Below, one piece after another: positions 1 to 64,000 of a stretch of DNA of 64,000 bases. A program made the translations under genes and the position numbers. The notes below the pieces were generated by a model, which ran no database searches, was not told where the DNA came from, and worked only from the letters and a program-made list of their open reading frames with translations. The stretch lies in contig JAUHXS010000001.1 in NCBI GenBank assembly GCA_030426955.1, forward strand, positions 1-64,000, given 5' to 3'. The DNA is from Bacteroidia bacterium (lineage in GTDB: Bacteria > Bacteroidota > Bacteroidia > Chitinophagales > JAUHXS01). Position 1 is the stretch's first letter. Each line of letters begins with the position of its first letter.

Positions 1-209
1 GATATCAAGAAATTGTTCCCTAGAACTATTCATGCTGTAACATTGAATGGATTCATTATAAAACTAATTCTGTTCATATTTGCTGTCCAAATTTCTAAAA
101 CCATTAACTAGCAACTTGAATTAAATACTCCAAATATATTATAGCCAGGCTATTATTGGACGCCTAATGGATGCTTTTTCTTGATCATTCTATTGTGTAT
201 ATTTACACA

Positions 210-1214
210 ATGTCAACTATTCTGCTAGCTATAGAATCTTCTTGTGACGATACTTCTGTAGCTGTATTGAGAAATGGGCAAATACTTTCAAATGTAGTTG
301 CCAATCAAAAAATCCACGAAAGCTATGGGGGAGTGGTTCCTGAATTAGCCTCAAGGGCACATATGGAAAATATCGTGCCTGTGGTAGATCAGGCGTTAAA
401 GGTAGCAAAAATTGAGAAGAATGAATTGTCTGCTATAGCTTTTACCAGAGGGCCAGGTTTATTGGGATCCCTATTTGTAGGTGTAAGCTTTGCTAAAGCT
501 TTTGCATTGGGCTTAAATATTCCAATGATTGAGGTTAACCATATGCAAGCGCATGTGCTAGCACATTTTATTGATGATCCAAAGCCTGAATTTCCATTCC
601 TGTGCCTAACTGTCTCAGGAGGGCATACACAAATTGTTAAGGTTTTGAGCTATTTTGAGATGGAGGTGATTGGTGAAACATTAGATGATGCAGCTGGGGA
701 AGCTTTTGATAAGGCTGCAAAGATCATGGGGCTACCATATCCAGGAGGACCTTTGATAGACAAATATGCAACAGACGGAAAATCCGAAGCATTTACATTT
801 TCAAAACCTGATATTGCAAATCTAGACTTTAGCTTTAGTGGTATTAAAACATCCTTTTTATATTTTTTGAGAGATGAAGCGAAAAAAAATACAAACTTTG
901 TAGAGGAGAATAAAGCTGATATTTGTGCTTCTATTCAGAAAACAATTATAGATGTGCTTATGGATAAGCTGGTATTAGCCGCTAAGCAGACAGGTATCTG
1001 TCATGTTGGTATTGCTGGAGGCGTATCTGCAAACAGTTTGCTTAGAAAGGAAGTAGAACGAGTTGGAAAGGAGCTAAATTGGAAGGTATTTATCCCTAAA
1101 TTTGAATATTGTACCGACAATGCAGCTATGATTGCAATGGCAGGATATTACAAATTTAAAAACAAGAAATTTGCTAATCAGGACATTACGCCTATGGCAA
1201 GGTATAAAATGTAG
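210..1214 (+). CDS. tsaD: TsaD, tRNA threonylcarbamoyladenosine transferase
   Basis: TsaD, with TsaB and TsaE, transfers the threonylcarbamoyl group from TC-AMP to A37 of ANN-decoding tRNAs in the cytoplasm. The N-terminal AIESSCDDTS motif, the metal-binding HxxxH (His111 and His115, same numbering as E. coli), SGGHTQIV and the C-terminal CTDNAAM segment are all present. The 334-residue length fits the family. An upstream in-frame ATG at 171 would add 13 residues before the conserved start MSTILLAIESS, so the ATG at 210 is preferred. A possible -7 element (TATATTTA, 198-205) lies right before the start. The next gene begins 6 nt downstream, suggesting cotranscription. Tsa partner genes are not in the window. 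Confidence 0.97.
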   Translation: MSTILLAIESSCDDTSVAVLRNGQILSNVVANQKIHESYGGVVPELASRAHMENIVPVVDQALKVAKIEKNELSAIAFTRGPGLLGSLFVGVSFAKAFALGLNIPMIEVNHMQAHVLAHFIDDPKPEFPFLCLTVSGGHTQIVKVLSYFEMEVIGETLDDAAGEAFDKAAKIMGLPYPGGPLIDKYATDGKSEAFTFSKPDIANLDFSFSGIKTSFLYFLRDEAKKNTNFVEENKADICASIQKTIIDVLMDKLVLAAKQTGICHVGIAGGVSANSLLRKEVERVGKELNWKVFIPKFEYCTDNAAMIAMAGYYKFKNKKFANQDITPMARYKM

Positions 1215-1220
1215 TATAGT

Positions 1221-1646
1221 ATGGCTAGAATAAAGTTGAATATGCCTGACAAAATTGCGTTCAGTACTCAACTGGATATACGCATTGATGATGTAAACTA
1301 TGGTGGACATCTAAGTAATGATAGAGTGTTGTCAATGGTACATGAAGTTCGCTTAAGGTTCTTTCAATCTATGGGATATTCTGAGTTAGATTTAGCAGGA
1401 GTGAGTACTATTATGGCAGATACTGCTATTGTCTATCAATCTGAGGGCTTTCAGGGAGATGAGATAAATGTTGATGTAGCTATTACAGATTTTACTAGAG
1501 TGGGCTTTGATTTGTTCTACCAATTAAATAACCTGACCACAGGCAAAGCATTGGCAATTGTTAAAACAGGCATAATTTGTTTTGACTATGAAACACGTAA
1601 GGTTTGTGAAGTGCCTGATGCCCTTAAAATTAAAATTGATGCATAA
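1221..1646 (+). CDS. Hotdog-fold acyl-CoA thioesterase (4HBT superfamily)
   Basis: A 141-residue protein with the single hotdog-domain architecture of the 4-hydroxybenzoyl-CoA thioesterase superfamily. The segment YGGHLSND (residues 27-34) followed by Glu42 resembles the D-x-x-GH-x-N active-site helix region, in variant form. The family hydrolyses acyl-CoA thioesters in the cytoplasm; the substrate cannot be told from sequence. It starts 6 nt after tsaD, and its last codons overlap the start of the next gene (ATG at 1639), so the three are probably cotranscribed. Functional linkage to tsaD is not implied. Confidence 0.8.
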   Translation: MARIKLNMPDKIAFSTQLDIRIDDVNYGGHLSNDRVLSMVHEVRLRFFQSMGYSELDLAGVSTIMADTAIVYQSEGFQGDEINVDVAITDFTRVGFDLFYQLNNLTTGKALAIVKTGIICFDYETRKVCEVPDALKIKIDA

Positions 1647-4278
1647 ACAAGTTTTCAACCTTGCTTTACTGAGCTTATTGCTTACAGTATTTGGATGTCA
1701 ACAACCTGCTGATACTGCAAATGAGAAGTCTAAGCAGTCAAATCCACACTTTTCTTCCGACTTAATCAAGCAGGAATTCTTGAAACTTAGAGATCCCAAA
1801 TTGAATGAAATACCCCTAGGCAGAACTTGGGATGCACTAAAGCAACTAAATATCAATGCCTATTTAGGAGATTCTTATATGTCACATAAAACATTAAATG
1901 GAACTTATCCATATGGTTGGAGTCCTGTTGATGATTTTTTTGCAACATTATCTGTGACTAAACTGGTGCATGACCCTAATAATATATCAGACTATTATTT
2001 CTGTACTGGGGAAGGTTGGTTTGGTGTTGGCATGGTTCAGGGAGCGGGCGTTTGGAAGTCTTCTAATGCAGGAGAAACATGGACAAACTTGTCCGTAACT
2101 GATAATGATACATTTATTTACTGTCAAGATATGATAGTACATCCTGATAATAGTTATATATATGTTGCAACAAGAATGGGTGGTATTCAGCGATCGAAAG
2201 ATGGGGGAGCTTCATGGCAGACCGTATTGTCACAAGGCAACGGAGCTAGCTCTAATGAAGCAGCTGATATAGAAATCACAAAGAGTGGGGGGCTTTTCGC
2301 TAGTATGGGATATGCAACAGGAGATGGAATATACTATTCTGAAACGGGTGATAGCGGTGATTGGAATAAGCTCGTAGCTGTTGGATTGCCTACTAGTGGA
2401 TATTCTAGAATAGAAATGGCTACAGCACCATCTAATGATAGTGTTATTTATGCTGTTATGGGAACTGCAACTAGGGACTCAATATTTGGCACTTTCCGTT
2501 CATTAGATAAAGGGGCTATATGGGAGGAGATTCCTACTCCAGGATCAAAAGGAGAGTTTGCAAACGTACAAAGTTGGTATAACTTAATATTAAAAGTAGA
2601 CCCTAATAATGATCAAGTAGTCGCTGCAGGGGGATTCAACCTTTACAGATCACAAAATGGTGGTTTAGATTGGCAAAGAATAACGCGTAACAAACCAGAG
2701 GATAGCGTCGATATTCAGTATGTACATGTTGATCAGCATGAGATTGTTTTTCAAAGTTCCGATACAGTTTATTTCTGCAATGATGGTGGAATTTATCGTT
2801 GTGATAATTTTACAGATTCTGTTCCATTTTTTTATACAAGAAATCAAAACTATAATGCTACTCAATTTTATGCCTTAGCATTCTCGCAAGATGCTAAAAG
2901 TGATTTGTTAATTGGTGGCACGCAAGATAACTTTAGTATAGGAACAAAAGATGCCAATGTAGCTCCCTTTCAGGAATTACAATTTGGAGACGGTGGCTAT
3001 TGTGCTATCAATTATAATAATAATGATATCATGTATACTACAAAAGAGCGTGGAGGTACTAGAAGATTCGTGAAAGGATTTGATCTTTCAGGAAGAGAGA
3101 ATATAACGAATCGTAAGCTATCAGAAAGCAACGTTTTGTTTATTAACCCAATAGAAATGGATCCCAATGACCCTGAAATCTTATATATGACAAGTAATCA
3201 AGGATTATGGCGGTTGAGTGATGCTTCGACAGTTGACTCTCCGACAACTGCCTGGGAGAAAGCAACAAGAACTCTAGGGCAGTTCTCTGCAATCGGTATA
3301 TCAAAAAGTCACCCTAATGTTGTTTTCATTGGAACAACAACTGGGGTTATCTTTAGAGCAGAAGATGCGCATCAAACAGATGAGGACTACTTTCCTGAAA
3401 GCTTATTTGATAATAATGTACTGCCATCAGGAGCATATTTGAATTCAATATTTGTTAATCCTGATGATGCAAATCATGTCATCATTGCATATTCTAACTA
3501 TGGGGTGGAGAGTGTTTTTGAGACAAAGGATGCGTTATCTGATGACCCAGAGTGGACTTCGCATGAAGGGAACCTTCCTGATATACCTGTCTATTGGGCT
3601 TTGATTCATCCAGAAAAAAATGAGGTGTGTTATGTTGCGACAGAGATAGGCGTTTTTTATACAGATAAACTCGATGCAAGTAATACCAATTGGGTCTTGA
3701 TGAACGAGGGGATGGCTAATGTAAAATCAACTATGATAAAATATAGAAAATCAGATAGTACTGTTTTTTTAGCAACCTATGGTAGAGGAATTTTTCAAGG
3801 AAAGTTGAATGTAGATGGAAGTAATGATTTTATATGGCAAGAGAGAGGACCTAACAATGTTGGTGGTAGGACAAGAACCTTGATGATAGACCCTAATGAC
3901 CCCACTAAAAAGAAAGTATGGACGGGTAATGTATCAGGAGGGTTATGGAAAACGGAAAATATTGATTCTGTAGATTACTTTATTCCGGAACCGATGGCCT
4001 CCTTACCTAGCAAGCTATTGGTATATCCAAATCCTATTTATCATGCCAATGCTTCATTACAAATTCAGTATCAGGTATTAGCAGAGGCAGAGCAAATTGA
4101 GTTGAAAGTATTTAGCCTACAAGGTAAGCTTATAAGTACTCTTGTAAACGAAAAAGTATCAAAAGGTATTTATAATGCAGAGTGGACAACTGGGAAAGGG
4201 GTTCAAAGTGGCTATTACATCATCGAATTAATCTCTGGTGACGCAAAATATACAACAAAAGTAGTTGTGCTAAATTAA
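1639..4278 (+). CDS. BNR/sortilin-like repeat protein with lipobox and T9SS type A tail
   Basis: An 879-residue exported protein. The chosen start (ATG 1639, overlapping the thioesterase end by 8 nt) gives a short hydrophobic signal ending in LTVFGC with Cys20, a plausible lipobox. Several Asp-box-like motifs follow (SSNAGETW, SKDGGASW, SQNGGLDW), the pattern of BNR/VPS10-sortilin beta-propellers. Near the C-terminus is a GPNNVGGRTR...GNVSGGLW module, then a type A sorting domain beginning at VYPNP and ending in KVVVLN. It probably sits at or beyond the outer surface; the ligand or substrate is unknown. The combination of lipobox and T9SS tail is odd. A longer start at 1582 would lie inside the thioesterase gene and lacks a signal peptide. 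Confidence 0.8.
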   Translation: MHKQVFNLALLSLLLTVFGCQQPADTANEKSKQSNPHFSSDLIKQEFLKLRDPKLNEIPLGRTWDALKQLNINAYLGDSYMSHKTLNGTYPYGWSPVDDFFATLSVTKLVHDPNNISDYYFCTGEGWFGVGMVQGAGVWKSSNAGETWTNLSVTDNDTFIYCQDMIVHPDNSYIYVATRMGGIQRSKDGGASWQTVLSQGNGASSNEAADIEITKSGGLFASMGYATGDGIYYSETGDSGDWNKLVAVGLPTSGYSRIEMATAPSNDSVIYAVMGTATRDSIFGTFRSLDKGAIWEEIPTPGSKGEFANVQSWYNLILKVDPNNDQVVAAGGFNLYRSQNGGLDWQRITRNKPEDSVDIQYVHVDQHEIVFQSSDTVYFCNDGGIYRCDNFTDSVPFFYTRNQNYNATQFYALAFSQDAKSDLLIGGTQDNFSIGTKDANVAPFQELQFGDGGYCAINYNNNDIMYTTKERGGTRRFVKGFDLSGRENITNRKLSESNVLFINPIEMDPNDPEILYMTSNQGLWRLSDASTVDSPTTAWEKATRTLGQFSAIGISKSHPNVVFIGTTTGVIFRAEDAHQTDEDYFPESLFDNNVLPSGAYLNSIFVNPDDANHVIIAYSNYGVESVFETKDALSDDPEWTSHEGNLPDIPVYWALIHPEKNEVCYVATEIGVFYTDKLDASNTNWVLMNEGMANVKSTMIKYRKSDSTVFLATYGRGIFQGKLNVDGSNDFIWQERGPNNVGGRTRTLMIDPNDPTKKKVWTGNVSGGLWKTENIDSVDYFIPEPMASLPSKLLVYPNPIYHANASLQIQYQVLAEAEQIELKVFSLQGKLISTLVNEKVSKGIYNAEWTTGKGVQSGYYIIELISGDAKYTTKVVVLN

Positions 4279-4285
4279 TTGTATA

Positions 4286-4990
4286 ATGGATTTAAAGGAG
4301 AAGAAAATAATTATAACTGGAGTTAGTAGTGGAATTGGGTTAGCGACAACAAATGCTTTAATAGAGAAAGGAGCTATTATAATTGGGTGGGGAAGGAATA
4401 AGCCTGATTACAATCATGATAGTTTTCATTTTATCCAAGTCGATATTAAAAACTTTGATGAAATAAAAAATGCCTATAACAAGACAATAGGTGCAGTTGG
4501 CGATGATATTGCTATTTTAATCAATAATGCGGGGCTTGGTTATTTCAAGTTTTTAGAAAAGCTCTCTGAAAGTGAGATTCAGGAGATGTTTGACGTAAAT
4601 GTGATTGGATTATTAAATACTTGTAAAGCTGTATTGCCCAACATGAGAAAACAAAAACATGGACATATTATAAATATTTCGTCAATTGCTGGATTGACTG
4701 GGATTCCCGAAGCTACAGCCTATTGCGGTACAAAGTTTGCTGTTAGAGGAATATCAGAGGCGTTATTTGCTGAAGTGAGAAAATATAATATTAAGGTGAG
4801 TTGTATTTATCCTGGATCGGTAAATACGAACTTCTTTAAAAATTATGAAGGTATTGAAGCTAATGATACCATGCTTAATCCGCTCGATGTTGCCCATCAT
4901 ATTACACATATTTTAGAACTGCCTGATAACTTTATTACTATGAATTCTGAGATTCGTCCAATGAATCCAGATTATAAAGGCATAAAGTAA
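4286..4990 (+). CDS. Short-chain dehydrogenase/reductase (SDR)
   Basis: A 234-residue classical SDR. The Rossmann nucleotide-binding motif TGVSSGIG is at residues 11-18, NNAG at 80-83, and the catalytic Ser133, Tyr146 and Lys150 are intact (YCGTK). Classical SDRs carry out NAD(P)H-dependent oxidoreduction of carbonyl or hydroxyl groups in the cytoplasm; the substrate is not evident. The gene starts 7 nt after the BNR protein, so it is likely the last gene of the tsaD run. The length is near the short end of the family (about 250). Confidence 0.9.
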   Translation: MDLKEKKIIITGVSSGIGLATTNALIEKGAIIIGWGRNKPDYNHDSFHFIQVDIKNFDEIKNAYNKTIGAVGDDIAILINNAGLGYFKFLEKLSESEIQEMFDVNVIGLLNTCKAVLPNMRKQKHGHIINISSIAGLTGIPEATAYCGTKFAVRGISEALFAEVRKYNIKVSCIYPGSVNTNFFKNYEGIEANDTMLNPLDVAHHITHILELPDNFITMNSEIRPMNPDYKGIK

Positions 4991-5070
4991 TATTCACTTT
5001 TGTAATAAAAATATAACTTCTTTCAATATAGTTGTTAAATTCACGTTATAGGTTAAATTAGAGAAAGGTT

Positions 5071-6186
5071 ATGTCGCGTTTGAAAGTTCCAATTTCGCTA
5101 AGAGTTACCTCCATACTGCTTTTTTTAGTATTAGCAGGGCATGTGTTAATTGAGGCCAAGCAGTTTTTTCTTCCCATTTGTATGGCTATATTAATAGCCT
5201 ATCTTATATTTCCTATTACAAGTTTTTTTGAGCGATTTATACCGAGGATATTTGCTAATCTATTGGGAATATTTTTATCAATAGGTATCTTATGGGCTAT
5301 ATTTTACCTTATTTTTTTGCAAATGAAAATTTTTGTTGATGACTTTCCGCAAATGATGAGGCAAGCACTTTCTAATGTTACAAATCTTGAGTTATATGTT
5401 GAGGAACTGACAGGGATACAAGCCAATCAACAAGAGTCTTGGATGAGAGATAGGGTAAAAGATTTGTTTTCTAGTGGCTCTTCGTTTTTTAAAAATACAT
5501 TTAGAGCAACTATTGGAACAGTTGCTAATATTGGATTAATGCCTGTTTTTGTGTTTTTCGTTTTGTATTATAGGAATAAGTTTAAAGAATTTATTCTGCG
5601 AATAGTTCCTCAACACGCTCATGATAAAGCAGAGTTTATATTAGATGATATTTCTTTGGTTACCAAAAAATATATGGGAGGTCTTTTTATAGTTGTTTCA
5701 ATACTCTGTGTGACTAATTCATTAGGACTTTATATGATCGGGTTGGATCATGCTATTTTGTTAGGAGTGCTTTCAGCCCTCTGTAATATTTTACCTTATT
5801 TTGGCACATTGATTGGTGGTGCAATTCCATTACTGTATGCCATTTTAACTAAAGACTCACTATCCCCTGCAGCAGGCGTTATTATACTATTTATATTTAT
5901 ACAGTTTTTGGAAAACAATATCCTCACGCCTAATATTACTGGGGGTAATGTTAGGCTGAACCCTTTCTTAACTATCCTTGTAATTATTGTGGGTGGTCTA
6001 GTTTGGGGAGTTGGAGGTATGTTTCTATCGGTTCCGGTAGTTGCTATAATTAAGATTATTTGTGACCATATTGACTCTCTTAGACCTTATGGTTATCTTC
6101 TAGGAGCAGAAGGAACAGAGGAGCATGCTATTACGTGGAATAAAATAGTTAATGCTTTTAAAAAGTTTAAAGCTCAGAAAGATTGA
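5071..6186 (+). CDS. AI-2E family transporter (PerM/TqsA-like membrane protein)
   Basis: A 371-residue polytopic inner-membrane protein of the AI-2E transporter family (PF01594). Two N-terminal hydrophobic segments (about residues 12-75) are followed by a soluble stretch and then five or six membrane segments. The conserved ILPYFGTLIGGAIP and the C-terminal NPFLTILVIIVGG...VGGMFLSVP segments are typical. Members include autoinducer exporters and Na+/H+ antiporters, so the substrate should not be inferred. It lies 80 nt after the SDR gene and may have its own promoter. The C-terminal tail is short and basic. Confidence 0.9.
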   Translation: MSRLKVPISLRVTSILLFLVLAGHVLIEAKQFFLPICMAILIAYLIFPITSFFERFIPRIFANLLGIFLSIGILWAIFYLIFLQMKIFVDDFPQMMRQALSNVTNLELYVEELTGIQANQQESWMRDRVKDLFSSGSSFFKNTFRATIGTVANIGLMPVFVFFVLYYRNKFKEFILRIVPQHAHDKAEFILDDISLVTKKYMGGLFIVVSILCVTNSLGLYMIGLDHAILLGVLSALCNILPYFGTLIGGAIPLLYAILTKDSLSPAAGVIILFIFIQFLENNILTPNITGGNVRLNPFLTILVIIVGGLVWGVGGMFLSVPVVAIIKIICDHIDSLRPYGYLLGAEGTEEHAITWNKIVNAFKKFKAQKD

Positions 6187-6241
6187 AGTGAAACTATATA
6201 CACTCTAATCTTTATTATGGTTTTGTTTTAGGTAGAAATTA

Positions 6242-6592
6242 TTAATAACACTTAGTTAAGTATTCATTTAGGGCTATTGCTTGATTATATGTTTGGTCTT
6301 TGGAACTGTAAAGAAGAGTAATCATTTCATACTCCGAAATAACTTTCTCAAGTTGCTTGAGAACCGTTAAATTAGAATTTAATTCTCCGAAATATCGTTC
6401 CTTGAAAGCTTGCCACTTTTCTGGATCATGATCAAACCACTTTCTTAATTCATGACTAGGAGCTATTTCTTTTAGCCAAAGATCAATATAGGCTTTTTCT
6501 TTAGACATACCTCTAGGCCATATCCGATCAACTAAAATTCGATAGCCATCATCTACTGATACCGACTCATATATCCGCTTTATTTTAATCAT
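6242..6592 (-). CDS. DUF488 family protein, YeaO-like
   Basis: A 116-residue soluble protein resembling the YeaO branch of DUF488: N-terminal IKRIYE, the hallmark [11 protein letters not shown] (about residues 18-28), LWLKEIAPS, and a C-terminal [14 protein letters not shown] segment. No biochemical function is established. It is on the minus strand, just downstream of an acetyltransferase gene transcribed the same way, with a heptamer-phased spacer between them. It converges with the permease gene. Confidence 0.88.
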
Positions 6593-6600
6593 AAACTCAT

Positions 6601-6649
6601 TTGCTGGTTCTTAATGTCTTGTTCCTAGTGCCTATACATCTATATCCTT
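6601..6649. repeat. Degenerate heptamer array downstream of the AAC(6')-like gene
   Basis: The spacer between the DUF488 gene and the acetyltransferase stop, running into that gene's last codons, can be read as successive degenerate 7-nt units (ttcttaa, tgtcttg, ttcctag, tgcctat). The unit resembles that of the array at 7083-7117 on the other side of the acetyltransferase gene, in the same orientation. Confidence 0.5.
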
Positions 6650-7075
6650 AAGAAAATGAACCAACACGTCTTCTTCATTAAATCCAAGCTTTTTGTGAAA
6701 ATTGATAGAGTCTTTATTCCATTCCCAGGTATCAGATCCCATTTGCGTACATCCATGATGACTACACCATTTTTCTCCTTTGTTATAAAGAGCTTTTGCG
6801 ATTCCATTTTTTCTGTACGATGCTCTTACATAAATTCCTTCAAGATATCCCACGGGAGAAGTTGTCGCTCCCTCAACATATTCTAGTTTTAATGAAACTA
6901 TCGCAAAACCCACGTAGGTATCATCCTCTTTAGCTATAAACGTTTGGTGTCTATTAGAGGCTAGGCTCTTTTGTAATTCATTCTGTAGATCATATGGCTC
7001 ATAGTCTGTCCATAGTTCTAGAGACATCTGAAATAATTGCCCCCAGTCATTTTTATTATAAACTTCGATATTCAT
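6632..7075 (-). CDS. GNAT N-acetyltransferase resembling aminoglycoside AAC(6')
   Basis: A 147-residue GNAT acetyltransferase. The layout matches the AAC(6')-I group: an N-terminal W-x-x-L...LW segment, EYVEG..TSPVGYLEGIYV (about residues 66-84), the acetyl-CoA-binding YRKNGIAKAL, then GCTQMGSDT and HKKLGFNEE. AAC(6') enzymes acetylate the 6'-amino group of aminoglycosides; a chromosomal relative may act on another amine. The ATG at 7075 is preferred over a TTG at 7081. The gene is flanked on both sides by degenerate heptamer arrays and lies upstream of the DUF488 gene. Confidence 0.82.
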   Translation of the reverse strand: MNIEVYNKNDWGQLFQMSLELWTDYEPYDLQNELQKSLASNRHQTFIAKEDDTYVGFAIVSLKLEYVEGATTSPVGYLEGIYVRASYRKNGIAKALYNKGEKWCSHHGCTQMGSDTWEWNKDSINFHKKLGFNEEDVLVHFLKDIDV

Positions 7076-7082
7076 ACTCAAA

Positions 7083-7117
7083 TCCTAACCTCTAATTTCT
7101 TATTCCTAATCACTAAA
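7083..7117. repeat. Degenerate heptamer array upstream of the AAC(6')-like gene
   Basis: Five successive 7-nt units (tcctaac, ctctaat, ttcttat, tcctaat, cactaaa) fill the spacer between the acetyltransferase start and the miaB promoter region. The phasing is exact although the units differ. Confidence 0.65.
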
Positions 7118-7129
7118 CAATCTGCCAAA

Positions 7130-7160
7130 TTGTCATTAAGAATAAAAAAACGTAATTTTG
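7130..7160 (+). promoter_or_regulatory. Candidate Bacteroidota promoter for miaB
   Basis: TAATTTTG at 7153-7160 matches the Bacteroidota -7 element TAnnTTTG, and TTG at 7130-7132 lies 23 nt upstream, close to the usual -33 spacing. Transcription would start near 7165, giving a leader of about 65 nt that contains the hairpin repeat at 7184-7217. Confidence 0.6.
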
Positions 7161-7183
7161 CGTTGTAAAATAAAGATAACAAT

Positions 7184-7217
7184 AATTCCCCTCCTTGCAG
7201 GAGGGGTAAAGGGTGGT
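7184..7217. repeat. REP-like palindromic repeat in the miaB leader
   Basis: A short palindrome (cccctcc-ttgca-ggagggg) followed by aaagggtggt. A diverged copy with the same layout occurs at 54095-54128 (about two thirds of positions identical by eye). It would fold into a GC-rich hairpin in the miaB mRNA leader, ending 13 nt before the start codon. Confidence 0.65.
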
Positions 7218-7230
7218 AAAAACATAATTC

Positions 7231-8652
7231 ATGTCAGGACAATTTTCAGGAGTAATTGATTTAAAAAAGATGGACGAATCGCGTCAAGGAGAGGCGTTGG
7301 TAAAAGATGCACCTGATAAGGCAAATGGCAAGAAGTTTTATATGGAAAGCTATGGTTGTGCGATGAATTTTAGTGATAGCGAGATTGTAGCATCTGTTTT
7401 GCTAGACAATGGCTTTAGCACGACAAATGAGTTTATAAACGCAGATTTGATACTTATTAATACTTGTTCCATTAGAGAGAATGCAGAACAACGAGTAAGA
7501 GCAAGGTTGCAGCAGTTTAGCGCAACAAAAAAACAAAGACCAGGAACCATTATCGGGGTGTTAGGCTGTATGGCAGAGCGATTAAAAAAGAAACTGCTAG
7601 ATGAGGAGAAGTTGGTAGATATTGTTGTTGGGCCAGATGCATATAGAACCTTGCCAGACTTGATTCAAGAGGCGCAAGGAGGACAAAAGGCGGTAAACGT
7701 ACTCTTGTCAAGAGAAGAAACGTATGCAGATATCAACCCTGTCAGGCTTGGTGGTAATGGCATTACCGCATTTATCTCTATCATGCGTGGATGTGACAAT
7801 ATGTGTACCTTTTGCGTAGTTCCTTTTACAAGAGGAAGGGAGCGTAGTAGAGATGCAAGGTCTATTGTGGAAGAAGCTAGAATGCTTTTTGAGCAAGGGT
7901 ACAGGGAAGTTACTTTGTTAGGTCAAAATGTAGATTCCTATAAGTGGGTTCATGAAGGTACAGAGGAGACCGTTACTTTTGCAAAATTAATGGAAATGGT
8001 TGCACAGGTAAATACTGATTTGCGTATCCGTTTTTCTACTTCACATCCCAAAGACATGACAGACGAGGTGTTGCATACCATGGCTAAATATGAAAATATC
8101 TGTAACTATATTCATTTGCCTGTTCAGTCCGGAAATTCAAGAATCTTAGAGATGATGAATAGAGGATATACTAGAGAGTGGTATATGAAAAGAATAGATA
8201 GAATTAGAGAAATCATACCAGACTGTGGTATTTCTACTGATATTATCACAGGCTTTTGCTCAGAGGCGGAGGAAGAGCATCAAGAGACTGTTGATATGAT
8301 GAAATATGTGCAATACGATTTCGCTTACATGTTTAAATATTCAGAAAGACCTAATACAGCAGCTGAGAGAAAATATGAGGATGATATTCCAGAAGAGGTA
8401 AAATCAAGGAGGTTGCAGGAAATTGTTGACTTGCAACGTGAGCACGGAGCGTTGCAAAATCAAAAAGATGTAGGCAAAACTTTTAAGGTACTGATAGAAG
8501 GCGTTTCAAAAAAATCGGAAGATCAATTGTACGGAAGAAATGACCAAAACAAAGTGATCGTTTTCCCAAAAGAAAAGTATAATAAAGGAGATTATGTACA
8601 AGTAAAGGTAGAAAGTTGTACTTCAGGAACATTGATAGGAAAAGCGATATAA
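7231..8652 (+). CDS. miaB: MiaB, tRNA-2-methylthio-N6-dimethylallyladenosine synthase
   Basis: A radical-SAM methylthiotransferase that adds the 2-methylthio group to i6A37 of tRNAs reading UNN codons. Auxiliary cluster cysteines Cys43 (YGCAMN), Cys79 (NTCSIRENA, the MiaB-type signature) and Cys113 are present, and the radical-SAM cluster is Cys188-x3-Cys192-x2-Cys195 in [21 protein letters not shown] domain ends the 473-residue protein. The N-terminal extension of about 35 residues is common in this phylum. The sigma-54 activator starts one base after the stop, so the genes are cotranscribed. The paralogue RimO is at 32435. Confidence 0.97.
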
Positions 8653-8653
8653 A

Positions 8654-9904
8654 TTGGAGTTACAGCAAGTCAAACAACGTTTTGGAATTATAGGAGATTC
8701 GCCAGCATTGAATAATGCGTTGAAGGTAGCTATGCGTGTTGCTGAGACGGACTTGTCAGTGTTGATTACAGGAGAAAGTGGAGTAGGTAAGGAAGCTTTT
8801 TCAAAGATTATACACACACTTGGTGCAAGAAAACATAACCCCTTTATAGCTGTTAACTGTGGTGCAATTCCAGAGGGAACAATAGATTCTGAACTATTTG
8901 GTCACGAGAAAGGAGCCTTTACAGGTGCGCACGATAGCAGAAAAGGTTATTTCGAACAGGTAGATGAAGGAACGATATTCTTAGATGAAATAGGGGAAAT
9001 GCCTTTGGGTACGCAAGCACGTCTTTTAAGAGTTCTGGAATCTAAAGAATTAATAAAAGTAGGCTCTTCCAAAGTAAAGAAAATTAATGTGAGAGTCATT
9101 GCTGCAACTAACAGAGAGTTATTAACAGCGATAGGTAAAGGAAAATTTAGAGAAGACTTGTACTATCGACTTAGTACAGTTCCCATTTCTGTTCCATCAC
9201 TTAGGGAACGAAAAGAAGATATTCCACTTTTGTTTAGGAAATTCTGTGCTGATTTTGCAGATACTTATCGCACATCACCAGTAAGGTTAGATGAAGAAGC
9301 GTTAAGACTATTGTTGTCTTACAGTTGGCCAGGAAATGTTAGAGAGCTAAAAAATATTGCAGACCAAGTATCCGTTTTGTCAAAAGAAAAGACTTTGACC
9401 AAAGAGGAGTTGTTTCAATATTTGCCACAAGCCAGACAATCAAACCTTCCTGTCAGATTATCTGATATCGAAAAAGATAGTGATGGTCTCTCAGAGAGAG
9501 ATTTGCTTTACAAAGTGCTATTTGATATGAAAAATGACCTGAATGACTTAAAAAAGGTCGTTTATGAATTAACGCAGGGTAAATATGACCTAGGAGATGT
9601 TTCTCCAAAAGATTTGCCTAATAGCCTAATGCAGTATTCGCCAGAGGATCGTTCTCGCAGTGAGCTTAAAACGCTAGATATGGGCATTCGTTCAGGTAGA
9701 CAAGCACCAGTGATAATAAACGAAGAAGACCATTATGAGGCAGAAACAATCGACGAATCATTATCATTAGAAGATAATGAAAAACAACTCATCTTAAAAG
9801 CGCTGGAAAAGCATAAAGGCAAGCGTAAATATGCTGCGTTAGATTTAGGTATTTCGGAGAGAACGCTGTATCGAAAAATCAAGGAATACGATATAAAAGA
9901 ATAG
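8654..9904 (+). CDS. Sigma-54-dependent transcriptional activator without receiver domain
   Basis: A 416-residue bacterial enhancer-binding protein. The AAA+ domain begins almost at the N-terminus: Walker A GESGVGKE (40-47), the sigma-54-contacting GAFTGA (87-92), Walker B with LDE at 110-112. A Fis-type helix-turn-helix is at the end (about 375-416, ISERTLYRKI). There is no receiver, GAF or PAS module, so control must come from level, a partner or the linker. The start is TTG at 8654, one base after miaB; the first in-frame ATG lies inside the AAA+ domain. It would activate RpoN promoters; candidates in this window lie before groES and the Hsp20 gene. Confidence 0.93.
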   Translation: MELQQVKQRFGIIGDSPALNNALKVAMRVAETDLSVLITGESGVGKEAFSKIIHTLGARKHNPFIAVNCGAIPEGTIDSELFGHEKGAFTGAHDSRKGYFEQVDEGTIFLDEIGEMPLGTQARLLRVLESKELIKVGSSKVKKINVRVIAATNRELLTAIGKGKFREDLYYRLSTVPISVPSLRERKEDIPLLFRKFCADFADTYRTSPVRLDEEALRLLLSYSWPGNVRELKNIADQVSVLSKEKTLTKEELFQYLPQARQSNLPVRLSDIEKDSDGLSERDLLYKVLFDMKNDLNDLKKVVYELTQGKYDLGDVSPKDLPNSLMQYSPEDRSRSELKTLDMGIRSGRQAPVIINEEDHYEAETIDESLSLEDNEKQLILKALEKHKGKRKYAALDLGISERTLYRKIKEYDIKE

Positions 9905-9911
9905 TTTACAA

Positions 9912-10439
9912 TTGCGAATTACAAATTACAAGTTACGAGCTACAAATCATTTGCTATTTGCTATTTGCTACTTGCTATTTGCTAGTTCTTGCGGTATTTA
10001 CTCCTTCACTGGAACTTCTATCCCGCCAGATGTGGAAACATTTAGTATAGGATTGTTTAAAAATCAAGCAGACATTGTAGTGCCAACGCTTGGTCAAGAT
10101 ATGACGTTGGAATTGAGAAATAAAATGAATAATCAAACAAACCTAAATGCGATTGATCGTGATGGGGATTTTGATTTTCAAGGTACTATTACTAAATATA
10201 GTGTTCAAAGTATTGCACCGACTGGAGCTGAAACTGCAGCTCAAAATAGATTGACCATATCAGTAAAAGTAGATTTTAAGAATAACAAAAACGATAAAGA
10301 AAACTGGACGGAAACCTTTTCAAAATTTCAAGATTATGATGGAGCAGTGAATCTATCAGATGTAGAGGAACAATTGAATAAAGAAATTGTAGACCAATTA
10401 ATACAAGAGATATTTAATAAAGCAGTAGTAAATTGGTAA
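9912..10439 (+). CDS. lptE: LptE-family lipopolysaccharide-assembly lipoprotein
   Basis: A 175-residue lipoprotein of the LptE type, which plugs LptD and helps deliver LPS to the outer leaflet. The hydrophobic signal ends in LFASSC with Cys27 as the lipidated residue, and the mature part begins GIYSFTGTS..P, typical of Bacteroidota members. The start is TTG at 9912; no in-frame ATG exists before residue 64. Codons 2-24 are almost wholly contained in a 70-bp array of 7-nt repeats (9915-9984). It starts 7 nt after the sigma-54 activator and 9 nt before the next gene. Confidence 0.85.
   Translation: MRITNYKLRATNHLLFAICYLLFASSCGIYSFTGTSIPPDVETFSIGLFKNQADIVVPTLGQDMTLELRNKMNNQTNLNAIDRDGDFDFQGTITKYSVQSIAPTGAETAAQNRLTISVKVDFKNNKNDKENWTETFSKFQDYDGAVNLSDVEEQLNKEIVDQLIQEIFNKAVVNW
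9915..9984. repeat. Palindromic array of ten heptamers encoding the LptE signal peptide
   Basis: Ten consecutive 7-nt units fill exactly 70 bp: cgaatta, caaatta, caagtta, cgagcta, caaatca, then tttgcta three times, cttgcta and tttgcta. The first half carries TACAAAT-like units and the second half is its reverse-complement type (TAGCAAA read on the other strand), so the array is roughly palindromic about 9949/9950. Because 7 is not a multiple of 3, gain or loss of one unit would shift the lptE frame. Confidence 0.8.
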
Positions 10440-10448
10440 TTTCGAGTT

Positions 10449-11555
10449 ATGAATAAGCAAACTTTCTCTAACAATATAAAGGACTTTTCTAAGCTTGGTA
10501 AGCTTGAGCTAAAAGATGTAGAGCAAGCTGTCCAGACTTATTCGTATAACAACTTGTTGCCAATTATTTATGCAAAAAAACTGCAAGCAGAAAATAAGCT
10601 TACACAACATAAGTTATCAAAAATTGCTGCATTAATACCAGATAGGGAAAAGCTATTTCAATTGTTAAATGAGGTAGATGTGCCTTCAGCGCAAAGCTCA
10701 GCAAAAACTAAGTCTAAGCCAATTGCTAAGGCGAAAACATCTTCCAAAATAGTTAAAAGCGATACCTCCGTAAGTAAAAAGCAAAAAGTTACTATAAGCA
10801 AAAAAACTAAAGTGGTATCTAAGAGCAAGGCTACTTCAAAGCCCAATAATTCATCTAAAAGTACTTCTCAAGCAACAAACAAAACCACTCCAAAAGATTC
10901 GATACCCAAAAATAGAGTATCTAAATCTGTCAAGCCCAAAGCAACACCAAAAAAACTGGCTAAAAAAATAATAAAAAATAGGGAAGAGCCAGTAAAAAAG
11001 CCTACAATGAAAAAGGCAGTTTCTAATACGATCAAGAAAGCTGCAAATAAAAAGAGTACTAAGTTAAATACCACTAACAACGGCAGAGCCATAGCTAAAT
11101 CCAATTTAAAGACTTCAACAAGTAGGAAAAGGCCAAGTTCTAGTGTTGCCAAATCTAGCTTTATAGAGTGGATATCAGAATATAGTTCTGGTAAAACTGC
11201 TGGAAGCCAAAAGCTTGAGAATCAATATTTATCAGAGGTTAATATTTTTGAGACAACTGATGATGACATTAAAGGAGCCGTAGAGTATTTTAATGAAAAG
11301 TCTCAGGAAAAAAGTCCAACAAAAAGAAGAAAGAAGCCTGCAAAAACGGTAGAAGAGCAAGCCGCATCTAGTGTAATAGATAATAAAGAAAATGCAACGG
11401 AGACTCTGGCTCTTATCTACTTAAATCAAAAGCAATTTGATAGATCTATAGCCATTTACAAAGAATTAAATTTGAAATATCCTGAAAAAAAGGCTTACTT
11501 TGCGGAGCAAATTAAAAAGATACAGCAAAAAATAACCAATAATAAATCTACTTAG
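10449..11555 (+). CDS. Lys/Ser/Thr-rich protein with C-terminal TPR-like segment
   Basis: A 368-residue protein without signal peptide. Residues about 1-75 look helical, about 78-225 are a low-complexity Lys/Ser/Thr-rich stretch probably disordered and strongly basic, and the last 60 residues contain a TPR-like helix pair (ATETLALIYLNQKQFDRSIAIYKELNLKYP). I do not recognise a defined function. It lies between lptE and secG with tight spacing (9 nt and 0 nt), so it belongs to that transcription unit. The basic linker might bind nucleic acid or a membrane surface, but this is only inference. Confidence 0.75.
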   Translation: MNKQTFSNNIKDFSKLGKLELKDVEQAVQTYSYNNLLPIIYAKKLQAENKLTQHKLSKIAALIPDREKLFQLLNEVDVPSAQSSAKTKSKPIAKAKTSSKIVKSDTSVSKKQKVTISKKTKVVSKSKATSKPNNSSKSTSQATNKTTPKDSIPKNRVSKSVKPKATPKKLAKKIIKNREEPVKKPTMKKAVSNTIKKAANKKSTKLNTTNNGRAIAKSNLKTSTSRKRPSSSVAKSSFIEWISEYSSGKTAGSQKLENQYLSEVNIFETTDDDIKGAVEYFNEKSQEKSPTKRRKKPAKTVEEQAASSVIDNKENATETLALIYLNQKQFDRSIAIYKELNLKYPEKKAYFAEQIKKIQQKITNNKST

Positions 11556-11909
11556 ATGTATATCCTAATTACTGTTTTAATAATAATTGTTTGTGCCCTT
11601 TTGGTACTAGTTGTGTTGGTTCAAAACCCTAAAGGGGGAGGGCTGAGTGGAACTTTTGGTGGCTTCTCAGATCAAATGATGGGAGTTCAAAGAACAACAG
11701 ACTTTTTAGAAAAATCAACTTGGACATTAGCTATTGTATTGCTTTCTTTTAGCTTGTTAAGCAGCTTCTTTGTAATTATGCCAGAGAGCGAAGAGCAAGA
11801 CGTTGAGAAATCAGCAATTGAAGAACAAATTCAAAATGCACCATTACCTCAAATGCCTCAGCAAAATTTAGGGGGCGAACAGCAGCAGGAAACAGACGAA
11901 AACGAATAG
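11556..11909 (+). CDS. secG: SecG, preprotein translocase subunit
   Basis: SecG is the small third subunit of the SecYEG channel. The 117-residue protein has two membrane segments (about 2-22 and 54-74) separated by the characteristic QNPKGGGLSGTFGG loop with a TTDFLEKSTW segment, and an acidic Gln-rich C-terminal extension typical of the phylum. It begins directly after the preceding stop codon. In many Bacteroidota groES-groL follows closely; here two minus-strand genes intervene. Confidence 0.95.
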   Translation: MYILITVLIIIVCALLVLVVLVQNPKGGGLSGTFGGFSDQMMGVQRTTDFLEKSTWTLAIVLLSFSLLSSFFVIMPESEEQDVEKSAIEEQIQNAPLPQMPQQNLGGEQQQETDENE

Positions 11910-11917
11910 TTCACGTC

Positions 11918-14773
11918 TTATTGAATGACCATCTTTTTAGAGACAATATTTCCATCATAAGCTAAGCTTACTATATATATACCTTTAGGAAATTTATCTT
12001 GCACATTTAAGCTGAATATATAGTGTTGCTCTTCACTATTAAGGGCGGTAAATCCTTGGTGGTGGTATGTAATGCCCATGATATCATGTATTGTTATTAC
12101 TGCTTGATCTATACCTCTTATTTCGGCTAACATTACTCCCCCTATAACAGGGTTTGTTAATAAATTAAAATGGTTTTCATTTTTTGATATTGGATGAATA
12201 GAAATAATATTAGAAAAAGTAGATGATCCATCATTGTCAAATTGTTTTAGCCTATAATAAGAAGTACCAGAATAAGACTCTATGTCAATTGCAGTATATT
12301 CTTGCCAATAGTTTGCATCACCTTTACTTGGCACTGTGAAAATAGAATTGAATGATATGCCATCTTGTGAACGTAAAACATCATAATGACTAGCGTTCTG
12401 CTCCATCGCTGTAATCCAATGTAATTTGATATTTCCATTGTTTAAGCGGTGACCAGTAAATGAAATGAGCTCAACTGGCAATGGGTTTGTCGCATTTTGA
12501 GTTCCAAATGTAAAAGGGCTAAATGTACTGACACCATTTACCTGAGCACTGCCTTGCTCTCCCTGTGTTATGGCGCTGATTCCCACTTCATCCCATCCAG
12601 TTCCTGGTCCTCCGTAGTGAGCAATAGTTAAGTCATCATAATTTGTAATGCCACTACGAGCAGAATCTTTCCAAAATAAAACTAGACTTACATCATTAAA
12701 ACCCATTGTTGTTGAAAGGTCAACATTCCAATACTCTCTGCCGCTTACAAAAGGCATTGTATCGCCAGCAGCAATATTAAAATTATCTAGTGCGGAGTCA
12801 ACATATTCTACCTCAACATAAAAACCACTTGGAATGATAGAGAAATTCCAGTTTTGACATCTTATGGGTGCCCATACTCCACTACCAGTTGGAAACGTAA
12901 AGTTGCTATTGCCACTTCTTCTTACGGGGCCTTGTATAAAGCTTGTATCATTGCCTCCACTTGTTGAACCGTTTAGATAAACCTGGCTAACATTGTCAAT
13001 GTGTACTATCCCATCAGTCAAAACTAAGTTAGCTAGCACTGTGCACCTAGATGTTGTTATATAGATGCCTGAGTCACTAGTGTTGTTTATTACAACTACT
13101 CTATAAGCATCAGATGGCACATTGGTAATGGTTTGCTTTCTCGTTCCATTAAAAGTAATAGTATCTGTAACACCCATTAGTATATCACTACCTCCACCAA
13201 GATAGTTGATGTCTCCACCTGAAGTGAGGTTTACAGAGCTTGTGTTTATGTCAAGGGTGATATTATTTGCAATAGTTAAGTCGCCTTCAATAACTATGTT
13301 TTGTCCACTTCTTTTGGTTCCAGATCCAGATAAGATAAGATTGCCATATGTTCTGTCGCCCTGAGGCCTAAATACAGTTTGGTCTGCACCATCAAATTCA
13401 TATGTATTAGAGTCGCCTATAGCGTAGAAGTGCATTCCAACGCCACCAGTCCCACTCCACTTCGCATAACCATTGTTTCTGTTGTAAAACTGTTGACGAC
13501 CACCCATTGTACCTGAAAAGCTACTATCAAAGTCAGCAAATCCATAGTTATTAAACGTTATGTTGATTCCTCCAGCATCAAAAACATCTCTTAAATTAAA
13601 AGTCCCATTATTTGTAAAATAGTTGTTGCCCGTATCGGTAGGGGCTGCTGACATCGTAAAACCACCTTTTATCTCTACTATGCTTGATAAGTTGTTTGTT
13701 AAGCTTATTCCTGTATCTAAAACGTAAAACAGATCGTATACTATAAGTGAGTCACTTAAGTCAATGTTTAAAGATGAGCCCGATGCATTTAAGTATAATT
13801 CGTCAATAACTTCGAATGTACTATCCCCAGTTAGCAGGACAGAAGAGTTGCCTGTAATAATTAAATCTCCAGTCTGAGCTGAAACACCGCTAGAGTTGAT
13901 TACACCATTTCCTACTATGGCTACCCTGCCATCTAAATAAGGGTTAATATTATCGAGTCTTCCAGTAATATTTAGGGTGTCATCATAATAACCAGTAAGT
14001 GTAACGTTAGCATCATAAGCCAATTGCCCCGAAATGTCCAGCTTAGTATAGGAAGCATCTACATCTAGAGTTACCCTTGCGCTAAGCGTCACTTCACTAA
14101 ATACGTCGGGTATGCAGGAGCAGGCTGCACCACCAGATGTTAGGGACCAAGTTGTCCCATTTGACCAGTCTCCGTTTACTCTAGAAAATCTTTGATCTGA
14201 TGTTGACGTATGTACCCTAATATTATCAAAAAAGAAATTATTTATGTTTCCAGAGTTTGTTGTAAAAGCTCTAATGATAATCCTTAAGCTATCGCCATTA
14301 AGGTCTTTTACACTGGCAACTTGTGTTTCAAATTTATTTGTGAAGTAGTTCCCCGTAAAATGACCATGCTTATCACCATTGTTTAACAATACCTCACTAC
14401 CATCGTCTAGTACGTAGTAAGCCCTAATATAGTTAGAATCTGGCATAACTAGGGTCGCAGATGCATATACTCCTATATCCATAGTTACTCTAACATCGGT
14501 ATGTGCTGAAATATCAATTGATTCCGACGTAAAAACACATTCTGTATCTGTTTGTACACATAACATAGCTCCAAATCCTGTCTTGAAATATGAAGTAGGA
14601 GTGGGTGCTGATGGTCCCGTGCTGGTCCAGGCAGTTGCGCCAGCATCACTTGTTGAATTATTTGCTGGGTCTGGGGCATTAAATTGCTCATACCATATAT
14701 CTGTAATTTGCGCATAAGAGCATAGCGTATAAGCCAATAAAAGTATTATATGTAATAATGATCTTTTAATCAT
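11918..14773 (-). CDS. Large secreted beta-rich protein with T9SS type A sorting domain
   Basis: A 951-residue exported protein. From ATG 14773 there is a signal peptide (MIKRSLLHIILLLAYTLCSYAQ); a TTG at 14788 would add five residues and is less likely. The body is Asn/Ser/Thr/Asp-rich with many beta-strand-like repeats (about residues 200-600, alternating 'D-L-x-I-x-G/N' patterns), as in adhesin-like or right-handed beta-helix proteins. A LPVELISFTGH segment (frequent just before type A tails) precedes a C-terminal sorting domain ending in KGIYIVSLAYDGN..SKKMVIQ. Probably cell-surface or secreted; ligand unknown. It stands alone on the minus strand, convergent with secG. Confidence 0.82.
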   Translation of the reverse strand: MIKRSLLHIILLLAYTLCSYAQITDIWYEQFNAPDPANNSTSDAGATAWTSTGPSAPTPTSYFKTGFGAMLCVQTDTECVFTSESIDISAHTDVRVTMDIGVYASATLVMPDSNYIRAYYVLDDGSEVLLNNGDKHGHFTGNYFTNKFETQVASVKDLNGDSLRIIIRAFTTNSGNINNFFFDNIRVHTSTSDQRFSRVNGDWSNGTTWSLTSGGAACSCIPDVFSEVTLSARVTLDVDASYTKLDISGQLAYDANVTLTGYYDDTLNITGRLDNINPYLDGRVAIVGNGVINSSGVSAQTGDLIITGNSSVLLTGDSTFEVIDELYLNASGSSLNIDLSDSLIVYDLFYVLDTGISLTNNLSSIVEIKGGFTMSAAPTDTGNNYFTNNGTFNLRDVFDAGGINITFNNYGFADFDSSFSGTMGGRQQFYNRNNGYAKWSGTGGVGMHFYAIGDSNTYEFDGADQTVFRPQGDRTYGNLILSGSGTKRSGQNIVIEGDLTIANNITLDINTSSVNLTSGGDINYLGGGSDILMGVTDTITFNGTRKQTITNVPSDAYRVVVINNTSDSGIYITTSRCTVLANLVLTDGIVHIDNVSQVYLNGSTSGGNDTSFIQGPVRRSGNSNFTFPTGSGVWAPIRCQNWNFSIIPSGFYVEVEYVDSALDNFNIAAGDTMPFVSGREYWNVDLSTTMGFNDVSLVLFWKDSARSGITNYDDLTIAHYGGPGTGWDEVGISAITQGEQGSAQVNGVSTFSPFTFGTQNATNPLPVELISFTGHRLNNGNIKLHWITAMEQNASHYDVLRSQDGISFNSIFTVPSKGDANYWQEYTAIDIESYSGTSYYRLKQFDNDGSSTFSNIISIHPISKNENHFNLLTNPVIGGVMLAEIRGIDQAVITIHDIMGITYHHQGFTALNSEEQHYIFSLNVQDKFPKGIYIVSLAYDGNIVSKKMVIQ

Positions 14774-14894
14774 AGAATAAAATGGCAAATCAAATACTGG
14801 TAATTACCTAAGTATTCATACGCAAAAATATTACAATAGTTTCAGCTATTATAATATTGATTCCTATTTTGTTAGAAATCTGAATAAATAATAT

Positions 14895-15611
14895 TTAAGA
14901 AATATTGCTAATGTATCGAACTAAGCTTCTCTTGGCTATGGGAATTAATGTTTCCTTGTATGGTACTGATAATTCACTTTCAATAATATAAGTGGCAGGA
15001 TTGGGTAGTGATTTATTCTGTTTAATTAATTCAACTTTAAAGCCCTCGTAAGTGTTGGCGATTGATTTGTTAAAGCTTGTTACATATGATGTCTTTATGC
15101 CACGATGTTTTTCATCAGCACTTTCAAATATGGTGATTTGATACTGGTAGGCACGAGTTTCGCTTTCATTGCATGCTCTAACAAACATATACCCATCATT
15201 TTTATTGATTGGAGTTATACCAATAGGCTCTATACTTAGTTTGTCTTCAATAATATCATAAATCTCTTTTCCATCTTCTAAGTTTTGCTTCAGTCTGGGA
15301 ATAGCATATTTCATGATTTTCTCGATCTCCAAAAGTGTTTCATCTTGTTTAAGCATTTCATCGTACTCAACCCTAAACTGTTTAAAGTCTAATTTTGAGA
15401 TAGATTTTGGAAATGCTTCAGAAGCATTTTTTTTGTTTTCTTCTAAGGAGATTAAGTTATTATAATGTAGCACTAGATCAGAAAGCGTAGGGTATAACCT
15501 TTGACTAATAAACCGTTCTTGAACTTTTTTCAAATATCCAAGTAGAACATATTTTTTATATTCAAAATCTATAAGTCCTTCGGTTATCCAGTTTATACTC
15601 AGTCCTTTCAT
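14895..15611 (-). CDS. Uncharacterised cytoplasmic protein
   Basis: A 238-residue protein that I do not recognise. No signal peptide or membrane segment is visible. The N-terminal half (about 1-130) is predicted helical with many charged residues (KKVQERF, KQNLEDGKEIYDIIEDKL); the C-terminal half alternates beta-like stretches and contains GYMFVRACNESETRAYQYQ. It is divergent from groES, and its upstream region overlaps the groES regulatory region (15612-15818), so shared stress control is possible but not shown. Confidence 0.65.
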   Translation of the reverse strand: MKGLSINWITEGLIDFEYKKYVLLGYLKKVQERFISQRLYPTLSDLVLHYNNLISLEENKKNASEAFPKSISKLDFKQFRVEYDEMLKQDETLLEIEKIMKYAIPRLKQNLEDGKEIYDIIEDKLSIEPIGITPINKNDGYMFVRACNESETRAYQYQITIFESADEKHRGIKTSYVTSFNKSIANTYEGFKVELIKQNKSLPNPATYIIESELSVPYKETLIPIAKRSLVRYISNIS

Positions 15612-15742
15612 GATGGATGAAATTTAAACATTTACCACATAATAATTGTACGCAGGAAGTCTGCCAATGTTACATTAATAAAGTGATTTCTTGAAATTCA
15701 TTAAACAGTAGAAGTATATTTTGTCATGTAAGCTGCTATTAT

Positions 15743-15775
15743 GTCAGCCTGAGTGATGTTGGCACGATATATGAT
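15743..15775 (+). promoter_or_regulatory. Sigma-54-like -24/-12 promoter of groES-groL
   Basis: TTGGCAC (15759-15765) is a good -24 element; with ten bases between, the dinucleotide GA at 15773-15774 takes the place of the consensus GC at -12 (atgat). Transcription would start near 15786, giving a leader of about 33 nt. Just upstream is an imperfect inverted repeat, tcag-c-ctga (15743-15751). No CIRCE repeat is present. The Hsp20 gene has the same arrangement at 38411-38426. Confidence 0.5.
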
Positions 15776-15818
15776 GTGTAGACATTGTATTTTAGTAAAC
15801 TAAAAACAAATTTAAACA

Positions 15819-16097
15819 ATGGGAAAAGTAAAAGTGACACCTTTAGCAGATAGGGTGTTGGTAAAACCTGCGCCAGCTGAGGAAAAAACAGCTGGAGGAA
15901 TCATTATTCCTGACACTGCACAAGAAAAACCGCAAAAAGGAACTGTAGTTGCTGTTGGTAACGGTAAAAAAGATGAACCATTGACAGTTAAGTCTGGTGA
16001 TTCTATTCTTTATGGAAAGTATTCAGGAACTGAAATCAATTTAGAGGGAGAAGACTATCTTATCATGAGAGAGTCTGACATCTTTGCAATTGTGTAA
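15819..16097 (+). CDS. groES: GroES co-chaperonin
   Basis: A 92-residue GroES, the heptameric lid of the GroEL chamber. [13 protein letters not shown], the mobile loop [21 protein letters not shown] and the C-terminal [13 protein letters not shown] are typical. It precedes groL by 44 nt. The promoter region shows a sigma-54-like -24/-12 pair rather than CIRCE. Confidence 0.98.
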
Positions 16098-16138
16098 TCA
16101 ATTTATAATTAATAATTCTAAAATTTATAATTGAATAA

Positions 16139-17780
<1,642 letters not shown>

Positions 17781-17782
<2 letters not shown>

Positions 17783-17840
17783 TAACAAGTTGACTCTTCC
17801 ATTGACAGCATAAGCTGTCAATGGAAGCTTACTTGTTATT
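17781..17840 (+). terminator. Long hairpin abutting the groL stop codon
   Basis: A 10-bp perfect outer stem (17781-17790 with 17831-17840) encloses an asymmetric bulge and a 13-bp perfect inner stem (17797-17809 with 17814-17826, loop ataa). It starts inside the groL stop codon and has no U-tract, so it may stabilise or process the mRNA rather than terminate alone. Confidence 0.75.
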
Positions 17841-17873
17841 ATCCTGAGCGACCTGATAAGGGAAGCGAAGGAT
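17841..17873. repeat. Short dispersed-type repeat atcctgagcg...cgaaggat
   Basis: The ends atcct and aggat are inverted around gagcg...agcg. Sequences of this form are commonly found between genes in Bacteroidota genomes. Only one copy was seen in this window. Confidence 0.5.
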
Positions 17874-17882
17874 CATAAATTT

Positions 17883-17929
17883 AAAGGGATGTTTACATTG
17901 CTCTGTGATGCTTTTAGACATCCTTTTTT
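17883..17929 (+). terminator. Intrinsic terminator after groL
   Basis: The stem pairs ggatgt (about 17887-17892) with acatcc (17918-17923), extended by weak A-T pairs, followed by a run of six T on the plus strand. It lies 100 nt after groL and before the prohibitin-like gene. Confidence 0.6.
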
Positions 17930-17971
17930 AATTTTTAATCTTATAATTTTTCAATCTCTTAATTTATTGTC

Positions 17972-18781
17972 ATGAATAATACCCCCAAATTTTTAATTCC
18001 ATTTGCATTTGTAGCAATTATTATACTAGTTATCATTTTTAAATCATCAGTGACAATCGAGTCTGGAAAGGCTGGGGTTTTGTACAAACGATTTGGAGGT
18101 GGTGTTGATTTAGAAAGCACCTATGGAGAAGGATTTCATGTTATTGCACCTTGGAATTCTATGTTTATATATGAAATTAGACAACAAGAACTATCTGAAA
18201 AGATGTCGGTGCTATCTTCTAATGGATTGGAGATCAAACTAGATGCTACAGCTTGGTTCTTGCCCCAATTTGAAAACTTGCCAAGGTTGCATCAAGAAAA
18301 AGGAGAGAACTACATAGATCGAATTATTAAACCAGCCATGCGTTCCGCTACAAGGAGTGTAGTTGGCAGATATACGCCTGAGCAAATATACTCTAGTAAA
18401 AGAGATGCCATTCAGGAAGAAATTTTTGAAGAAACAGGGAAGATATTAAGTGATCAGTATTTAAAACTAAATGAAGTGCTAGTGAGGGATGTTACCTTGC
18501 CTCCAACTATCAAAGAGGCGATAGAGCGTAAATTGAGGCAAGAACAGGAGGCCTTAGAGTATGAATTTAGATTAGAAAAAGCAAGAAAAGAGGCTGATCG
18601 CCAAAAAATAGATGCAGAGGGTAAGGCAACAGCGAATAGGATTTTAAGTGCTTCTTTGACAGATAAGATTTTGAAAGAAAAAGGAATTGAAGCGACGCTA
18701 AAATTGTCTCAATCTGCTAACAGCAAGGTAGTTGTTGTAGGTAGTGGCAAGGATGGACTTCCCTTAATCTTGGGAAACTAA
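17972..18781 (+). CDS. Prohibitin-family SPFH-domain membrane protein
   Basis: A 269-residue SPFH/Band 7 protein. An N-terminal membrane anchor (about residues 7-26) is followed by VTIESGKAGVLYKRFGGG, the SPFH domain to about residue 185, and a charged coiled-coil rich in Glu/Lys/Arg (about 185-225). Prohibitin-like proteins form ring oligomers at the inner membrane and often modulate membrane proteases such as FtsH; the exact role here is unknown. It follows groL behind a terminator and ends just before its own strong terminator at 18817. Confidence 0.9.
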   Translation: MNNTPKFLIPFAFVAIIILVIIFKSSVTIESGKAGVLYKRFGGGVDLESTYGEGFHVIAPWNSMFIYEIRQQELSEKMSVLSSNGLEIKLDATAWFLPQFENLPRLHQEKGENYIDRIIKPAMRSATRSVVGRYTPEQIYSSKRDAIQEEIFEETGKILSDQYLKLNEVLVRDVTLPPTIKEAIERKLRQEQEALEYEFRLEKARKEADRQKIDAEGKATANRILSASLTDKILKEKGIEATLKLSQSANSKVVVVGSGKDGLPLILGN

Positions 18782-18816
18782 GAGAGTAGCTAGTCAAGTG
18801 TGCAAATTTTAGGAGA

Positions 18817-18848
18817 GGGTTGAGTTTTTAAAAACTCAACCCTTTTTT
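18817..18848 (+). terminator. Intrinsic terminator of the prohibitin-like gene
   Basis: A perfect 13-bp inverted repeat (gggttgagttttt, 18817-18829, with aaaaactcaaccc, 18830-18842) is followed by six T. It lies 35 nt after the stop codon. Confidence 0.88.
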
Positions 18849-18856
18849 GATAAGTT

Positions 18857-19687
18857 TTACCAAATATTTATTTTCCCTGTAGACTTGTTATTATCCAAAT
18901 CAATTATATTGAGTAGATATAATCCGCTTTCTAACGATTCTGATAATGAAATGTTTATTTCATTTAAACCATTATAAGTTTTGATTGAAGGCTTGTAGTC
19001 AATAATTCTTCCAGAAAGATCAGTTATTATAATTGTAATGTCTTGATCATCATCTTCTGAAATAAAGTTTAGCTTTAAGTTATACCTATCTATTTGGTAT
19101 GCATGAACTGTTAATTCCTTGTTAAGGGTTACCGCTTTGGGTAGGCGTTTATAAAAGCTCTCAAAATAAGGATTATTTTCCTCTGGATTACCTTTAGCTA
19201 TTAAATTCATCGCAAGGTTCGGATCTTCAATATTATACTCTTCCATGTACTCATGAAAAGCTATAAAAGCTTGTTCTATTTCGAGATCTTTTAAAAGTTC
19301 TTGGCTAGTCTTTAACTTTTTATTATCCGAACTTTCAGTACCTAAACAGTTAGTTTCTTTTTGATGTATTTTTTGAGGTCTCTTGTCGCCATATTGAGCG
19401 TATGTCCTAACTTCCATTATACAATGCCGTTCCGTACATTTTGGGCTATTGTCCGCAGATGTATTGCAATAGTCTCTTACAGTATGTACTAATGCTATTC
19501 CGCAATCTGGATCGCGGATACATTCTAACAATACTTCGAAATAAAAGGGAATCATTGCTGTATAATTGCAAAAGCAAATATCTGCATTGGCTTTTGTTGT
19601 GCTTTCAGCTTGATTTGAAGCAACTAATTGTGTATTGTATATGAGCAATGCCATGACCAATATTGATATACTGTTTTTTATTTCCAT
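18857..19687 (-). CDS. Cys-patterned secreted protein with T9SS type A tail
   Basis: A 276-residue exported protein with an N-terminal signal peptide. The mature N-terminal region carries CFC (Cys38, Cys40), Cys56, Cys62, then DYC (74)-x9-C (84)-x4-C (89) and Cys114. The middle is helical and charged. The C-terminal 80 residues form a type A sorting domain (LSGRIIDYKPSI...ESGLYLLNIIDLDNN). The protein at 39514 shows the same CxC, C-x8-C-x4-C, C order, so the two seem to be paralogues of an undescribed family; disulphides are likely. No enzyme motif is visible. Confidence 0.75.
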   Translation of the reverse strand: MEIKNSISILVMALLIYNTQLVASNQAESTTKANADICFCNYTAMIPFYFEVLLECIRDPDCGIALVHTVRDYCNTSADNSPKCTERHCIMEVRTYAQYGDKRPQKIHQKETNCLGTESSDNKKLKTSQELLKDLEIEQAFIAFHEYMEEYNIEDPNLAMNLIAKGNPEENNPYFESFYKRLPKAVTLNKELTVHAYQIDRYNLKLNFISEDDDQDITIIITDLSGRIIDYKPSIKTYNGLNEINISLSESLESGLYLLNIIDLDNNKSTGKINIW

Positions 19688-19869
19688 GTGTTTTTAACAT
19701 AAACATATACCGGTAGAGGTTGTTTTTAAAAAAATATTTTGTGTATTTGTAATATGTCCAAATCAAAAAAGGTTATAAAAATCATTAATTCTAAGACTCT
19801 CAGTATCTCTATATGATGTTTTTTTGTCTGTAAATATCTATTAAGTGTTTAATAATACCTTTTCATTGC

Positions 19870-19877
19870 TATTTTTG
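19870..19877 (+). promoter_or_regulatory. Candidate -7 element of the MFS transporter gene
   Basis: TATTTTTG fits TAnnTTTG exactly and ends 7 nt before the ATG at 19885. The transcript would be leaderless or nearly so. A clear -33 TTTG was not found at the expected distance. Confidence 0.45.
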
Positions 19878-19884
19878 ACCTCTA

Positions 19885-21096
19885 ATGTTAAAATCGCAAA
19901 GGGCATCCATAGGTTTTATATTTGTTACCGTTCTAGTTGATGTTATAGGACTTGGTATCATTATTCCAGTAATTCCGAGTCTAATCGAACAATTGACAGG
20001 AGAGGGGATAAGTGTGGCTTCTCAGTATGGGGGATGGCTCATATTTTCTTTTGCCGTAATGCAGTTTATGTTTTCTCCCGTTTTAGGAGAGTTAAGCGAT
20101 CAATATGGTAGAAGGCCAGTATTGCTAATTGCACTCTTAGGACTTGGTATAGATTATGCATTTCATGCTTTTGCACCGACGATAGGTTGGTTGTTTCTCG
20201 GTAGGGTCTTAGCTGGTATAACAGGAGCTAGTTTTACCGTAGCAAATGCGTATATCGCTGATGTAAGCACGCCAGAAAAACGTGGTCAAAACTTTGGAAT
20301 TATTGGTGCCGCCTTTGGTTTAGGGTTTATAATTGGCCCAGTAATTGGTGGTTTCTTTAGTAAGTGGGGTGTCCAAACTCCTTTTCTAGTTGCTTCTGGA
20401 TTGACATTGCTAAATTTTTGTTACGGATTTATTGTTTTACCAGAGTCTTTGCCAAAAGATAAGCGTCGAAGATTTAATTGGAAAAGGGCTAATCCTATTG
20501 GGGCATTGTCACATTTAAAGCAATATCCTTTGGTGATAGGTTTGATATTTGCTATGTTCTTATCTTATATATCTGGACATGCGATGCAATCAACATGGAC
20601 TTACTATACCATGTTCAAATTTGATTGGGATGAACAAATGAATGGCTATTCACTAGGCTTGGCTGGACTTTTAGTAGGGCTTACTCAAGCAGTATTGATG
20701 AAATATATTCTCAAGTGGCTCGGGGATAAAAAGACCGTTGTTATTAGCTTTACGTTATGGGCAACAGGATTTTTCTTATTTGGTATTGCAACAGAGGGTT
20801 GGATGATGTTTGCTTTTTTATTTCCATATTGCTTAGGTAGTGTTGGAACTCCAGCTATTCAGGGAATTATTACAAACCAAGTTCCTGATAATGAGCAAGG
20901 GGAATTGCAGGGTGCCGTTACTAGTATGATAGGCTTGACTTCTATCATTGGCCCTCTTTTAATGACAAATGCTTTTTACTTTTTCACAAAAGAAGATGCC
21001 TTGTTTAGCCTTCCTGGAGCACCTTTCTATTTAGCAGCAATATTCACTGGAAGTGGCGTGCTTCTCGCAGCGAGAGCAATGAAAAAAGTAATTTGA
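19885..21096 (+). CDS. MFS transporter, TCR/Tet family
   Basis: A 403-residue 12-TM drug:H+ antiporter-type protein similar to the TetA branch of the major facilitator superfamily. Motif A in loop 2-3 is intact (GELSDQYGRRP, 68-78), and motif-C-like GIIGAAFGLGFIIGPVIGG is in TM5. Members export tetracyclines or other compounds by proton exchange; chromosomal relatives in this phylum often have unknown substrates. The gene is single, with T9SS cargo genes on both sides in the opposite direction. Confidence 0.88.
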   Translation: MLKSQRASIGFIFVTVLVDVIGLGIIIPVIPSLIEQLTGEGISVASQYGGWLIFSFAVMQFMFSPVLGELSDQYGRRPVLLIALLGLGIDYAFHAFAPTIGWLFLGRVLAGITGASFTVANAYIADVSTPEKRGQNFGIIGAAFGLGFIIGPVIGGFFSKWGVQTPFLVASGLTLLNFCYGFIVLPESLPKDKRRRFNWKRANPIGALSHLKQYPLVIGLIFAMFLSYISGHAMQSTWTYYTMFKFDWDEQMNGYSLGLAGLLVGLTQAVLMKYILKWLGDKKTVVISFTLWATGFFLFGIATEGWMMFAFLFPYCLGSVGTPAIQGIITNQVPDNEQGELQGAVTSMIGLTSIIGPLLMTNAFYFFTKEDALFSLPGAPFYLAAIFTGSGVLLAARAMKKVI

Positions 21097-21133
21097 AAAT
21101 TATTTCAAAAGACTTGTGTGTATTGAGATATAT

Positions 21134-24067
21134 TTACTTCAGTACGGTAATCGATCCAACTTTGTTAATTGCTGGCTCAGCTCTATTATTTGCTAATATT
21201 TGTAAATGGTAAGTCAGTACCGATGTCTCTATATTATTACCAAGAAAGTCATTCCAAGAATTATCAAGACTAGATGATTGAAATAACAAATTTCCATATC
21301 TGTCAAAAATTTTAAAGTCAAATTTATAATCATTTTGATAAAAGCTATGTAGTATATTTACAATGTCATTTAAGTTATCTTGATTATTTGAAATGGCATT
21401 CGGTATAAATAAACTTGTTGCATTACAAGAGGTAACACTGACAGTATCATTAAGGTATATCGATCCATTGGAGGTGCAGTTAGGGGAGTAATTGCCTACC
21501 AGTACTCTATATTTTCCTGGCTTTGAAACTAATGTGCTTTCTAGGGTATCACCGTTTTCCCATAAATAGGTTTTAGCATTGCTGAAGTTCGAAAATATTG
21601 CTAGTTCTTTCTGGGATATACCGATACAATAGTTCTTTTCATTATTCTTTAATGGTGTATCAATATCCACCGTTATCAAAGTGCTATCGTTGATATCACA
21701 TCCGTCCTTTGTGGCTGATATGTGGTATTTTGTATTTTGTCTTGGGAATACAATAGGAGATAGCAGTGTCTCATCTATAATATTATATATCGGTTGCCAT
21801 AAAAAAGTATCGGCATCTCCTTGAACTAAGATTTGAATGCTGTCGTTAGGACAGATGTTTAAGCTATCGGGGATATCTAAAGAAAGGTTTGAAATATTTA
21901 CAATTGAAGTATCTCTGGATATACAAACCTCAGAATTATTGGAAAGGCTAGCGATATATGTTATTGTTTCTGTGGGTGCAACGCTTATATTAGACGAGTT
22001 TACTGCCATATCTACCTTTAGGGAATCTATTTTGCCATTGCTAATTGATATCCAGTTGTAAATGGCATTATTCGAACCAAATGCAATAAGTGTCAATGAA
22101 TCATTTAAGCAAACTGTTGTATCCTTGGGTGAAATAGTTATAGGTAAAAAACTGTCTACTAAAATTGGAAAAAATACAGTATCTGCGCATAATCCCCCAT
22201 TATCAATAATCAGTTGATATGTAGTACTTATATCTGGATATGCCTTTACTAGTGATGAATCACTATTTAATAAATTGGTTGTTGGACTCCACGAGTAAGT
22301 GACACCAGAGTTATAAGAAACACCAATCTGAGCAGAGTCTGGTTTACATCTTTGTGTCGGCTCAACTGTATAAGATGTGTCATTTATTACTGGTACAAAA
22401 TGTGTAATTATTTCTGTTTTACAATCTACTTCAATGGTCAATTCAACTTTGTAAATTCCAGGCTTGTCATATTCATGAGTAGGTGATTTTTCTGTAGAGT
22501 ATGAACCGTCGCCAAAACTCCAAATTCTAGAGAATGTTTCAGGGAAAATAGGTGGAACATAAGAAGTGTCATTGAATTGAGTAGGAGTGCCTAAGCATTC
22601 AGTTGAATAGCTAAAGCCAGTTGGGTAATCAAGTTTTATCATCCAACCCCCAAATGAGTTTTCAATAGAGCCTACAGTTTTATCTCCTCCTGGACCAGTG
22701 TCAAATGCTGCTGAAAGCGCTACGTATCCATCAGATTGAGTGGTTGTAATATTGGGGTACCAAATGCCGCCATTGTCAGATCCAAGGGTTTTTTGCCAGA
22801 TAATATCGCCTATGCTATCTATTCTAACAAGCCACATGGATTGAAAATTTGCTGGTGATGGATTAGGTTCTGACTTATCGCCTGATACCTGGGAATAAGA
22901 TGCAATGCTCATAATAGCACCTCCATTGCATGTTGGTTCTATTGATCCAAAATCCTCTGCCAGATTTCCACCATATACTTGTTCTTGTATTATTTGTCCG
23001 CTTTCTGGATTTAGCCAAGCTAAGTAAACATCTCTATAGTATATAGTATCTCCAGAGCTTAAGTAGTAGGTGCTTCTTAAATTATAATGAGGTGAATTCG
23101 TATTGCCTGCAACAACAATATTCCCATTTGATAATTCTATTACCTCTGTATAAAACTGACTATAATCATCCTTGCTATGACCTAATATTTGTGTCCAAAG
23201 TGTATCGCCATTTTTATCCAGTCGGATTACAAAAAAATCATAAGATCCTGCGCTAGATAGAGAGTCTGGTAAGCCATGACCGTTTCTCCCATTTATAAAG
23301 TCATCATTTGATTGTGTCCAACCTGATAAAACGTATCCTCCATCACTATGCTCTATATGTGAAGTGCCTCGATCCCAATTGGCAGATCCACCAAAGCAAT
23401 TGTCCTTAATATTATTTTGATCATTATCAAGTTTTACAAACCATGCGGCTTCAGTGCCATTTTTAGCTGCATCTGTATGGAGGTAGCTTTGTGCATCTTT
23501 ACCAGCAAAGATACCAGTTCCTGTATCTCTGCCATTAGTGTAACCAAAACATGAGTATCCTCCTGCTTTATTTTCAACAGTAGAGTGAATAATACCACGA
23601 TCCAGTAGTTTGATCCAATCTTTACTTCCATTTATATTTAGTTTATAAGCAAAGCCACAGTCTCCACTGCAATCTTTGAAATCGCTCCATGTGTCACTAG
23701 ATAAGCTTCGGCCACTAAGAATCGCCCCGCCATTTTTAGGTCTACTCAATTTCCAAGAATCTTCTTGTCCCTTCCCTTTTAAACAGCTCTTCCAAACTCT
23801 ATTACCTGTTTTGTTATCTACCTTAATGATAGCAGCATCCCATCCTGTAGAGTCTTTGCACTCATCGCAGTCATAATCGGTGGACGAACTAGTCATACTG
23901 ATAATAAAATCTTGATCAATATCTTGAACTATTGAGAAGTTTTGATCCGTATTTGAACCTCCGATTGCTTGTTGCCAAATAACTTTTGGTTGTGCAATAG
24001 TATTAAGACAGGATGCTAGTAATGGTAACAATAAAGCTTTATCAAAGACAAAATGCATGATTTTCAT
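21134..24067 (-). CDS. Secreted PKD-domain protein with T9SS type B sorting domain
   Basis: A 977-residue exported protein (start ATG 24067; a TTG at 24088 would add 7 residues). After the signal peptide comes a repeat region of propeller type (DGGYVLSGWTQSNDD, GGAILSGRSLSS; about 30-480), then a PKD domain (FGDGSYSTEKSPTHEYDKPG), Ig/PKD-like repeats, and a type B (gliding-associated) C-terminal domain: LFIPNAIS...LNDIVNI, FKIFDRYGNLLFQ and a final GSITVLK. Likely a surface or secreted structural protein; function unknown. The 59795-61702 product has a similar arrangement. Confidence 0.85.
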   Translation of the reverse strand: MKIMHFVFDKALLLPLLASCLNTIAQPKVIWQQAIGGSNTDQNFSIVQDIDQDFIISMTSSSTDYDCDECKDSTGWDAAIIKVDNKTGNRVWKSCLKGKGQEDSWKLSRPKNGGAILSGRSLSSDTWSDFKDCSGDCGFAYKLNINGSKDWIKLLDRGIIHSTVENKAGGYSCFGYTNGRDTGTGIFAGKDAQSYLHTDAAKNGTEAAWFVKLDNDQNNIKDNCFGGSANWDRGTSHIEHSDGGYVLSGWTQSNDDFINGRNGHGLPDSLSSAGSYDFFVIRLDKNGDTLWTQILGHSKDDYSQFYTEVIELSNGNIVVAGNTNSPHYNLRSTYYLSSGDTIYYRDVYLAWLNPESGQIIQEQVYGGNLAEDFGSIEPTCNGGAIMSIASYSQVSGDKSEPNPSPANFQSMWLVRIDSIGDIIWQKTLGSDNGGIWYPNITTTQSDGYVALSAAFDTGPGGDKTVGSIENSFGGWMIKLDYPTGFSYSTECLGTPTQFNDTSYVPPIFPETFSRIWSFGDGSYSTEKSPTHEYDKPGIYKVELTIEVDCKTEIITHFVPVINDTSYTVEPTQRCKPDSAQIGVSYNSGVTYSWSPTTNLLNSDSSLVKAYPDISTTYQLIIDNGGLCADTVFFPILVDSFLPITISPKDTTVCLNDSLTLIAFGSNNAIYNWISISNGKIDSLKVDMAVNSSNISVAPTETITYIASLSNNSEVCISRDTSIVNISNLSLDIPDSLNICPNDSIQILVQGDADTFLWQPIYNIIDETLLSPIVFPRQNTKYHISATKDGCDINDSTLITVDIDTPLKNNEKNYCIGISQKELAIFSNFSNAKTYLWENGDTLESTLVSKPGKYRVLVGNYSPNCTSNGSIYLNDTVSVTSCNATSLFIPNAISNNQDNLNDIVNILHSFYQNDYKFDFKIFDRYGNLLFQSSSLDNSWNDFLGNNIETSVLTYHLQILANNRAEPAINKVGSITVLK

Positions 24068-24252
24068 GCATTTTAAGATAGCTTGCAATAAGATCTATTA
24101 CAATTCAAACTATAAACAAAATGAGTCTTTGATGTATTTGTTTTTTTGCTATAATGTTTTGATTTTCAATCTACTATATTTTTATTGGTGCTTTGTCGAA
24201 TTGATTTGAAATAAATAGAAAAAATGGTTTAGATAGTTTAAGATTTTCTGGG

Positions 24253-24500
24253 TTACAGTTGTGTTATGTTTCCAGTGATATTATAGATGATATCGTCATT
24301 TTTATATTTACTTTGTAAGTAGTAAGTATAAGTTGCGCTTTCGCTTGTTTGGTCGATATTGTGCCATTTGAAGTTCGGATCTTGCGTCTGATAAATCAAC
24401 TTCCCGTGTCTATTGTATATCTGCAAATTAAACTGATCTATAAGGTCGTTTGGTATTGAAAAAAAATCATTGTTGCCATCTTGTGAACTTGCAGAAAATG
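24253..24500 (-). pseudogene. Detached T9SS type B sorting domain (3' part of the broken PKD gene)
   Basis: Read on the minus strand this encodes FSASSQDGNNDFFSIPND, LQIYNRHGKLIYQTQDPNFKW and ends NITGNITQL: a complete type B C-terminal domain without a gene body. The frame continues the gene at 24817-27135; removing the 348 nt 24501-24848 joins LYIPNA directly to FSASSQDGNNDFF without frame change. An ORF opening at 24585 inside the insert exists by chance and has no signal peptide. Confidence 0.85.
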
Positions 24501-24848
24501 TCGAGCTAAACGTAGTTCCGCATTGAGAACGAAAATTACAAAAGTTGATAGACAATGCGAAATGTAAATACTTTCCGCTGGACATTGAGCATTGTCAGTT
24601 TGTAGTTCATGGAATGAACGTAACAACTCAACTTATGTAATTTGAAAAGTTCGAGATGTGGAATCAAATTGCGTTTAACGTTTTGTTGGAACACGTTTTG
24701 ACTCGAAGTCCGGCAAAGGCGAGCAAGAGGAGAGTAGCGGAGAAGCAATTTGGTTTAGCTCGACATTGAAACACATTCCCTTAAGACTGAAAGTCCGACG
24801 AAGGAGGACGAAAGGATTAAGGTCGGCTTTGCCGAATGTGTTTCAATG
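24501..24848. mobile_element. 348-bp structured MITE-like insertion in a T9SS gene
   Basis: The segment splits a type B sorting domain. aatg flanks both sides (24497-24500 and 24845-24848), consistent with a 4-bp target duplication; the element proper would be 24501-24844. Inside are nested inverted repeats: 24497-24510 with 24754-24767 (14 bp, perfect), 24534-24548 with 24628-24642 (14 of 15), 24551-24558 with 24589-24596 (8 bp), and a terminal hairpin 24764-24778 with 24834-24848 (15 bp, perfect). Two diverged copies of a 'gact..aagtccg.c.aagg' motif occur (about 24708 and 24785). It has no credible ORF, so it must be non-autonomous. Confidence 0.8.
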
Positions 24849-27135
24849 CATTGGGTATATAGAGGAAAGGTTCCCTGCAATTTTCTATATATACTTTTTT
24901 TGTGATAGTATCTGAATAGCAATGATAGGAGCTATGTACAATTAGCGAAACTGAGTATGTTCCTGAATCTTCATATGAATAAATGTGATTGCTTATGTCG
25001 TCTAAGTTAGAACCATTGTCATATATGGTTATCCCCTCATTGCCATCCCCATATGTCCAACTATACCATATAGTATCTTTATTAAAGGTGCATTCTCCAG
25101 ACTTCTGCGGAATAGTATCCAATATGAAATCGTTTAATGTTGTGTTAGATAGCTTGCAATCCGATTCGTAAGAAAAATTTGCAGTAGTGGAGTCTTTTAT
25201 AAATCTTCTTGGTAATCGTGGTACTAAGTTTTGTAAGGAGTAATTCACATTTCCTACAAGAGCAACTTTTTTGGGGTTAATATTTAATGGCGCTTCATCG
25301 TTAGGATTTTCGATACAGGCCAGATAGCCATTAGGATAACCGCCAGTTGGAAAGTATATTTTGTTATCAGGCCCTAGATACATACTGTAATGGGTTGAGA
25401 GGGAACGATATACTGTATCCATAGAATTATGTAATGATGTGCTATCAGGAGCGTTAGCGTCAAACTGCATGATCCCTATGGCTTGAGATTGCACATAGAG
25501 CTTGCTTCCATCAGGTGAAAACTCACACCCATAGGTATATGCTCCTGGGGATAAGCCAATATTTCGTTGATTGGAAAAAGTGCCTGTTGCAGCATCAAAG
25601 TCAAATAAAACAAAACCTTTGCTTGGTGAGTATCTAGTGAAAGCAAACTTATCTCCGTTTGGAGAGAATCTGGCAATATTGCTAGAAAGGAACTCTAGTA
25701 GACTTAAGTCAATATTTGTAGGCGTTCTGTTGAAAAGCTCAATGGTATCCTCTTTTATTAGGTATAATACAATGTCCCAACCAGATGGGCCTGGAAGAAA
25801 GTTAGTAACAAAATATTCTGGCGGTGCATTGCATTCTTCATTTTTTCGCTGTATACCTGCCATAAGCTCTAAGTTGTTTCCTGGTACATCAATTGGAATA
25901 TTTTGCTTTATAACTGCCCCTAATCCCATATCCTCATTCATATCAACAAGACTATAATGAAATCCAAGGTTAGCGTTGATGCCAGTTAATCCAGATTTTA
26001 GAAAAATATAATATTGCTGATCATTTATTGGGTGAGGTACTATTAGGGCTCCCTGAGAAGCATTTTGATTTCCGTTTAATCCGACTCCATTCATCATGGT
26101 ATCGTGGTTGGCATTCCATACAGTTTCTCCATTGGTGTAAAATAAAAGTTCGCCTGTAGTAGGATCACTTACTGTAGCTGCTGTTTCAATTGTTGTGATT
26201 TGACTATTTGAGAAGGGCTTGATACTATCAGCCTCAAAAATAATTCCAGCCTTATTTCCCGCTATCCAATTGTCGTTACTATTTGTTTTATTATATTCTC
26301 CTGGACAAACATCTATAACCTTTGAAAAATTGCTCATGCACCCTCCGGTATCTATACTGGTTAAGCTTATAAGATAGTTTTTCGGATTTGAATATGTGAT
26401 TTCTGGGTCCTCTATATTGGATGTGGTTTGGTTGCCAAAGTTCCATTGCCATTCTGTTATGCTTGCTTCATTAGTAGTTGTATTCTGAAAATCGATTTCA
26501 TTGCATGGACATCCAGCCTCAGCTATAAAAGATGGCTTTCTCTGTTCTGGTATTAATAGTTCAAAACTTGTGTCTATAACACAGCCACCATAGTCTGTAT
26601 TGCCAATATCAAGCCTTATATTATGCGGATATTGAGATTCTGCAAAATGATGTGTAGGATTAGAATCAAAAAAGGTGCCTGTGTTGTCTCCAAACTGCCA
26701 AGCGGTAAATGTTAATGGTATGTTAGGATTATTGGAAAAGGATAAATTGGTAAAATCTACACTTTTTCCAAACTTATTGGGAGTGCAATAAATGGTATAA
26801 TCTAAGGCAATGGTAAAAGGACTCTCAATAACCTCAACAGTTTCACTTGTACTGTCAATACCACCAAACTGAAGCGCTAGTAGCCATATTGTATAAGTTC
26901 CAGGATCAGGGTATGGATGATATAGCTCGCTCATAAAAGGTTCTAGTGTATCAATACTGCCATCGCCCCACTTCATAATTATCGTATCTGCTGATGATCC
27001 TGATGCGTCTCCATATACACTTGAGTTTGGCGATGCACAGAGTGTGTCAGGGTTAAATAAGGTAAGGTCTGCAAACTGGGCCTTTGTTATGTGCACGTAA
27101 AGCAGAAGTAATAAGTATAAGAGTACTTTTTTCAT
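24817..27135 (-). pseudogene. PKD/propeller secreted protein truncated before its T9SS type B tail
   Basis: The 772-residue product has a signal peptide, PKD domains (KWGDGSIDTLEP, WQFGDNTG, WNFGNQTTSNIEDP), then a propeller-like domain (GELLFYTNGETVWN, ASQGALIVPHP, FSPDGSKLYV) paralogous to the 55612-57066 protein, another PKD-like unit (YGDGNEG) and the start of the type B tail, LYIPNA. It then runs into the insertion and stops after nine foreign residues. The repaired gene (24253-27135 minus 348 nt) would encode 844 residues. Without the tail, T9SS export and attachment should fail; the body could still be made and exported to the periplasm by Sec. Confidence 0.85.
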
Positions 27136-27160
27136 TGATTTTAAAAGAGTGTTATGATTG

Positions 27161-27193
27161 AATAAAACAAGATAGATAGAAGCTTGTTTTATT
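27161..27193 (-). terminator. Putative terminator after the AIM24-like gene
   Basis: A perfect 11-bp inverted repeat (aataaaacaag, 27161-27171, with cttgttttatt, 27183-27193) lies about 120 nt beyond the AIM24-like stop on the minus strand and 26 nt before the next minus-strand gene. The stem is AT-rich. Confidence 0.5.
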
Positions 27194-27312
27194 GGAAGAC
27201 GAAAAAGTGTAATAATGGTATTTTGAGTAGGCTTTTAGTCGACTATTTCCTGCTGATAAACAAGAATTTAAGAGGTGTTAAATATTAATTTGGAAAGTAG
27301 GGCTAGTTTGTA

Positions 27313-28104
27313 TTAGTTGTCACCATCTATCATCCTTCCAATGCTTCCTAATATAGATCCTTCTCCTTTTGAAGAACCGCCTAATTTTGGAGCGTGTTTA
27401 ACTACTCGATCGGCTAACCTGGAAAATGGTAGGCTTTGTAAGTATAAAGTGCCCGTACCTCGAATGGTTGCTAAGAATAAACCTTCTCCGCCGAAAAACA
27501 TAGATTTTAGGTTGCCTGCTCTCTCAATATTATAATCTAATCCCTCCGTAAAGCCAACAATACAACCAGTATCAATGAGAATAGTTTCGTTATTGAGCTC
27601 TTTTTTTATCACAGTTCCTCCGGCATGTAAAAATGCTAGTCCGTCCCCTTCGAGCTTTTGTAGTATGAAACCCTCGCCACCAAAGAAGCCAGAACCAAGC
27701 CTTCTGCTTAATGTAATAGAAACCTTAGTGCCTTTTGCTGCACAAAGGAAAGCATCTTTTTGACAAATGATATTACCACCAAGCTTATTTAGGTCAACTG
27801 GAATGATTTTACCAGGGTAGGGGGCTGCAAAACTTACTTCTTTTTTACCTTGTCCAATATTAGTAAAATGAGTAAGAAAAATAGATTCGCCTGTTAAAAC
27901 TCTCTTCCCAGCACTCAAAAGTTTATTGAAAACCCCCTCGTTGGGTTGTGAGCCATCGCCCATCTTTGCTTCAAACTGAATGTCCCTATCCATCCAGTTC
28001 ATTGTTCCTGCTTCAGCAATAACTGTTTCTTGGGGATCTAATTCAATAGAGACGACTTGCATGTCATCTCCATGGATAGTGTAATCTATTTCGTGTGAAG
28101 TCAT
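27313..28104 (-). CDS. TIGR00266/AIM24 family protein
   Basis: A 263-residue protein of the AIM24 (TIGR00266) family: beta-rich with three related lobes, typical segments [45 protein letters not shown] and [12 protein letters not shown]. Its biochemical role is unknown; the mitochondrial namesake affects inner-membrane organisation. The ATG at 28104 is preferred to an adjacent TTG at 28107. It starts 8 nt after secDF on the same strand, so it is probably the second gene of that operon. Confidence 0.88.
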
Positions 28105-28112
28105 CAAATTAC

Positions 28113-31100
28113 CTACTTTTTTTCTTTACCATCCAAATCTACTACTGTTGGCGCTGCAATGAAAACAGAAGAGTAGGTACCAGCTAGGATGCCAATTAAT
28201 AGAGCAAACGAGAAGCCTCTAATAACTTCTCCTCCAAAAAGGAATAAAATAATTACAACAAGCAAAGTCGTTAATGAAGTAATCATTGTTCTACTTAAGG
28301 TGCTATTAATGGCTTGGTTAAATACTTCTTTCTTCTCAGTAGTAGGGTGAAGTCCAAGGTATTCTCTGATTCTGTCAAATACTACCACCGTATCATTGAT
28401 GGAATAGCCAATAACGGTTAGTATTGCAGCTATAAACGCTTGATCAATTTCTAGAGAAAATGGTAGTATGCCACTCAAAATGGAGAACAAACCAAGTACG
28501 ATCATTACATCGTGGAACAAAGCAAAAATTGCTCCTAAACCATACTGCCACTTCTTAAATCTTATTAATAGATAGATAAAGATGCCAATAAGTGCAAATA
28601 TAGTAGCCCAAACCGCTCCAGTTTTGATATCGTCAGCAATAGTAGGACCAACTTTTTGAGAACTCATCTTATAATTTTCGATAAAGTTTTCAAAAGAAAC
28701 ATCCTCATCGAAAAATAAAGAAAGACCTTCATATAGCTTATGTTCAATAATGCTATCCGTTTCAGTAGATTTGTCCTCAATCATATAGGCTGTATTGATC
28801 TTAACTTGGTTTTCATTTCCAAAAGTTTTAACAATTGGAAATTCACCAAAGGAATCGTAAAGTGCCTCTCTAACAGAAGATGTGTTTACTGCTTCATCAA
28901 ATCTGACAACATAAGTTCTACCTCCCTTGAAATCTACTCCTAGCTCAAATCCCTTGGTTATAATTGATGCAATACCTGCAATGATCAAAATTGAAGATAT
29001 TACGTAACCAATCTTTCTTTTATTAATGATATTTAGATTAAGATTTCTAAAAGTTTTTTCGGTCACCTTATTCGCAAAACTAATTGCCTTATCTTTTCCT
29101 ATATATATGTCAACCAATAGACGAGTAATCATTATGGCTGTAAACAATGAAGACAAAATACCAATGATCAAAACAGTTGCAAATCCTAAGATAGGACCAC
29201 TACCAAAAAATGCTAAAATGATACCTGTGAGTAGGGTAGTCAAGTTGGCGTCTATAATTGAGGTATAGGAGTTTTTGTACCCATCAACTATGGCAAGCCG
29301 TAATCCTTTGCCTCTGAATAGCTCCTCTTTTATCCGTTCAAATATAAGTACGTTTGCATCCACAGACATACCAATCGTTAAAACAATACCTGCGATACCT
29401 GGCAGTGTCAAGGTAGCACCTAATGAGGATAAAATACCAATGATAAAGAATAGGTTAAATACTAGTGCAACGTTAGCAACTATACCACCACCACCATAGT
29501 AAACAATCATAAATAATAATACAAGTGCCAATCCTCCTATTAATGAGTTAAGACCTGCATCAATTGATTCTTGTCCCAACGATGGTCCAACTACATCTTC
29601 TTCAACAATTCTTGCTGGTGCTGGTAATTTTCCTGCTTTTAATATAGTTGCCAAATCTTTAGCTTCATTGATTTCAAAGCTTCCTGAAATAGAAGACCTG
29701 CCTCCTGATATTTCGCTGTTAACGTTAGGTGCAGAGTAAACTAGGTCATCTAATACGATGGCAATACTTTTGCCAACATTGTCGCCCGTTAAACGTTTCC
29801 AGATTCTAGCCCCTTCCGTGTTCATATTCATAGATACTTCTACAGACCTGCTAGGATCAAAATCTTGTCTTGCATCTGTAATAACATCTCCTTCTAGAGG
29901 AGCTCTGTCATCATTAGTTCTCGTTTTAATGGCATAGAGCATATATACGTCATTCTCTTCGTTGATAGGCTTAGCTCCCCATAAGAATTTAATGTTTCTT
30001 GGAAAGATTGATTTGACGATGTCCATTTCTAAGTATTCATCAACCTTCTTTCTATCTTTTCCTAACGTATAGCCTACAGCAGGACCTTCTTGAGGGAAAA
30101 AACCTTGCTCTGTATTTCTACCTACTGGAGAAAGGATTGAAAATAATGGATTCTCTTTAGCAAAATCCTCTGCCGAAAAAGTTTCTGCCTCTGTAGAGTC
30201 ATCAGATTCTCCAATTAAATCTCCAAGAATAGAAGAGGCCGTGTCTTCTACTGCCTCTAATGTTGAGTCTATGGTTTCTTCTGCCTCGCCTAGTAAATTA
30301 CTGATGGGGTCTTCTTCTGTAGTTGTTGAAGAATCGCTAATAGATAAGTTAGTGCCAGTGGTATCGCTTAAACTTTCTTTTTCACCTAGCTTTTTATTCG
30401 CTTGCGTTAAATAGTCTAGTACTTCTCTATTGTCAAAAGTTTCCCAAAACTCCAGTTTAGCAGTAGCTTGAAGTAATTTTCTTACCCTAGCTGGATCTTT
30501 GACTCCAGGAAGTTCTACAGAAATTCTTCCTGTGGAAGCTTGAAGTGAAATATTAGGCTGTGTAACACCAAATTTATCAATCCTAGTTCTAAGAATGTTA
30601 AAGGTACGTTTTACAGCATCGTCAGATTCTTTTCTGATTACAGCTAAAACCTCCTCATTTGTAGAGTTGTAATCAATAACATCTTTATTTTCTAGTGAAG
30701 CAAAAACAGAAGCCAGTTGAAAATCGGGGTCAACTTCATTAATTGCTGTGCCGAAGAGTGTTACAAAGTTATCTTGGCTATTAGTTTGCCTTTTGCTTGC
30801 AAGTGCCAAAGCTTTATTGAAAGTAGGGTCTTTGCTATCATTTGCCATGGATTTCACCATGTCTTCTAATGATACTTGAAGGGTAACACTCATACCACCT
30901 TGAAGGTCAAGTCCAAGATTTAGCTGCAATTCTTTACACTCTCTGTAGGTATACTGCTTAATAAAAAGATCATAAACTACTTCTGTATTGATAGAATCTA
31001 AATATTCTTGTTCTTTGGTCTTTAATAGATTATTGATCTCGTCTTGATCGGTTAGTCCTGAATTCTCAGCTATGTTGGTCGCATATTGATTGGCATCTTT

Positions 31101-31196
31101 TTCAATATTAGATACAATCCATGTGAACGAAAGCTGGTATAAACAAACTATAACTAGTGCTATCGCAAAAAACTTAACAACACCTTTTCCTTGCAT
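28113..31196 (-). CDS. secDF: SecDF fusion, protein translocase accessory subunit
   Basis: A 1027-residue fusion of SecD and SecF, which uses the proton gradient to pull preproteins through SecYEG. SecD starts with a membrane anchor (8-26) and GLDLQGG (95-101), and its TM bundle spans about 548-698 with [11 protein letters not shown] (611-621). SecF begins near 727, with GVDFKGG at 753-759 and its own TM bundle to the end. A Ser/Thr/Glu-rich insert of about 75 residues (about 270-345) interrupts the SecD periplasmic region. A TAnnTTTG box lies upstream at 31226. Confidence 0.96.
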
Positions 31197-31225
31197 TTTC
31201 TTGATTTTTAATATTAAAAGGTGCG

Positions 31226-31233
31226 CAAATATA
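31226..31233 (-). promoter_or_regulatory. Candidate -7 element of secDF
   Basis: On the minus strand TATATTTG fits TAnnTTTG. It lies 29 nt before the secDF ATG, so a leader of about 20 nt is expected. No clear -33 TTTG was found. Confidence 0.5.
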
Positions 31234-31337
31234 ACAAAATACCTAGCATTATTTTAGGCGAATAATAGAAAACTTTTGTTTGATTTATCCCGTTGTGGAT
31301 CAACTCTTAAAGTAAGCAATAATAGGATCAAAACGAA

Positions 31338-31365
31338 GAAAGCGCATCAACTCTGATGCGCTTTC
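31338..31365 (-). terminator. Terminator of the outer-membrane barrel gene
   Basis: A perfect 12-bp inverted repeat (gaaagcgcatca, 31338-31349, with tgatgcgctttc, 31354-31365, loop actc). On the minus strand it is followed by a T-rich stretch. It lies 26 nt beyond the stop codon of the 31392-32210 gene. Confidence 0.8.
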
Positions 31366-31391
31366 ACAGCTTATGAACAAAGGAGAATTTG

Positions 31392-32210
31392 CTATTCAGC
31401 TGTTTTATCTTTGCAGGAAAAGAAAATGGACAACTTGATTGCTCCTGATGCATTTACGCCAAAGCCTGAGCTTCTAGACTTTGAATTAAACGAGTTTGTT
31501 GTATTAATATTGGTGCCGTCTAAAAAGTTGTCGGAGCCGCTATTTGATTCATTATAAGTGCTTTCTGATTCGCCACCAAGATTATTAGACCTGAATCCCC
31601 ATGAGCATTCTGCACCAATAGCTAAGTTTTTAGCTATGAAATAGTTGAATCCACCTAAAAGGCTTATCCCAAAGCCCAGTCCTCCTGGAGATACTGTTTC
31701 TTGAGTGCTATTTCTAGTATAATCAGTTTGGGAAGCTGCCTCTTCTACGACGGTTTTTGTTCTACCTTTTAATGCAATTGTAAGATCAGCTCCAACATAT
31801 GGATCTAGCTTTTTTGTTCCTTCAAAGTGTTTTTCAATGCCTGGGCGAATAAAGAATGAATTACTGCTAATAGTAGTTTTTTGATCTAAAAAAACCTGTC
31901 CAGTTCCTAAGTAATTTGCTTCAGTCGACACACTATCAGAGAACGTGAAAGTGCCTTTTCCTGAGTTGACACCAAATCCAACTCTCACAACTAAGTCATC
32001 TTTTAGATAGTATCTACCGAAAAGGAAATTTCCTCCGAGAGTATCTGATGTATTTCCGACAAATATATTGGCAATAGCACCGCTTACGCTAAAACCCAGA
32101 CCAATGTCTCCCTTTGCTGGTTTTCTTGTGAAAAATGGATCTTCTGATTCTTGCGCAAAGCAAGCATGATTAAGAATGCCTACGAGTCCAAGTATAATGA
32201 TTTTTTTCAT
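31392..32210 (-). CDS. Outer-membrane beta-barrel protein
   Basis: A 272-residue protein with a signal peptide (MKKIIILGLVGILNHACFAQ). The mature part alternates polar and hydrophobic residues in Gly-rich strands typical of small porin-like barrels (GDIGLGFSVSGAIANIFVG, FFIRPGIEKHF, GGLGFGISLLGGFNYF, GVNASGAIKLSIFFS). Such proteins are common in Bacteroidota and have no assigned function. It is flanked by its own promoter-like element and terminator, so it is monocistronic. Confidence 0.82.
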   Translation of the reverse strand: MKKIIILGLVGILNHACFAQESEDPFFTRKPAKGDIGLGFSVSGAIANIFVGNTSDTLGGNFLFGRYYLKDDLVVRVGFGVNSGKGTFTFSDSVSTEANYLGTGQVFLDQKTTISSNSFFIRPGIEKHFEGTKKLDPYVGADLTIALKGRTKTVVEEAASQTDYTRNSTQETVSPGGLGFGISLLGGFNYFIAKNLAIGAECSWGFRSNNLGGESESTYNESNSGSDNFLDGTNINTTNSFNSKSRSSGFGVNASGAIKLSIFFSCKDKTAE

Positions 32211-32227
32211 GTTTTGTGATTTAAAGA

Positions 32228-32235
32228 CAAAATTA
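32228..32235 (-). promoter_or_regulatory. Candidate -7 element of the barrel gene
   Basis: Minus-strand TAATTTTG fits TAnnTTTG and ends 17 nt before the ATG at 32210, predicting a leader of about 10 nt. The -33 element is not clear. Confidence 0.45.
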
Positions 32236-32343
32236 CAAATCGTAAGTATCTAGTAATCTATATATTGTATGATGTTTGTCCACAGTGTTTTGAAGTAGCG
32301 TCCAATATTTTATACCTTGCTAAGCGAAGTGGTTGTTTTATGG

Positions 32344-32351
32344 TAACTTTG
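32344..32351 (+). promoter_or_regulatory. Candidate -7 element of rimO-bshC
   Basis: TAACTTTG fits TAnnTTTG. A TTG at 32317 is 27 nt upstream, slightly farther than usual. The transcript would begin near 32356 and carry the palindromic heptamer array (32357-32426) as its 5' leader. Confidence 0.45.
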
Positions 32352-32356
32352 TATGA

Positions 32357-32426
32357 TCAGTTTGCAGTTTATAGTTAATGAGTTTGTCATTTTTTAGCTT
32401 TTAATTATAAATTAGAAACTATAAAC
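32357..32426. repeat. Palindromic array of ten heptamers upstream of rimO
   Basis: Ten 7-nt units fill 70 bp (tcagttt, gcagttt, atagtta, atgagtt, tgtcatt, ttttagc, ttttaat, tataaat, tagaaac, tataaac). The two halves are inverted: agtttatagtt (32366-32376) is the exact reverse complement of aactataaact (32417-32427). Length and layout match the array inside lptE at 9915-9984, with different unit sequence. Confidence 0.65.
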
Positions 32427-32434
32427 TCCGTTTA

Positions 32435-33742
32435 ATGAAAACCAAAAACAAAACCAATAAGGTTAATTTAATTACCCTTGGGTGTTCCAAGAACCTGGTA
32501 GACTCAGAAGTACTATTGGGTCAATTGAAAGCGAATGATATAGATGCAGCTCATGAAACAAATGAAGACAGTAATATTGTCATTGTCAACACCTGTGGTT
32601 TTATAGACAAAGCTAAAGAAGAGTCTATCAATACAATTTTGGCATATGCAGATGCTAAAGAAAAGGGACAAATAGAAAAATTATATGTTACTGGGTGTTT
32701 GTCGCAGCGCTATAAAGATGACCTTGAAGAAGAGATACCTGCTGTAGATGCGTATTTTGGAACCATGGAATTGCCTTCTTTGCTTAAGAGACTTGGGGCA
32801 GATTATAAGCATGAGCTAATAGGCGAGCGATTATTAACTACTCCGCAGCATTATGCTTATTTGAAAATATCAGAAGGTTGCAATAGGACTTGCTCTTTTT
32901 GTGCAATTCCGTTAATGCGAGGAGGTCATCAATCAAGGTCAATTGAAGAGATTGTAGCTGAAGCAAAGCATTTAGCTAAAAACGGAGTAAAAGAGTTGAT
33001 GTTGATTGCTCAAGAATTAACTTATTATGGGTTAGATCTATACAAAAAGCGTGCTTTGCCTGATTTATTGAATAGATTGGCAGATGTGGAAGGCATTGAG
33101 TGGATTAGATTGCATTATGCTTATCCTAATAAATTTCCATTAGAAGTGTTGGGTGTGATGGCTGATCGAAAGGAGGTTTGTAACTACTTAGATATTCCTT
33201 TGCAGCACATCAGCAATGATATATTAAAAGCAATGAAAAGGCATACTACCAAAGAATATACAGAGGAGCTAATTGGTAAGATTCGCGAAAAAGTTCCTGG
33301 TATTACTTTAAGGACGACGATGTTGGTTGGTTTTCCAGGAGAGACAGAAGCCCATTTCGGTGAATTGATGGATTTCGTTGAAAAGACTAAATTTGATCGA
33401 CTAGGCGCTTTTACCTACTCTCACGAGGAGGGTACAAGTGGTTATGAGTTAGAAGATGATGTGCCAGAGCAAATCAAAAATGAAAGGGCAGGTGAACTGA
33501 TGAACCTACAACAAGATATTTCAAGAGAGATTAATCAAAAGAAAGTCGGGCAAGTGCTAAAAGTTTTATTTGATACGAAAGAAGCGAATTATTTTATTGG
33601 AAGGTCGGAAGGAGATTCTCCAGAAGTGGACAATGAGGTTTTGGTAGATGCGAAAGATAATTTTGTAAGGGTAGGGGATTTTGCAAATATCAAAATTACA
33701 TCAACAGACGATTTCGATTTGTACGGAAAAGTACATGCTTAA
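32435..33742 (+). CDS. rimO: RimO, ribosomal protein S12 methylthiotransferase
   Basis: A 435-residue radical-SAM enzyme that methylthiolates an Asp of ribosomal protein S12. Auxiliary-cluster cysteines Cys17 (TLGCSKNLVDSE, the RimO signature), Cys54 (NTCGFIDKAK) and Cys88 (TGCLSQRY), and the radical-SAM triad Cys149-x3-Cys153-x2-Cys156 (GCNRTCSFC) are intact. The C-terminal TRAM domain ends the protein. It starts the rimO-bshC run, with bshC 3 nt downstream. Confidence 0.97.
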   Translation: MKTKNKTNKVNLITLGCSKNLVDSEVLLGQLKANDIDAAHETNEDSNIVIVNTCGFIDKAKEESINTILAYADAKEKGQIEKLYVTGCLSQRYKDDLEEEIPAVDAYFGTMELPSLLKRLGADYKHELIGERLLTTPQHYAYLKISEGCNRTCSFCAIPLMRGGHQSRSIEEIVAEAKHLAKNGVKELMLIAQELTYYGLDLYKKRALPDLLNRLADVEGIEWIRLHYAYPNKFPLEVLGVMADRKEVCNYLDIPLQHISNDILKAMKRHTTKEYTEELIGKIREKVPGITLRTTMLVGFPGETEAHFGELMDFVEKTKFDRLGAFTYSHEEGTSGYELEDDVPEQIKNERAGELMNLQQDISREINQKKVGQVLKVLFDTKEANYFIGRSEGDSPEVDNEVLVDAKDNFVRVGDFANIKITSTDDFDLYGKVHA

Positions 33743-33745
33743 GGT

Positions 33746-35341
33746 ATGAAAATTGATGCCGTCCCATATGTAAAAACTGGTTTTTTTTCTAAGCTAATTG
33801 TTGATTTTTTAGAAAAGAAACTTGATCTAAATAAAAAGTTTAGAAGCGATTTTCAATACTCTGATTTAGAGGATATTAATTTTGTTGATGTTGGCCAAAA
33901 GACCGATCGGTCTCTGTTGAAAAATGTCGTTTTGGAGCAATATGGAAAGATAGATTTAGGACAGGTTGTTAAGGGGAATATAGAAGCGCTGGAGGGGCAA
34001 AAAACTTTCACCATTACGACCGCTCATCAGCCAAATATTTTTACTGGACCATTGTACTTTATTTACAAGATTATTTCTGCGATAAATCTAGCAGAACAAT
34101 TAAATAAAGAGTTTATTGATAAACATTTTGTCCCTGTTTATTGGATGGGCAGTGAAGATCATGACTTTGCGGAAATTAATCATATCAATACCTACGGCAA
34201 AAGGGTGGAATGGAATATCGATGCTCAGCATAAGTCGGTTGGAAAGTTGAATTCGAAATCTTTAAATCTAGCAATTGATGAGTTAGAACAAATTTTAGGA
34301 AATGGAACTCATGCAAGAAACATTATTGCTATACTGAGGAAATGTTATTTGGAAAGTACAAGTTTGTCACAAGCAACGAGAAAATTTGTACATCATTTAT
34401 TTAGCAAATATGGACTAGTAATAATTGATGGAGATGATAAAAAACTAAAAGCAAAATTTAAAAAAATTGTATTAAGTGATGCTTTTGATAATATGTCATA
34501 TGATATTGTTAGTAAGTTTAATAAGGTGTTGGGTGGTATGTATCATATTCAGGTGAGTCCTCGTGAGATCAACTCTTTTTACATCAATGAAAATGGACGA
34601 AATAGGATTGTGAAGTCAGGTGAAAAATATCAGGTATTAAACACAGAAATTTCATTTAGTAGAGAGGAATTTGAAAATGAAGTGGAGCAATTTCCAGAGC
34701 GATTTAGTCCAAATGTAGTTTTAAGACCATTGTATCAGGAAATGACTTTACCTAATGTGGCTTATGTAGGCGGCGGCGGGGAATTGGCATATTGGCTTCA
34801 GTTGCAAGATGTTTTTGAATACTATGATATTCCATATCCCAATTTAGTGTTAAGAAGCTCGGTGCTATGGTTAGATGGTAGATATCGGCAGAAATTTTCA
34901 AAGTTAGGAATAAGTGCAAAAGATCTTTTTAGGTCCATTGACGAGCTGGTTAAATATTATGTGGATAAGCACTCCGATGAAAATTTAGATATGCAACAGG
35001 CGGAAAAGCTTGTTGGTGATGCATTTGATAGTATTCGGAGAGATGTTGTCAATATTGATCCAACGCTAGAATCTAGTTTGGAAGCAGAAAAAACTAGGTC
35101 GCTTAGTTCATTAAAAGCACTTGAAGGTAAAGCAAATAAAGCCATAAAAAGAAAACATGAAGAAGGAATTGAGCAGCTGAAGCGACTATATAACTCATTG
35201 TTTCCTGATAATGGATTACAGGAGCGACACGATAATTTCTTGCAATATTACAATCAATATGGTGATATGTTTATTGAAATGCTTAAACAGCATCTTAATC
35301 CCTTGCAGAAGGAGTTTTTGATTTTAGAAGAAGATTGTTAA
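33746..35341 (+). CDS. bshC: BshC, bacillithiol biosynthesis cysteine-adding enzyme
   Basis: A 531-residue protein of the BshC family, which adds cysteine to GlcN-malate in the last step of bacillithiol synthesis. TTAHQPNIFTGPLYFIYK (about residue 90), YWMGSEDHDFAEI and NVAYVGGGGELAYWLQL are characteristic. It starts 3 nt after rimO and ends 9 nt before the TonB-dependent receptor-like gene. BshA and BshB are not in the window. A T8 run near its 5' end (33781-33788) is in frame. Confidence 0.95.
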   Translation: MKIDAVPYVKTGFFSKLIVDFLEKKLDLNKKFRSDFQYSDLEDINFVDVGQKTDRSLLKNVVLEQYGKIDLGQVVKGNIEALEGQKTFTITTAHQPNIFTGPLYFIYKIISAINLAEQLNKEFIDKHFVPVYWMGSEDHDFAEINHINTYGKRVEWNIDAQHKSVGKLNSKSLNLAIDELEQILGNGTHARNIIAILRKCYLESTSLSQATRKFVHHLFSKYGLVIIDGDDKKLKAKFKKIVLSDAFDNMSYDIVSKFNKVLGGMYHIQVSPREINSFYINENGRNRIVKSGEKYQVLNTEISFSREEFENEVEQFPERFSPNVVLRPLYQEMTLPNVAYVGGGGELAYWLQLQDVFEYYDIPYPNLVLRSSVLWLDGRYRQKFSKLGISAKDLFRSIDELVKYYVDKHSDENLDMQQAEKLVGDAFDSIRRDVVNIDPTLESSLEAEKTRSLSSLKALEGKANKAIKRKHEEGIEQLKRLYNSLFPDNGLQERHDNFLQYYNQYGDMFIEMLKQHLNPLQKEFLILEEDC

Positions 35342-35350
35342 ATAATAAAT

Positions 35351-37765
35351 ATGCTCTTTAAAAGATTGCTTATTGTTAACCTGTTGATTTTTATTGTTTT
35401 TGAGGCTTCCGTGTCGCAAAATTTAAGTCAAGTTGTTCGAGGTAGAATTATTGAAAAAGTTTCAAAGTTGCCGATTTCTGGTGCGACTATAATATTGCAA
35501 GGCGATACTGCTGATTTTATTGCAACTGCGACAGATATTGATGGATACTTTAGGCTAGAGAAGATCATTGTTGGAAGACATTCTTTTAAAGTGAGTGCAT
35601 TAGGCTTTGAGGGGCAAGTTCTCAGTGATATTTTGGTGGAGTCCTCTCGGGAAGTAGTGTTGAATATAGAGTTGTCTGATGCTCCAGTAACGTTGGATGA
35701 CGTTACGGTTAAAACCTCTCATTATGGCGCTGCGCAAAATGACTTTGCATTGATTAGTGCACGTTCTTTTACAGTTTCTGAAACGGAGCGATATGCAGGT
35801 AGTAGAGGAGATCCGGCACGTATGGCATCTAATTTTGCTGGAGTGCAGGGTGCCGATGACTCTAGAAATGATATCATTATACGTGGTAATTCGCCTCAAG
35901 GAGTATTATGGCAAGTGGAAAATATTCCTATACCTAACCCCAATCATTTTGCTATTCCAGGAACAGGAGGCGGGCCTGTGAATATTATTAATAACAAAAC
36001 TTTGGCCAACTCTGATTTTTATACTGGTGCTTTTCCTGCGCAATATGGCAATGGAATAGCGGGTGTTTTTGATTTGAGTTTAAGAAATGGGAATAATGAG
36101 CAATATGAAGGTGCTTTTCAATTTGGCTTTTTAGGGACAGAATTATTATTGGAGGGGCCTATGTCCAAAGAGAAGAAGTCTTCCTTTTTAGTAAACTATA
36201 GGTATTCTAGCTTAGCGTTGTTTAGTGCCGTTAATTTTAATATTGGCACAGACGCTGTGCCGAGATATCAGGATGGGTCTTTCAAGTTATCATTTCCCAG
36301 TAAAAGGGGGATTTTTTCGTTGTGGGGCATAGGAGGAAAGAGTAATATAGATATTGTCATAAGTGATCAAAAGGTTCCTGGTAATGATTTATACGGAGAT
36401 GATGATCGGGATCAATATTTTGGTACAGATATGGGAGTGGTCGGCATGACTTACAATCATTCTTTCAAAGATATTTATTGGAAAAACTCATTAGCAGCTT
36501 CTGTATTGACTCAAAAGACACATCATGAATTTGTTTATCGACACCTTGATGCTAATCAGGAATATGTGTTAGACTCTCTAGCAGATTTGCTTGATTATAA
36601 GTTTAAGCAGAATAAAATAACATACGCCACATCTTTATCTAAAAAAATAGGCAGTAAAAGCGTTATCAAATTAGGCGTGATAAATGATATGTATCTATTT
36701 AGTTATGTGGATAGTGTTAGAGAATTGGACACTGCGCAGATTGATTATTACGAATTTTCAAAACGCTGGGGCAGTAGGGATAATGGATTGCTGTTGCAGC
36801 CATACTTGCAATGGAAGTATGACGCAAGAGCTAATTTGAGTTTTAACTTTGGTATTCATAGCCAATACTTTTCTTTAAATAATTCTCAATCACTTTTTGA
36901 GCCAAGGGCATCTTTTAAGTGGGATGTTAGGCCTACGCATACCATAAGCGGTGGGGTCGGTGTTCATAGCCAAATGATATCTCCATATTTGTATTTCTAC
37001 TCTTTAGATGAAGGTAAAACACTTCATAATAAAGACATTGGTTTTATTAAAAGTAATCACTATATCTTGGGGTATGAAAAAATATTAGGAGATAAGGCTA
37101 GGGTGAAAACAGAATTATATTATCAGAATTTATACAATATTCCAGTTACTGTTAAGTCATCTTCTTTTTCACTGATTAATACTGGATCGGGTTTTGAGCG
37201 TTTCTTTCCCGATACGCTGCAAAATACAGGAACGGGTAGTAACTATGGTATTGAGTTAACCGTTGAGCGTTTCTTTCAAAAGAAGTATTTTTTCTTGATT
37301 ACTGGAGCTCTTTTTCAATCCAAATATACAGGAAGTGATGGCGTGGAGAGAGATACGGACTTTAATGGGAATTATGCGCTTAATTTTTTAGGAACAAGGA
37401 CATTTAAAGTTAAGCAGAAAAACATGCTGTCTTTAGGGTTGAAGATAACATATGCTGGAGGAAGGAGATACGGTCCAGCAGACATAGCTGCGTCTCAGGC
37501 TAAAAGGGAGCTCGTATATATTGATTCCTTGAGAAATACCTTGCAGTTTAGAGATTACTTTAGAGCCGATTTGAAAATCAACTATGTTATTAATCGAAAG
37601 AAAGTGACACATGAAATCGCTTTAGATTTGATTAATATATTGGGAGTTAAAAATGTTTTGACCTTGTCTTACGTTCCAGATCGTAATGATCCCTCAAAGG
37701 GGGCGATCATTGAACAATATCAGCTAGGTTTTTTGCCCTTATTCTATTACCGGCTGGGTTTCTAG
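35351..37765 (+). CDS. TonB-dependent receptor-like outer-membrane protein
   Basis: An 804-residue outer-membrane protein: signal peptide, a carboxypeptidase-regulatory-like beta-sandwich (VRGRIIEKVSKLPISGATI...GYFRLEKI, about 28-110), a plug domain (DDVTVKTS, RNDIIIRGNSPQGVLWQVENI, PAQYGNGIAGVFDL, about 115-245) and a large C-terminal beta-barrel. No SusD partner is adjacent, so it is not a typical polysaccharide-utilisation pair; the ligand is unknown. It starts 9 nt after bshC, so it may be cotranscribed, and ends before a strong terminator at 37879. Confidence 0.9.
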   Translation: MLFKRLLIVNLLIFIVFEASVSQNLSQVVRGRIIEKVSKLPISGATIILQGDTADFIATATDIDGYFRLEKIIVGRHSFKVSALGFEGQVLSDILVESSREVVLNIELSDAPVTLDDVTVKTSHYGAAQNDFALISARSFTVSETERYAGSRGDPARMASNFAGVQGADDSRNDIIIRGNSPQGVLWQVENIPIPNPNHFAIPGTGGGPVNIINNKTLANSDFYTGAFPAQYGNGIAGVFDLSLRNGNNEQYEGAFQFGFLGTELLLEGPMSKEKKSSFLVNYRYSSLALFSAVNFNIGTDAVPRYQDGSFKLSFPSKRGIFSLWGIGGKSNIDIVISDQKVPGNDLYGDDDRDQYFGTDMGVVGMTYNHSFKDIYWKNSLAASVLTQKTHHEFVYRHLDANQEYVLDSLADLLDYKFKQNKITYATSLSKKIGSKSVIKLGVINDMYLFSYVDSVRELDTAQIDYYEFSKRWGSRDNGLLLQPYLQWKYDARANLSFNFGIHSQYFSLNNSQSLFEPRASFKWDVRPTHTISGGVGVHSQMISPYLYFYSLDEGKTLHNKDIGFIKSNHYILGYEKILGDKARVKTELYYQNLYNIPVTVKSSSFSLINTGSGFERFFPDTLQNTGTGSNYGIELTVERFFQKKYFFLITGALFQSKYTGSDGVERDTDFNGNYALNFLGTRTFKVKQKNMLSLGLKITYAGGRRYGPADIAASQAKRELVYIDSLRNTLQFRDYFRADLKINYVINRKKVTHEIALDLINILGVKNVLTLSYVPDRNDPSKGAIIEQYQLGFLPLFYYRLGF

Positions 37766-37878
37766 TTTCATAAAGTTATCACATCTATCTTTATGGCTTC
37801 TTATAACTGTCTATATAAAGGTAGTAAGTCGAAGAAAGGTTTTTAGTGTTGCGGGCTGATGAAGTGAGAGATTTGTAA

Positions 37879-37920
37879 CAGATTGCTTGCTAGCACTGAT
37901 AGCAAGCAATCTGCTTTTTT
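37879..37920 (+). terminator. Intrinsic terminator after the TonB-dependent receptor-like gene
   Basis: A perfect 14-bp inverted repeat (37879-37892 with 37900-37913, seven-base loop) followed by six T on the plus strand. It stands between the receptor gene and the convergent Hsp20 gene. Confidence 0.9.
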
Positions 37921-37932
37921 GCATAGCCTATG

Positions 37933-38370
37933 TTATGAAATCTTAACTGTTCTTACTGGCTTTGTTTTAGCCTCTTCTCTTTTGGGTATTAAGATGCTTA
38001 AGACTCCATTGTCATATTTGGCGTTTATCTTGTCTGTGTTAACGGTTTCTGGTAACGTAAATGAACGCTTGAATGAACTATAGCCAAACTCTCTTCTGGT
38101 GACTATGCTGTCTTCTTTGTTGCCTTTTTCTTCTTTTTTCTCAGAAGATATAGTCAATGTTTTATTGTCAATATTAACTTTAATATCTTCTTTTGAGAAG
38201 CCAGGAGCAGATACCTCAATAGTGAAATTATCGTTGTTTTCTGAGATATTTACTGGTGGCTTTCCTGAATAGGAATTATCAAAGAAAGTAGGGAAGTCAA
38301 ACCCTAGGTCATCTAATAATCCTGAAAAAGCTGGCTTTGTGTTTGGTTGATTGAATTTTACAAGTGTCAT
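37933..38370 (-). CDS. Small heat-shock protein, Hsp20/alpha-crystallin family
   Basis: A 145-residue ATP-independent holdase. The alpha-crystallin domain (about 38-135) includes PPVNISENNDNFTIEVSAPG, FKRSFTLPETVNTDKINAKY and the signature NGVLSILIPK, with a C-terminal extension. Such proteins bind unfolding clients under heat or oxidative stress and hand them to DnaK or GroEL. The upstream region has a -24/-12-like element with the same geometry as groES, plus two inverted repeats, suggesting shared stress control. Confidence 0.96.
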   Translation of the reverse strand: MTLVKFNQPNTKPAFSGLLDDLGFDFPTFFDNSYSGKPPVNISENNDNFTIEVSAPGFSKEDIKVNIDNKTLTISSEKKEEKGNKEDSIVTRREFGYSSFKRSFTLPETVNTDKINAKYDNGVLSILIPKREEAKTKPVRTVKIS

Positions 38371-38410
38371 AATTTTTAAGTTTTTAGTTTAACAATTTTG
38401 ATTTTGATAG

Positions 38411-38426
38411 ATCAAATGATGTGCCA
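38411..38426 (-). promoter_or_regulatory. Sigma-54-like -24/-12 promoter of the Hsp20 gene
   Basis: On the minus strand TGGCAC (38426-38421), five bases, then TTGAT (38415-38411). The GG and GA dinucleotides are separated by ten bases, as at groES; the -12 dinucleotide is GA, not GC. A start near 38400 would give a 30-nt leader. Confidence 0.55.
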
Positions 38427-38471
38427 ATGATAAAATCCTGTTATTGTTTCAGATTTTAATCATTTGATAGC

Positions 38472-38514
38472 GACAGAATGTCTTTAATTTGTTTAATTTT
38501 GTGACATTTTGTCA
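38472..38514. promoter_or_regulatory. Paired inverted repeats upstream of the Hsp20 promoter
   Basis: gaca-gaa-tgtc (38472-38482) and tgaca-ttt-tgtca (38502-38514) are centred 31 bp apart, about three helical turns, and lie about 53 and 84 bp upstream of the -24 element. The position and pairing suit an enhancer for an activator, although a repressor site is possible. Confidence 0.5.
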
Positions 38515-38577
38515 AAAATGTTGCGCTTCATTTCAAAACATAATACCATTTTTTTCGTTTAACTTAGTAGAATCAAT

Positions 38578-39318
38578 ATGGAAGCGTTTTTTAGGAGTTT
38601 TCGAGTTTTTCTAATAGTTCTTCTAGTGTCCCTGTTTTCTTGTAAGCGAGATGAACCTTTAGTTGTAGATAAAAAACTAGGATACTTTCCTATAAAAGAG
38701 GGGAGTTATATTATTTATAATGTTGATTCTATTAAATATGACAATTTCTTTGATCCTGTTAAAATTGATACAAGTCATTATCAGTTAAAGGCAACTATTG
38801 GTGCTGAGTATATAGACAACCAAGGACGTATCAACCATGAAGTGACTATTAGCAGAAGAGATGCAGATACATCTGTGTGGCACTATTTAAAAACCAACTT
38901 GATATTACTAAATGGTAATAATGCAGAAATCGTAGAAGATAATTTTCGATTTATCAGCTTGAACTTTCCGCCATTGAAAGGAAAATCTTGGAAAGGCAAT
39001 GCATATATCAGCTTTACTGACGATCTTGGTTGTGACTACCTTGGTGATTGGGATTATGAATACACTGTGGTAGATAAAAGTGAAAGTATTGATGGCGTGG
39101 ATTTTGACTCAGTACTTACAGTTACTCAGGTTGACGAGGAAAATGTTATTTGTAAAAATGTATCAATTGAAAAATATGCAAAAAACGTAGGTCTTGTATA
39201 CAAAAAGCAGGTGCGTTTAACAACTCAGGATGCCAATGTTGCCATTCCTTTTGAGCAAAGAGCGGAGAGGGGTCATATTTTGGAAAAGAAAGTAGTTGAA
39301 TATAATATTCTAGATTGA
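38578..39318 (+). CDS. Predicted lipoprotein of unknown function
   Basis: A 246-residue protein with a signal peptide ending in a lipobox (LVSLFSC, Cys22). The mature part begins KRDEPLVVDKKLGYFPIKEGSYIIYNVDSI, a type of opening frequent in uncharacterised Bacteroidota lipoproteins, and is beta-rich with no recognised catalytic motif. It is likely an outer-membrane lipoprotein. It is divergent from the Hsp20 gene, so the spacer (38371-38577) may hold both promoters; TAACTTAG at 38560-38567 is a weak -7 candidate. Confidence 0.78.
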   Translation: MEAFFRSFRVFLIVLLVSLFSCKRDEPLVVDKKLGYFPIKEGSYIIYNVDSIKYDNFFDPVKIDTSHYQLKATIGAEYIDNQGRINHEVTISRRDADTSVWHYLKTNLILLNGNNAEIVEDNFRFISLNFPPLKGKSWKGNAYISFTDDLGCDYLGDWDYEYTVVDKSESIDGVDFDSVLTVTQVDEENVICKNVSIEKYAKNVGLVYKKQVRLTTQDANVAIPFEQRAERGHILEKKVVEYNILD

Positions 39319-39513
39319 TCAAGTTCTGAAACTATTTCTGTGTAATATTCTGTTTTAGAATGTGAATATATAAATATGTTAAATATTTGATTTTTAATAA
39401 ATAGTGTAGTATTTCCTCTCAATTTATATCGAAATCATACACTTATTATTACTTTTTCATTAGAAGGTCTTTTTCTTATTTCGCTGGACATGATTAATTA
39501 AAACAAAATTCAA

Positions 39514-40209
39514 ATGAAAACTTTACAAATATTTATAATAGTAATAGCTACACTTAAATTTATAAATGCACAAGAACCAGTCGAAGACAACGGAACAGAT
39601 TCATTAAAATGTAAATGTGATATAAGCTCCGAAAGCCTTCATAATATGTCGGCTTTGAGAAATCTGTATGATGACTTTTATCGTGGGTTCGTTCCGACGC
39701 CTGCTAGGCGAGAGGGCGATTCTTTATATAAAGCTTTTTTTGTTCAATCGGTTAGCGATTTTAAATCTGATTGTAAGCCTGGGGAGGAAGATACTGTATG
39801 TCCATCAAGGAGCTGCTATGCTTATCTCTGGGTTCGAGTGGTAGGATTTAGAAGAGATTCAGCGGGTGCACAAACACTTTCGACAGTATATGATACTTTG
39901 AACACTCACAAATTTTCTGGCACGTGCACTGATGTAAGCGATAGAAAAGCATCAAGTAATCTTAATAAAAATAATGTGAGTATTTATCCCAATCCATCGC
40001 ATGGGACGGTAAATATCCAATCAGAAACCGAGTTTGATAACATAATTATTCTAGATATTTATGGGAGAGAAATAGAACGTATTGATCTAGGGACGCAAAT
40101 AAACAGACATGAAATCAATTTGGGGTATCTAAACAATGGCATGTATAATATTGTATTGTTGAAAGAAGATGAGATAATTAATTCAAAAAGATTTTCAGTT
40201 CTGAAGTAA
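39514..40209 (+). CDS. Small Cys-patterned secreted protein with T9SS type A tail
   Basis: A 231-residue exported protein (signal peptide to about residue 19, FINAQ). The mature part contains CKC (Cys33, Cys35), then C (87)-x8-C (96)-x4-C (101) and Cys138, and ends in a type A sorting domain starting VSIYPNPSHG and closing with KRFSVLK. The cysteine order and flanking residues resemble the 18857-19687 protein. No known fold is recognised. The gene is monocistronic, between a lipoprotein gene and the convergent tamB. Confidence 0.78.
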   Translation: MKTLQIFIIVIATLKFINAQEPVEDNGTDSLKCKCDISSESLHNMSALRNLYDDFYRGFVPTPARREGDSLYKAFFVQSVSDFKSDCKPGEEDTVCPSRSCYAYLWVRVVGFRRDSAGAQTLSTVYDTLNTHKFSGTCTDVSDRKASSNLNKNNVSIYPNPSHGTVNIQSETEFDNIIILDIYGREIERIDLGTQINRHEINLGYLNNGMYNIVLLKEDEIINSKRFSVLK

Positions 40210-40259
40210 ATAATAAAGTAGGAAAGGGAGAGGGCATGGCTCATAATGTTCTCTCTTTT

Positions 40260-43200
40260 TTATGTATCTTTTTTATTTCTCCTATAGCCTTCCCACAACT
40301 CTCTAAAGCTGTCAAACTGCTCTCTATAGAAAAAGCCAATACCTGTTTTGTTTTGATTCCTTTCGAAGAATAAATCATAAGCATTTTTCCTAAATGCTTT
40401 TAATCTTAGGCGGCCATCTTTCGTTAAGCTATATTCAATATTAAAATCACCAGATATATTAGACCCAGATTGCCCCTGACCAATATCTTCATCTGTAGAG
40501 CGAAAATTACCACCAACATCAACAGATAGTCTGTTATCCATAAAGCGTCTGCTTACGCCTAATTGTACCTCTTGCTGCCTATTCGTGTTGTTTTCGGGGT
40601 TATCTGAATTATTTAATGTTCCGTACGAATAAAGGTTTACATTAAAATCAATCTCATCACTCAAATTAGAGGCAAGTGTACTAAGCTCCCTAGAAATAAA
40701 ACTACTCACGCTGGTGGAAGATTGTTGTTCATTTAAGAATTGATCTCCATATAAATCACTTGGTAAAAACCTATTGAGTACAATCAATCCAAATACTTGC
40801 CTATTTAGTTCAGCCTCATCTCTTTTAATCCTTTCAAAAATACTATTGGGTATTCCTTGGTCTTCCGCACCAGAAGCTTGGATATCAAAAGTTACTTTAG
40901 GACTTAGTAAAGAGCCTTCTAAGTTTAGTTTTACATCTGTCGAGACTCTATTGGCTGTATTGTCTGGTAGGGTGGCTCTTAAATTATAGATGGCATCTAT
41001 GTCAATGCTGGCGTCATATGGGCTACCGGACCATTTCAACATACTACCATTGTCTATAATAAATCGCTTTTTAACTAAATATAGTCCCTCTACTGGACTT
41101 TGCATGGTAAATAAATAATTACCTTTTTCAATGGTATAAGTACCAAACATATTAACCTCTCCCAAGGTATTGATACGCATATTTATGTTTCCAGTTCCTT
41201 GAGCCTTAATAATATCTCCGGCATCAAGGTCGAATATAATTTCACCTTTCGCTTGTGGTGTGATGTCTAGCCTTAAATTGAGTGTAAGTCCATGATATGA
41301 TAAATCTTTATTTTCGTCTTCCTTAGAAGAATTGTCGTTTTGGCTTTTGTATTTAAACTTGATGAATCCGTGCTCACTAAGATCCTGATCATCTGAGATA
41401 GGTATGAATATGTGAGTACCTTCTTGAGTAATCGCATCGGCATCTACATCAATATCTCTCAAGCCTCCTGTTAAGTGCATTTTTCCTTTTATGTCTGCAA
41501 TTGCTGTTCCATAATAAGTTTTGTTCTGCTGAGCATTTGTATTTAAAAACATAAATTGATCTGTAGAGAGGTAAAGGTCATATTCAAGTGATTTGAAATA
41601 CTGATGTGTAGCATTTCCTTCAATTAAGGCAATATTGCCCAATTCATCTTTGACCAATACCTTGTCAATATCTATTTCATTCTTCTTAAACAAGACCTCT
41701 GCTATTGGAACCTGGTATACGGTATTAAGGTAAACGACTCTTGTCTTAGCATTTAATAAGATTACTGTTCCGTTTAATACTGGATTTTGAATGGTACCAG
41801 TTAATAAAAGCTTTACTGTTGCATTTCCTGATAGGCTATCAATTTTATTTTGAAAATAAGTCTCTATTGGAAATATGGGCATATTATTAGTGGCGATATT
41901 AAAATTGAGGCTATCTTTTCCTAATACATAATACCCATTGCAAGTCAAGTCCTGCTCATAGCCAAGAATGTTTGTTTGTAGGAATACTTTGCTATTGTCA
42001 GTGGATTTACTTAGTTGAATTTCAGCATCTCCTAATGTATCATTGCTGATGCTGAAATTCTTAAGATGGAGGTGAGATTGTAATGCTAAATCAGAAGAAA
42101 TATCTAGTTGGCCATTTAGTGTTCCATTTATTGATTCTTCAGATTTATTAATTATTTGAGAAAAATCTCCTATGATTATATTTTCAAAAGATGTGTTGAT
42201 ATTAAAAACCTCTTTTTTGTTGATAGCTTCTAATGTCACTTCTTGATTGCCATTTCCTATCGATAAATCAGCTAGTGTAATGTTATTTTGTTGGTAGGTA
42301 ATCTGATTTGATGGGTTTATTGACCATATTTTATTGTTGACTTTAATGTTTGATTTTGATGGGTCAAAGTGAAGTTTAAGTTTGTCGCTTTCTTTTTCCA
42401 AGTTGCCAGATAAAAGAATATCATTTCCTGATGAATCATGGTCTGCAAGTAGCGAAAAACTGGCATTAGAGCTTGAAAGTGTAGCGCTTAAGATGTTATT
42501 GTTGAATTGGAGTTTGTCTGACAGGTTAATGTGCTCTATGTGGCAAGCAAGCCCCATATTTTTATTTGAATCTGGAAGGAGACTAAAATCAATATTAGTG
42601 AAATTGATATTTTTATATTCTAGATCGTTTGTTTCAGCTTTTAGTGAGATGTAGTTTTTGTTTGTATTAATCGCACCATTGATAAATGCAGTATTTCTTA
42701 GATGTATGTCTTTGTTGAAAAATTCAATAAGGTTATCTGCTTTCTTTATCTGAATGTTGAAGCTAGCAATTGCCGATTCTTTGTCTTTTTGTCTAAATTC
42801 ATTAGGTCTGATATAATACAGTGCAGCATTTTTTATTTTTTCTGGTAAGGTCTTTATCTTGAAGTCACCAGATAAATCTGCATCAACAATGTCTGATCTT
42901 AAGGTTATTTGCTTTTTATCATTCGCAAAATTTGTTGTAAAGAATAAGGTATCAATCTTTAGAGTATCGTTAGTTCTTCTTACGTTTAGTTTGTTTAATA
43001 TGATACTACCTTCGATATCATCAATGTTGGCACCCGTGAAGTTTAAATTTGCAGTTGCACTTACATTATGAAAATGCTCTGTGATTTTTAATGCTTGCAA
43101 ATTGGCATGGTTAAGAGTTGTGTTAAATATAAATTCAGGAACCTTTAGGTTTAAATCAATTTTTCCTTCAAATAGCATATCTAGGTTTGCATCCTTAATT

Positions 43201-44909
43201 GTAAAGCTTCCGTCAAACTTTTTACCAGAAATATCTCCCATCAGCTCTATGTTGGAGTAAGTATACTGGTTGAAGTCAAAAGCATCTATATGACCATTCA
43301 GGCTAGCCCTTAAATTTTTTGTCGTTAAGCCAGACCCCTTTATTTCCGATTGCATAGAGATGCTTCCCAGCCTCTTCTCATTGAGTAATTGACCTATGTT
43401 GAACTGTCTAGTATCTACTCCTCCAGAATAACTAATTTCTGTTCCTTTAGATTTTACATTCAAGTCTGAGTTGACTTTTCCTAGGCTAGAATTCATTTTA
43501 CCATATGCAACAAAGTCATTGTGAAATCCAGTAAATCGACCTTTGAAGGAGACCAAGCCCAAGTTAAATAGCTGTTGATTAATCTCTGCCGTAGGGTAAA
43601 CACATTTTATATCGCCAGCACTGATAAGTGTCTCGCGAATATCAAGATCTATAAAGGCAGTTTTGAGATTTGGAAGTCCTTTGATCTTTGCATTTCCTGC
43701 AAATTTTGTTTGATTTCCTGTTCTCAATAGAACCTTTTGAGCTTTAAGATTATTAATACGGCCACTTATTAAGCCAGATATTATTACTTCACTATTTAGT
43801 GCATCAAAATCAGAATCGAAAAAACTGAGATCTATAGGAGAAATTACAGAAGGCGCAATATCTAAATAGACTTGAACTTCCTCCGACGTTTTGTTAATAT
43901 TTTCGACCTTTAGATACTTTGATTTGATAGCACTACCAGGTGTTTCTAAGACAAAGTCTTTCAAGGTGATTGATTTATTTGTATTTATTGTTAAGCCAGC
44001 ATCCAGTTCATTAAGCTTAAATCCACTTGATTCTTCTAGAGAGAGTTGCTCTATTGAAAATGTGATTGAATCTTTATCAATGACAGTATTTATTGAGTTA
44101 ACATTTATAGATGATACAAGAAGATTATCTAAGTTGATTTGTTCTTTGCTTTTATGATTTTTGCCATTTTCTATTGCAAATGCGCTGTTTATAACAGTTA
44201 CATGATTTATTTCTATATGCCAATCTGCTTTTGGAAAACTATCGTTGCTTTCATAATGCTCTTGATAGTGAGCGTTGTTAGATTTTTGAATTTCATAAGA
44301 AGTATTTTCGATTAAACCATCTGAGATGATAATTGTTTTATCCTCAATGTTCATCTGCTCTGCCGTTAGCTCCAGTCTGTCTGTGTAAACCTTTGTTTTG
44401 GATTGAGCTATTATGTCTTCATATGAAAATGAAAAATTATTGAGGTTGACTTCCTTAATGGTAAAAGCATTTTTATTATTGGAATCCTTGTTGTTCAGTC
44501 TTTTGACTATAAAGTCATAGTTGAAGGTTTCTTGGTTTTTGATTATTCTTGCCAAAGCATGACTTAGGGATAAACTTTTCAGGTGTATGCTCCCATTAAT
44601 AGCCTCCTTTATGCCAATGTTGAATTTGACTTCTTTCGAATAGAGTAAGGTGTCGTTTGCTTGATCTAGGATAAGTAAATCGTTTAAGGTAATATTTGAA
44701 TAGGGGGTGTAGCTAATTCTAGATAAGCTTAGTGTTGCCCCCGTTTGCTTTCGTACAGATTCCGAAATAAACGATATTGCTTTATGGTTTAGTGTATCGG
44801 ATTTCAGTATTATAGATAAGCTAATAAGCATTACAGAAACCACAATAAAGAATGCCATCAAGCATATTGCTAAGTATCTAAAAATTCTATGTTGAAAAAA
44901 CTTTGGCAA
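40260..44909 (-). CDS. tamB: TamB-family translocation and assembly module protein
   Basis: A 1549-residue AsmA/TamB-like protein. An N-terminal membrane anchor (about residues 11-33) is followed by a very long beta-strand-rich periplasmic region and a C-terminal DUF490/TamB domain (last 450 residues), which contains NGTVILLNAKTRVVYLNT, GTYTIEKGNYLFTMQSPV and GLIVLNRFLPSD. TamB-type proteins bridge inner and outer membrane and are linked to outer-membrane protein assembly and phospholipid transfer. The start at 44909 is TTG; the next Met (44858) would shorten the anchor. The gene stands alone. Confidence 0.9.
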   Translation of the reverse strand: MPKFFQHRIFRYLAICLMAFFIVVSVMLISLSIILKSDTLNHKAISFISESVRKQTGATLSLSRISYTPYSNITLNDLLILDQANDTLLYSKEVKFNIGIKEAINGSIHLKSLSLSHALARIIKNQETFNYDFIVKRLNNKDSNNKNAFTIKEVNLNNFSFSYEDIIAQSKTKVYTDRLELTAEQMNIEDKTIIISDGLIENTSYEIQKSNNAHYQEHYESNDSFPKADWHIEINHVTVINSAFAIENGKNHKSKEQINLDNLLVSSINVNSINTVIDKDSITFSIEQLSLEESSGFKLNELDAGLTINTNKSITLKDFVLETPGSAIKSKYLKVENINKTSEEVQVYLDIAPSVISPIDLSFFDSDFDALNSEVIISGLISGRINNLKAQKVLLRTGNQTKFAGNAKIKGLPNLKTAFIDLDIRETLISAGDIKCVYPTAEINQQLFNLGLVSFKGRFTGFHNDFVAYGKMNSSLGKVNSDLNVKSKGTEISYSGGVDTRQFNIGQLLNEKRLGSISMQSEIKGSGLTTKNLRASLNGHIDAFDFNQYTYSNIELMGDISGKKFDGSFTIKDANLDMLFEGKIDLNLKVPEFIFNTTLNHANLQALKITEHFHNVSATANLNFTGANIDDIEGSIILNKLNVRRTNDTLKIDTLFFTTNFANDKKQITLRSDIVDADLSGDFKIKTLPEKIKNAALYYIRPNEFRQKDKESAIASFNIQIKKADNLIEFFNKDIHLRNTAFINGAINTNKNYISLKAETNDLEYKNINFTNIDFSLLPDSNKNMGLACHIEHINLSDKLQFNNNILSATLSSSNASFSLLADHDSSGNDILLSGNLEKESDKLKLHFDPSKSNIKVNNKIWSINPSNQITYQQNNITLADLSIGNGNQEVTLEAINKKEVFNINTSFENIIIGDFSQIINKSEESINGTLNGQLDISSDLALQSHLHLKNFSISNDTLGDAEIQLSKSTDNSKVFLQTNILGYEQDLTCNGYYVLGKDSLNFNIATNNMPIFPIETYFQNKIDSLSGNATVKLLLTGTIQNPVLNGTVILLNAKTRVVYLNTVYQVPIAEVLFKKNEIDIDKVLVKDELGNIALIEGNATHQYFKSLEYDLYLSTDQFMFLNTNAQQNKTYYGTAIADIKGKMHLTGGLRDIDVDADAITQEGTHIFIPISDDQDLSEHGFIKFKYKSQNDNSSKEDENKDLSYHGLTLNLRLDITPQAKGEIIFDLDAGDIIKAQGTGNINMRINTLGEVNMFGTYTIEKGNYLFTMQSPVEGLYLVKKRFIIDNGSMLKWSGSPYDASIDIDAIYNLRATLPDNTANRVSTDVKLNLEGSLLSPKVTFDIQASGAEDQGIPNSIFERIKRDEAELNRQVFGLIVLNRFLPSDLYGDQFLNEQQSSTSVSSFISRELSTLASNLSDEIDFNVNLYSYGTLNNSDNPENNTNRQQEVQLGVSRRFMDNRLSVDVGGNFRSTDEDIGQGQSGSNISGDFNIEYSLTKDGRLRLKAFRKNAYDLFFERNQNKTGIGFFYREQFDSFRELWEGYRRNKKDT

Positions 44910-45084
44910 TTGCTGAAAGTTAAGCGATTATACGAAATTAGTGAATTTAGTTCGAAAGCTCCCACTGTTTAGTCTAGGGAGAATGATAAGTCAGCTTTAG
45001 TGCTTAGTGCAATACTTAGGTGCTTTTCTTAGGTAAAATGCATATCTTTATTTACAGAAATAGCTGTAATCAAAGCGTATTGAT

Positions 45085-45678
45085 ATGAAAGTTGAAATTG
45101 ATAGCAGTACTGGATATCTTGATTTTGTTGCCAATTTGCATAAGACAATGCAGGAGCAGAACCTCATTTTGATCTATCAAGGTGAAGTTAATCAGGATAT
45201 TACAAAGGTTTTTACCAGTATGGCGGAAAGGAATATGGAGATGAATGAAGAGAGTCGCAAAACGAGCAGGCAGGTTTATCATGTTATGATAGAACTGTTG
45301 CAAAACATATGTAAGCACACAGATGGACCTACCACCGATTCAATGTCTGATATTGGCTCAAGTAAAGAGGGAATCTTTATTGTGGCCAATGATGATGATA
45401 ACTATTACATTACTTCTGGAAATGTTACTGATTCGAGCAATATACCAAAGGTAGCAAAGATGATAGATCAGTTTAATGTGATGAGTAAAGAAGAAATTAA
45501 ACAAGAGTATGTGAAACTGATAAAGGCAAGCAAGCTGTCAGAAAAAGGAGGTGCAGGTCTAGGGCTTATTGATATTATAAAAAAAACAGGCAATAAGATA
45601 GATTACTATCATATGGATGACAAAGAGGGGTATTCATTTTTAGTTCAGAGATCGACAGTCACTAGGACTTCTGATTAA
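45085..45678 (+). CDS. SiaB-family protein kinase (DUF6272)
   Basis: A 197-residue protein matching the SiaB family of anti-sigma-factor-like kinases. The helical dimerisation part includes MIELLQNICKHTDG (a GHKL-type N-box region) and the C-terminal glycine-rich GGAGLGLIDIIKKTGN is the ATP-lid region. In Pseudomonas SiaB phosphorylates SiaC, part of a partner-switching control of biofilm. The adjacent downstream gene encodes the expected SiaC substrate. No SiaA-type phosphatase or SiaD-type diguanylate cyclase is nearby. Confidence 0.88.
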   Translation: MKVEIDSSTGYLDFVANLHKTMQEQNLILIYQGEVNQDITKVFTSMAERNMEMNEESRKTSRQVYHVMIELLQNICKHTDGPTTDSMSDIGSSKEGIFIVANDDDNYYITSGNVTDSSNIPKVAKMIDQFNVMSKEEIKQEYVKLIKASKLSEKGGAGLGLIDIIKKTGNKIDYYHMDDKEGYSFLVQRSTVTRTSD

Positions 45679-45751
45679 TGGCCTTTTATACTCCTTATGC
45701 AATGTGCCTATAATGCCTAAAAAGAGAGAAAAATTTAATTAAACTATAAAA

Positions 45752-46117
45752 ATGGAAACAATAAATATTGAAGGGACAGAAGATACCCCTAAAATCATTT
45801 TAGATTACAATGCTGATGTGTATGAGATATCTGGAAAGTCTTTTCCAGAAGATTGTGCAACGTTTTATGAGCCTGTTATGAATTGGTTAGAAAGCTATAG
45901 CAATAACCCTAAAGATAAAATGATATTTAAGTTTAAATTAGACTATTTTAATACAGCTTCTTCAAAGTCTATTCTAGATATATTGTTAGCACTAGAAGAA
46001 CTTGATAAAAAAGTACACATTGAGTGGCACTATAGAGATGGTGATGAGGATTTGGAAGATGCGGGAGAGGAATATGCAGACATGGTGGAGTGTTCAATGG
46101 AACTTGTTAAGTTTTAG
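45752..46117 (+). CDS. SiaC-family phosphoprotein (DUF1987)
   Basis: A 121-residue protein of the DUF1987/SiaC family: N-terminal INIEGTEDTPKIILD, GKSFPEDCATFYEPVMNWLE and the segment DYFNTASSKSILDILLAL, where the phosphorylated Thr/Ser is expected. It is the likely substrate of the kinase encoded 73 nt upstream. In Pseudomonas, unphosphorylated SiaC activates a diguanylate cyclase; the target here is unknown. Confidence 0.9.
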   Translation: METINIEGTEDTPKIILDYNADVYEISGKSFPEDCATFYEPVMNWLESYSNNPKDKMIFKFKLDYFNTASSKSILDILLALEELDKKVHIEWHYRDGDEDLEDAGEEYADMVECSMELVKF

Positions 46118-46228
46118 TAAATCGCCTCTAGTAGGTAGCATAGATTTAGTCATTTAAATGTCAGCTTTTCTTTTTGTCTGGTTAGTGTTGTAATTTAGTT
46201 TGATTGTTAATGCTAGCCAAGTGCTGAT

Positions 46229-46750
46229 ATGAAGAAGCTAAAAACCTTTGAGCTCAACAGAAAAACAGTAGACGAATACAAAGAGGCTGATAAAGTCCCT
46301 ATAATAATCATTTTAGATAATGTAAGAAGCCTGAGCAATGTGGGTTCTGCCTTTCGTACTTGTGATGCTTTTTTAATAGAAGGTATTTGTCTATGTGGTA
46401 TAACAGCCCAGCCCCCACATCGTGAAATTCAAAAGACTGCTTTGGGCGCAACTGATTCCGTGGATTGGAAGTATTATCAAAATGTAGAAGATGCTATTAA
46501 AGAATTAAAGTCAAAAGGTTATCATATAATTGGAGTTGAGCAAACGGACAAAAGTATATTGCTCAATGAGTTTGGAGTAAAGAAAGATCAAAAGTATGCC
46601 TTGGTTTTTGGGCATGAAGTAAATGGTGTGAGTGACGAGGCCTTGTCGCTAATAGATGACTGTATCGAAATTCCTCAATATGGTACAAAGCACTCTTTTA
46701 ATGTGTCTGTAAGTTTAGGAATTGTATTATGGGAGTTCGTTAGAAGCTGA
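46229..46750 (+). CDS. SpoU/TrmH-family RNA 2'-O-methyltransferase
   Basis: A 173-residue SPOUT methyltransferase. All three motifs are visible: NVRSLSNVGSAFRTCD (motif 1), ALVFGHEVNGVSDEAL (motif 2) and IPQYGTKHSFNVSVSLGIVLWEF (motif 3), which form the trefoil-knot SAM site. It is a short, catalytic-domain-only member, so the RNA target (tRNA or rRNA ribose) is not certain. It is monocistronic between siaC and the convergent htrA. Confidence 0.92.
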   Translation: MKKLKTFELNRKTVDEYKEADKVPIIIILDNVRSLSNVGSAFRTCDAFLIEGICLCGITAQPPHREIQKTALGATDSVDWKYYQNVEDAIKELKSKGYHIIGVEQTDKSILLNEFGVKKDQKYALVFGHEVNGVSDEALSLIDDCIEIPQYGTKHSFNVSVSLGIVLWEFVRS

Positions 46751-46875
46751 TTTATGGTAAGGTTTTCGTTACTTTTAGTCCAATACTCCTTCTATAAAGC
46801 TGCTTTACCCCTTTATTTAGAATTATATAAAGAAGATAGTACTGAAAATCTTACCAGTACTATTTCTAATAAAAA

Positions 46876-46906
46876 GACCGATAGAGTTGCACTAACTCCA
46901 TCGGTC
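46876..46906 (-). terminator. Terminator of htrA
   Basis: A 13-bp inverted repeat with one mismatch (46876-46888 with 46894-46906). On the minus strand it is followed by five T, 31 nt after the htrA stop. Confidence 0.8.
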
Positions 46907-46936
46907 AAAATAACTTTTTAGGATAGTGTCTTTTAT

Positions 46937-48400
46937 TTATACTCCAAAAGCATAGTAATATACACCTGAATAGCCAGGGTATCTGCCTTCCAGCATTACG
47001 CCGCCTTTTTTGTTCTCAAGTGCCTTAATCAAATCTTCTCTTGATCTGATGGGTTTGTTGTCAATCTTAGTAATCACAAAGCCTTCTTTGACACTAGTAT
47101 TACTTCTGAGCTTTCCATCTTTCAGTTCTCTGATCTTTACACCTCCATCAATTTCCATAGCTTTCAGCTCCTTGCTAGAAAGTTCTTCGATTTCTACGCC
47201 CAATGCTTTTAGTGCCTCAACGTGTTCACGCTTTACTATCTCTGTATTGCCATCCAAGTTTTTCAAGGTTGCCGATAAGCGCTTAGAGTTATCATCCCTC
47301 AATACTGTAATGGCAATATTATCTCCTGGATGGTACTTTGCTACTTGCTCCTGCAATTCTGAAGGACTGTTGACATCCATGCCGTTAATTTGAAGAATAA
47401 TATCGCCTTGCTTAATAGATGCATCATCTGCCGCACTACCTGGGGCAACGCCGTCTACGTAAACACCACTGAGTCTTTTTAACTTTTTCTCTTCGGCAAT
47501 TTCTGAGTTGACTTCCCTAATGCTGATTCCCAAATAGCCTCTTTGTACAATGCCATATTCAACAATATCATGAAATACTTTCTGGACTAGGTTGGTAGGT
47601 ACCGCAAATGAATATCCTGCATAGGTTCCTGTCGGTGTTGCGATGGCGGTATTAATTCCAATTAATTCACCATTTAAATTAACCAGTGCACCGCCACTAT
47701 TTCCTGGGTTTACGGCAGCATCTGTTTGAATGAAAGATTCAATGGCTGATTGTCCTTTTAAAATATTAATATCTCTTCCTTTTGCACTTACAATGCCTGC
47801 TGTAACAGTTGAGGTGAGGTTGAAAGGGTTGCCTACGGCCAATACCCATTCTCCAATCTTAACTTGATCTGAGTTGGCAAATTGCATGGCGGGTAGGTCT
47901 TGAGCATCAATTTTGATGATTGCTAAGTCGGTTGATTCGTCAGTGCCCACTACTTTGGCACTGTATGTGCTTTTATCATGCAGTGTGACTTCAATCTCGT
48001 CACCATTTTTGACCACATGATTATTCGTAATGATATAGCCATCATTTGTAATAATTACACCTGATCCAAATGCAACCTTGGGTTGTGGGCTAGAATTGAA
48101 ATTATCTCCGAAGAAGTATCTAAAACTTTGGTAGTATGGATTCTGCTGGTTGATCTTTGGAATCATTTTGGTTTGAATATTGACCACAGTTGGTGTGCTA
48201 ATAGCTGCTGCATACGTAAAGTCTACCGGTTGATTTTGGAAAGCTACCGTTTTGCTGAGGTTAGAAGAATACTTTAGTGCAGGGTCTTCTGTAAGCTTTA
48301 TTTCCTTAGGCGTTTTTTCAAATGTTTTATATAACCCTACAGCAACTAATGCGCTGAATATTGATAATACCATAGGGAAAGCGAATTTTTTGATGCTCAT
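46937..48400 (-). CDS. htrA: HtrA/DegQ-type periplasmic serine protease
   Basis: A 487-residue Do-type protease. An N-terminal membrane or signal segment (about 5-23) leads to a trypsin-like domain with the triad His128 (TNNHVV), Asp158 (STDLAII) and Ser235 (NPGNSGGAL), then two PDZ domains (about 280-380 and 405-487). It degrades or refolds damaged envelope proteins. The gene stands alone, divergent from a small membrane ORF and dapF. Confidence 0.96.
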   Translation of the reverse strand: MSIKKFAFPMVLSIFSALVAVGLYKTFEKTPKEIKLTEDPALKYSSNLSKTVAFQNQPVDFTYAAAISTPTVVNIQTKMIPKINQQNPYYQSFRYFFGDNFNSSPQPKVAFGSGVIITNDGYIITNNHVVKNGDEIEVTLHDKSTYSAKVVGTDESTDLAIIKIDAQDLPAMQFANSDQVKIGEWVLAVGNPFNLTSTVTAGIVSAKGRDINILKGQSAIESFIQTDAAVNPGNSGGALVNLNGELIGINTAIATPTGTYAGYSFAVPTNLVQKVFHDIVEYGIVQRGYLGISIREVNSEIAEEKKLKRLSGVYVDGVAPGSAADDASIKQGDIILQINGMDVNSPSELQEQVAKYHPGDNIAITVLRDDNSKRLSATLKNLDGNTEIVKREHVEALKALGVEIEELSSKELKAMEIDGGVKIRELKDGKLRSNTSVKEGFVITKIDNKPIRSREDLIKALENKKGGVMLEGRYPGYSGVYYYAFGV

Positions 48401-48542
48401 AGTTGTTATTTTTAAGGTTAAGAAATAGTTTATGAATATTACATCAAAAACTATGCCTAAATAACGTGCCTAGCAAAAAATATAGTATTAATTTGCAGGA
48501 GTTTAACTTTTTTTAACGTTTATTAAGAAAAAGAACGACGTT

Positions 48543-48731
48543 TTGACAGAAAATAGGGTGGAGCAGGAAGAATTTAACCGAAAGGTTGGCAATGTATGGA
48601 GCTGGAAAGGCTCTTTTATCGCCTTCTTGATCATCTTGTTTACTGGAATTATGCTATTCTTCTTCGGCGATAAAAATGCTGAAACGATTGAGAATGAAAA
48701 TGTAATTGAGGGATTAAAGATCCAAAAATGA
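48543..48731 (+). CDS. Small single-span membrane protein upstream of dapF
   Basis: A 62-residue ORF with one membrane segment (SFIAFLIILFTGIMLFFF, about residues 24-41) and acidic C-terminus. It starts at TTG (48543), or possibly GTG at 48558. Its stop overlaps the dapF start by four bases (ATGA), which argues for translation. No family is recognised. Confidence 0.6.
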   Translation: MTENRVEQEEFNRKVGNVWSWKGSFIAFLIILFTGIMLFFFGDKNAETIENENVIEGLKIQK

Positions 48732-49510
48732 AAATTGAATTTTATAAATACCAAGGTACAGGTAATGATTTTATTATGATTGATAATCGCTGCAATGCTT
48801 TTGATCGTAATAATCATCAAAAAGTAGTTGAGCTTTGTGAGCGACGGTTTGGTATTGGTGCAGATGGACTGATATTAATTGAAAATGCAGAGGGCTATGA
48901 CTTTGAAGTCGTGTATTTCAATGCAGATGCGACTCAGAGTCTGTGTGGAAATGGCAGCCGATGTGCCGTAAAGTTTGCTGAGTATTTAGGTATCATTAAT
49001 AGTCAAACTACTTTTCTCGCCATTGATGGAGGACATGAGGCGGTTATTGAAGGAGATATTGTAAAGCTCAAAATGAATGATGTAAATGAGGTAGAGCAAG
49101 GAGGCGACTACTTCTTAATAGATACAGGATCACCCCATTACATTCAGTTCTTGGATGATAATCAAAATATTGACATTGTTGAACGAGGTAGAGCTATTCG
49201 ATATAATGATCGCTTTAAAAAGCAGGGAGTGAATGTCAACTTTGTACAAGTAAAAGGTGAAAAGAGCTTAAACGTCCGAACCTATGAAAGAGGTGTGGAG
49301 GGAGAAACCTTTTCTTGTGGAACTGGTGTAACAGCTTGTGCTATTGCCCATGGAATAAATCAAGGTTTTAAAGGTAAACAAACTATTGACATTGAGACAA
49401 AAGGTGGTGCTTTATCGATTGATTTAAATATCATTGAAAACAATAAGGTAGCAGATATATGGTTGAATGGACCTGGAAAAGCTGTCTATAGCGGGTTGTT
49501 CCACATTTAA
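48728..49510 (+). CDS. dapF: DapF, diaminopimelate epimerase
   Basis: A 260-residue epimerase converting LL- to meso-diaminopimelate for lysine and peptidoglycan. The two catalytic cysteines are present: Cys73 (SLCGNGSRC) and Cys197 (SCGTGVTAC). N-terminal KYQGTGNDFIMID is typical. It overlaps the small membrane ORF by four bases and converges with recF. Confidence 0.97.
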   Translation: MKIEFYKYQGTGNDFIMIDNRCNAFDRNNHQKVVELCERRFGIGADGLILIENAEGYDFEVVYFNADATQSLCGNGSRCAVKFAEYLGIINSQTTFLAIDGGHEAVIEGDIVKLKMNDVNEVEQGGDYFLIDTGSPHYIQFLDDNQNIDIVERGRAIRYNDRFKKQGVNVNFVQVKGEKSLNVRTYERGVEGETFSCGTGVTACAIAHGINQGFKGKQTIDIETKGGALSIDLNIIENNKVADIWLNGPGKAVYSGLFHI

Positions 49511-49577
49511 AATGCAAAGATTAGGTGGCTGTAATATCTGAAATGATTGATGTAAAAGATATTATCTTCTATATATC

Positions 49578-50684
49578 TTAGTAAGAAATACTGCTGTTTC
49601 CAACTTCAAAATGCTTTAAAGGCATATCCGAACTTTCAAGTGATAGTGATAGGTTTTCATAGCTGGTGTCTGTAATAAAAACCTGATCAAAAGTATCGTC
49701 TGACGTGATCAAATTAATAATGCATTCGGTTCTGTTTTTATCCAATTTGTCAAACAAATCATCTAATAGTAAAATAGACTTTTTGCCAGTATGTTTTAAT
49801 GTTAGAGCACATTGTGCAAACTTTAGTGCGGCTAAGAATGACTTTTGCTGACCTTGCGAACCAAATCTTCTTACAGGATAACTATTAATATTAAAGACTA
49901 AATCGTCTTTATGTATTCCTACATTGGTTCTTTGTAGGATTTTGTCTTTTTCAGTACTTTTCGATAGTGCATCTTGAAAATCTTGCTCGTTTAGCTGGGA
50001 CTTGTAATCAATGCTTACTTGCTCTGCGTTATTGGAGAGCTTTTGATAATAGAATTCAAATAGTGCTGATAATTCTTTTATTATGGATTTCCTTTTGGCG
50101 TGAAGAATGTTGCCTGACTCAACAATTTGCTTGTCCCATACCTCTAGCTCACTTTTATCAAAGTAGTTCCTTTTATAAAATTGTTTTAGTAAGCTATTTC
50201 TTTGCATCAACACTTTGTTGTAATTGCTTAAAGTATTTACATAAGATTTGTCAATTTGTGCAATCATGCTATCCAAAAACCTTCTTCGTTCATCACTATG
50301 TCCGTTGATTAAAATATTGTCGTCAGGACAAAGCATTACACAGGGAAATTGCCCCAGATGCTCAGAAAGCTTGTTATACTTTATGCCATCTTTTGATAAG
50401 CTTTTTCTTTTACCCTGTTGAAAGTGACATTCTACTTGATGTTTTTCCTCTAGATTTTTGAAAATTCCTTTCAGTTTAAATTGATCCTTAGTGTGCAAAA
50501 TAAGCTCTTTGTCGGTACTATTGAAATAGCTTTTTCCCTGACATAAATAGTGAATGGCATCTAGGATGTTTGTCTTGCCCATACCGTTTTTTCCTGTAAA
50601 ACAATTGAGTTTGGACCCAAATTGAAGTAATGCTTCCTGATGGTTTTTAAATTGTCGGATGGATATTTCGCTAAGTAATGTCAC
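49578..50684 (-). CDS. recF: RecF, DNA replication and repair ATPase
   Basis: A 368-residue SMC-like protein that loads RecA at gaps with RecO and RecR. Walker A GKNGMGKT (31-38), the signature FGSQGQQKSF and Walker B ILLLDDLFDKLD are visible. The start is GTG (50684), giving the usual RecF opening (x-L-x-x-I-x-I-R-x-F). It is divergent from pdhA; no dnaN or gyrB is adjacent. Confidence 0.96.
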   Translation of the reverse strand: MTLLSEISIRQFKNHQEALLQFGSKLNCFTGKNGMGKTNILDAIHYLCQGKSYFNSTDKELILHTKDQFKLKGIFKNLEEKHQVECHFQQGKRKSLSKDGIKYNKLSEHLGQFPCVMLCPDDNILINGHSDERRRFLDSMIAQIDKSYVNTLSNYNKVLMQRNSLLKQFYKRNYFDKSELEVWDKQIVESGNILHAKRKSIIKELSALFEFYYQKLSNNAEQVSIDYKSQLNEQDFQDALSKSTEKDKILQRTNVGIHKDDLVFNINSYPVRRFGSQGQQKSFLAALKFAQCALTLKHTGKKSILLLDDLFDKLDKNRTECIINLITSDDTFDQVFITDTSYENLSLSLESSDMPLKHFEVGNSSISY

Positions 50685-50761
50685 GTATAGGGTTGGAATT
50701 ATTCAATTTTTGGTATAATTATATGTATTTAATTAACTAAATTAGCACAAAATATTTGAGG

Positions 50762-51787
50762 ATGCCGACAAAAGTAAAATCAAAGCCAATTACAAAGAAG
50801 ACAAAACTAGATAAAGCTACCTATCTCTATTGGTATGAGTTGATGTTGCGAATGAGAAGGTTTGAGGAGAAATCAGGTCAGTTGTACGGTCAACAAAAAA
50901 TAAGAGGCTTTTGTCACTTAAATATCGGGCAAGAAGCAATAGCTGCTGGAGTAGTTTCAGCAATTGAGCAAGAAGATATTCTGGTAACGGCTTATAGAGA
51001 TCATGGGTTGGCACTAGCAAAAGGTATGACCAGTAATGAGTGTATGGCAGAGCTGTATGGTAAAGTTACTGGTTCCTCAAAAGGGAGAGGAGGCTCTATG
51101 CACTTCTTCTCAAAAGAGAAATACTTTTACGGAGGTCACGGAATTGTAGGTGGACAAATACCTTTAGGCGCTGGGTTGGCATTTGCTGAAAAATATAATA
51201 AAACGGGGCGTTTATGTGTTACTTTCTTTGGTGATGGTGCAGCTAGGCAAGGGTCGTTGCATGAGACATTTAACATGGCAATGACTTGGAAAATACCAGT
51301 TATCTTCATATGTGAAAATAACAATTATGCGATGGGCACGTCCGTAGAACGTACTTCAAATGTGACTGACCTCTATAAATTAGGTAGTGCTTACGATATG
51401 CCATCAAAAGCGGTAGATGCCATGAGTGCTGAAAAAGTTTTAGAAGCAATGGAAGAAGCTGTCGCTCATGTAAGAGCAGGTAAAGGACCATATTACCTTG
51501 AGATGAAAACGTATCGCTACAAAGGCCACTCTATGTCTGACCCTCAAAAGTACAGAACTAAAGAGGAACTAGAGGAGTATAAAGGTAAGGATCCATTGAA
51601 TAGTGTTTTGGAAACTATCAAGAAGAAAAAGTACGCTTCAGAAAAGGAGATCAAGGCAATTCAAGATAAAATTAAGGCAGAGATAGAAGAATGTGTGAAA
51701 TTTGCAGAAGAGTCTGACTATCCTGATGCAAGTGAATTATACAACGATACTTACATCGAAGAAGAATATCCTTACATTACAGATTAA
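50762..51787 (+). CDS. pdhA: Pyruvate dehydrogenase E1 component, alpha subunit
   Basis: A 341-residue thiamine-diphosphate enzyme subunit. FCHLNIGQEAIAAG, ITAYRDHG-like VTAYRDHG, the ThDP motif GDGAARQGSLHETFN...ENNNYAMGT and the phosphorylation-loop region YRYKGHSMSDPQKYR are clear. With E1 beta it decarboxylates pyruvate and acetylates the E2 lipoyl group. E1 beta and E2 are not in the window; the TPR gene follows by 12 nt. The ATG at 50762 is preferred to a TTG at 50756. Confidence 0.96.
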   Translation: MPTKVKSKPITKKTKLDKATYLYWYELMLRMRRFEEKSGQLYGQQKIRGFCHLNIGQEAIAAGVVSAIEQEDILVTAYRDHGLALAKGMTSNECMAELYGKVTGSSKGRGGSMHFFSKEKYFYGGHGIVGGQIPLGAGLAFAEKYNKTGRLCVTFFGDGAARQGSLHETFNMAMTWKIPVIFICENNNYAMGTSVERTSNVTDLYKLGSAYDMPSKAVDAMSAEKVLEAMEEAVAHVRAGKGPYYLEMKTYRYKGHSMSDPQKYRTKEELEEYKGKDPLNSVLETIKKKKYASEKEIKAIQDKIKAEIEECVKFAEESDYPDASELYNDTYIEEEYPYITD

Positions 51788-51799
51788 AGCTTTCTAAAA

Positions 51800-52507
51800 A
51801 TGGCAGAAGAAAAAGTTGAAGAAAATGTAGCAGCCCAAGAACAGGGCGGGCAAGAATTTGACCAAAAGGAGTTTTTACAAAAAGTAGAAGATTATTATAA
51901 CAATAATAGCCAATTACTTAATGGAGTCTTAACTGGTGTGTTGATAGTTGTTGGAGGCATTTATGCATATCTCAATTTTTATCTTGAACCACTTAAAGAA
52001 GAGTCAAAAGAGCAAGTTTATAAGGCACAGCAATATTTTGAGCAAGATTCTTTTAGGTTAGCTTTACGAGGAGATGGGAACTATCTTGGTTTTGAAGAAT
52101 TAGCTGATGAGTATAGTATGACAAAAGTAGGGGAGTTGGCTAATTACTACGCAGGTATCTGCTCTTATAAATTAGGCAATTACGAAGAAGCGGTTGATTA
52201 TTTAAAAAATTATTCTTCTGATGATTTAGTTGTGCAGGCAATTGCCTTGTCAACAAAAGGCGATGCACATATGGAGTTGGATGAAATTTCGGATGCAATC
52301 AGTAGTTACAAAAGTGCTTTGGGTAATACTGATAATAATTTAATCAATCCTATTATCCTTAAAAAATTGGCTCTGGCTTATGAGGTAAATAAAGATTATG
52401 CTGCTGCCAAGGAGACTTACTTGAAGATGCAAGAGGAATATCCCAAATCTAATGAAGCAAGAGATGCGGATAAATACATTGCTAAGTATGAGGCAATGGA
52501 GATGTGA
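51800..52507 (+). CDS. YfgM-like TPR membrane protein
   Basis: A 235-residue protein with an acidic cytoplasmic tail, one membrane segment (about 41-60) and a periplasmic TPR domain (about 75-235: GELANYYAGICSYKLGNYEEA, KLALAYEVNKDYAAAKETYL). The layout matches the YfgM/PF09976 family, linked in other bacteria to Sec-exported protein folding. It follows pdhA by 12 nt. Confidence 0.85.
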   Translation: MAEEKVEENVAAQEQGGQEFDQKEFLQKVEDYYNNNSQLLNGVLTGVLIVVGGIYAYLNFYLEPLKEESKEQVYKAQQYFEQDSFRLALRGDGNYLGFEELADEYSMTKVGELANYYAGICSYKLGNYEEAVDYLKNYSSDDLVVQAIALSTKGDAHMELDEISDAISSYKSALGNTDNNLINPIILKKLALAYEVNKDYAAAKETYLKMQEEYPKSNEARDADKYIAKYEAMEM

Positions 52508-52559
52508 TCTTCAAAGCTTTTGTAAGATTCATTTCCCTTTGTATCTTTTCCTAACTTAG

Positions 52560-52982
52560 ATGAGTATTCTAATAATTAATGGTCCTAATCTTAACTTGCT
52601 TGGGAGGCGCGAGCAAAATATATATGGTAGTCAGGACTTTTTGGAATATTTCGAACAATTAAAAGTAAACTATCCAGATACCAAGTTCGATTACTATCAA
52701 AGTAATATAGAAGGAGAGATTATTGATAAGTTACAAGAGGTAGGATTCTCTGATCATCAAATTATTCTAAATGCAGGTGGATATACGCATACTTCCGTTG
52801 CTATACGAGATGCGATTGCTGCTATTGAAGCACCTGTATTAGAAGTACATATCTCAAACATATACAGTCGTGAAGAGTTTAGACAAAAATCGCTCTTGTC
52901 TGGAGTTTGTAAAGGCGTGATCTGTGGATTTGGTTTAGATAGTTATCGCTTGGCGATAGAGGCTGTAATTAAAACTCGGTAA
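52560..52982 (+). CDS. aroQ: AroQ, type II 3-dehydroquinate dehydratase
   Basis: A 140-residue dodecameric enzyme of the shikimate pathway. The N-terminal INGPNLNLLGRRE with catalytic Tyr22 and Arg17, NAGGYTHTSVAIRDA and EVHISNIYSREEFRQKS are all present. It may have its own promoter (TTTG 52519-52522, TATCTTTT 52542-52549). The next gene starts 27 nt downstream. Confidence 0.96.
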   Translation: MSILIINGPNLNLLGRREQNIYGSQDFLEYFEQLKVNYPDTKFDYYQSNIEGEIIDKLQEVGFSDHQIILNAGGYTHTSVAIRDAIAAIEAPVLEVHISNIYSREEFRQKSLLSGVCKGVICGFGLDSYRLAIEAVIKTR

Positions 52983-53009
52983 CTCTTTCAAGCTATTAAC
53001 TAAAACAAG

Positions 53010-54038
53010 ATGAGAAGACCGATTCAAATGTTGATTGTGGGATTGTTTTGTTTCTGCTATGAAGCAATAGGGCAATCCGATTTTACTCAAAACTACAATA
53101 GCTACATGAATTTAAATCCCTCGGCAGTTGGTTTATATGGAACAAATTTACAAATACAGGGAAGGTTAGATAATAACAGAGAAATTGAGAAATCTGTAGT
53201 CATATCCAAAGCTCAATTTGAGACTTTTATTGATAGTATAAGCAGTGGCATTGGAGGATACATAATATATGAGAGTTTTAATGCTCCTGTAGTTTCTGGA
53301 AATCTTTTTTTTGATGACATATATTCAGGATATAGCCTTATAAGTTACAGTGGTTCTTCTACGCAAGGAAATTTATCGTACACATATCGGAAACCATTTC
53401 GAAATAAGGGCAATTTGAATATTGGAATAGGGGGAAACTTAGATTATATGACAAATGAGTTAGAGGTGATTCTAAATGATACTGGAACTACGTATACTAG
53501 CATAAGCAATGGATCATACACTACTATAAAAGAGGATAAAATAACATTAGCTACAGATTTTGGAGTTGTATGGAATTACAAGGGTTTAAATATTGGTGTC
53601 TCAGTTTTAGCATGGAACAATTATTTCAAAAAAGATGACTTGCGACTAACACATCTAACTAATTATGTAGGTTTTACACAATACGACTGGATTGTAAGTA
53701 AATCAGTAAAGATTACACCTGGCCTGGTATCTGTTTATACAAGAGGTATTTATGATTCATTGTCAAAAAGGTATAATGATTGTCAGCTTGTCCAGACTTC
53801 TTTGATGGGAGAACTTTCAGAGTTATTCATAACTGGCATCCAATGGCGTTCTAAGTATTTTAGAAACATATTAGATAGATCACTTTCTCTAATGTTGGGA
53901 GGAGTTATTACAAAAAGATTTAAGGCTGTGTTATCTTGTGATTTGCTATTACGAACAAAAAATTTAAAAACAGGGGAGCTAGATATTGAAAAGAATCGAG
54001 TTATTCCTGAAATATTATTGTCTTATAGATTTAAATGA
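53010..54038 (+). CDS. PorP/SprF-like outer-membrane protein
   Basis: A 342-residue barrel protein. The signal peptide ends near residue 21 (EAIGQ) and the mature protein starts SDFTQNYNSYMNLNPSAVG, the opening that marks PorP/SprF family members (NP-x-x-x-G). The rest alternates in beta-strand fashion and ends EILLSYRFK. Members of this family help individual T9SS cargos with type B tails (for example SprF and SprB); several such cargos follow at 55179-61702. The match is based on the N-terminus and barrel pattern. Confidence 0.7.
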   Translation: MRRPIQMLIVGLFCFCYEAIGQSDFTQNYNSYMNLNPSAVGLYGTNLQIQGRLDNNREIEKSVVISKAQFETFIDSISSGIGGYIIYESFNAPVVSGNLFFDDIYSGYSLISYSGSSTQGNLSYTYRKPFRNKGNLNIGIGGNLDYMTNELEVILNDTGTTYTSISNGSYTTIKEDKITLATDFGVVWNYKGLNIGVSVLAWNNYFKKDDLRLTHLTNYVGFTQYDWIVSKSVKITPGLVSVYTRGIYDSLSKRYNDCQLVQTSLMGELSELFITGIQWRSKYFRNILDRSLSLMLGGVITKRFKAVLSCDLLLRTKNLKTGELDIEKNRVIPEILLSYRFK

Positions 54039-54073
54039 TTAATATAATATCTAGCCTATAATACCTGTCAAAG

Positions 54074-55150
54074 TTAATTCTTTTTATTTAGCATGAACTC
54101 CTCTCCTGCTAGGAGGGGCTGGACGTGGTTTCCTAACCACTTCAATTCACTAAACACTTTCCTCTTCCTCAAAAAGTAATCCAATACAATACTACTCTGA
54201 TAAACTTCTGCTAGAGAATAAAACTTCCTCTTTGGAAACTTTGTGCTCTTTCTTGTAAAAGAACCTAAGATAAAGTGCAGATGCGCTTTAGCAATGGCAA
54301 GATATGTTTTTATATCACCTGAAAACAAAGCTCGATAGGCGGCAATATGATCCAATGCTAACCTAATAATAAGAAGCCTGACTTTGCCAAGTCCCTTTAT
54401 GTTTTTAGACATGATGATTAAATTGTTTCTAAAATTGAGGTAGGTTTTCCTTGGGTTGCCTTGTGGCAAGCTTCCCCCACCAACGTGATAGACTGTGGAA
54501 TCTTTGCAGTACATAATCTTGTGTCCAATATTTTGTAGTCTCCAGCATAAGTCAATCTCTTCCATATGAGCAAAAAGGGCTTCATCCAAGCCACCTAGCT
54601 CGTGATATAACTTAGAACGGATGAATAAACACGCTCCTGTAGCCCAAAAAATTGGGATATTGGTATCGTATTGTCCTTTGTCTTCTTCAACAGTATCAAA
54701 TATTCTACCCCTGCAAAAAGGATAACCATATTGATCAATAAATCCTCCTCCAGCACCGGCATACTCGAAATGAGATTTCTGATGATAAGCCTTTATTTTA
54801 GGTTGGCAGGCACCGACACTTTGGTCCGTTTCCATTAGATCAATGACAGGCTGAACCCATTCTGGAGTGACTTCTACATCTTGATTTAATAAAACATAGT
54901 AGTCGCTTTCAATTTGTTTCAGCCCAGCATTGTAGCCTCCCGTAAAACCAAGGTTGCTTTCTAGGGCTATTATTTTGACCTTAGGAAAGTTTTCTTTTAA
55001 GTATGGAATAGAAGAGTCTGTAGAAGCATTGTCAATAACGTATATATCAAGATTGGAATAGGTTGAGGCAACAACAGATGGTAAAAACTGTTTCAGGAAA
55101 TCAACTCCGTTCCAACTTAGAATTACTACTGCAACTTTAGCTGCTGACAT
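54074..55150 (-). CDS. Glycosyltransferase family 2
   Basis: A 358-residue GT-A fold glycosyltransferase of the rhamnosyltransferase-like GT2 group: VVILSWNGVDFLKQ, DIYVIDNASTD (first donor-site Asp), NLGFTGGYNAGL, YVLLNQDVE (DxD-like), and WATGACLFIRS...FAHMEEIDLCWR for acceptor and catalytic base. It probably acts in surface polysaccharide synthesis. The last dozen codons (GNHVQPLLAGEEF) lie within a REP-like repeat at 54095-54128, so the C-terminus has apparently been replaced or extended by repeat sequence. Confidence 0.9.
   Translation of the reverse strand: MSAAKVAVVILSWNGVDFLKQFLPSVVASTYSNLDIYVIDNASTDSSIPYLKENFPKVKIIALESNLGFTGGYNAGLKQIESDYYVLLNQDVEVTPEWVQPVIDLMETDQSVGACQPKIKAYHQKSHFEYAGAGGGFIDQYGYPFCRGRIFDTVEEDKGQYDTNIPIFWATGACLFIRSKLYHELGGLDEALFAHMEEIDLCWRLQNIGHKIMYCKDSTVYHVGGGSLPQGNPRKTYLNFRNNLIIMSKNIKGLGKVRLLIIRLALDHIAAYRALFSGDIKTYLAIAKAHLHFILGSFTRKSTKFPKRKFYSLAEVYQSSIVLDYFLRKRKVFSELKWLGNHVQPLLAGEEFMLNKKN
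54095..54128. repeat. REP-like palindromic repeat inside the glycosyltransferase 3' end
   Basis: ctcctctcctgctaggaggg with a following ctggacgtggt tail: same layout as 7184-7217 (palindromic CCTCC...GGAGG core, then ...GTGGT). It is translated in the glycosyltransferase frame. Confidence 0.6.
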
Positions 55151-55178
55151 AATTCAAAATTACAAAATAGTCACAAGA

Positions 55179-55658
55179 CTATCTGATCAATGTTACCTGA
55201 CCAACTTTATCTAGTTGAGTATTGTCTTTAAAAGTAGCGCTTACGGTATAGGTATACACTCCTTCCCCCGCAGTAGTATTACTGATGGTGCCGTCCCATG
55301 TTGTATGATTTGGATCGCTCTTAAAAACCTTCTTACCATATCTATCATAAACAGACAGGTTAACACTTTTAATATTTTCTCCAATAATGGAGAAAGTATT
55401 ATTCTCCATATTACGATTAGGTGAAAAAGCATTTGGGATATAAAGCTTGCAATTAATAGATTCAACTTCTATAGTGTCTTGAAACTTACAATATGCTTTA
55501 GTATATGCTACGACATAGTTTCCTTCACTTGTTAAATCAATAGTTTTTATAGGAACCTTTTCAGGAATATACCCCATGATATATGATGATTGATCTTCTG
55601 TTGCTATATGTTCACAAAGAGCAATTTTTTTTGGAAATTCCTGTTTCTGGCTTTCCAA
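55179..55658 (-). pseudogene. Frame-shifted T9SS type B tail of the 55612-57066 gene
   Basis: This frame encodes IALCEHIATEDQSSYIMGY, a beta-domain, then a complete type B sorting domain: LYIPNAFSPN, VNLSVYDRYGKKVFKSDPNHTTW and final GQVTLIR. The Met at 55658 is not a credible start. It is the +1 frame of the gene at 55612-57066; loss of one A in an A8 run would fuse them into a 628-residue protein. Confidence 0.85.
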
Positions 55659-57066
55659 TCACATAAAGATTTTTACTAATAGAATCATCTGTACAACCTT
55701 CGGTTGCTATTAGTTTTACAACATAGCTTCCAGGAGATTCGTACAAATGCGATGGATGTATGTCTGTAGATGTAGATTCGTCGCCAAAGTTCCAATCATA
55801 AAATTTGCTGGTTAGGTTTCCAGGAGATGATGTATTTTGGAAGTCAATTGTATCTCCTAGGCAAATAGAGTCATTAAAGGTAAAGTTAGCATTGGGCGTA
55901 TTTAGCGGTGTGGAATAATTAGGGTCAAAGTAGGAGGTGACAAAATTAGGAAGCCCCCACTGCGCAAAGCCATTGCCAGCCGGTATGGCTCTATGAGCGT
56001 AATTACAAGCTAAACCAACTTCGTTTGGGTTTTCAACAACTCCTATAGAATCATTTCCTAGATTAATTACATACAGTTTTGAATCTCTAGCCAATTGAAG
56101 ACTACCGTAAGTAGACTGTTGATTTGAAGAGTGAATAATTGTTTTTGAATTTATAATGTCGCTATTGCTTCCAGCATTTAAATCAAATTGATATAAAGCT
56201 GATTTAACAATTGGGTCATTTTGAAAAGCCATTGTAACGTATAACTTACTACTATTTGGTGAGAATTCAACCCCATAATACCTTGGGTCTGCAGAGGAGC
56301 TTCCTTTTGGTGCCAATGTAATTGGGTTGGATATGGCTCCAGTACTATTGTCAAAATCAAATAGCTCAATAAAGCCTGAAAAATTAGTCGCTGTAGCGAC
56401 CTTAGAGCCATCTGGTGATAGCTTAAGGCATCCGATTGCTTGTTGGTCAAAATATGCAGTACCAGTACTGGACATCACAGGTGTTGGCGATAATCCGGTA
56501 TCGGTTAATAAATAGCTATAAAAGTTATTGCCAAGGTAGCTATGGGCAATAATCCAGTAGTCTTTGTTATTTGAATGTAGCACAGCTGTGATGTTTTCAG
56601 CAGTTGGTGACATTAGGGTAGTATTTTTTGTTGTTACCATGCCTCGTCCGCTATCTTCTCTCATATCAACTATTGAATATGCAAAAACAGAGTCATTTAA
56701 AAAGCTATTAGAAGCAGCATCAGCAGTAAATACATAATAGGTGAGCTTGTTTCCTGGCATTGGAACAATTAATGCTGATTGGGAGGACGATTGATCGCCT
56801 TTTAAACCTGTACCGTTTTTCATTACTTGATGTTCCATGTTCCATATAGTCGATCCATCTGTATAGAATAATAAATTACCACAATCATCAGAAATGCTTG
56901 CACATCCTTCACTTTGGTTGATTTTGCTCTCTAAAGTGGGTTGAGGAGTTCCAGTCTCGAAGCTAATTCCTGCATTGGTGCCAAAAAACCAAAAGTTAGT
57001 TTGTCGTTGAGCTGAGACTGACAACGTGACTAGTGAAAGAATGCAAGTAGCTAGTTTGATGTTCAT
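55612..57066 (-). pseudogene. Propeller/PKD secreted protein cut off from its T9SS tail by a frameshift
   Basis: The 484-residue product has a signal peptide, a propeller-like domain (FWFFGTNAGISFE, GNLLFYTDGSTIWN, SQSALIVPMPG, LSPDGSKVATA, FSPNSSKLYVTM) paralogous to that of 24817-27135, and a PKD domain (DWNFGDESTSTDIHPSHLYESPG). It ends at GISKKNCSL after the A8 run, just before the sorting tail. Start: ATG at 57066, overlapping the previous gene's stop (TAATG). It may be a phase-variable gene, a pseudogene or a read error. Confidence 0.82.
55625..55632. other. A8 homopolymer at the frameshift site
   Basis: Eight T on the plus strand (A8 in the mRNA). With A7 the frame reads ISKKIALCEH and continues to the sorting domain; with A8 it stops six codons later. 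Homopolymers of this length are known slippage sites, although an A8 at 882-889 inside tsaD is in frame and intact. Confidence 0.85.
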
Positions 57067-59621
57067 TAGTGTTTGATTATTCTTTGAATAGAGTAATTAT
57101 CTCCAGCATACACCTTGACTACATACATACCACTTGGCATATCGGAAGTATTGACTGGGATATCGTTTGCATTTGATGGAATGATTGATTTGACAAGCAT
57201 GCCATTGAGATCATAAATTTCGATACTAATATTTGCTCGGAGCGTCTTATTCGAAATAATAAACTGATCTTTAAAAGGGTTAGGGCTAACTTTAATCCAG
57301 TTTTCGGTAGAATAGTATTCCTTCACAGAAGAAGAGTTGGTATCTCCGATAATAACAAACTTGGTAATACTATCAACTAAGCCACATGAGTTAGATACCG
57401 TAAGCGTAATCTTATTTACGGATGGGTTTTCGAAACTCCAAGTTGGGTTTTGTTCGCTTGAAATGGCAATATTATCGCCAAAGTTCCAATGCCAAATGTT
57501 AGTATTGATAGATTGATCTTCAAAATGAACACTGTCTCCCACAACCGTAAAATCAAAATCGGCTTGAATACTACTTGAGTCAGTTATGATAATTGCTGAT
57601 TGGTAAGTTCCTAAGCAGCCATCGCTTATTGCAGATAATCTTACATTGTATGTGTTTGGAGTTCCGTAGATGTGAGAAGGATTTTTTGTCAATGCAGTAT
57701 CTCCATCACCAAAGTCCCATTTCCAGTCTGTAGCATTATCTGAAGATGTATTATTGAAGAATACACTATCTTCTATGCAAGCATGATTATGGTCAAATGA
57801 AAGATTTACACCTTTTACCTCGATAATAACTTTTGCTGTGTCTGTACCACAACTATTAGGCTCTGGTATAATTAGCTTTATTTCATAGGTTCCAGCACTA
57901 TCGTACTCATAAGAAATGTTTGATGTGGATGGTGAAATAATGTTCCCGTCTCCCATATCCCAATAGCTATGAGGGCTAGGCGATGGTTGGCTCAAATCGA
58001 AAAGCTCAAAAGTTTCTCCAATGCAAAAGTTTGTTTTTTGTAAATCAAAATTTGCTTTAGCTTGAATATTGTCTGCAACCTTTAATGTTTTTACAAGAGA
58101 GTAGGTAGTATTGCCACAACCATTAGTTACAGAGAAGAATACTGGGTATTCTCCAGAATTGGTATAGCTATGAGTTGATATAGTTGAGGAGGAAGAGGTA
58201 TTATCTCCAAAGTACCACATATGGTCATGACTGTAGTTGGTATTGCCAGGAGTGAATATAATGGGTGTTGAAATACATGCTGCGTCTATGTATGCGTTTG
58301 GAGTAATGGAAAAATTTGAAAAGGAAGGTTGAAGGGTTGAGTCTAATTGTATGCTATAAGTTGTCGTATCCTTTCTATTGCATGAGCTTTGTGCGATTAG
58401 TGTTATATCATGTGGACCGATATCATTAAATAAATGCTTTGTGTTAAAGTCACTAGATGATGCTCCGTCACCAAAGTCCCAAATTGATTCAGAGGCATTT
58501 GTGCTTGAATTATTTAAATATAAGGTATCACCAGGGCATGCGTTTTGCCAGAAAAAGTCCGCTGCAACAGTTGCTCCAAGTGAGTCAATAATAACGATAA
58601 TTGAATCCTCAAAAGCATCGCCACAATAATTAGTCGCAATAGACTTGACGGTGTAAGTGTCAGCAATGGCATAGCTGTGAGTTGAAATAAGTTGATTGGA
58701 AATGCCCCCATCTCCGAAATCTATTATGATACTAGCTAGGTTAATGCCACTAATAGAAAAGGTTATGTCTTCTCCGATACAAGCATTTTCTCCCCATGGT
58801 ATGGATGATGAAAGAAAGGCTGTAAAAGGAAGACTTGGTGAAATGTCAATATTTCTATAAGCGGTGTCGGATCCACAATTATTTGAAGCAATTAGTTCTA
58901 CGTTATAGTTGCCAGTAGTATTAAATGTTTCAACGGGAGACCACTGATTAGACGTATTTCCATTCTTAAAATCCCAACTAAATACAGTTGAGTTTTCGGT
59001 AGTACTATTATTGTTAAACGTAATAGGTGTGCCTGGACAAGCTGAAAAAAGAGAAGGCAGAAAAGATCCAAATGGTTTATGGGTAGATGACACCTCATGG
59101 GTTTCATAGGTCGTGTCAGCACCACACTGATTACTTGCAATAAGTTGAATTGTATAAAATCCAGTATCCGCATATTGGTGTGTAGGGTTTAAATTTTGGC
59201 TAGTAAAACCATCTCCAAAATCCCATGAATAACTCCCAATAGATTGATTGCTAACCCCTGGCTCTATGTTGCCTCCTATGCAACTTTTAATGGGTGCGCT
59301 GAAAGTTGCATTGATCGGTTCTTGAAGATGTATAGCCTTTATTATTGATGCACTATCACCACTGGAGTTATAAGCGGTGAGCTTTACAATAATATCAGAA
59401 TATGCAATAAAACTTGGATTTTCATCAGTAGAACTACTTTCATTTATAAATTCCCAAAAGTAGCTGGTTGCATCTGTGCTTGCGTTGTTGAAATAAATGG
59501 TATCGGGGTTGAAGTTGATCAGGCAGCCTCCATTTTGAAAAGTATAATCGAAATCGGCTGTTAGCTGTGCAAAGCTAGTTAGTTGAAATATGGTTAAAAG
59601 CGATAGTAGGGGTCTTTTCAT
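57066..59621 (-). CDS. Multi-PKD secreted protein with T9SS type A tail
   Basis: An 851-residue exported protein made almost wholly of about nine PKD domains, each with a WDFGDG or close variant (SWDFGDGFTSQNLNPTHQY, WDFGDGASSSDFNTKHLF, KWDFGDGDTALTKNPSHIY). It ends in a type A sorting domain (KVSPNPFKDQF...LNGMLVKSII...GMYVVKVYAG). PKD arrays form elongated stalks on surface proteins. Its stop overlaps the next start (TAATG), so it is translationally coupled to the frameshifted propeller gene. Confidence 0.9.
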   Translation of the reverse strand: MKRPLLSLLTIFQLTSFAQLTADFDYTFQNGGCLINFNPDTIYFNNASTDATSYFWEFINESSSTDENPSFIAYSDIIVKLTAYNSSGDSASIIKAIHLQEPINATFSAPIKSCIGGNIEPGVSNQSIGSYSWDFGDGFTSQNLNPTHQYADTGFYTIQLIASNQCGADTTYETHEVSSTHKPFGSFLPSLFSACPGTPITFNNNSTTENSTVFSWDFKNGNTSNQWSPVETFNTTGNYNVELIASNNCGSDTAYRNIDISPSLPFTAFLSSSIPWGENACIGEDITFSISGINLASIIIDFGDGGISNQLISTHSYAIADTYTVKSIATNYCGDAFEDSIIVIIDSLGATVAADFFWQNACPGDTLYLNNSSTNASESIWDFGDGASSSDFNTKHLFNDIGPHDITLIAQSSCNRKDTTTYSIQLDSTLQPSFSNFSITPNAYIDAACISTPIIFTPGNTNYSHDHMWYFGDNTSSSSTISTHSYTNSGEYPVFFSVTNGCGNTTYSLVKTLKVADNIQAKANFDLQKTNFCIGETFELFDLSQPSPSPHSYWDMGDGNIISPSTSNISYEYDSAGTYEIKLIIPEPNSCGTDTAKVIIEVKGVNLSFDHNHACIEDSVFFNNTSSDNATDWKWDFGDGDTALTKNPSHIYGTPNTYNVRLSAISDGCLGTYQSAIIITDSSSIQADFDFTVVGDSVHFEDQSINTNIWHWNFGDNIAISSEQNPTWSFENPSVNKITLTVSNSCGLVDSITKFVIIGDTNSSSVKEYYSTENWIKVSPNPFKDQFIISNKTLRANISIEIYDLNGMLVKSIIPSNANDIPVNTSDMPSGMYVVKVYAGDNYSIQRIIKH

Positions 59622-59794
59622 AAAAGGTGTTTATGAAAAGTTAACTTATTGATTTACTTTAAATGTAGCAATGTTGTTTAAAAATTTAGTTTTTTGGCTA
59701 TTTTTTAGTCTTTAGCAAATTGGTTATCATTGTTTAGTGAATTATGCTGTTAGCTTTCTGGATGGAGTTGGGTTTTGGAATTTTAATGAGTGAG

Positions 59795-61702
59795 TCAATA
59801 CAATAATGTCACATTACCTTTAATAAATAATTCTTCTGACTTATTAAGCTGCTCTATTAATCCAGTAATTTTATAAACGTATGTTCCGCGGTTAAGTAAT
59901 CTCCCTTTGTATTTGCCATCCCAGTATTTATTTGGATCATCTGTTTGATAAATAAGCTTTCCTTTTCGGTCGTATATAGAAATAAGATATTCTACCAAAT
60001 TTAAATTTATAATGGGCTTGAACTGTTTGCCATCAATGGGAGAGAAAACGTTAGGTATAAAATATCCAGAACTACACAAGATATCTGAACTTTCAATGAC
60101 TTTAACATACTGTTCTTTTTTAAGACTATCTTGGCCATAGGCACTTATGACTTTTAGCTTTACCTTATAGATTCCTGGACGATCATAACATATAGATGAT
60201 GGGTTTTGCTCATTTGATGATGAGGGAGTTCCACCTTCAAACTCCCATAGCCAATTAGCAGGACTATTTTTGCTGCTGTCAAAAAAGCTGATGCAAGTAT
60301 TTGGGCAGAGAACAGTATCGTTTGCTATAAAGTTAGCAATGGGCTCGTAGCAATATTTCTTTGATTCAACCACCGTTGTGATTTCGAATATTTCAGGATT
60401 AGCAACGCTATCTTTCGTCTTAACATTATGAACAATTCCATAGTTATTGATTAAGGGATTTGTGATTTTTGATTTTGTGAAAGAAATAGAATCGCTGCAA
60501 TCAAATTCAAAATTTTCTGGAATTTTTAATAAATGAACATCCGATTTAAAATCGTCAGTATAGGTTTGGCCTGCAATGAAGAGTTTATTGGAAATGGAAC
60601 GTTCTCTCAAAAAAATATACCCATCATCATTTAGATTTTTAATTCCAATATTCTTTTGATCAATTATATTTCCATCCGTATCTAGTTTGATAATAGAAGT
60701 ACTTGAGTTTTCAATGCTGTCAGTAACTAATGAATTGGTTAGAAGATTTAGGCTATTGTCATTATCCAAAGCAATATCAAAGCCGAAACACCTCTTATCT
60801 TGTTCATAAGTGTTCCCAGATAAATAGACTCCATTTACGTTCATTTTATATAGAAATGCTTTGTTTTTTAGAGTGGCCGTATCATGTGTTAAGCCACATA
60901 TGAGGAAAGTTGAATCATCTAATACGATTGTGCTTTCAGGACTATCATACGTATCAAATGAGGTACTCAGGTTTTTTGTCCAAATAACATTGGAAGTGGC
61001 AATATCAACTCTCATCATGAAAATGTTATTATTATCTTCTAGTGATATTCCTGATATTAAGCAAGAGCCGTCATTTAGTTTTATAATGTCAGTTGGAGTA
61101 GTCCAAGATGTAGTTTGTATCCATTTGCTCCATTCAATATCTCCGTCAGAAGATAATTTATAAATGTAAGGGGAGTGGGTGAAAGAATTGTATCCACGAG
61201 TATCGCCAGAAATTAAATAGCCTCCATCATTAGTTTGTATAATTTGAGGATATCTATCCTGATTGTATGTGAAAGTACTATCGCTGCTATAAGTTTTTGA
61301 CCAAATAACGGAACCGTTAAAATCAAGTTTCATGAGCCATAGGTCTAAGGAAAAGCTTCCACCAACTGTATCTGCAGGATTTATAACAAAGCTCAATGTT
61401 TCTCCAGCAAGCATCAAGTTGTCATCTTCTGTCACAATGATGGAGCTAGGTCGTTCAAAAGAGCTTCCGCCATATGTTTTTGTAAAAATGGCTTCACCAT
61501 TACTATCAGTTTTTGTTAAGAAGATGTCGTACCCGCCAGCACCGAACGCATTCGTATGTCCTGTTATAAAAATCTCTTTCTGGTCAGTTATGACAGCGTC
61601 TGCTACAAATTCGCTGCTATCTGTTCCAAAGGATATTTGGAAATAATTTTCTTGGGCTTGAGAAATTAGTATACCTAATAGAAAAAAGATAATTATCCTC
61701 AA
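59795..61702 (-). CDS. Propeller/PKD secreted protein with T9SS type B tail
   Basis: A 635-residue exported protein: signal peptide (MRIIIFFLLGILISQAQ), a propeller of DGGYLISGD and VTEDDNLMLAGET type repeats (about 20-420), a PKD domain (WLWEFEGGTPSSSNEQNPS) and a type B sorting domain (YFIPNVFSP, ISIYDRKGKLIYQTDDPNKYW, GNVTLLY). The start is TTG, overlapping the stop of the upstream gene (TTGA). A similar layout is found at 21134-24067. Confidence 0.87.
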   Translation of the reverse strand: MRIIIFFLLGILISQAQENYFQISFGTDSSEFVADAVITDQKEIFITGHTNAFGAGGYDIFLTKTDSNGEAIFTKTYGGSSFERPSSIIVTEDDNLMLAGETLSFVINPADTVGGSFSLDLWLMKLDFNGSVIWSKTYSSDSTFTYNQDRYPQIIQTNDGGYLISGDTRGYNSFTHSPYIYKLSSDGDIEWSKWIQTTSWTTPTDIIKLNDGSCLISGISLEDNNNIFMMRVDIATSNVIWTKNLSTSFDTYDSPESTIVLDDSTFLICGLTHDTATLKNKAFLYKMNVNGVYLSGNTYEQDKRCFGFDIALDNDNSLNLLTNSLVTDSIENSSTSIIKLDTDGNIIDQKNIGIKNLNDDGYIFLRERSISNKLFIAGQTYTDDFKSDVHLLKIPENFEFDCSDSISFTKSKITNPLINNYGIVHNVKTKDSVANPEIFEITTVVESKKYCYEPIANFIANDTVLCPNTCISFFDSSKNSPANWLWEFEGGTPSSSNEQNPSSICYDRPGIYKVKLKVISAYGQDSLKKEQYVKVIESSDILCSSGYFIPNVFSPIDGKQFKPIINLNLVEYLISIYDRKGKLIYQTDDPNKYWDGKYKGRLLNRGTYVYKITGLIEQLNKSEELFIKGNVTLLY

Positions 61703-64000
61703 TGTTTTACTACTTTATAACTGTGCTTATTATTATCAGTTTCTATTATTGCCATATAATACCCAGATTTTAAATGGGCCAAATCAATTTGTAATGAGCT
61801 AATTAAAGAAACCTGTTTTTCAAATACATTTTGTCCTAAGGCGTTCATTATCAAAATTCTTGTCTTCTTATTGATGTTTAAGTTCTTGATGAACAAAGCA
61901 GATAAGCCAATGTCGTAAACAGCCAGAGGGGTATTGGGGGGTGCTAACTCTTGAATGGAGGTAATTATTAAGGAAATTGGATCTGATGTATAAATGCCAC
62001 AAGTATTTGTAACCCTTACCTTATAAATTCCTGTGCTTTCAGCATGATAAGTCGCATTATTTTCATTGATCAAAGAAGCATCATTTTTTATCCATTGAAA
62101 AGTGTAGCCGATAATGGAATCTGTTGAAAGTATGATTGTATTTCCTTCGTTTATGGTGTCAATAGTTGCTATTTCGGGAATTAATGCAGAATGTACAAAT
62201 ATATTTTGTTGATCTATAATTGCATCAAAGCATCCATTAGAAACCTTAACGGTATAGTTGCCATTATTTCTTGCTATAAAAGTTGATGAATCTGCATTGT
62301 TAATGGAGTCATCGTTGAGTAGCCACTGATAGGTATATAACCTATTATAAAAAGTTGACAGAAGGGTACTGTCATCATCGCAAAAAATTGAGTCTCCAAT
62401 TACATTTATTACGCCTTGAGGAGCTTGAGTAAACTCAATTACTTCAGCAGCAGGAGATAAATAACTGCAAGTATCTTGAGTAACTTCAACAGCATAAAGC
62501 CCAGAGGACATCACTGTTAAAAACCTTGTTGTAGTTGCTGAAATCAAGGTGTCATTCTTGTACCAAGAATAGGTTGCTAGATTTATCGAATCTGCCTCTA
62601 AAATAGCACTATCGCCTGTGCAAAAGTTCAAATCATCATTAGATGATATCGAAACCTGGGATGAGAATATCACCGTAACTGTATTTGAAAGACTATCACA
62701 ACATTGATTAGAAACACTTACTTGGTAGTTGCCCGATGTTCTGGCTATTAGTTTATAAAGTGTATCATTTGAAATAGGAGCATTATCTCTAAACCATTGA
62801 AAATTACTGAAAGGTGCATTAAAAACATTGCTTAGAACGATACTATCCTTATCACAGATTACGATCGTATCTGGAGCGTCTATCTCAGCAAGCGGACTTT
62901 TGTTTATTATACTAGTTAGTAATACGATTCCATTTTGAGTGCTGCCATTATCTATAAAAGCTTCAGGAGCACCTATCAGTATTTCATTTATGCTATCTCC
63001 ATTTAAATCAAAGTTATATGGTATAATAGCGTGTCCAAACTTACCATTATCAGTATAGGGATTTATTGAGGAGTAGGACGAAATAAGGGAGCTACTAGCA
63101 CCATCAAATAAATAAGTTATGCCCTGTCCATCTTCATGAAATTCATTTGGAGCACCAATAATTAAGTCATTAATGCCATCTTGATTAACATCGCTTTTGA
63201 TGGTGTTAACAGATGCGCCAAATTTGGAATTATTTAATGGTATAGGTTGTTCAAAACTGAGGACATGATTACCATTGCCACCATTAAATAAATGAGCTTT
63301 CCCTGCCGATGAGCCGCCAACCTTTTGCCCAGGAGCGCCTACTAAAATGTCGGGAATGTCGTCACCTGTTATATCGTCTGTTTTTGATACCGAAAAGCCT
63401 AGATTACTGTTTGGAGAGATATTTGCAATACTTAAAGTTTTAATACTATCTCTATTCTGTCCACTAAATATGAATACTGCTCCAGCATTAGTCGAATCAT
63501 GAATGTTTAGATACGGACTTCCTATAATGATATCTTGAAATCCATCATTATTAATATCATCAATAATATCTACAGCAAATCCAAATTGCCCATTGTCTTG
63601 ACTTATAGGTGGGTTTATGGTGTCTATGATAGATCCATCTGTACCGCTAAATATATAAACTCTGCCTACATTTGCATCCTCTCCAGAGCCAGATGATTCT
63701 CCAGGAGCAGAGACTACAATATCATTTTTCCCATCTCCATTGATGTCATTAATGGCATTTACCTTATGGCCGAAACGTCCATTTTCTTCCATTTGAGGAG
63801 AGGCAATCGAAAATAAAGTATCAAACGTCAAGATATTAAAAACAAATACCCTGCCCGAATTGTCGAACCCTGGATTGTTATATTGTCTTGCTCCAACTAT
63901 TAAATTGGGCGTATCACTTTTTAAGTAAGTTTGGTTTGTACTAGATAAGCTGTATCCAAATTGCTGTAAATAAGTGTGTGAAGGTGTTGATAGACTGGCT
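61699..64000 (-). CDS. FG-GAP/integrin-alpha-like and Ig-like secreted protein, 5' end outside window
   Basis: The frame is open to the window edge at 64000, so the true start and signal peptide lie outside; a start at 63831 is an artefact of truncation. Several FG-GAP repeats with Ca2+-binding DxNxDGxxD loops come first (INDINGDGKNDIVVSAPG, DINNDGFQDIIIGSP, DVNQDGINDLIIGAP, DLNGDSINEILIGAP), followed by four Ig/PKD-like repeats with paired cysteines and a type-A-like C-terminal domain (MNALGQNVFEKQVSL...GYYMAIIETDNNKHSYKVVKH). A calcium-dependent surface propeller is likely. Its stop overlaps the next gene's TTG start. Confidence 0.85.
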   Translation of the reverse strand, partial: ASLSTPSHTYLQQFGYSLSSTNQTYLKSDTPNLIVGARQYNNPGFDNSGRVFVFNILTFDTLFSIASPQMEENGRFGHKVNAINDINGDGKNDIVVSAPGESSGSGEDANVGRVYIFSGTDGSIIDTINPPISQDNGQFGFAVDIIDDINNDGFQDIIIGSPYLNIHDSTNAGAVFIFSGQNRDSIKTLSIANISPNSNLGFSVSKTDDITGDDIPDILVGAPGQKVGGSSAGKAHLFNGGNGNHVLSFEQPIPLNNSKFGASVNTIKSDVNQDGINDLIIGAPNEFHEDGQGITYLFDGASSSLISSYSSINPYTDNGKFGHAIIPYNFDLNGDSINEILIGAPEAFIDNGSTQNGIVLLTSIINKSPLAEIDAPDTIVICDKDSIVLSNVFNAPFSNFQWFRDNAPISNDTLYKLIARTSGNYQVSVSNQCCDSLSNTVTVIFSSQVSISSNDDLNFCTGDSAILEADSINLATYSWYKNDTLISATTTRFLTVMSSGLYAVEVTQDTCSYLSPAAEVIEFTQAPQGVINVIGDSIFCDDDSTLLSTFYNRLYTYQWLLNDDSINNADSSTFIARNNGNYTVKVSNGCFDAIIDQQNIFVHSALIPEIATIDTINEGNTIILSTDSIIGYTFQWIKNDASLINENNATYHAESTGIYKVRVTNTCGIYTSDPISLIITSIQELAPPNTPLAVYDIGLSALFIKNLNINKKTRILIMNALGQNVFEKQVSLISSLQIDLAHLKSGYYMAIIETDNNKHSYKVVKH

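Follow-up and report, generated by a model that had tools for sequence, protein, structure and literature searches.

A probable gene-less, integron-like cassette interrupts a T9SS cargo gene in a Bacteroidia bacterium

The window analyzed here (64,000 nucleotides; positions 1 to 64,000 of contig JAUHXS010000001.1, Bacteroidia bacterium assembly GCA_030426955.1) contains a gene for a PKD-repeat type IX secretion system (T9SS) cargo protein that is interrupted by a 348-bp, gene-less segment, termed T1 (24499-24846, minus strand). The 5' part of the gene (24847-27135, minus strand) now has a frame that stops within T1, giving an open reading frame of 772 aa (24817-27135), and the 3' part (24253-24498, minus strand) encodes a detached T9SS type B sorting domain (CHU_C). 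Without the 348 bp, ...REPFLYIPNA joins FSASSQDGNNDFF... in a single 844-aa open frame. The match to PF13585 (CHU_C, the T9SS signal) covers profile positions 3-74 of 86 in the joined protein and 7-74 in the 3' fragment alone, and joining the flanks raises the Pfam score from 42.4 to 45.3 bits, a small gain because the 3' part already holds most of the sorting domain. The match to TIGR04131 (T9SS type B) was weak and under its cut-off. The original prediction of a non-autonomous mobile element whose insertion severed a T9SS sorting domain is supported; its further claim that deletion restores a full type B tail is right as to the frame, but the sorting domain is cut loose at its first motif rather than split mid-domain. 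Loss of T9SS export of the protein is the likely consequence of the insertion, and precise excision of T1 could bring export back. A search for an orthologue with an empty site yielded only distant paralogues, the best of which (37%) is in the same genome.

The genome (23 contigs) contains four full copies of T1 and several fragments. The three full copies outside the window (C19:118051-118398, C19:121077-121424, and C22:13314-13661) are identical to the window copy at 348 of 348 positions, share its two ends, and lie inside gene-cassette arrays on contigs C19 and C22. The element is thus multicopy, and the other copies fix its limits: the length of 348 bp was predicted correctly, and the true limits are 24499-24846 rather than 24501-24848, the breakpoint in the window by itself being ambiguous across a shared CATT (24497-24500 and 24845-24848). 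T1 DNA was sought in 150 genomes of the order and was found in the window's own genome only. The repeated nature of the element, together with the start of contig C22 inside a copy, might suggest that a repeat had been collapsed or misjoined into the window contig. We regard such an assembly artefact as extremely improbable: the flanks are two halves of one gene and rejoin in frame, which rules out a chimeric joint of two loci, and the contig around the window copy is 674 kb long.

In the arrays, T1 stands between the attC of a gene cassette (..GAACG↓, ..GACCG↓, or ..AACCG↓, where ↓ marks the crossover point) and the next cassette (↓TTG or ↓TTA). Its left neighbors are ..ACACGGAACG, ..ATACTAGACCG, and ..ACACGAACCG in the arrays and ..ATACCCAATGCA in the window, and its right neighbors are TTGTGT, TTAGCA, TTGGGC, and, in the window, TTTTCT. 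None of the three array copies is flanked by a direct repeat. We therefore interpret the aatg/CATT on both sides of the window copy, first read as a target duplication, as the crossover sequence (CA↓TT) that the two ends share. This bears on the idea that T1 is a MITE, a non-autonomous transposon with a 4-bp AATG target duplication that was moved by an unseen transposase. The window copy by itself, with aatg on both sides and its inverted repeats, does look like one, but with the duplication present at none of the other copies, ends that coincide with cassette boundaries, and no terminal inverted repeats, we give this explanation very little credence.

The inverted repeats of T1 were predicted to be nested and perfect, with lengths of 14 and 15 bp; both are present, and both measure 15 nt (24497-24511/24753-24767 and 24764-24778/24834-24848). 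As a single-stranded DNA, the segment folds with a free energy of -61.2 kcal/mol (shuffled sequences, -30.7 +/- 3.6; z = -8.6). In the array orientation, which is the minus strand of the window, T1 reads ↓TTGAAACACATTC...GTTTAGCTCGACA↓. Its left end (R', TTGAAACACATTC; 24834-24846) is the exact complement of an internal box (R''; 24766-24778), and its right end (L', GTTTAGCTCGACA; 24499-24511) pairs with the second half of an internal inverted copy of the circle junction (R''+L'', GAATGTGTTTCAA-TGTCGAGCTAAAC; 24753-24778; 26 nt exact; all on the minus strand). The segment from 24499 to 24768 (minus strand) forms an attC-like hairpin of approximately 270 nt with a perfect outer stem and two more stems nested inside. 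As predicted, the two ends (TTGAAAC... and ...GCTCGACA) are unrelated and do not form ordinary terminal inverted repeats; each pairs with the middle of the element. The accompanying suggestion that a hairpin end points to movement as single strands is plausible, as integron cassettes move in this way.

The genes around the other T1 copies are on one strand, and each is followed by a hairpin of the form AAC-AAT-GTATAA...TTATAC-TTGACC-G↓TT. Several of these cassettes (↓TTGTAGTGC, ↓TTACCACAC, ↓TTACCTACA, and ↓TTGCCATTA) begin with 9 nt that are the exact complement of the box preceding their own hairpin; examples of such start/R'' pairs are TTGTAGTGC/GCACTACAA and TTACCACAC/GTGTGGTAA. Complementarity between start and R'' is a hallmark of integron cassettes, in which both are adjacent in the circular form, and T1 follows the same rule with its first 13 nt. 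The array cargo includes two type II restriction-modification systems and one type I system, a SoFic-like Fic protein, and AbiEi. Two further, unrelated gene-less families of the same design were identified: T2 (270 bp; C19), which holds an attC of normal size with the usual asymmetry, and T3 (329 bp; C20 and C6), which starts with TA rather than TT. In a comparison with Rfam, the array loci gave one sub-threshold chance match. On C20 and C6 (G000:C20:1-3801, locus L024, and C6:412-15138), translation of T3 adds a spurious N-terminus ("MFGDSPEHRIKRISIYPQYLLSCPPTTCADKSLRALPAPRC") to downstream cassette ORFs, and ORFs with this T3-derived N-terminus are likely misannotated in such genomes. A gene cassette at C19:107487-108176 (L010/L022) has a hybrid attC in which the T2 hairpin is fused directly to the cassette's own R'', which suggests that cassettes have recombined with each other.

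Several features of these elements sit uneasily with a simple gene-less cassette. The attC of T1 is approximately 270 nt long, compared with mostly 120 to 130 nt for the attCs here, and its outer stem is perfect; gene cassettes have a much less exact internal inverted copy of their circle junction; the usual landmark at position 15 is missing, with an A/G mismatch read at 16; A↓TT replaces G↓TT at the right end; and T3 has its TA start. Moreover, T1 or T2 directly follows the attC of almost every gene cassette in the C19 array, and T3 does likewise on C20. This arrangement could mean that T1, together with T2 and T3, is a small parasite homing on attC crossovers that on one occasion went off target into the T9SS gene. 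IS1111-type elements and group IIC-attC introns are known analogues that target attC sites. We nevertheless consider a homing parasite unlikely: T1, T2, and T3 all obey the complementarity rule and end at the gene-cassette crossover, T2 carries an ordinary attC, the elements have no coding capacity and no Rfam match, and a second recombinase would be unnecessary.

A recombinase that could move cassettes is present beside the arrays. Approximately 95 nt separate the beginning of the C19 array from the start of an intact, divergently oriented gene for a 274-aa tyrosine recombinase (L022:16409-17233, minus strand), in which the catalytic residues R, K, H-R, H, and Y can be read. Its best NCBIfam model is NF040815. 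The IntI model TIGR02249 matches it under cut-off in two pieces that break at 176/244, and its alignment with VchIntIA breaks (181-206 versus 182-251) exactly at the extra segment of IntI. The protein aligns unbroken to XerA and an archaeal XerC-like protein (PDB 5hxy and 4a8e); unlike these simple recombinases, it heads cassette arrays instead of resolving chromosome dimers. The spacing between the KGxKxR and HxxRH motifs is 65 to 66 aa in all 31 measurable relatives, compared with 107 aa for seven measured IntI proteins. The IntI-specific insertion (I2) is thus missing from the C19 recombinase, which we refer to, with its relatives, as patchless. A careful tree placed the IntI proteins in a separate clade with full support and the patchless sequences on one side at 92/90, which is not decisive, and in a quick tree IntI fell within the patchless sequences, but weakly supported; we therefore make no claim about ancestry or loss. 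The genome also has two housekeeping Xer-like genes, separate from this recombinase group and placed outside it. IntI over the cut-off was found in 37 of 99 sampled genomes of the phylum but in only 1 of 24 in the window's class, and none was found in the window's genome. On C20, the T3 array is likewise headed by a patchless recombinase, the second in the genome, with an open frame of 398 aa. The original prediction had looked to a transposase gene with related ends; the natural mover would instead be the tyrosine recombinase heading a cassette array.

To characterize the relatives of this recombinase, we took 80 loci and scanned them for the full cassette signature, counting only exactly abutting cassettes and allowing attC stems under a 9-of-10 rule, as an exact 8-bp stem was too strict. 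On the recombinase strand, downstream of the gene, the scan detected 46 exact abutting cassette links (0.5 in shuffled sequences). Uninterrupted runs comprise nine cassettes in Flavobacterium amnicola and seven or eight in Flavobacterium sp. SM15, and F. difficile has a run of ten that contains a single gap. Long perfect arrays downstream of a patchless recombinase were seen at L080, L085, L086, L077, L062, L092, L048, and L072 (Flavobacterium, Chryseolinea, and other Bacteroidota). The first cassette usually lies 47 to 250 nt beyond the recombinase stop, at a conserved attI-like site (e.g., CGTATATAAACAAG↓TTA); sites of this type (TATAnnnAAG↓TTA) adjoin the recombinase gene in most chained loci. 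Divergent relatives of the C19 recombinase (L042 and L043) have an upstream attI-like site, TATAAACAAG↓TTA. Judged by its sequence, a putative primary site therefore lies next to the recombinase gene. The two attC arms mismatch precisely at nucleotide 15 after AAC (left arm, A; right arm, C) in 60 of 65 attCs from 16 genomes, and the same mismatch occurs in nine of the twelve attCs examined from the window's own genome, two or three rows of which were poorly extracted. The corresponding T/G pair on the opposite strand could serve as a cue for strand choice. Upstream of the recombinase at L047 (Ignavibacteria UBA2330), tandem ↓TTTACNGTG...AGTCCCCGCGAAAA units also pass the cassette scan; these look like repeats of another kind.

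The secondary, attG-like target that T1 entered in the T9SS gene (GTATATATAG...CTATATACCCAATGCA↓TT; 24847-24895, minus strand) consists of a chance hairpin in the coding sequence and an ATAC. The ATAC lies at the crossover distance seen in the right arms of array attCs, which is the case for 2.0% of the (G/A)↓TT sites of the window, and the hairpin stem is 8 bp; among randomly sampled sites, 1.5% have a stem of at least 8 bp. These features were sought post hoc and are suggestive only. A joint scan for hairpin and TATAC spacing gave 0 of 6,307 sites but is uninformative, because it used one fixed register that the target itself fails.

Taken as a whole, these observations make it quite probable that T1 belongs to an integron-like platform as one of its gene-less cassettes and was inserted at an attG-like site, probably by a patchless tyrosine recombinase. 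T1 would most likely have been excised as a circle from an array in the same genome, through recombination between the attC of the preceding cassette and its own attC. The circle would then have entered the T9SS cargo gene by a single crossover at A↓TT in the secondary site, and the protein would thereby have been separated from its sorting domain. A patchless (Xer/IntI-like) recombinase, such as the one at the head of the C19 array, is the likeliest agent and would act on a folded, single-stranded attC. Within the arrays, T1 may be a promoter for the next cassette, by analogy with the gene-less cassettes of Vibrio, or a selfish cassette.

Cassettes without ORFs are known in Vibrio superintegrons and in Treponema (PMC11014356, PMC6557892), and most of the Vibrio ones act as promoters for the next cassette (PMC11014356). 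Like T1, they are short, have no ORF, carry their own attC, and stand between gene cassettes; T1 differs in its phylum, in the repetition of an identical copy between many cassettes, and in the perfect outer stem of its attC. Off-target integron activity has been reported (PMC10127599), and insertion of a cassette at a non-classical chromosomal site (attG) outside the array has been described by Loot et al. 2024, as cited in PMC12901181 and PMC11023631. As far as these citing accounts go, attG insertions resemble that of T1 in the window in location and concern the IntI of classical integrons, whereas the window's genome has no IntI gene. The arrays here share with classical integrons (class 1 and the Vibrio SCI) a recombinase with an adjacent putative primary site and a head-to-tail array, R'/R'' complementarity, hairpin attCs, and a crossover before TT. 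They differ in the absence of the insertion (I2 helix region) from the recombinase, in an attC landmark that consists of an A/C mismatch fixed at nucleotide 15, and, for many relatives, in an array that follows the recombinase gene downstream and shares its strand. Neither gene-less cassettes nor off-array insertion is new in kind, and the original statement that no such element is known stands only in that the integron type appears undescribed: we found no description of patchless recombinases heading Bacteroidota attC arrays in the open-access literature, and subscription papers may contain one.

We lean somewhat toward the broader view that a class of integrons not described to date is widespread in Bacteroidota, that its recombinases lack I2 yet recombine single-stranded attC hairpins in which the nucleotide-15 mismatch is the strand landmark, and that T1 is a gene-less cassette of this class caught integrating off array. 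In the classical view, the I2 helix gave integrases their activity on single-stranded attC, other proteins lack it, and no ancestral sequence is known (PMC7790495). Recombinases without I2 that head perfect cassette arrays make this view directly testable; if the broader view is true, integron-type recombination needs no I2, whether that condition is ancestral or evolved independently. Because IntegronFinder 2 detected a complete integron in Bacteroidetes proper only in Salinibacter ruber (PMC9024848), a large reservoir of cassettes may have been overlooked; those seen here are rich in anti-phage genes, including restriction-modification systems. The insertion in the window would mean that cassettes of the patchless type also strike coding genes.

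Incomplete copies of the gene-less elements occur both in the arrays and elsewhere in the genome. On C19, a T1 copy and a T2 copy (C19:116636-116718 and C19:115563-115645, respectively) are cut to the left 83 nt and look as if the long hairpin had been deleted. Short T2 and T1 remnants lie close together on C5 (C5:567984-568021 and C5:569592-569613; L013), and a T1 remnant with 96% identity is found on C11 (C11:499725-499797; L007). The remnants on C5 and C11 are probably relics of decayed arrays or of older off-array insertions.
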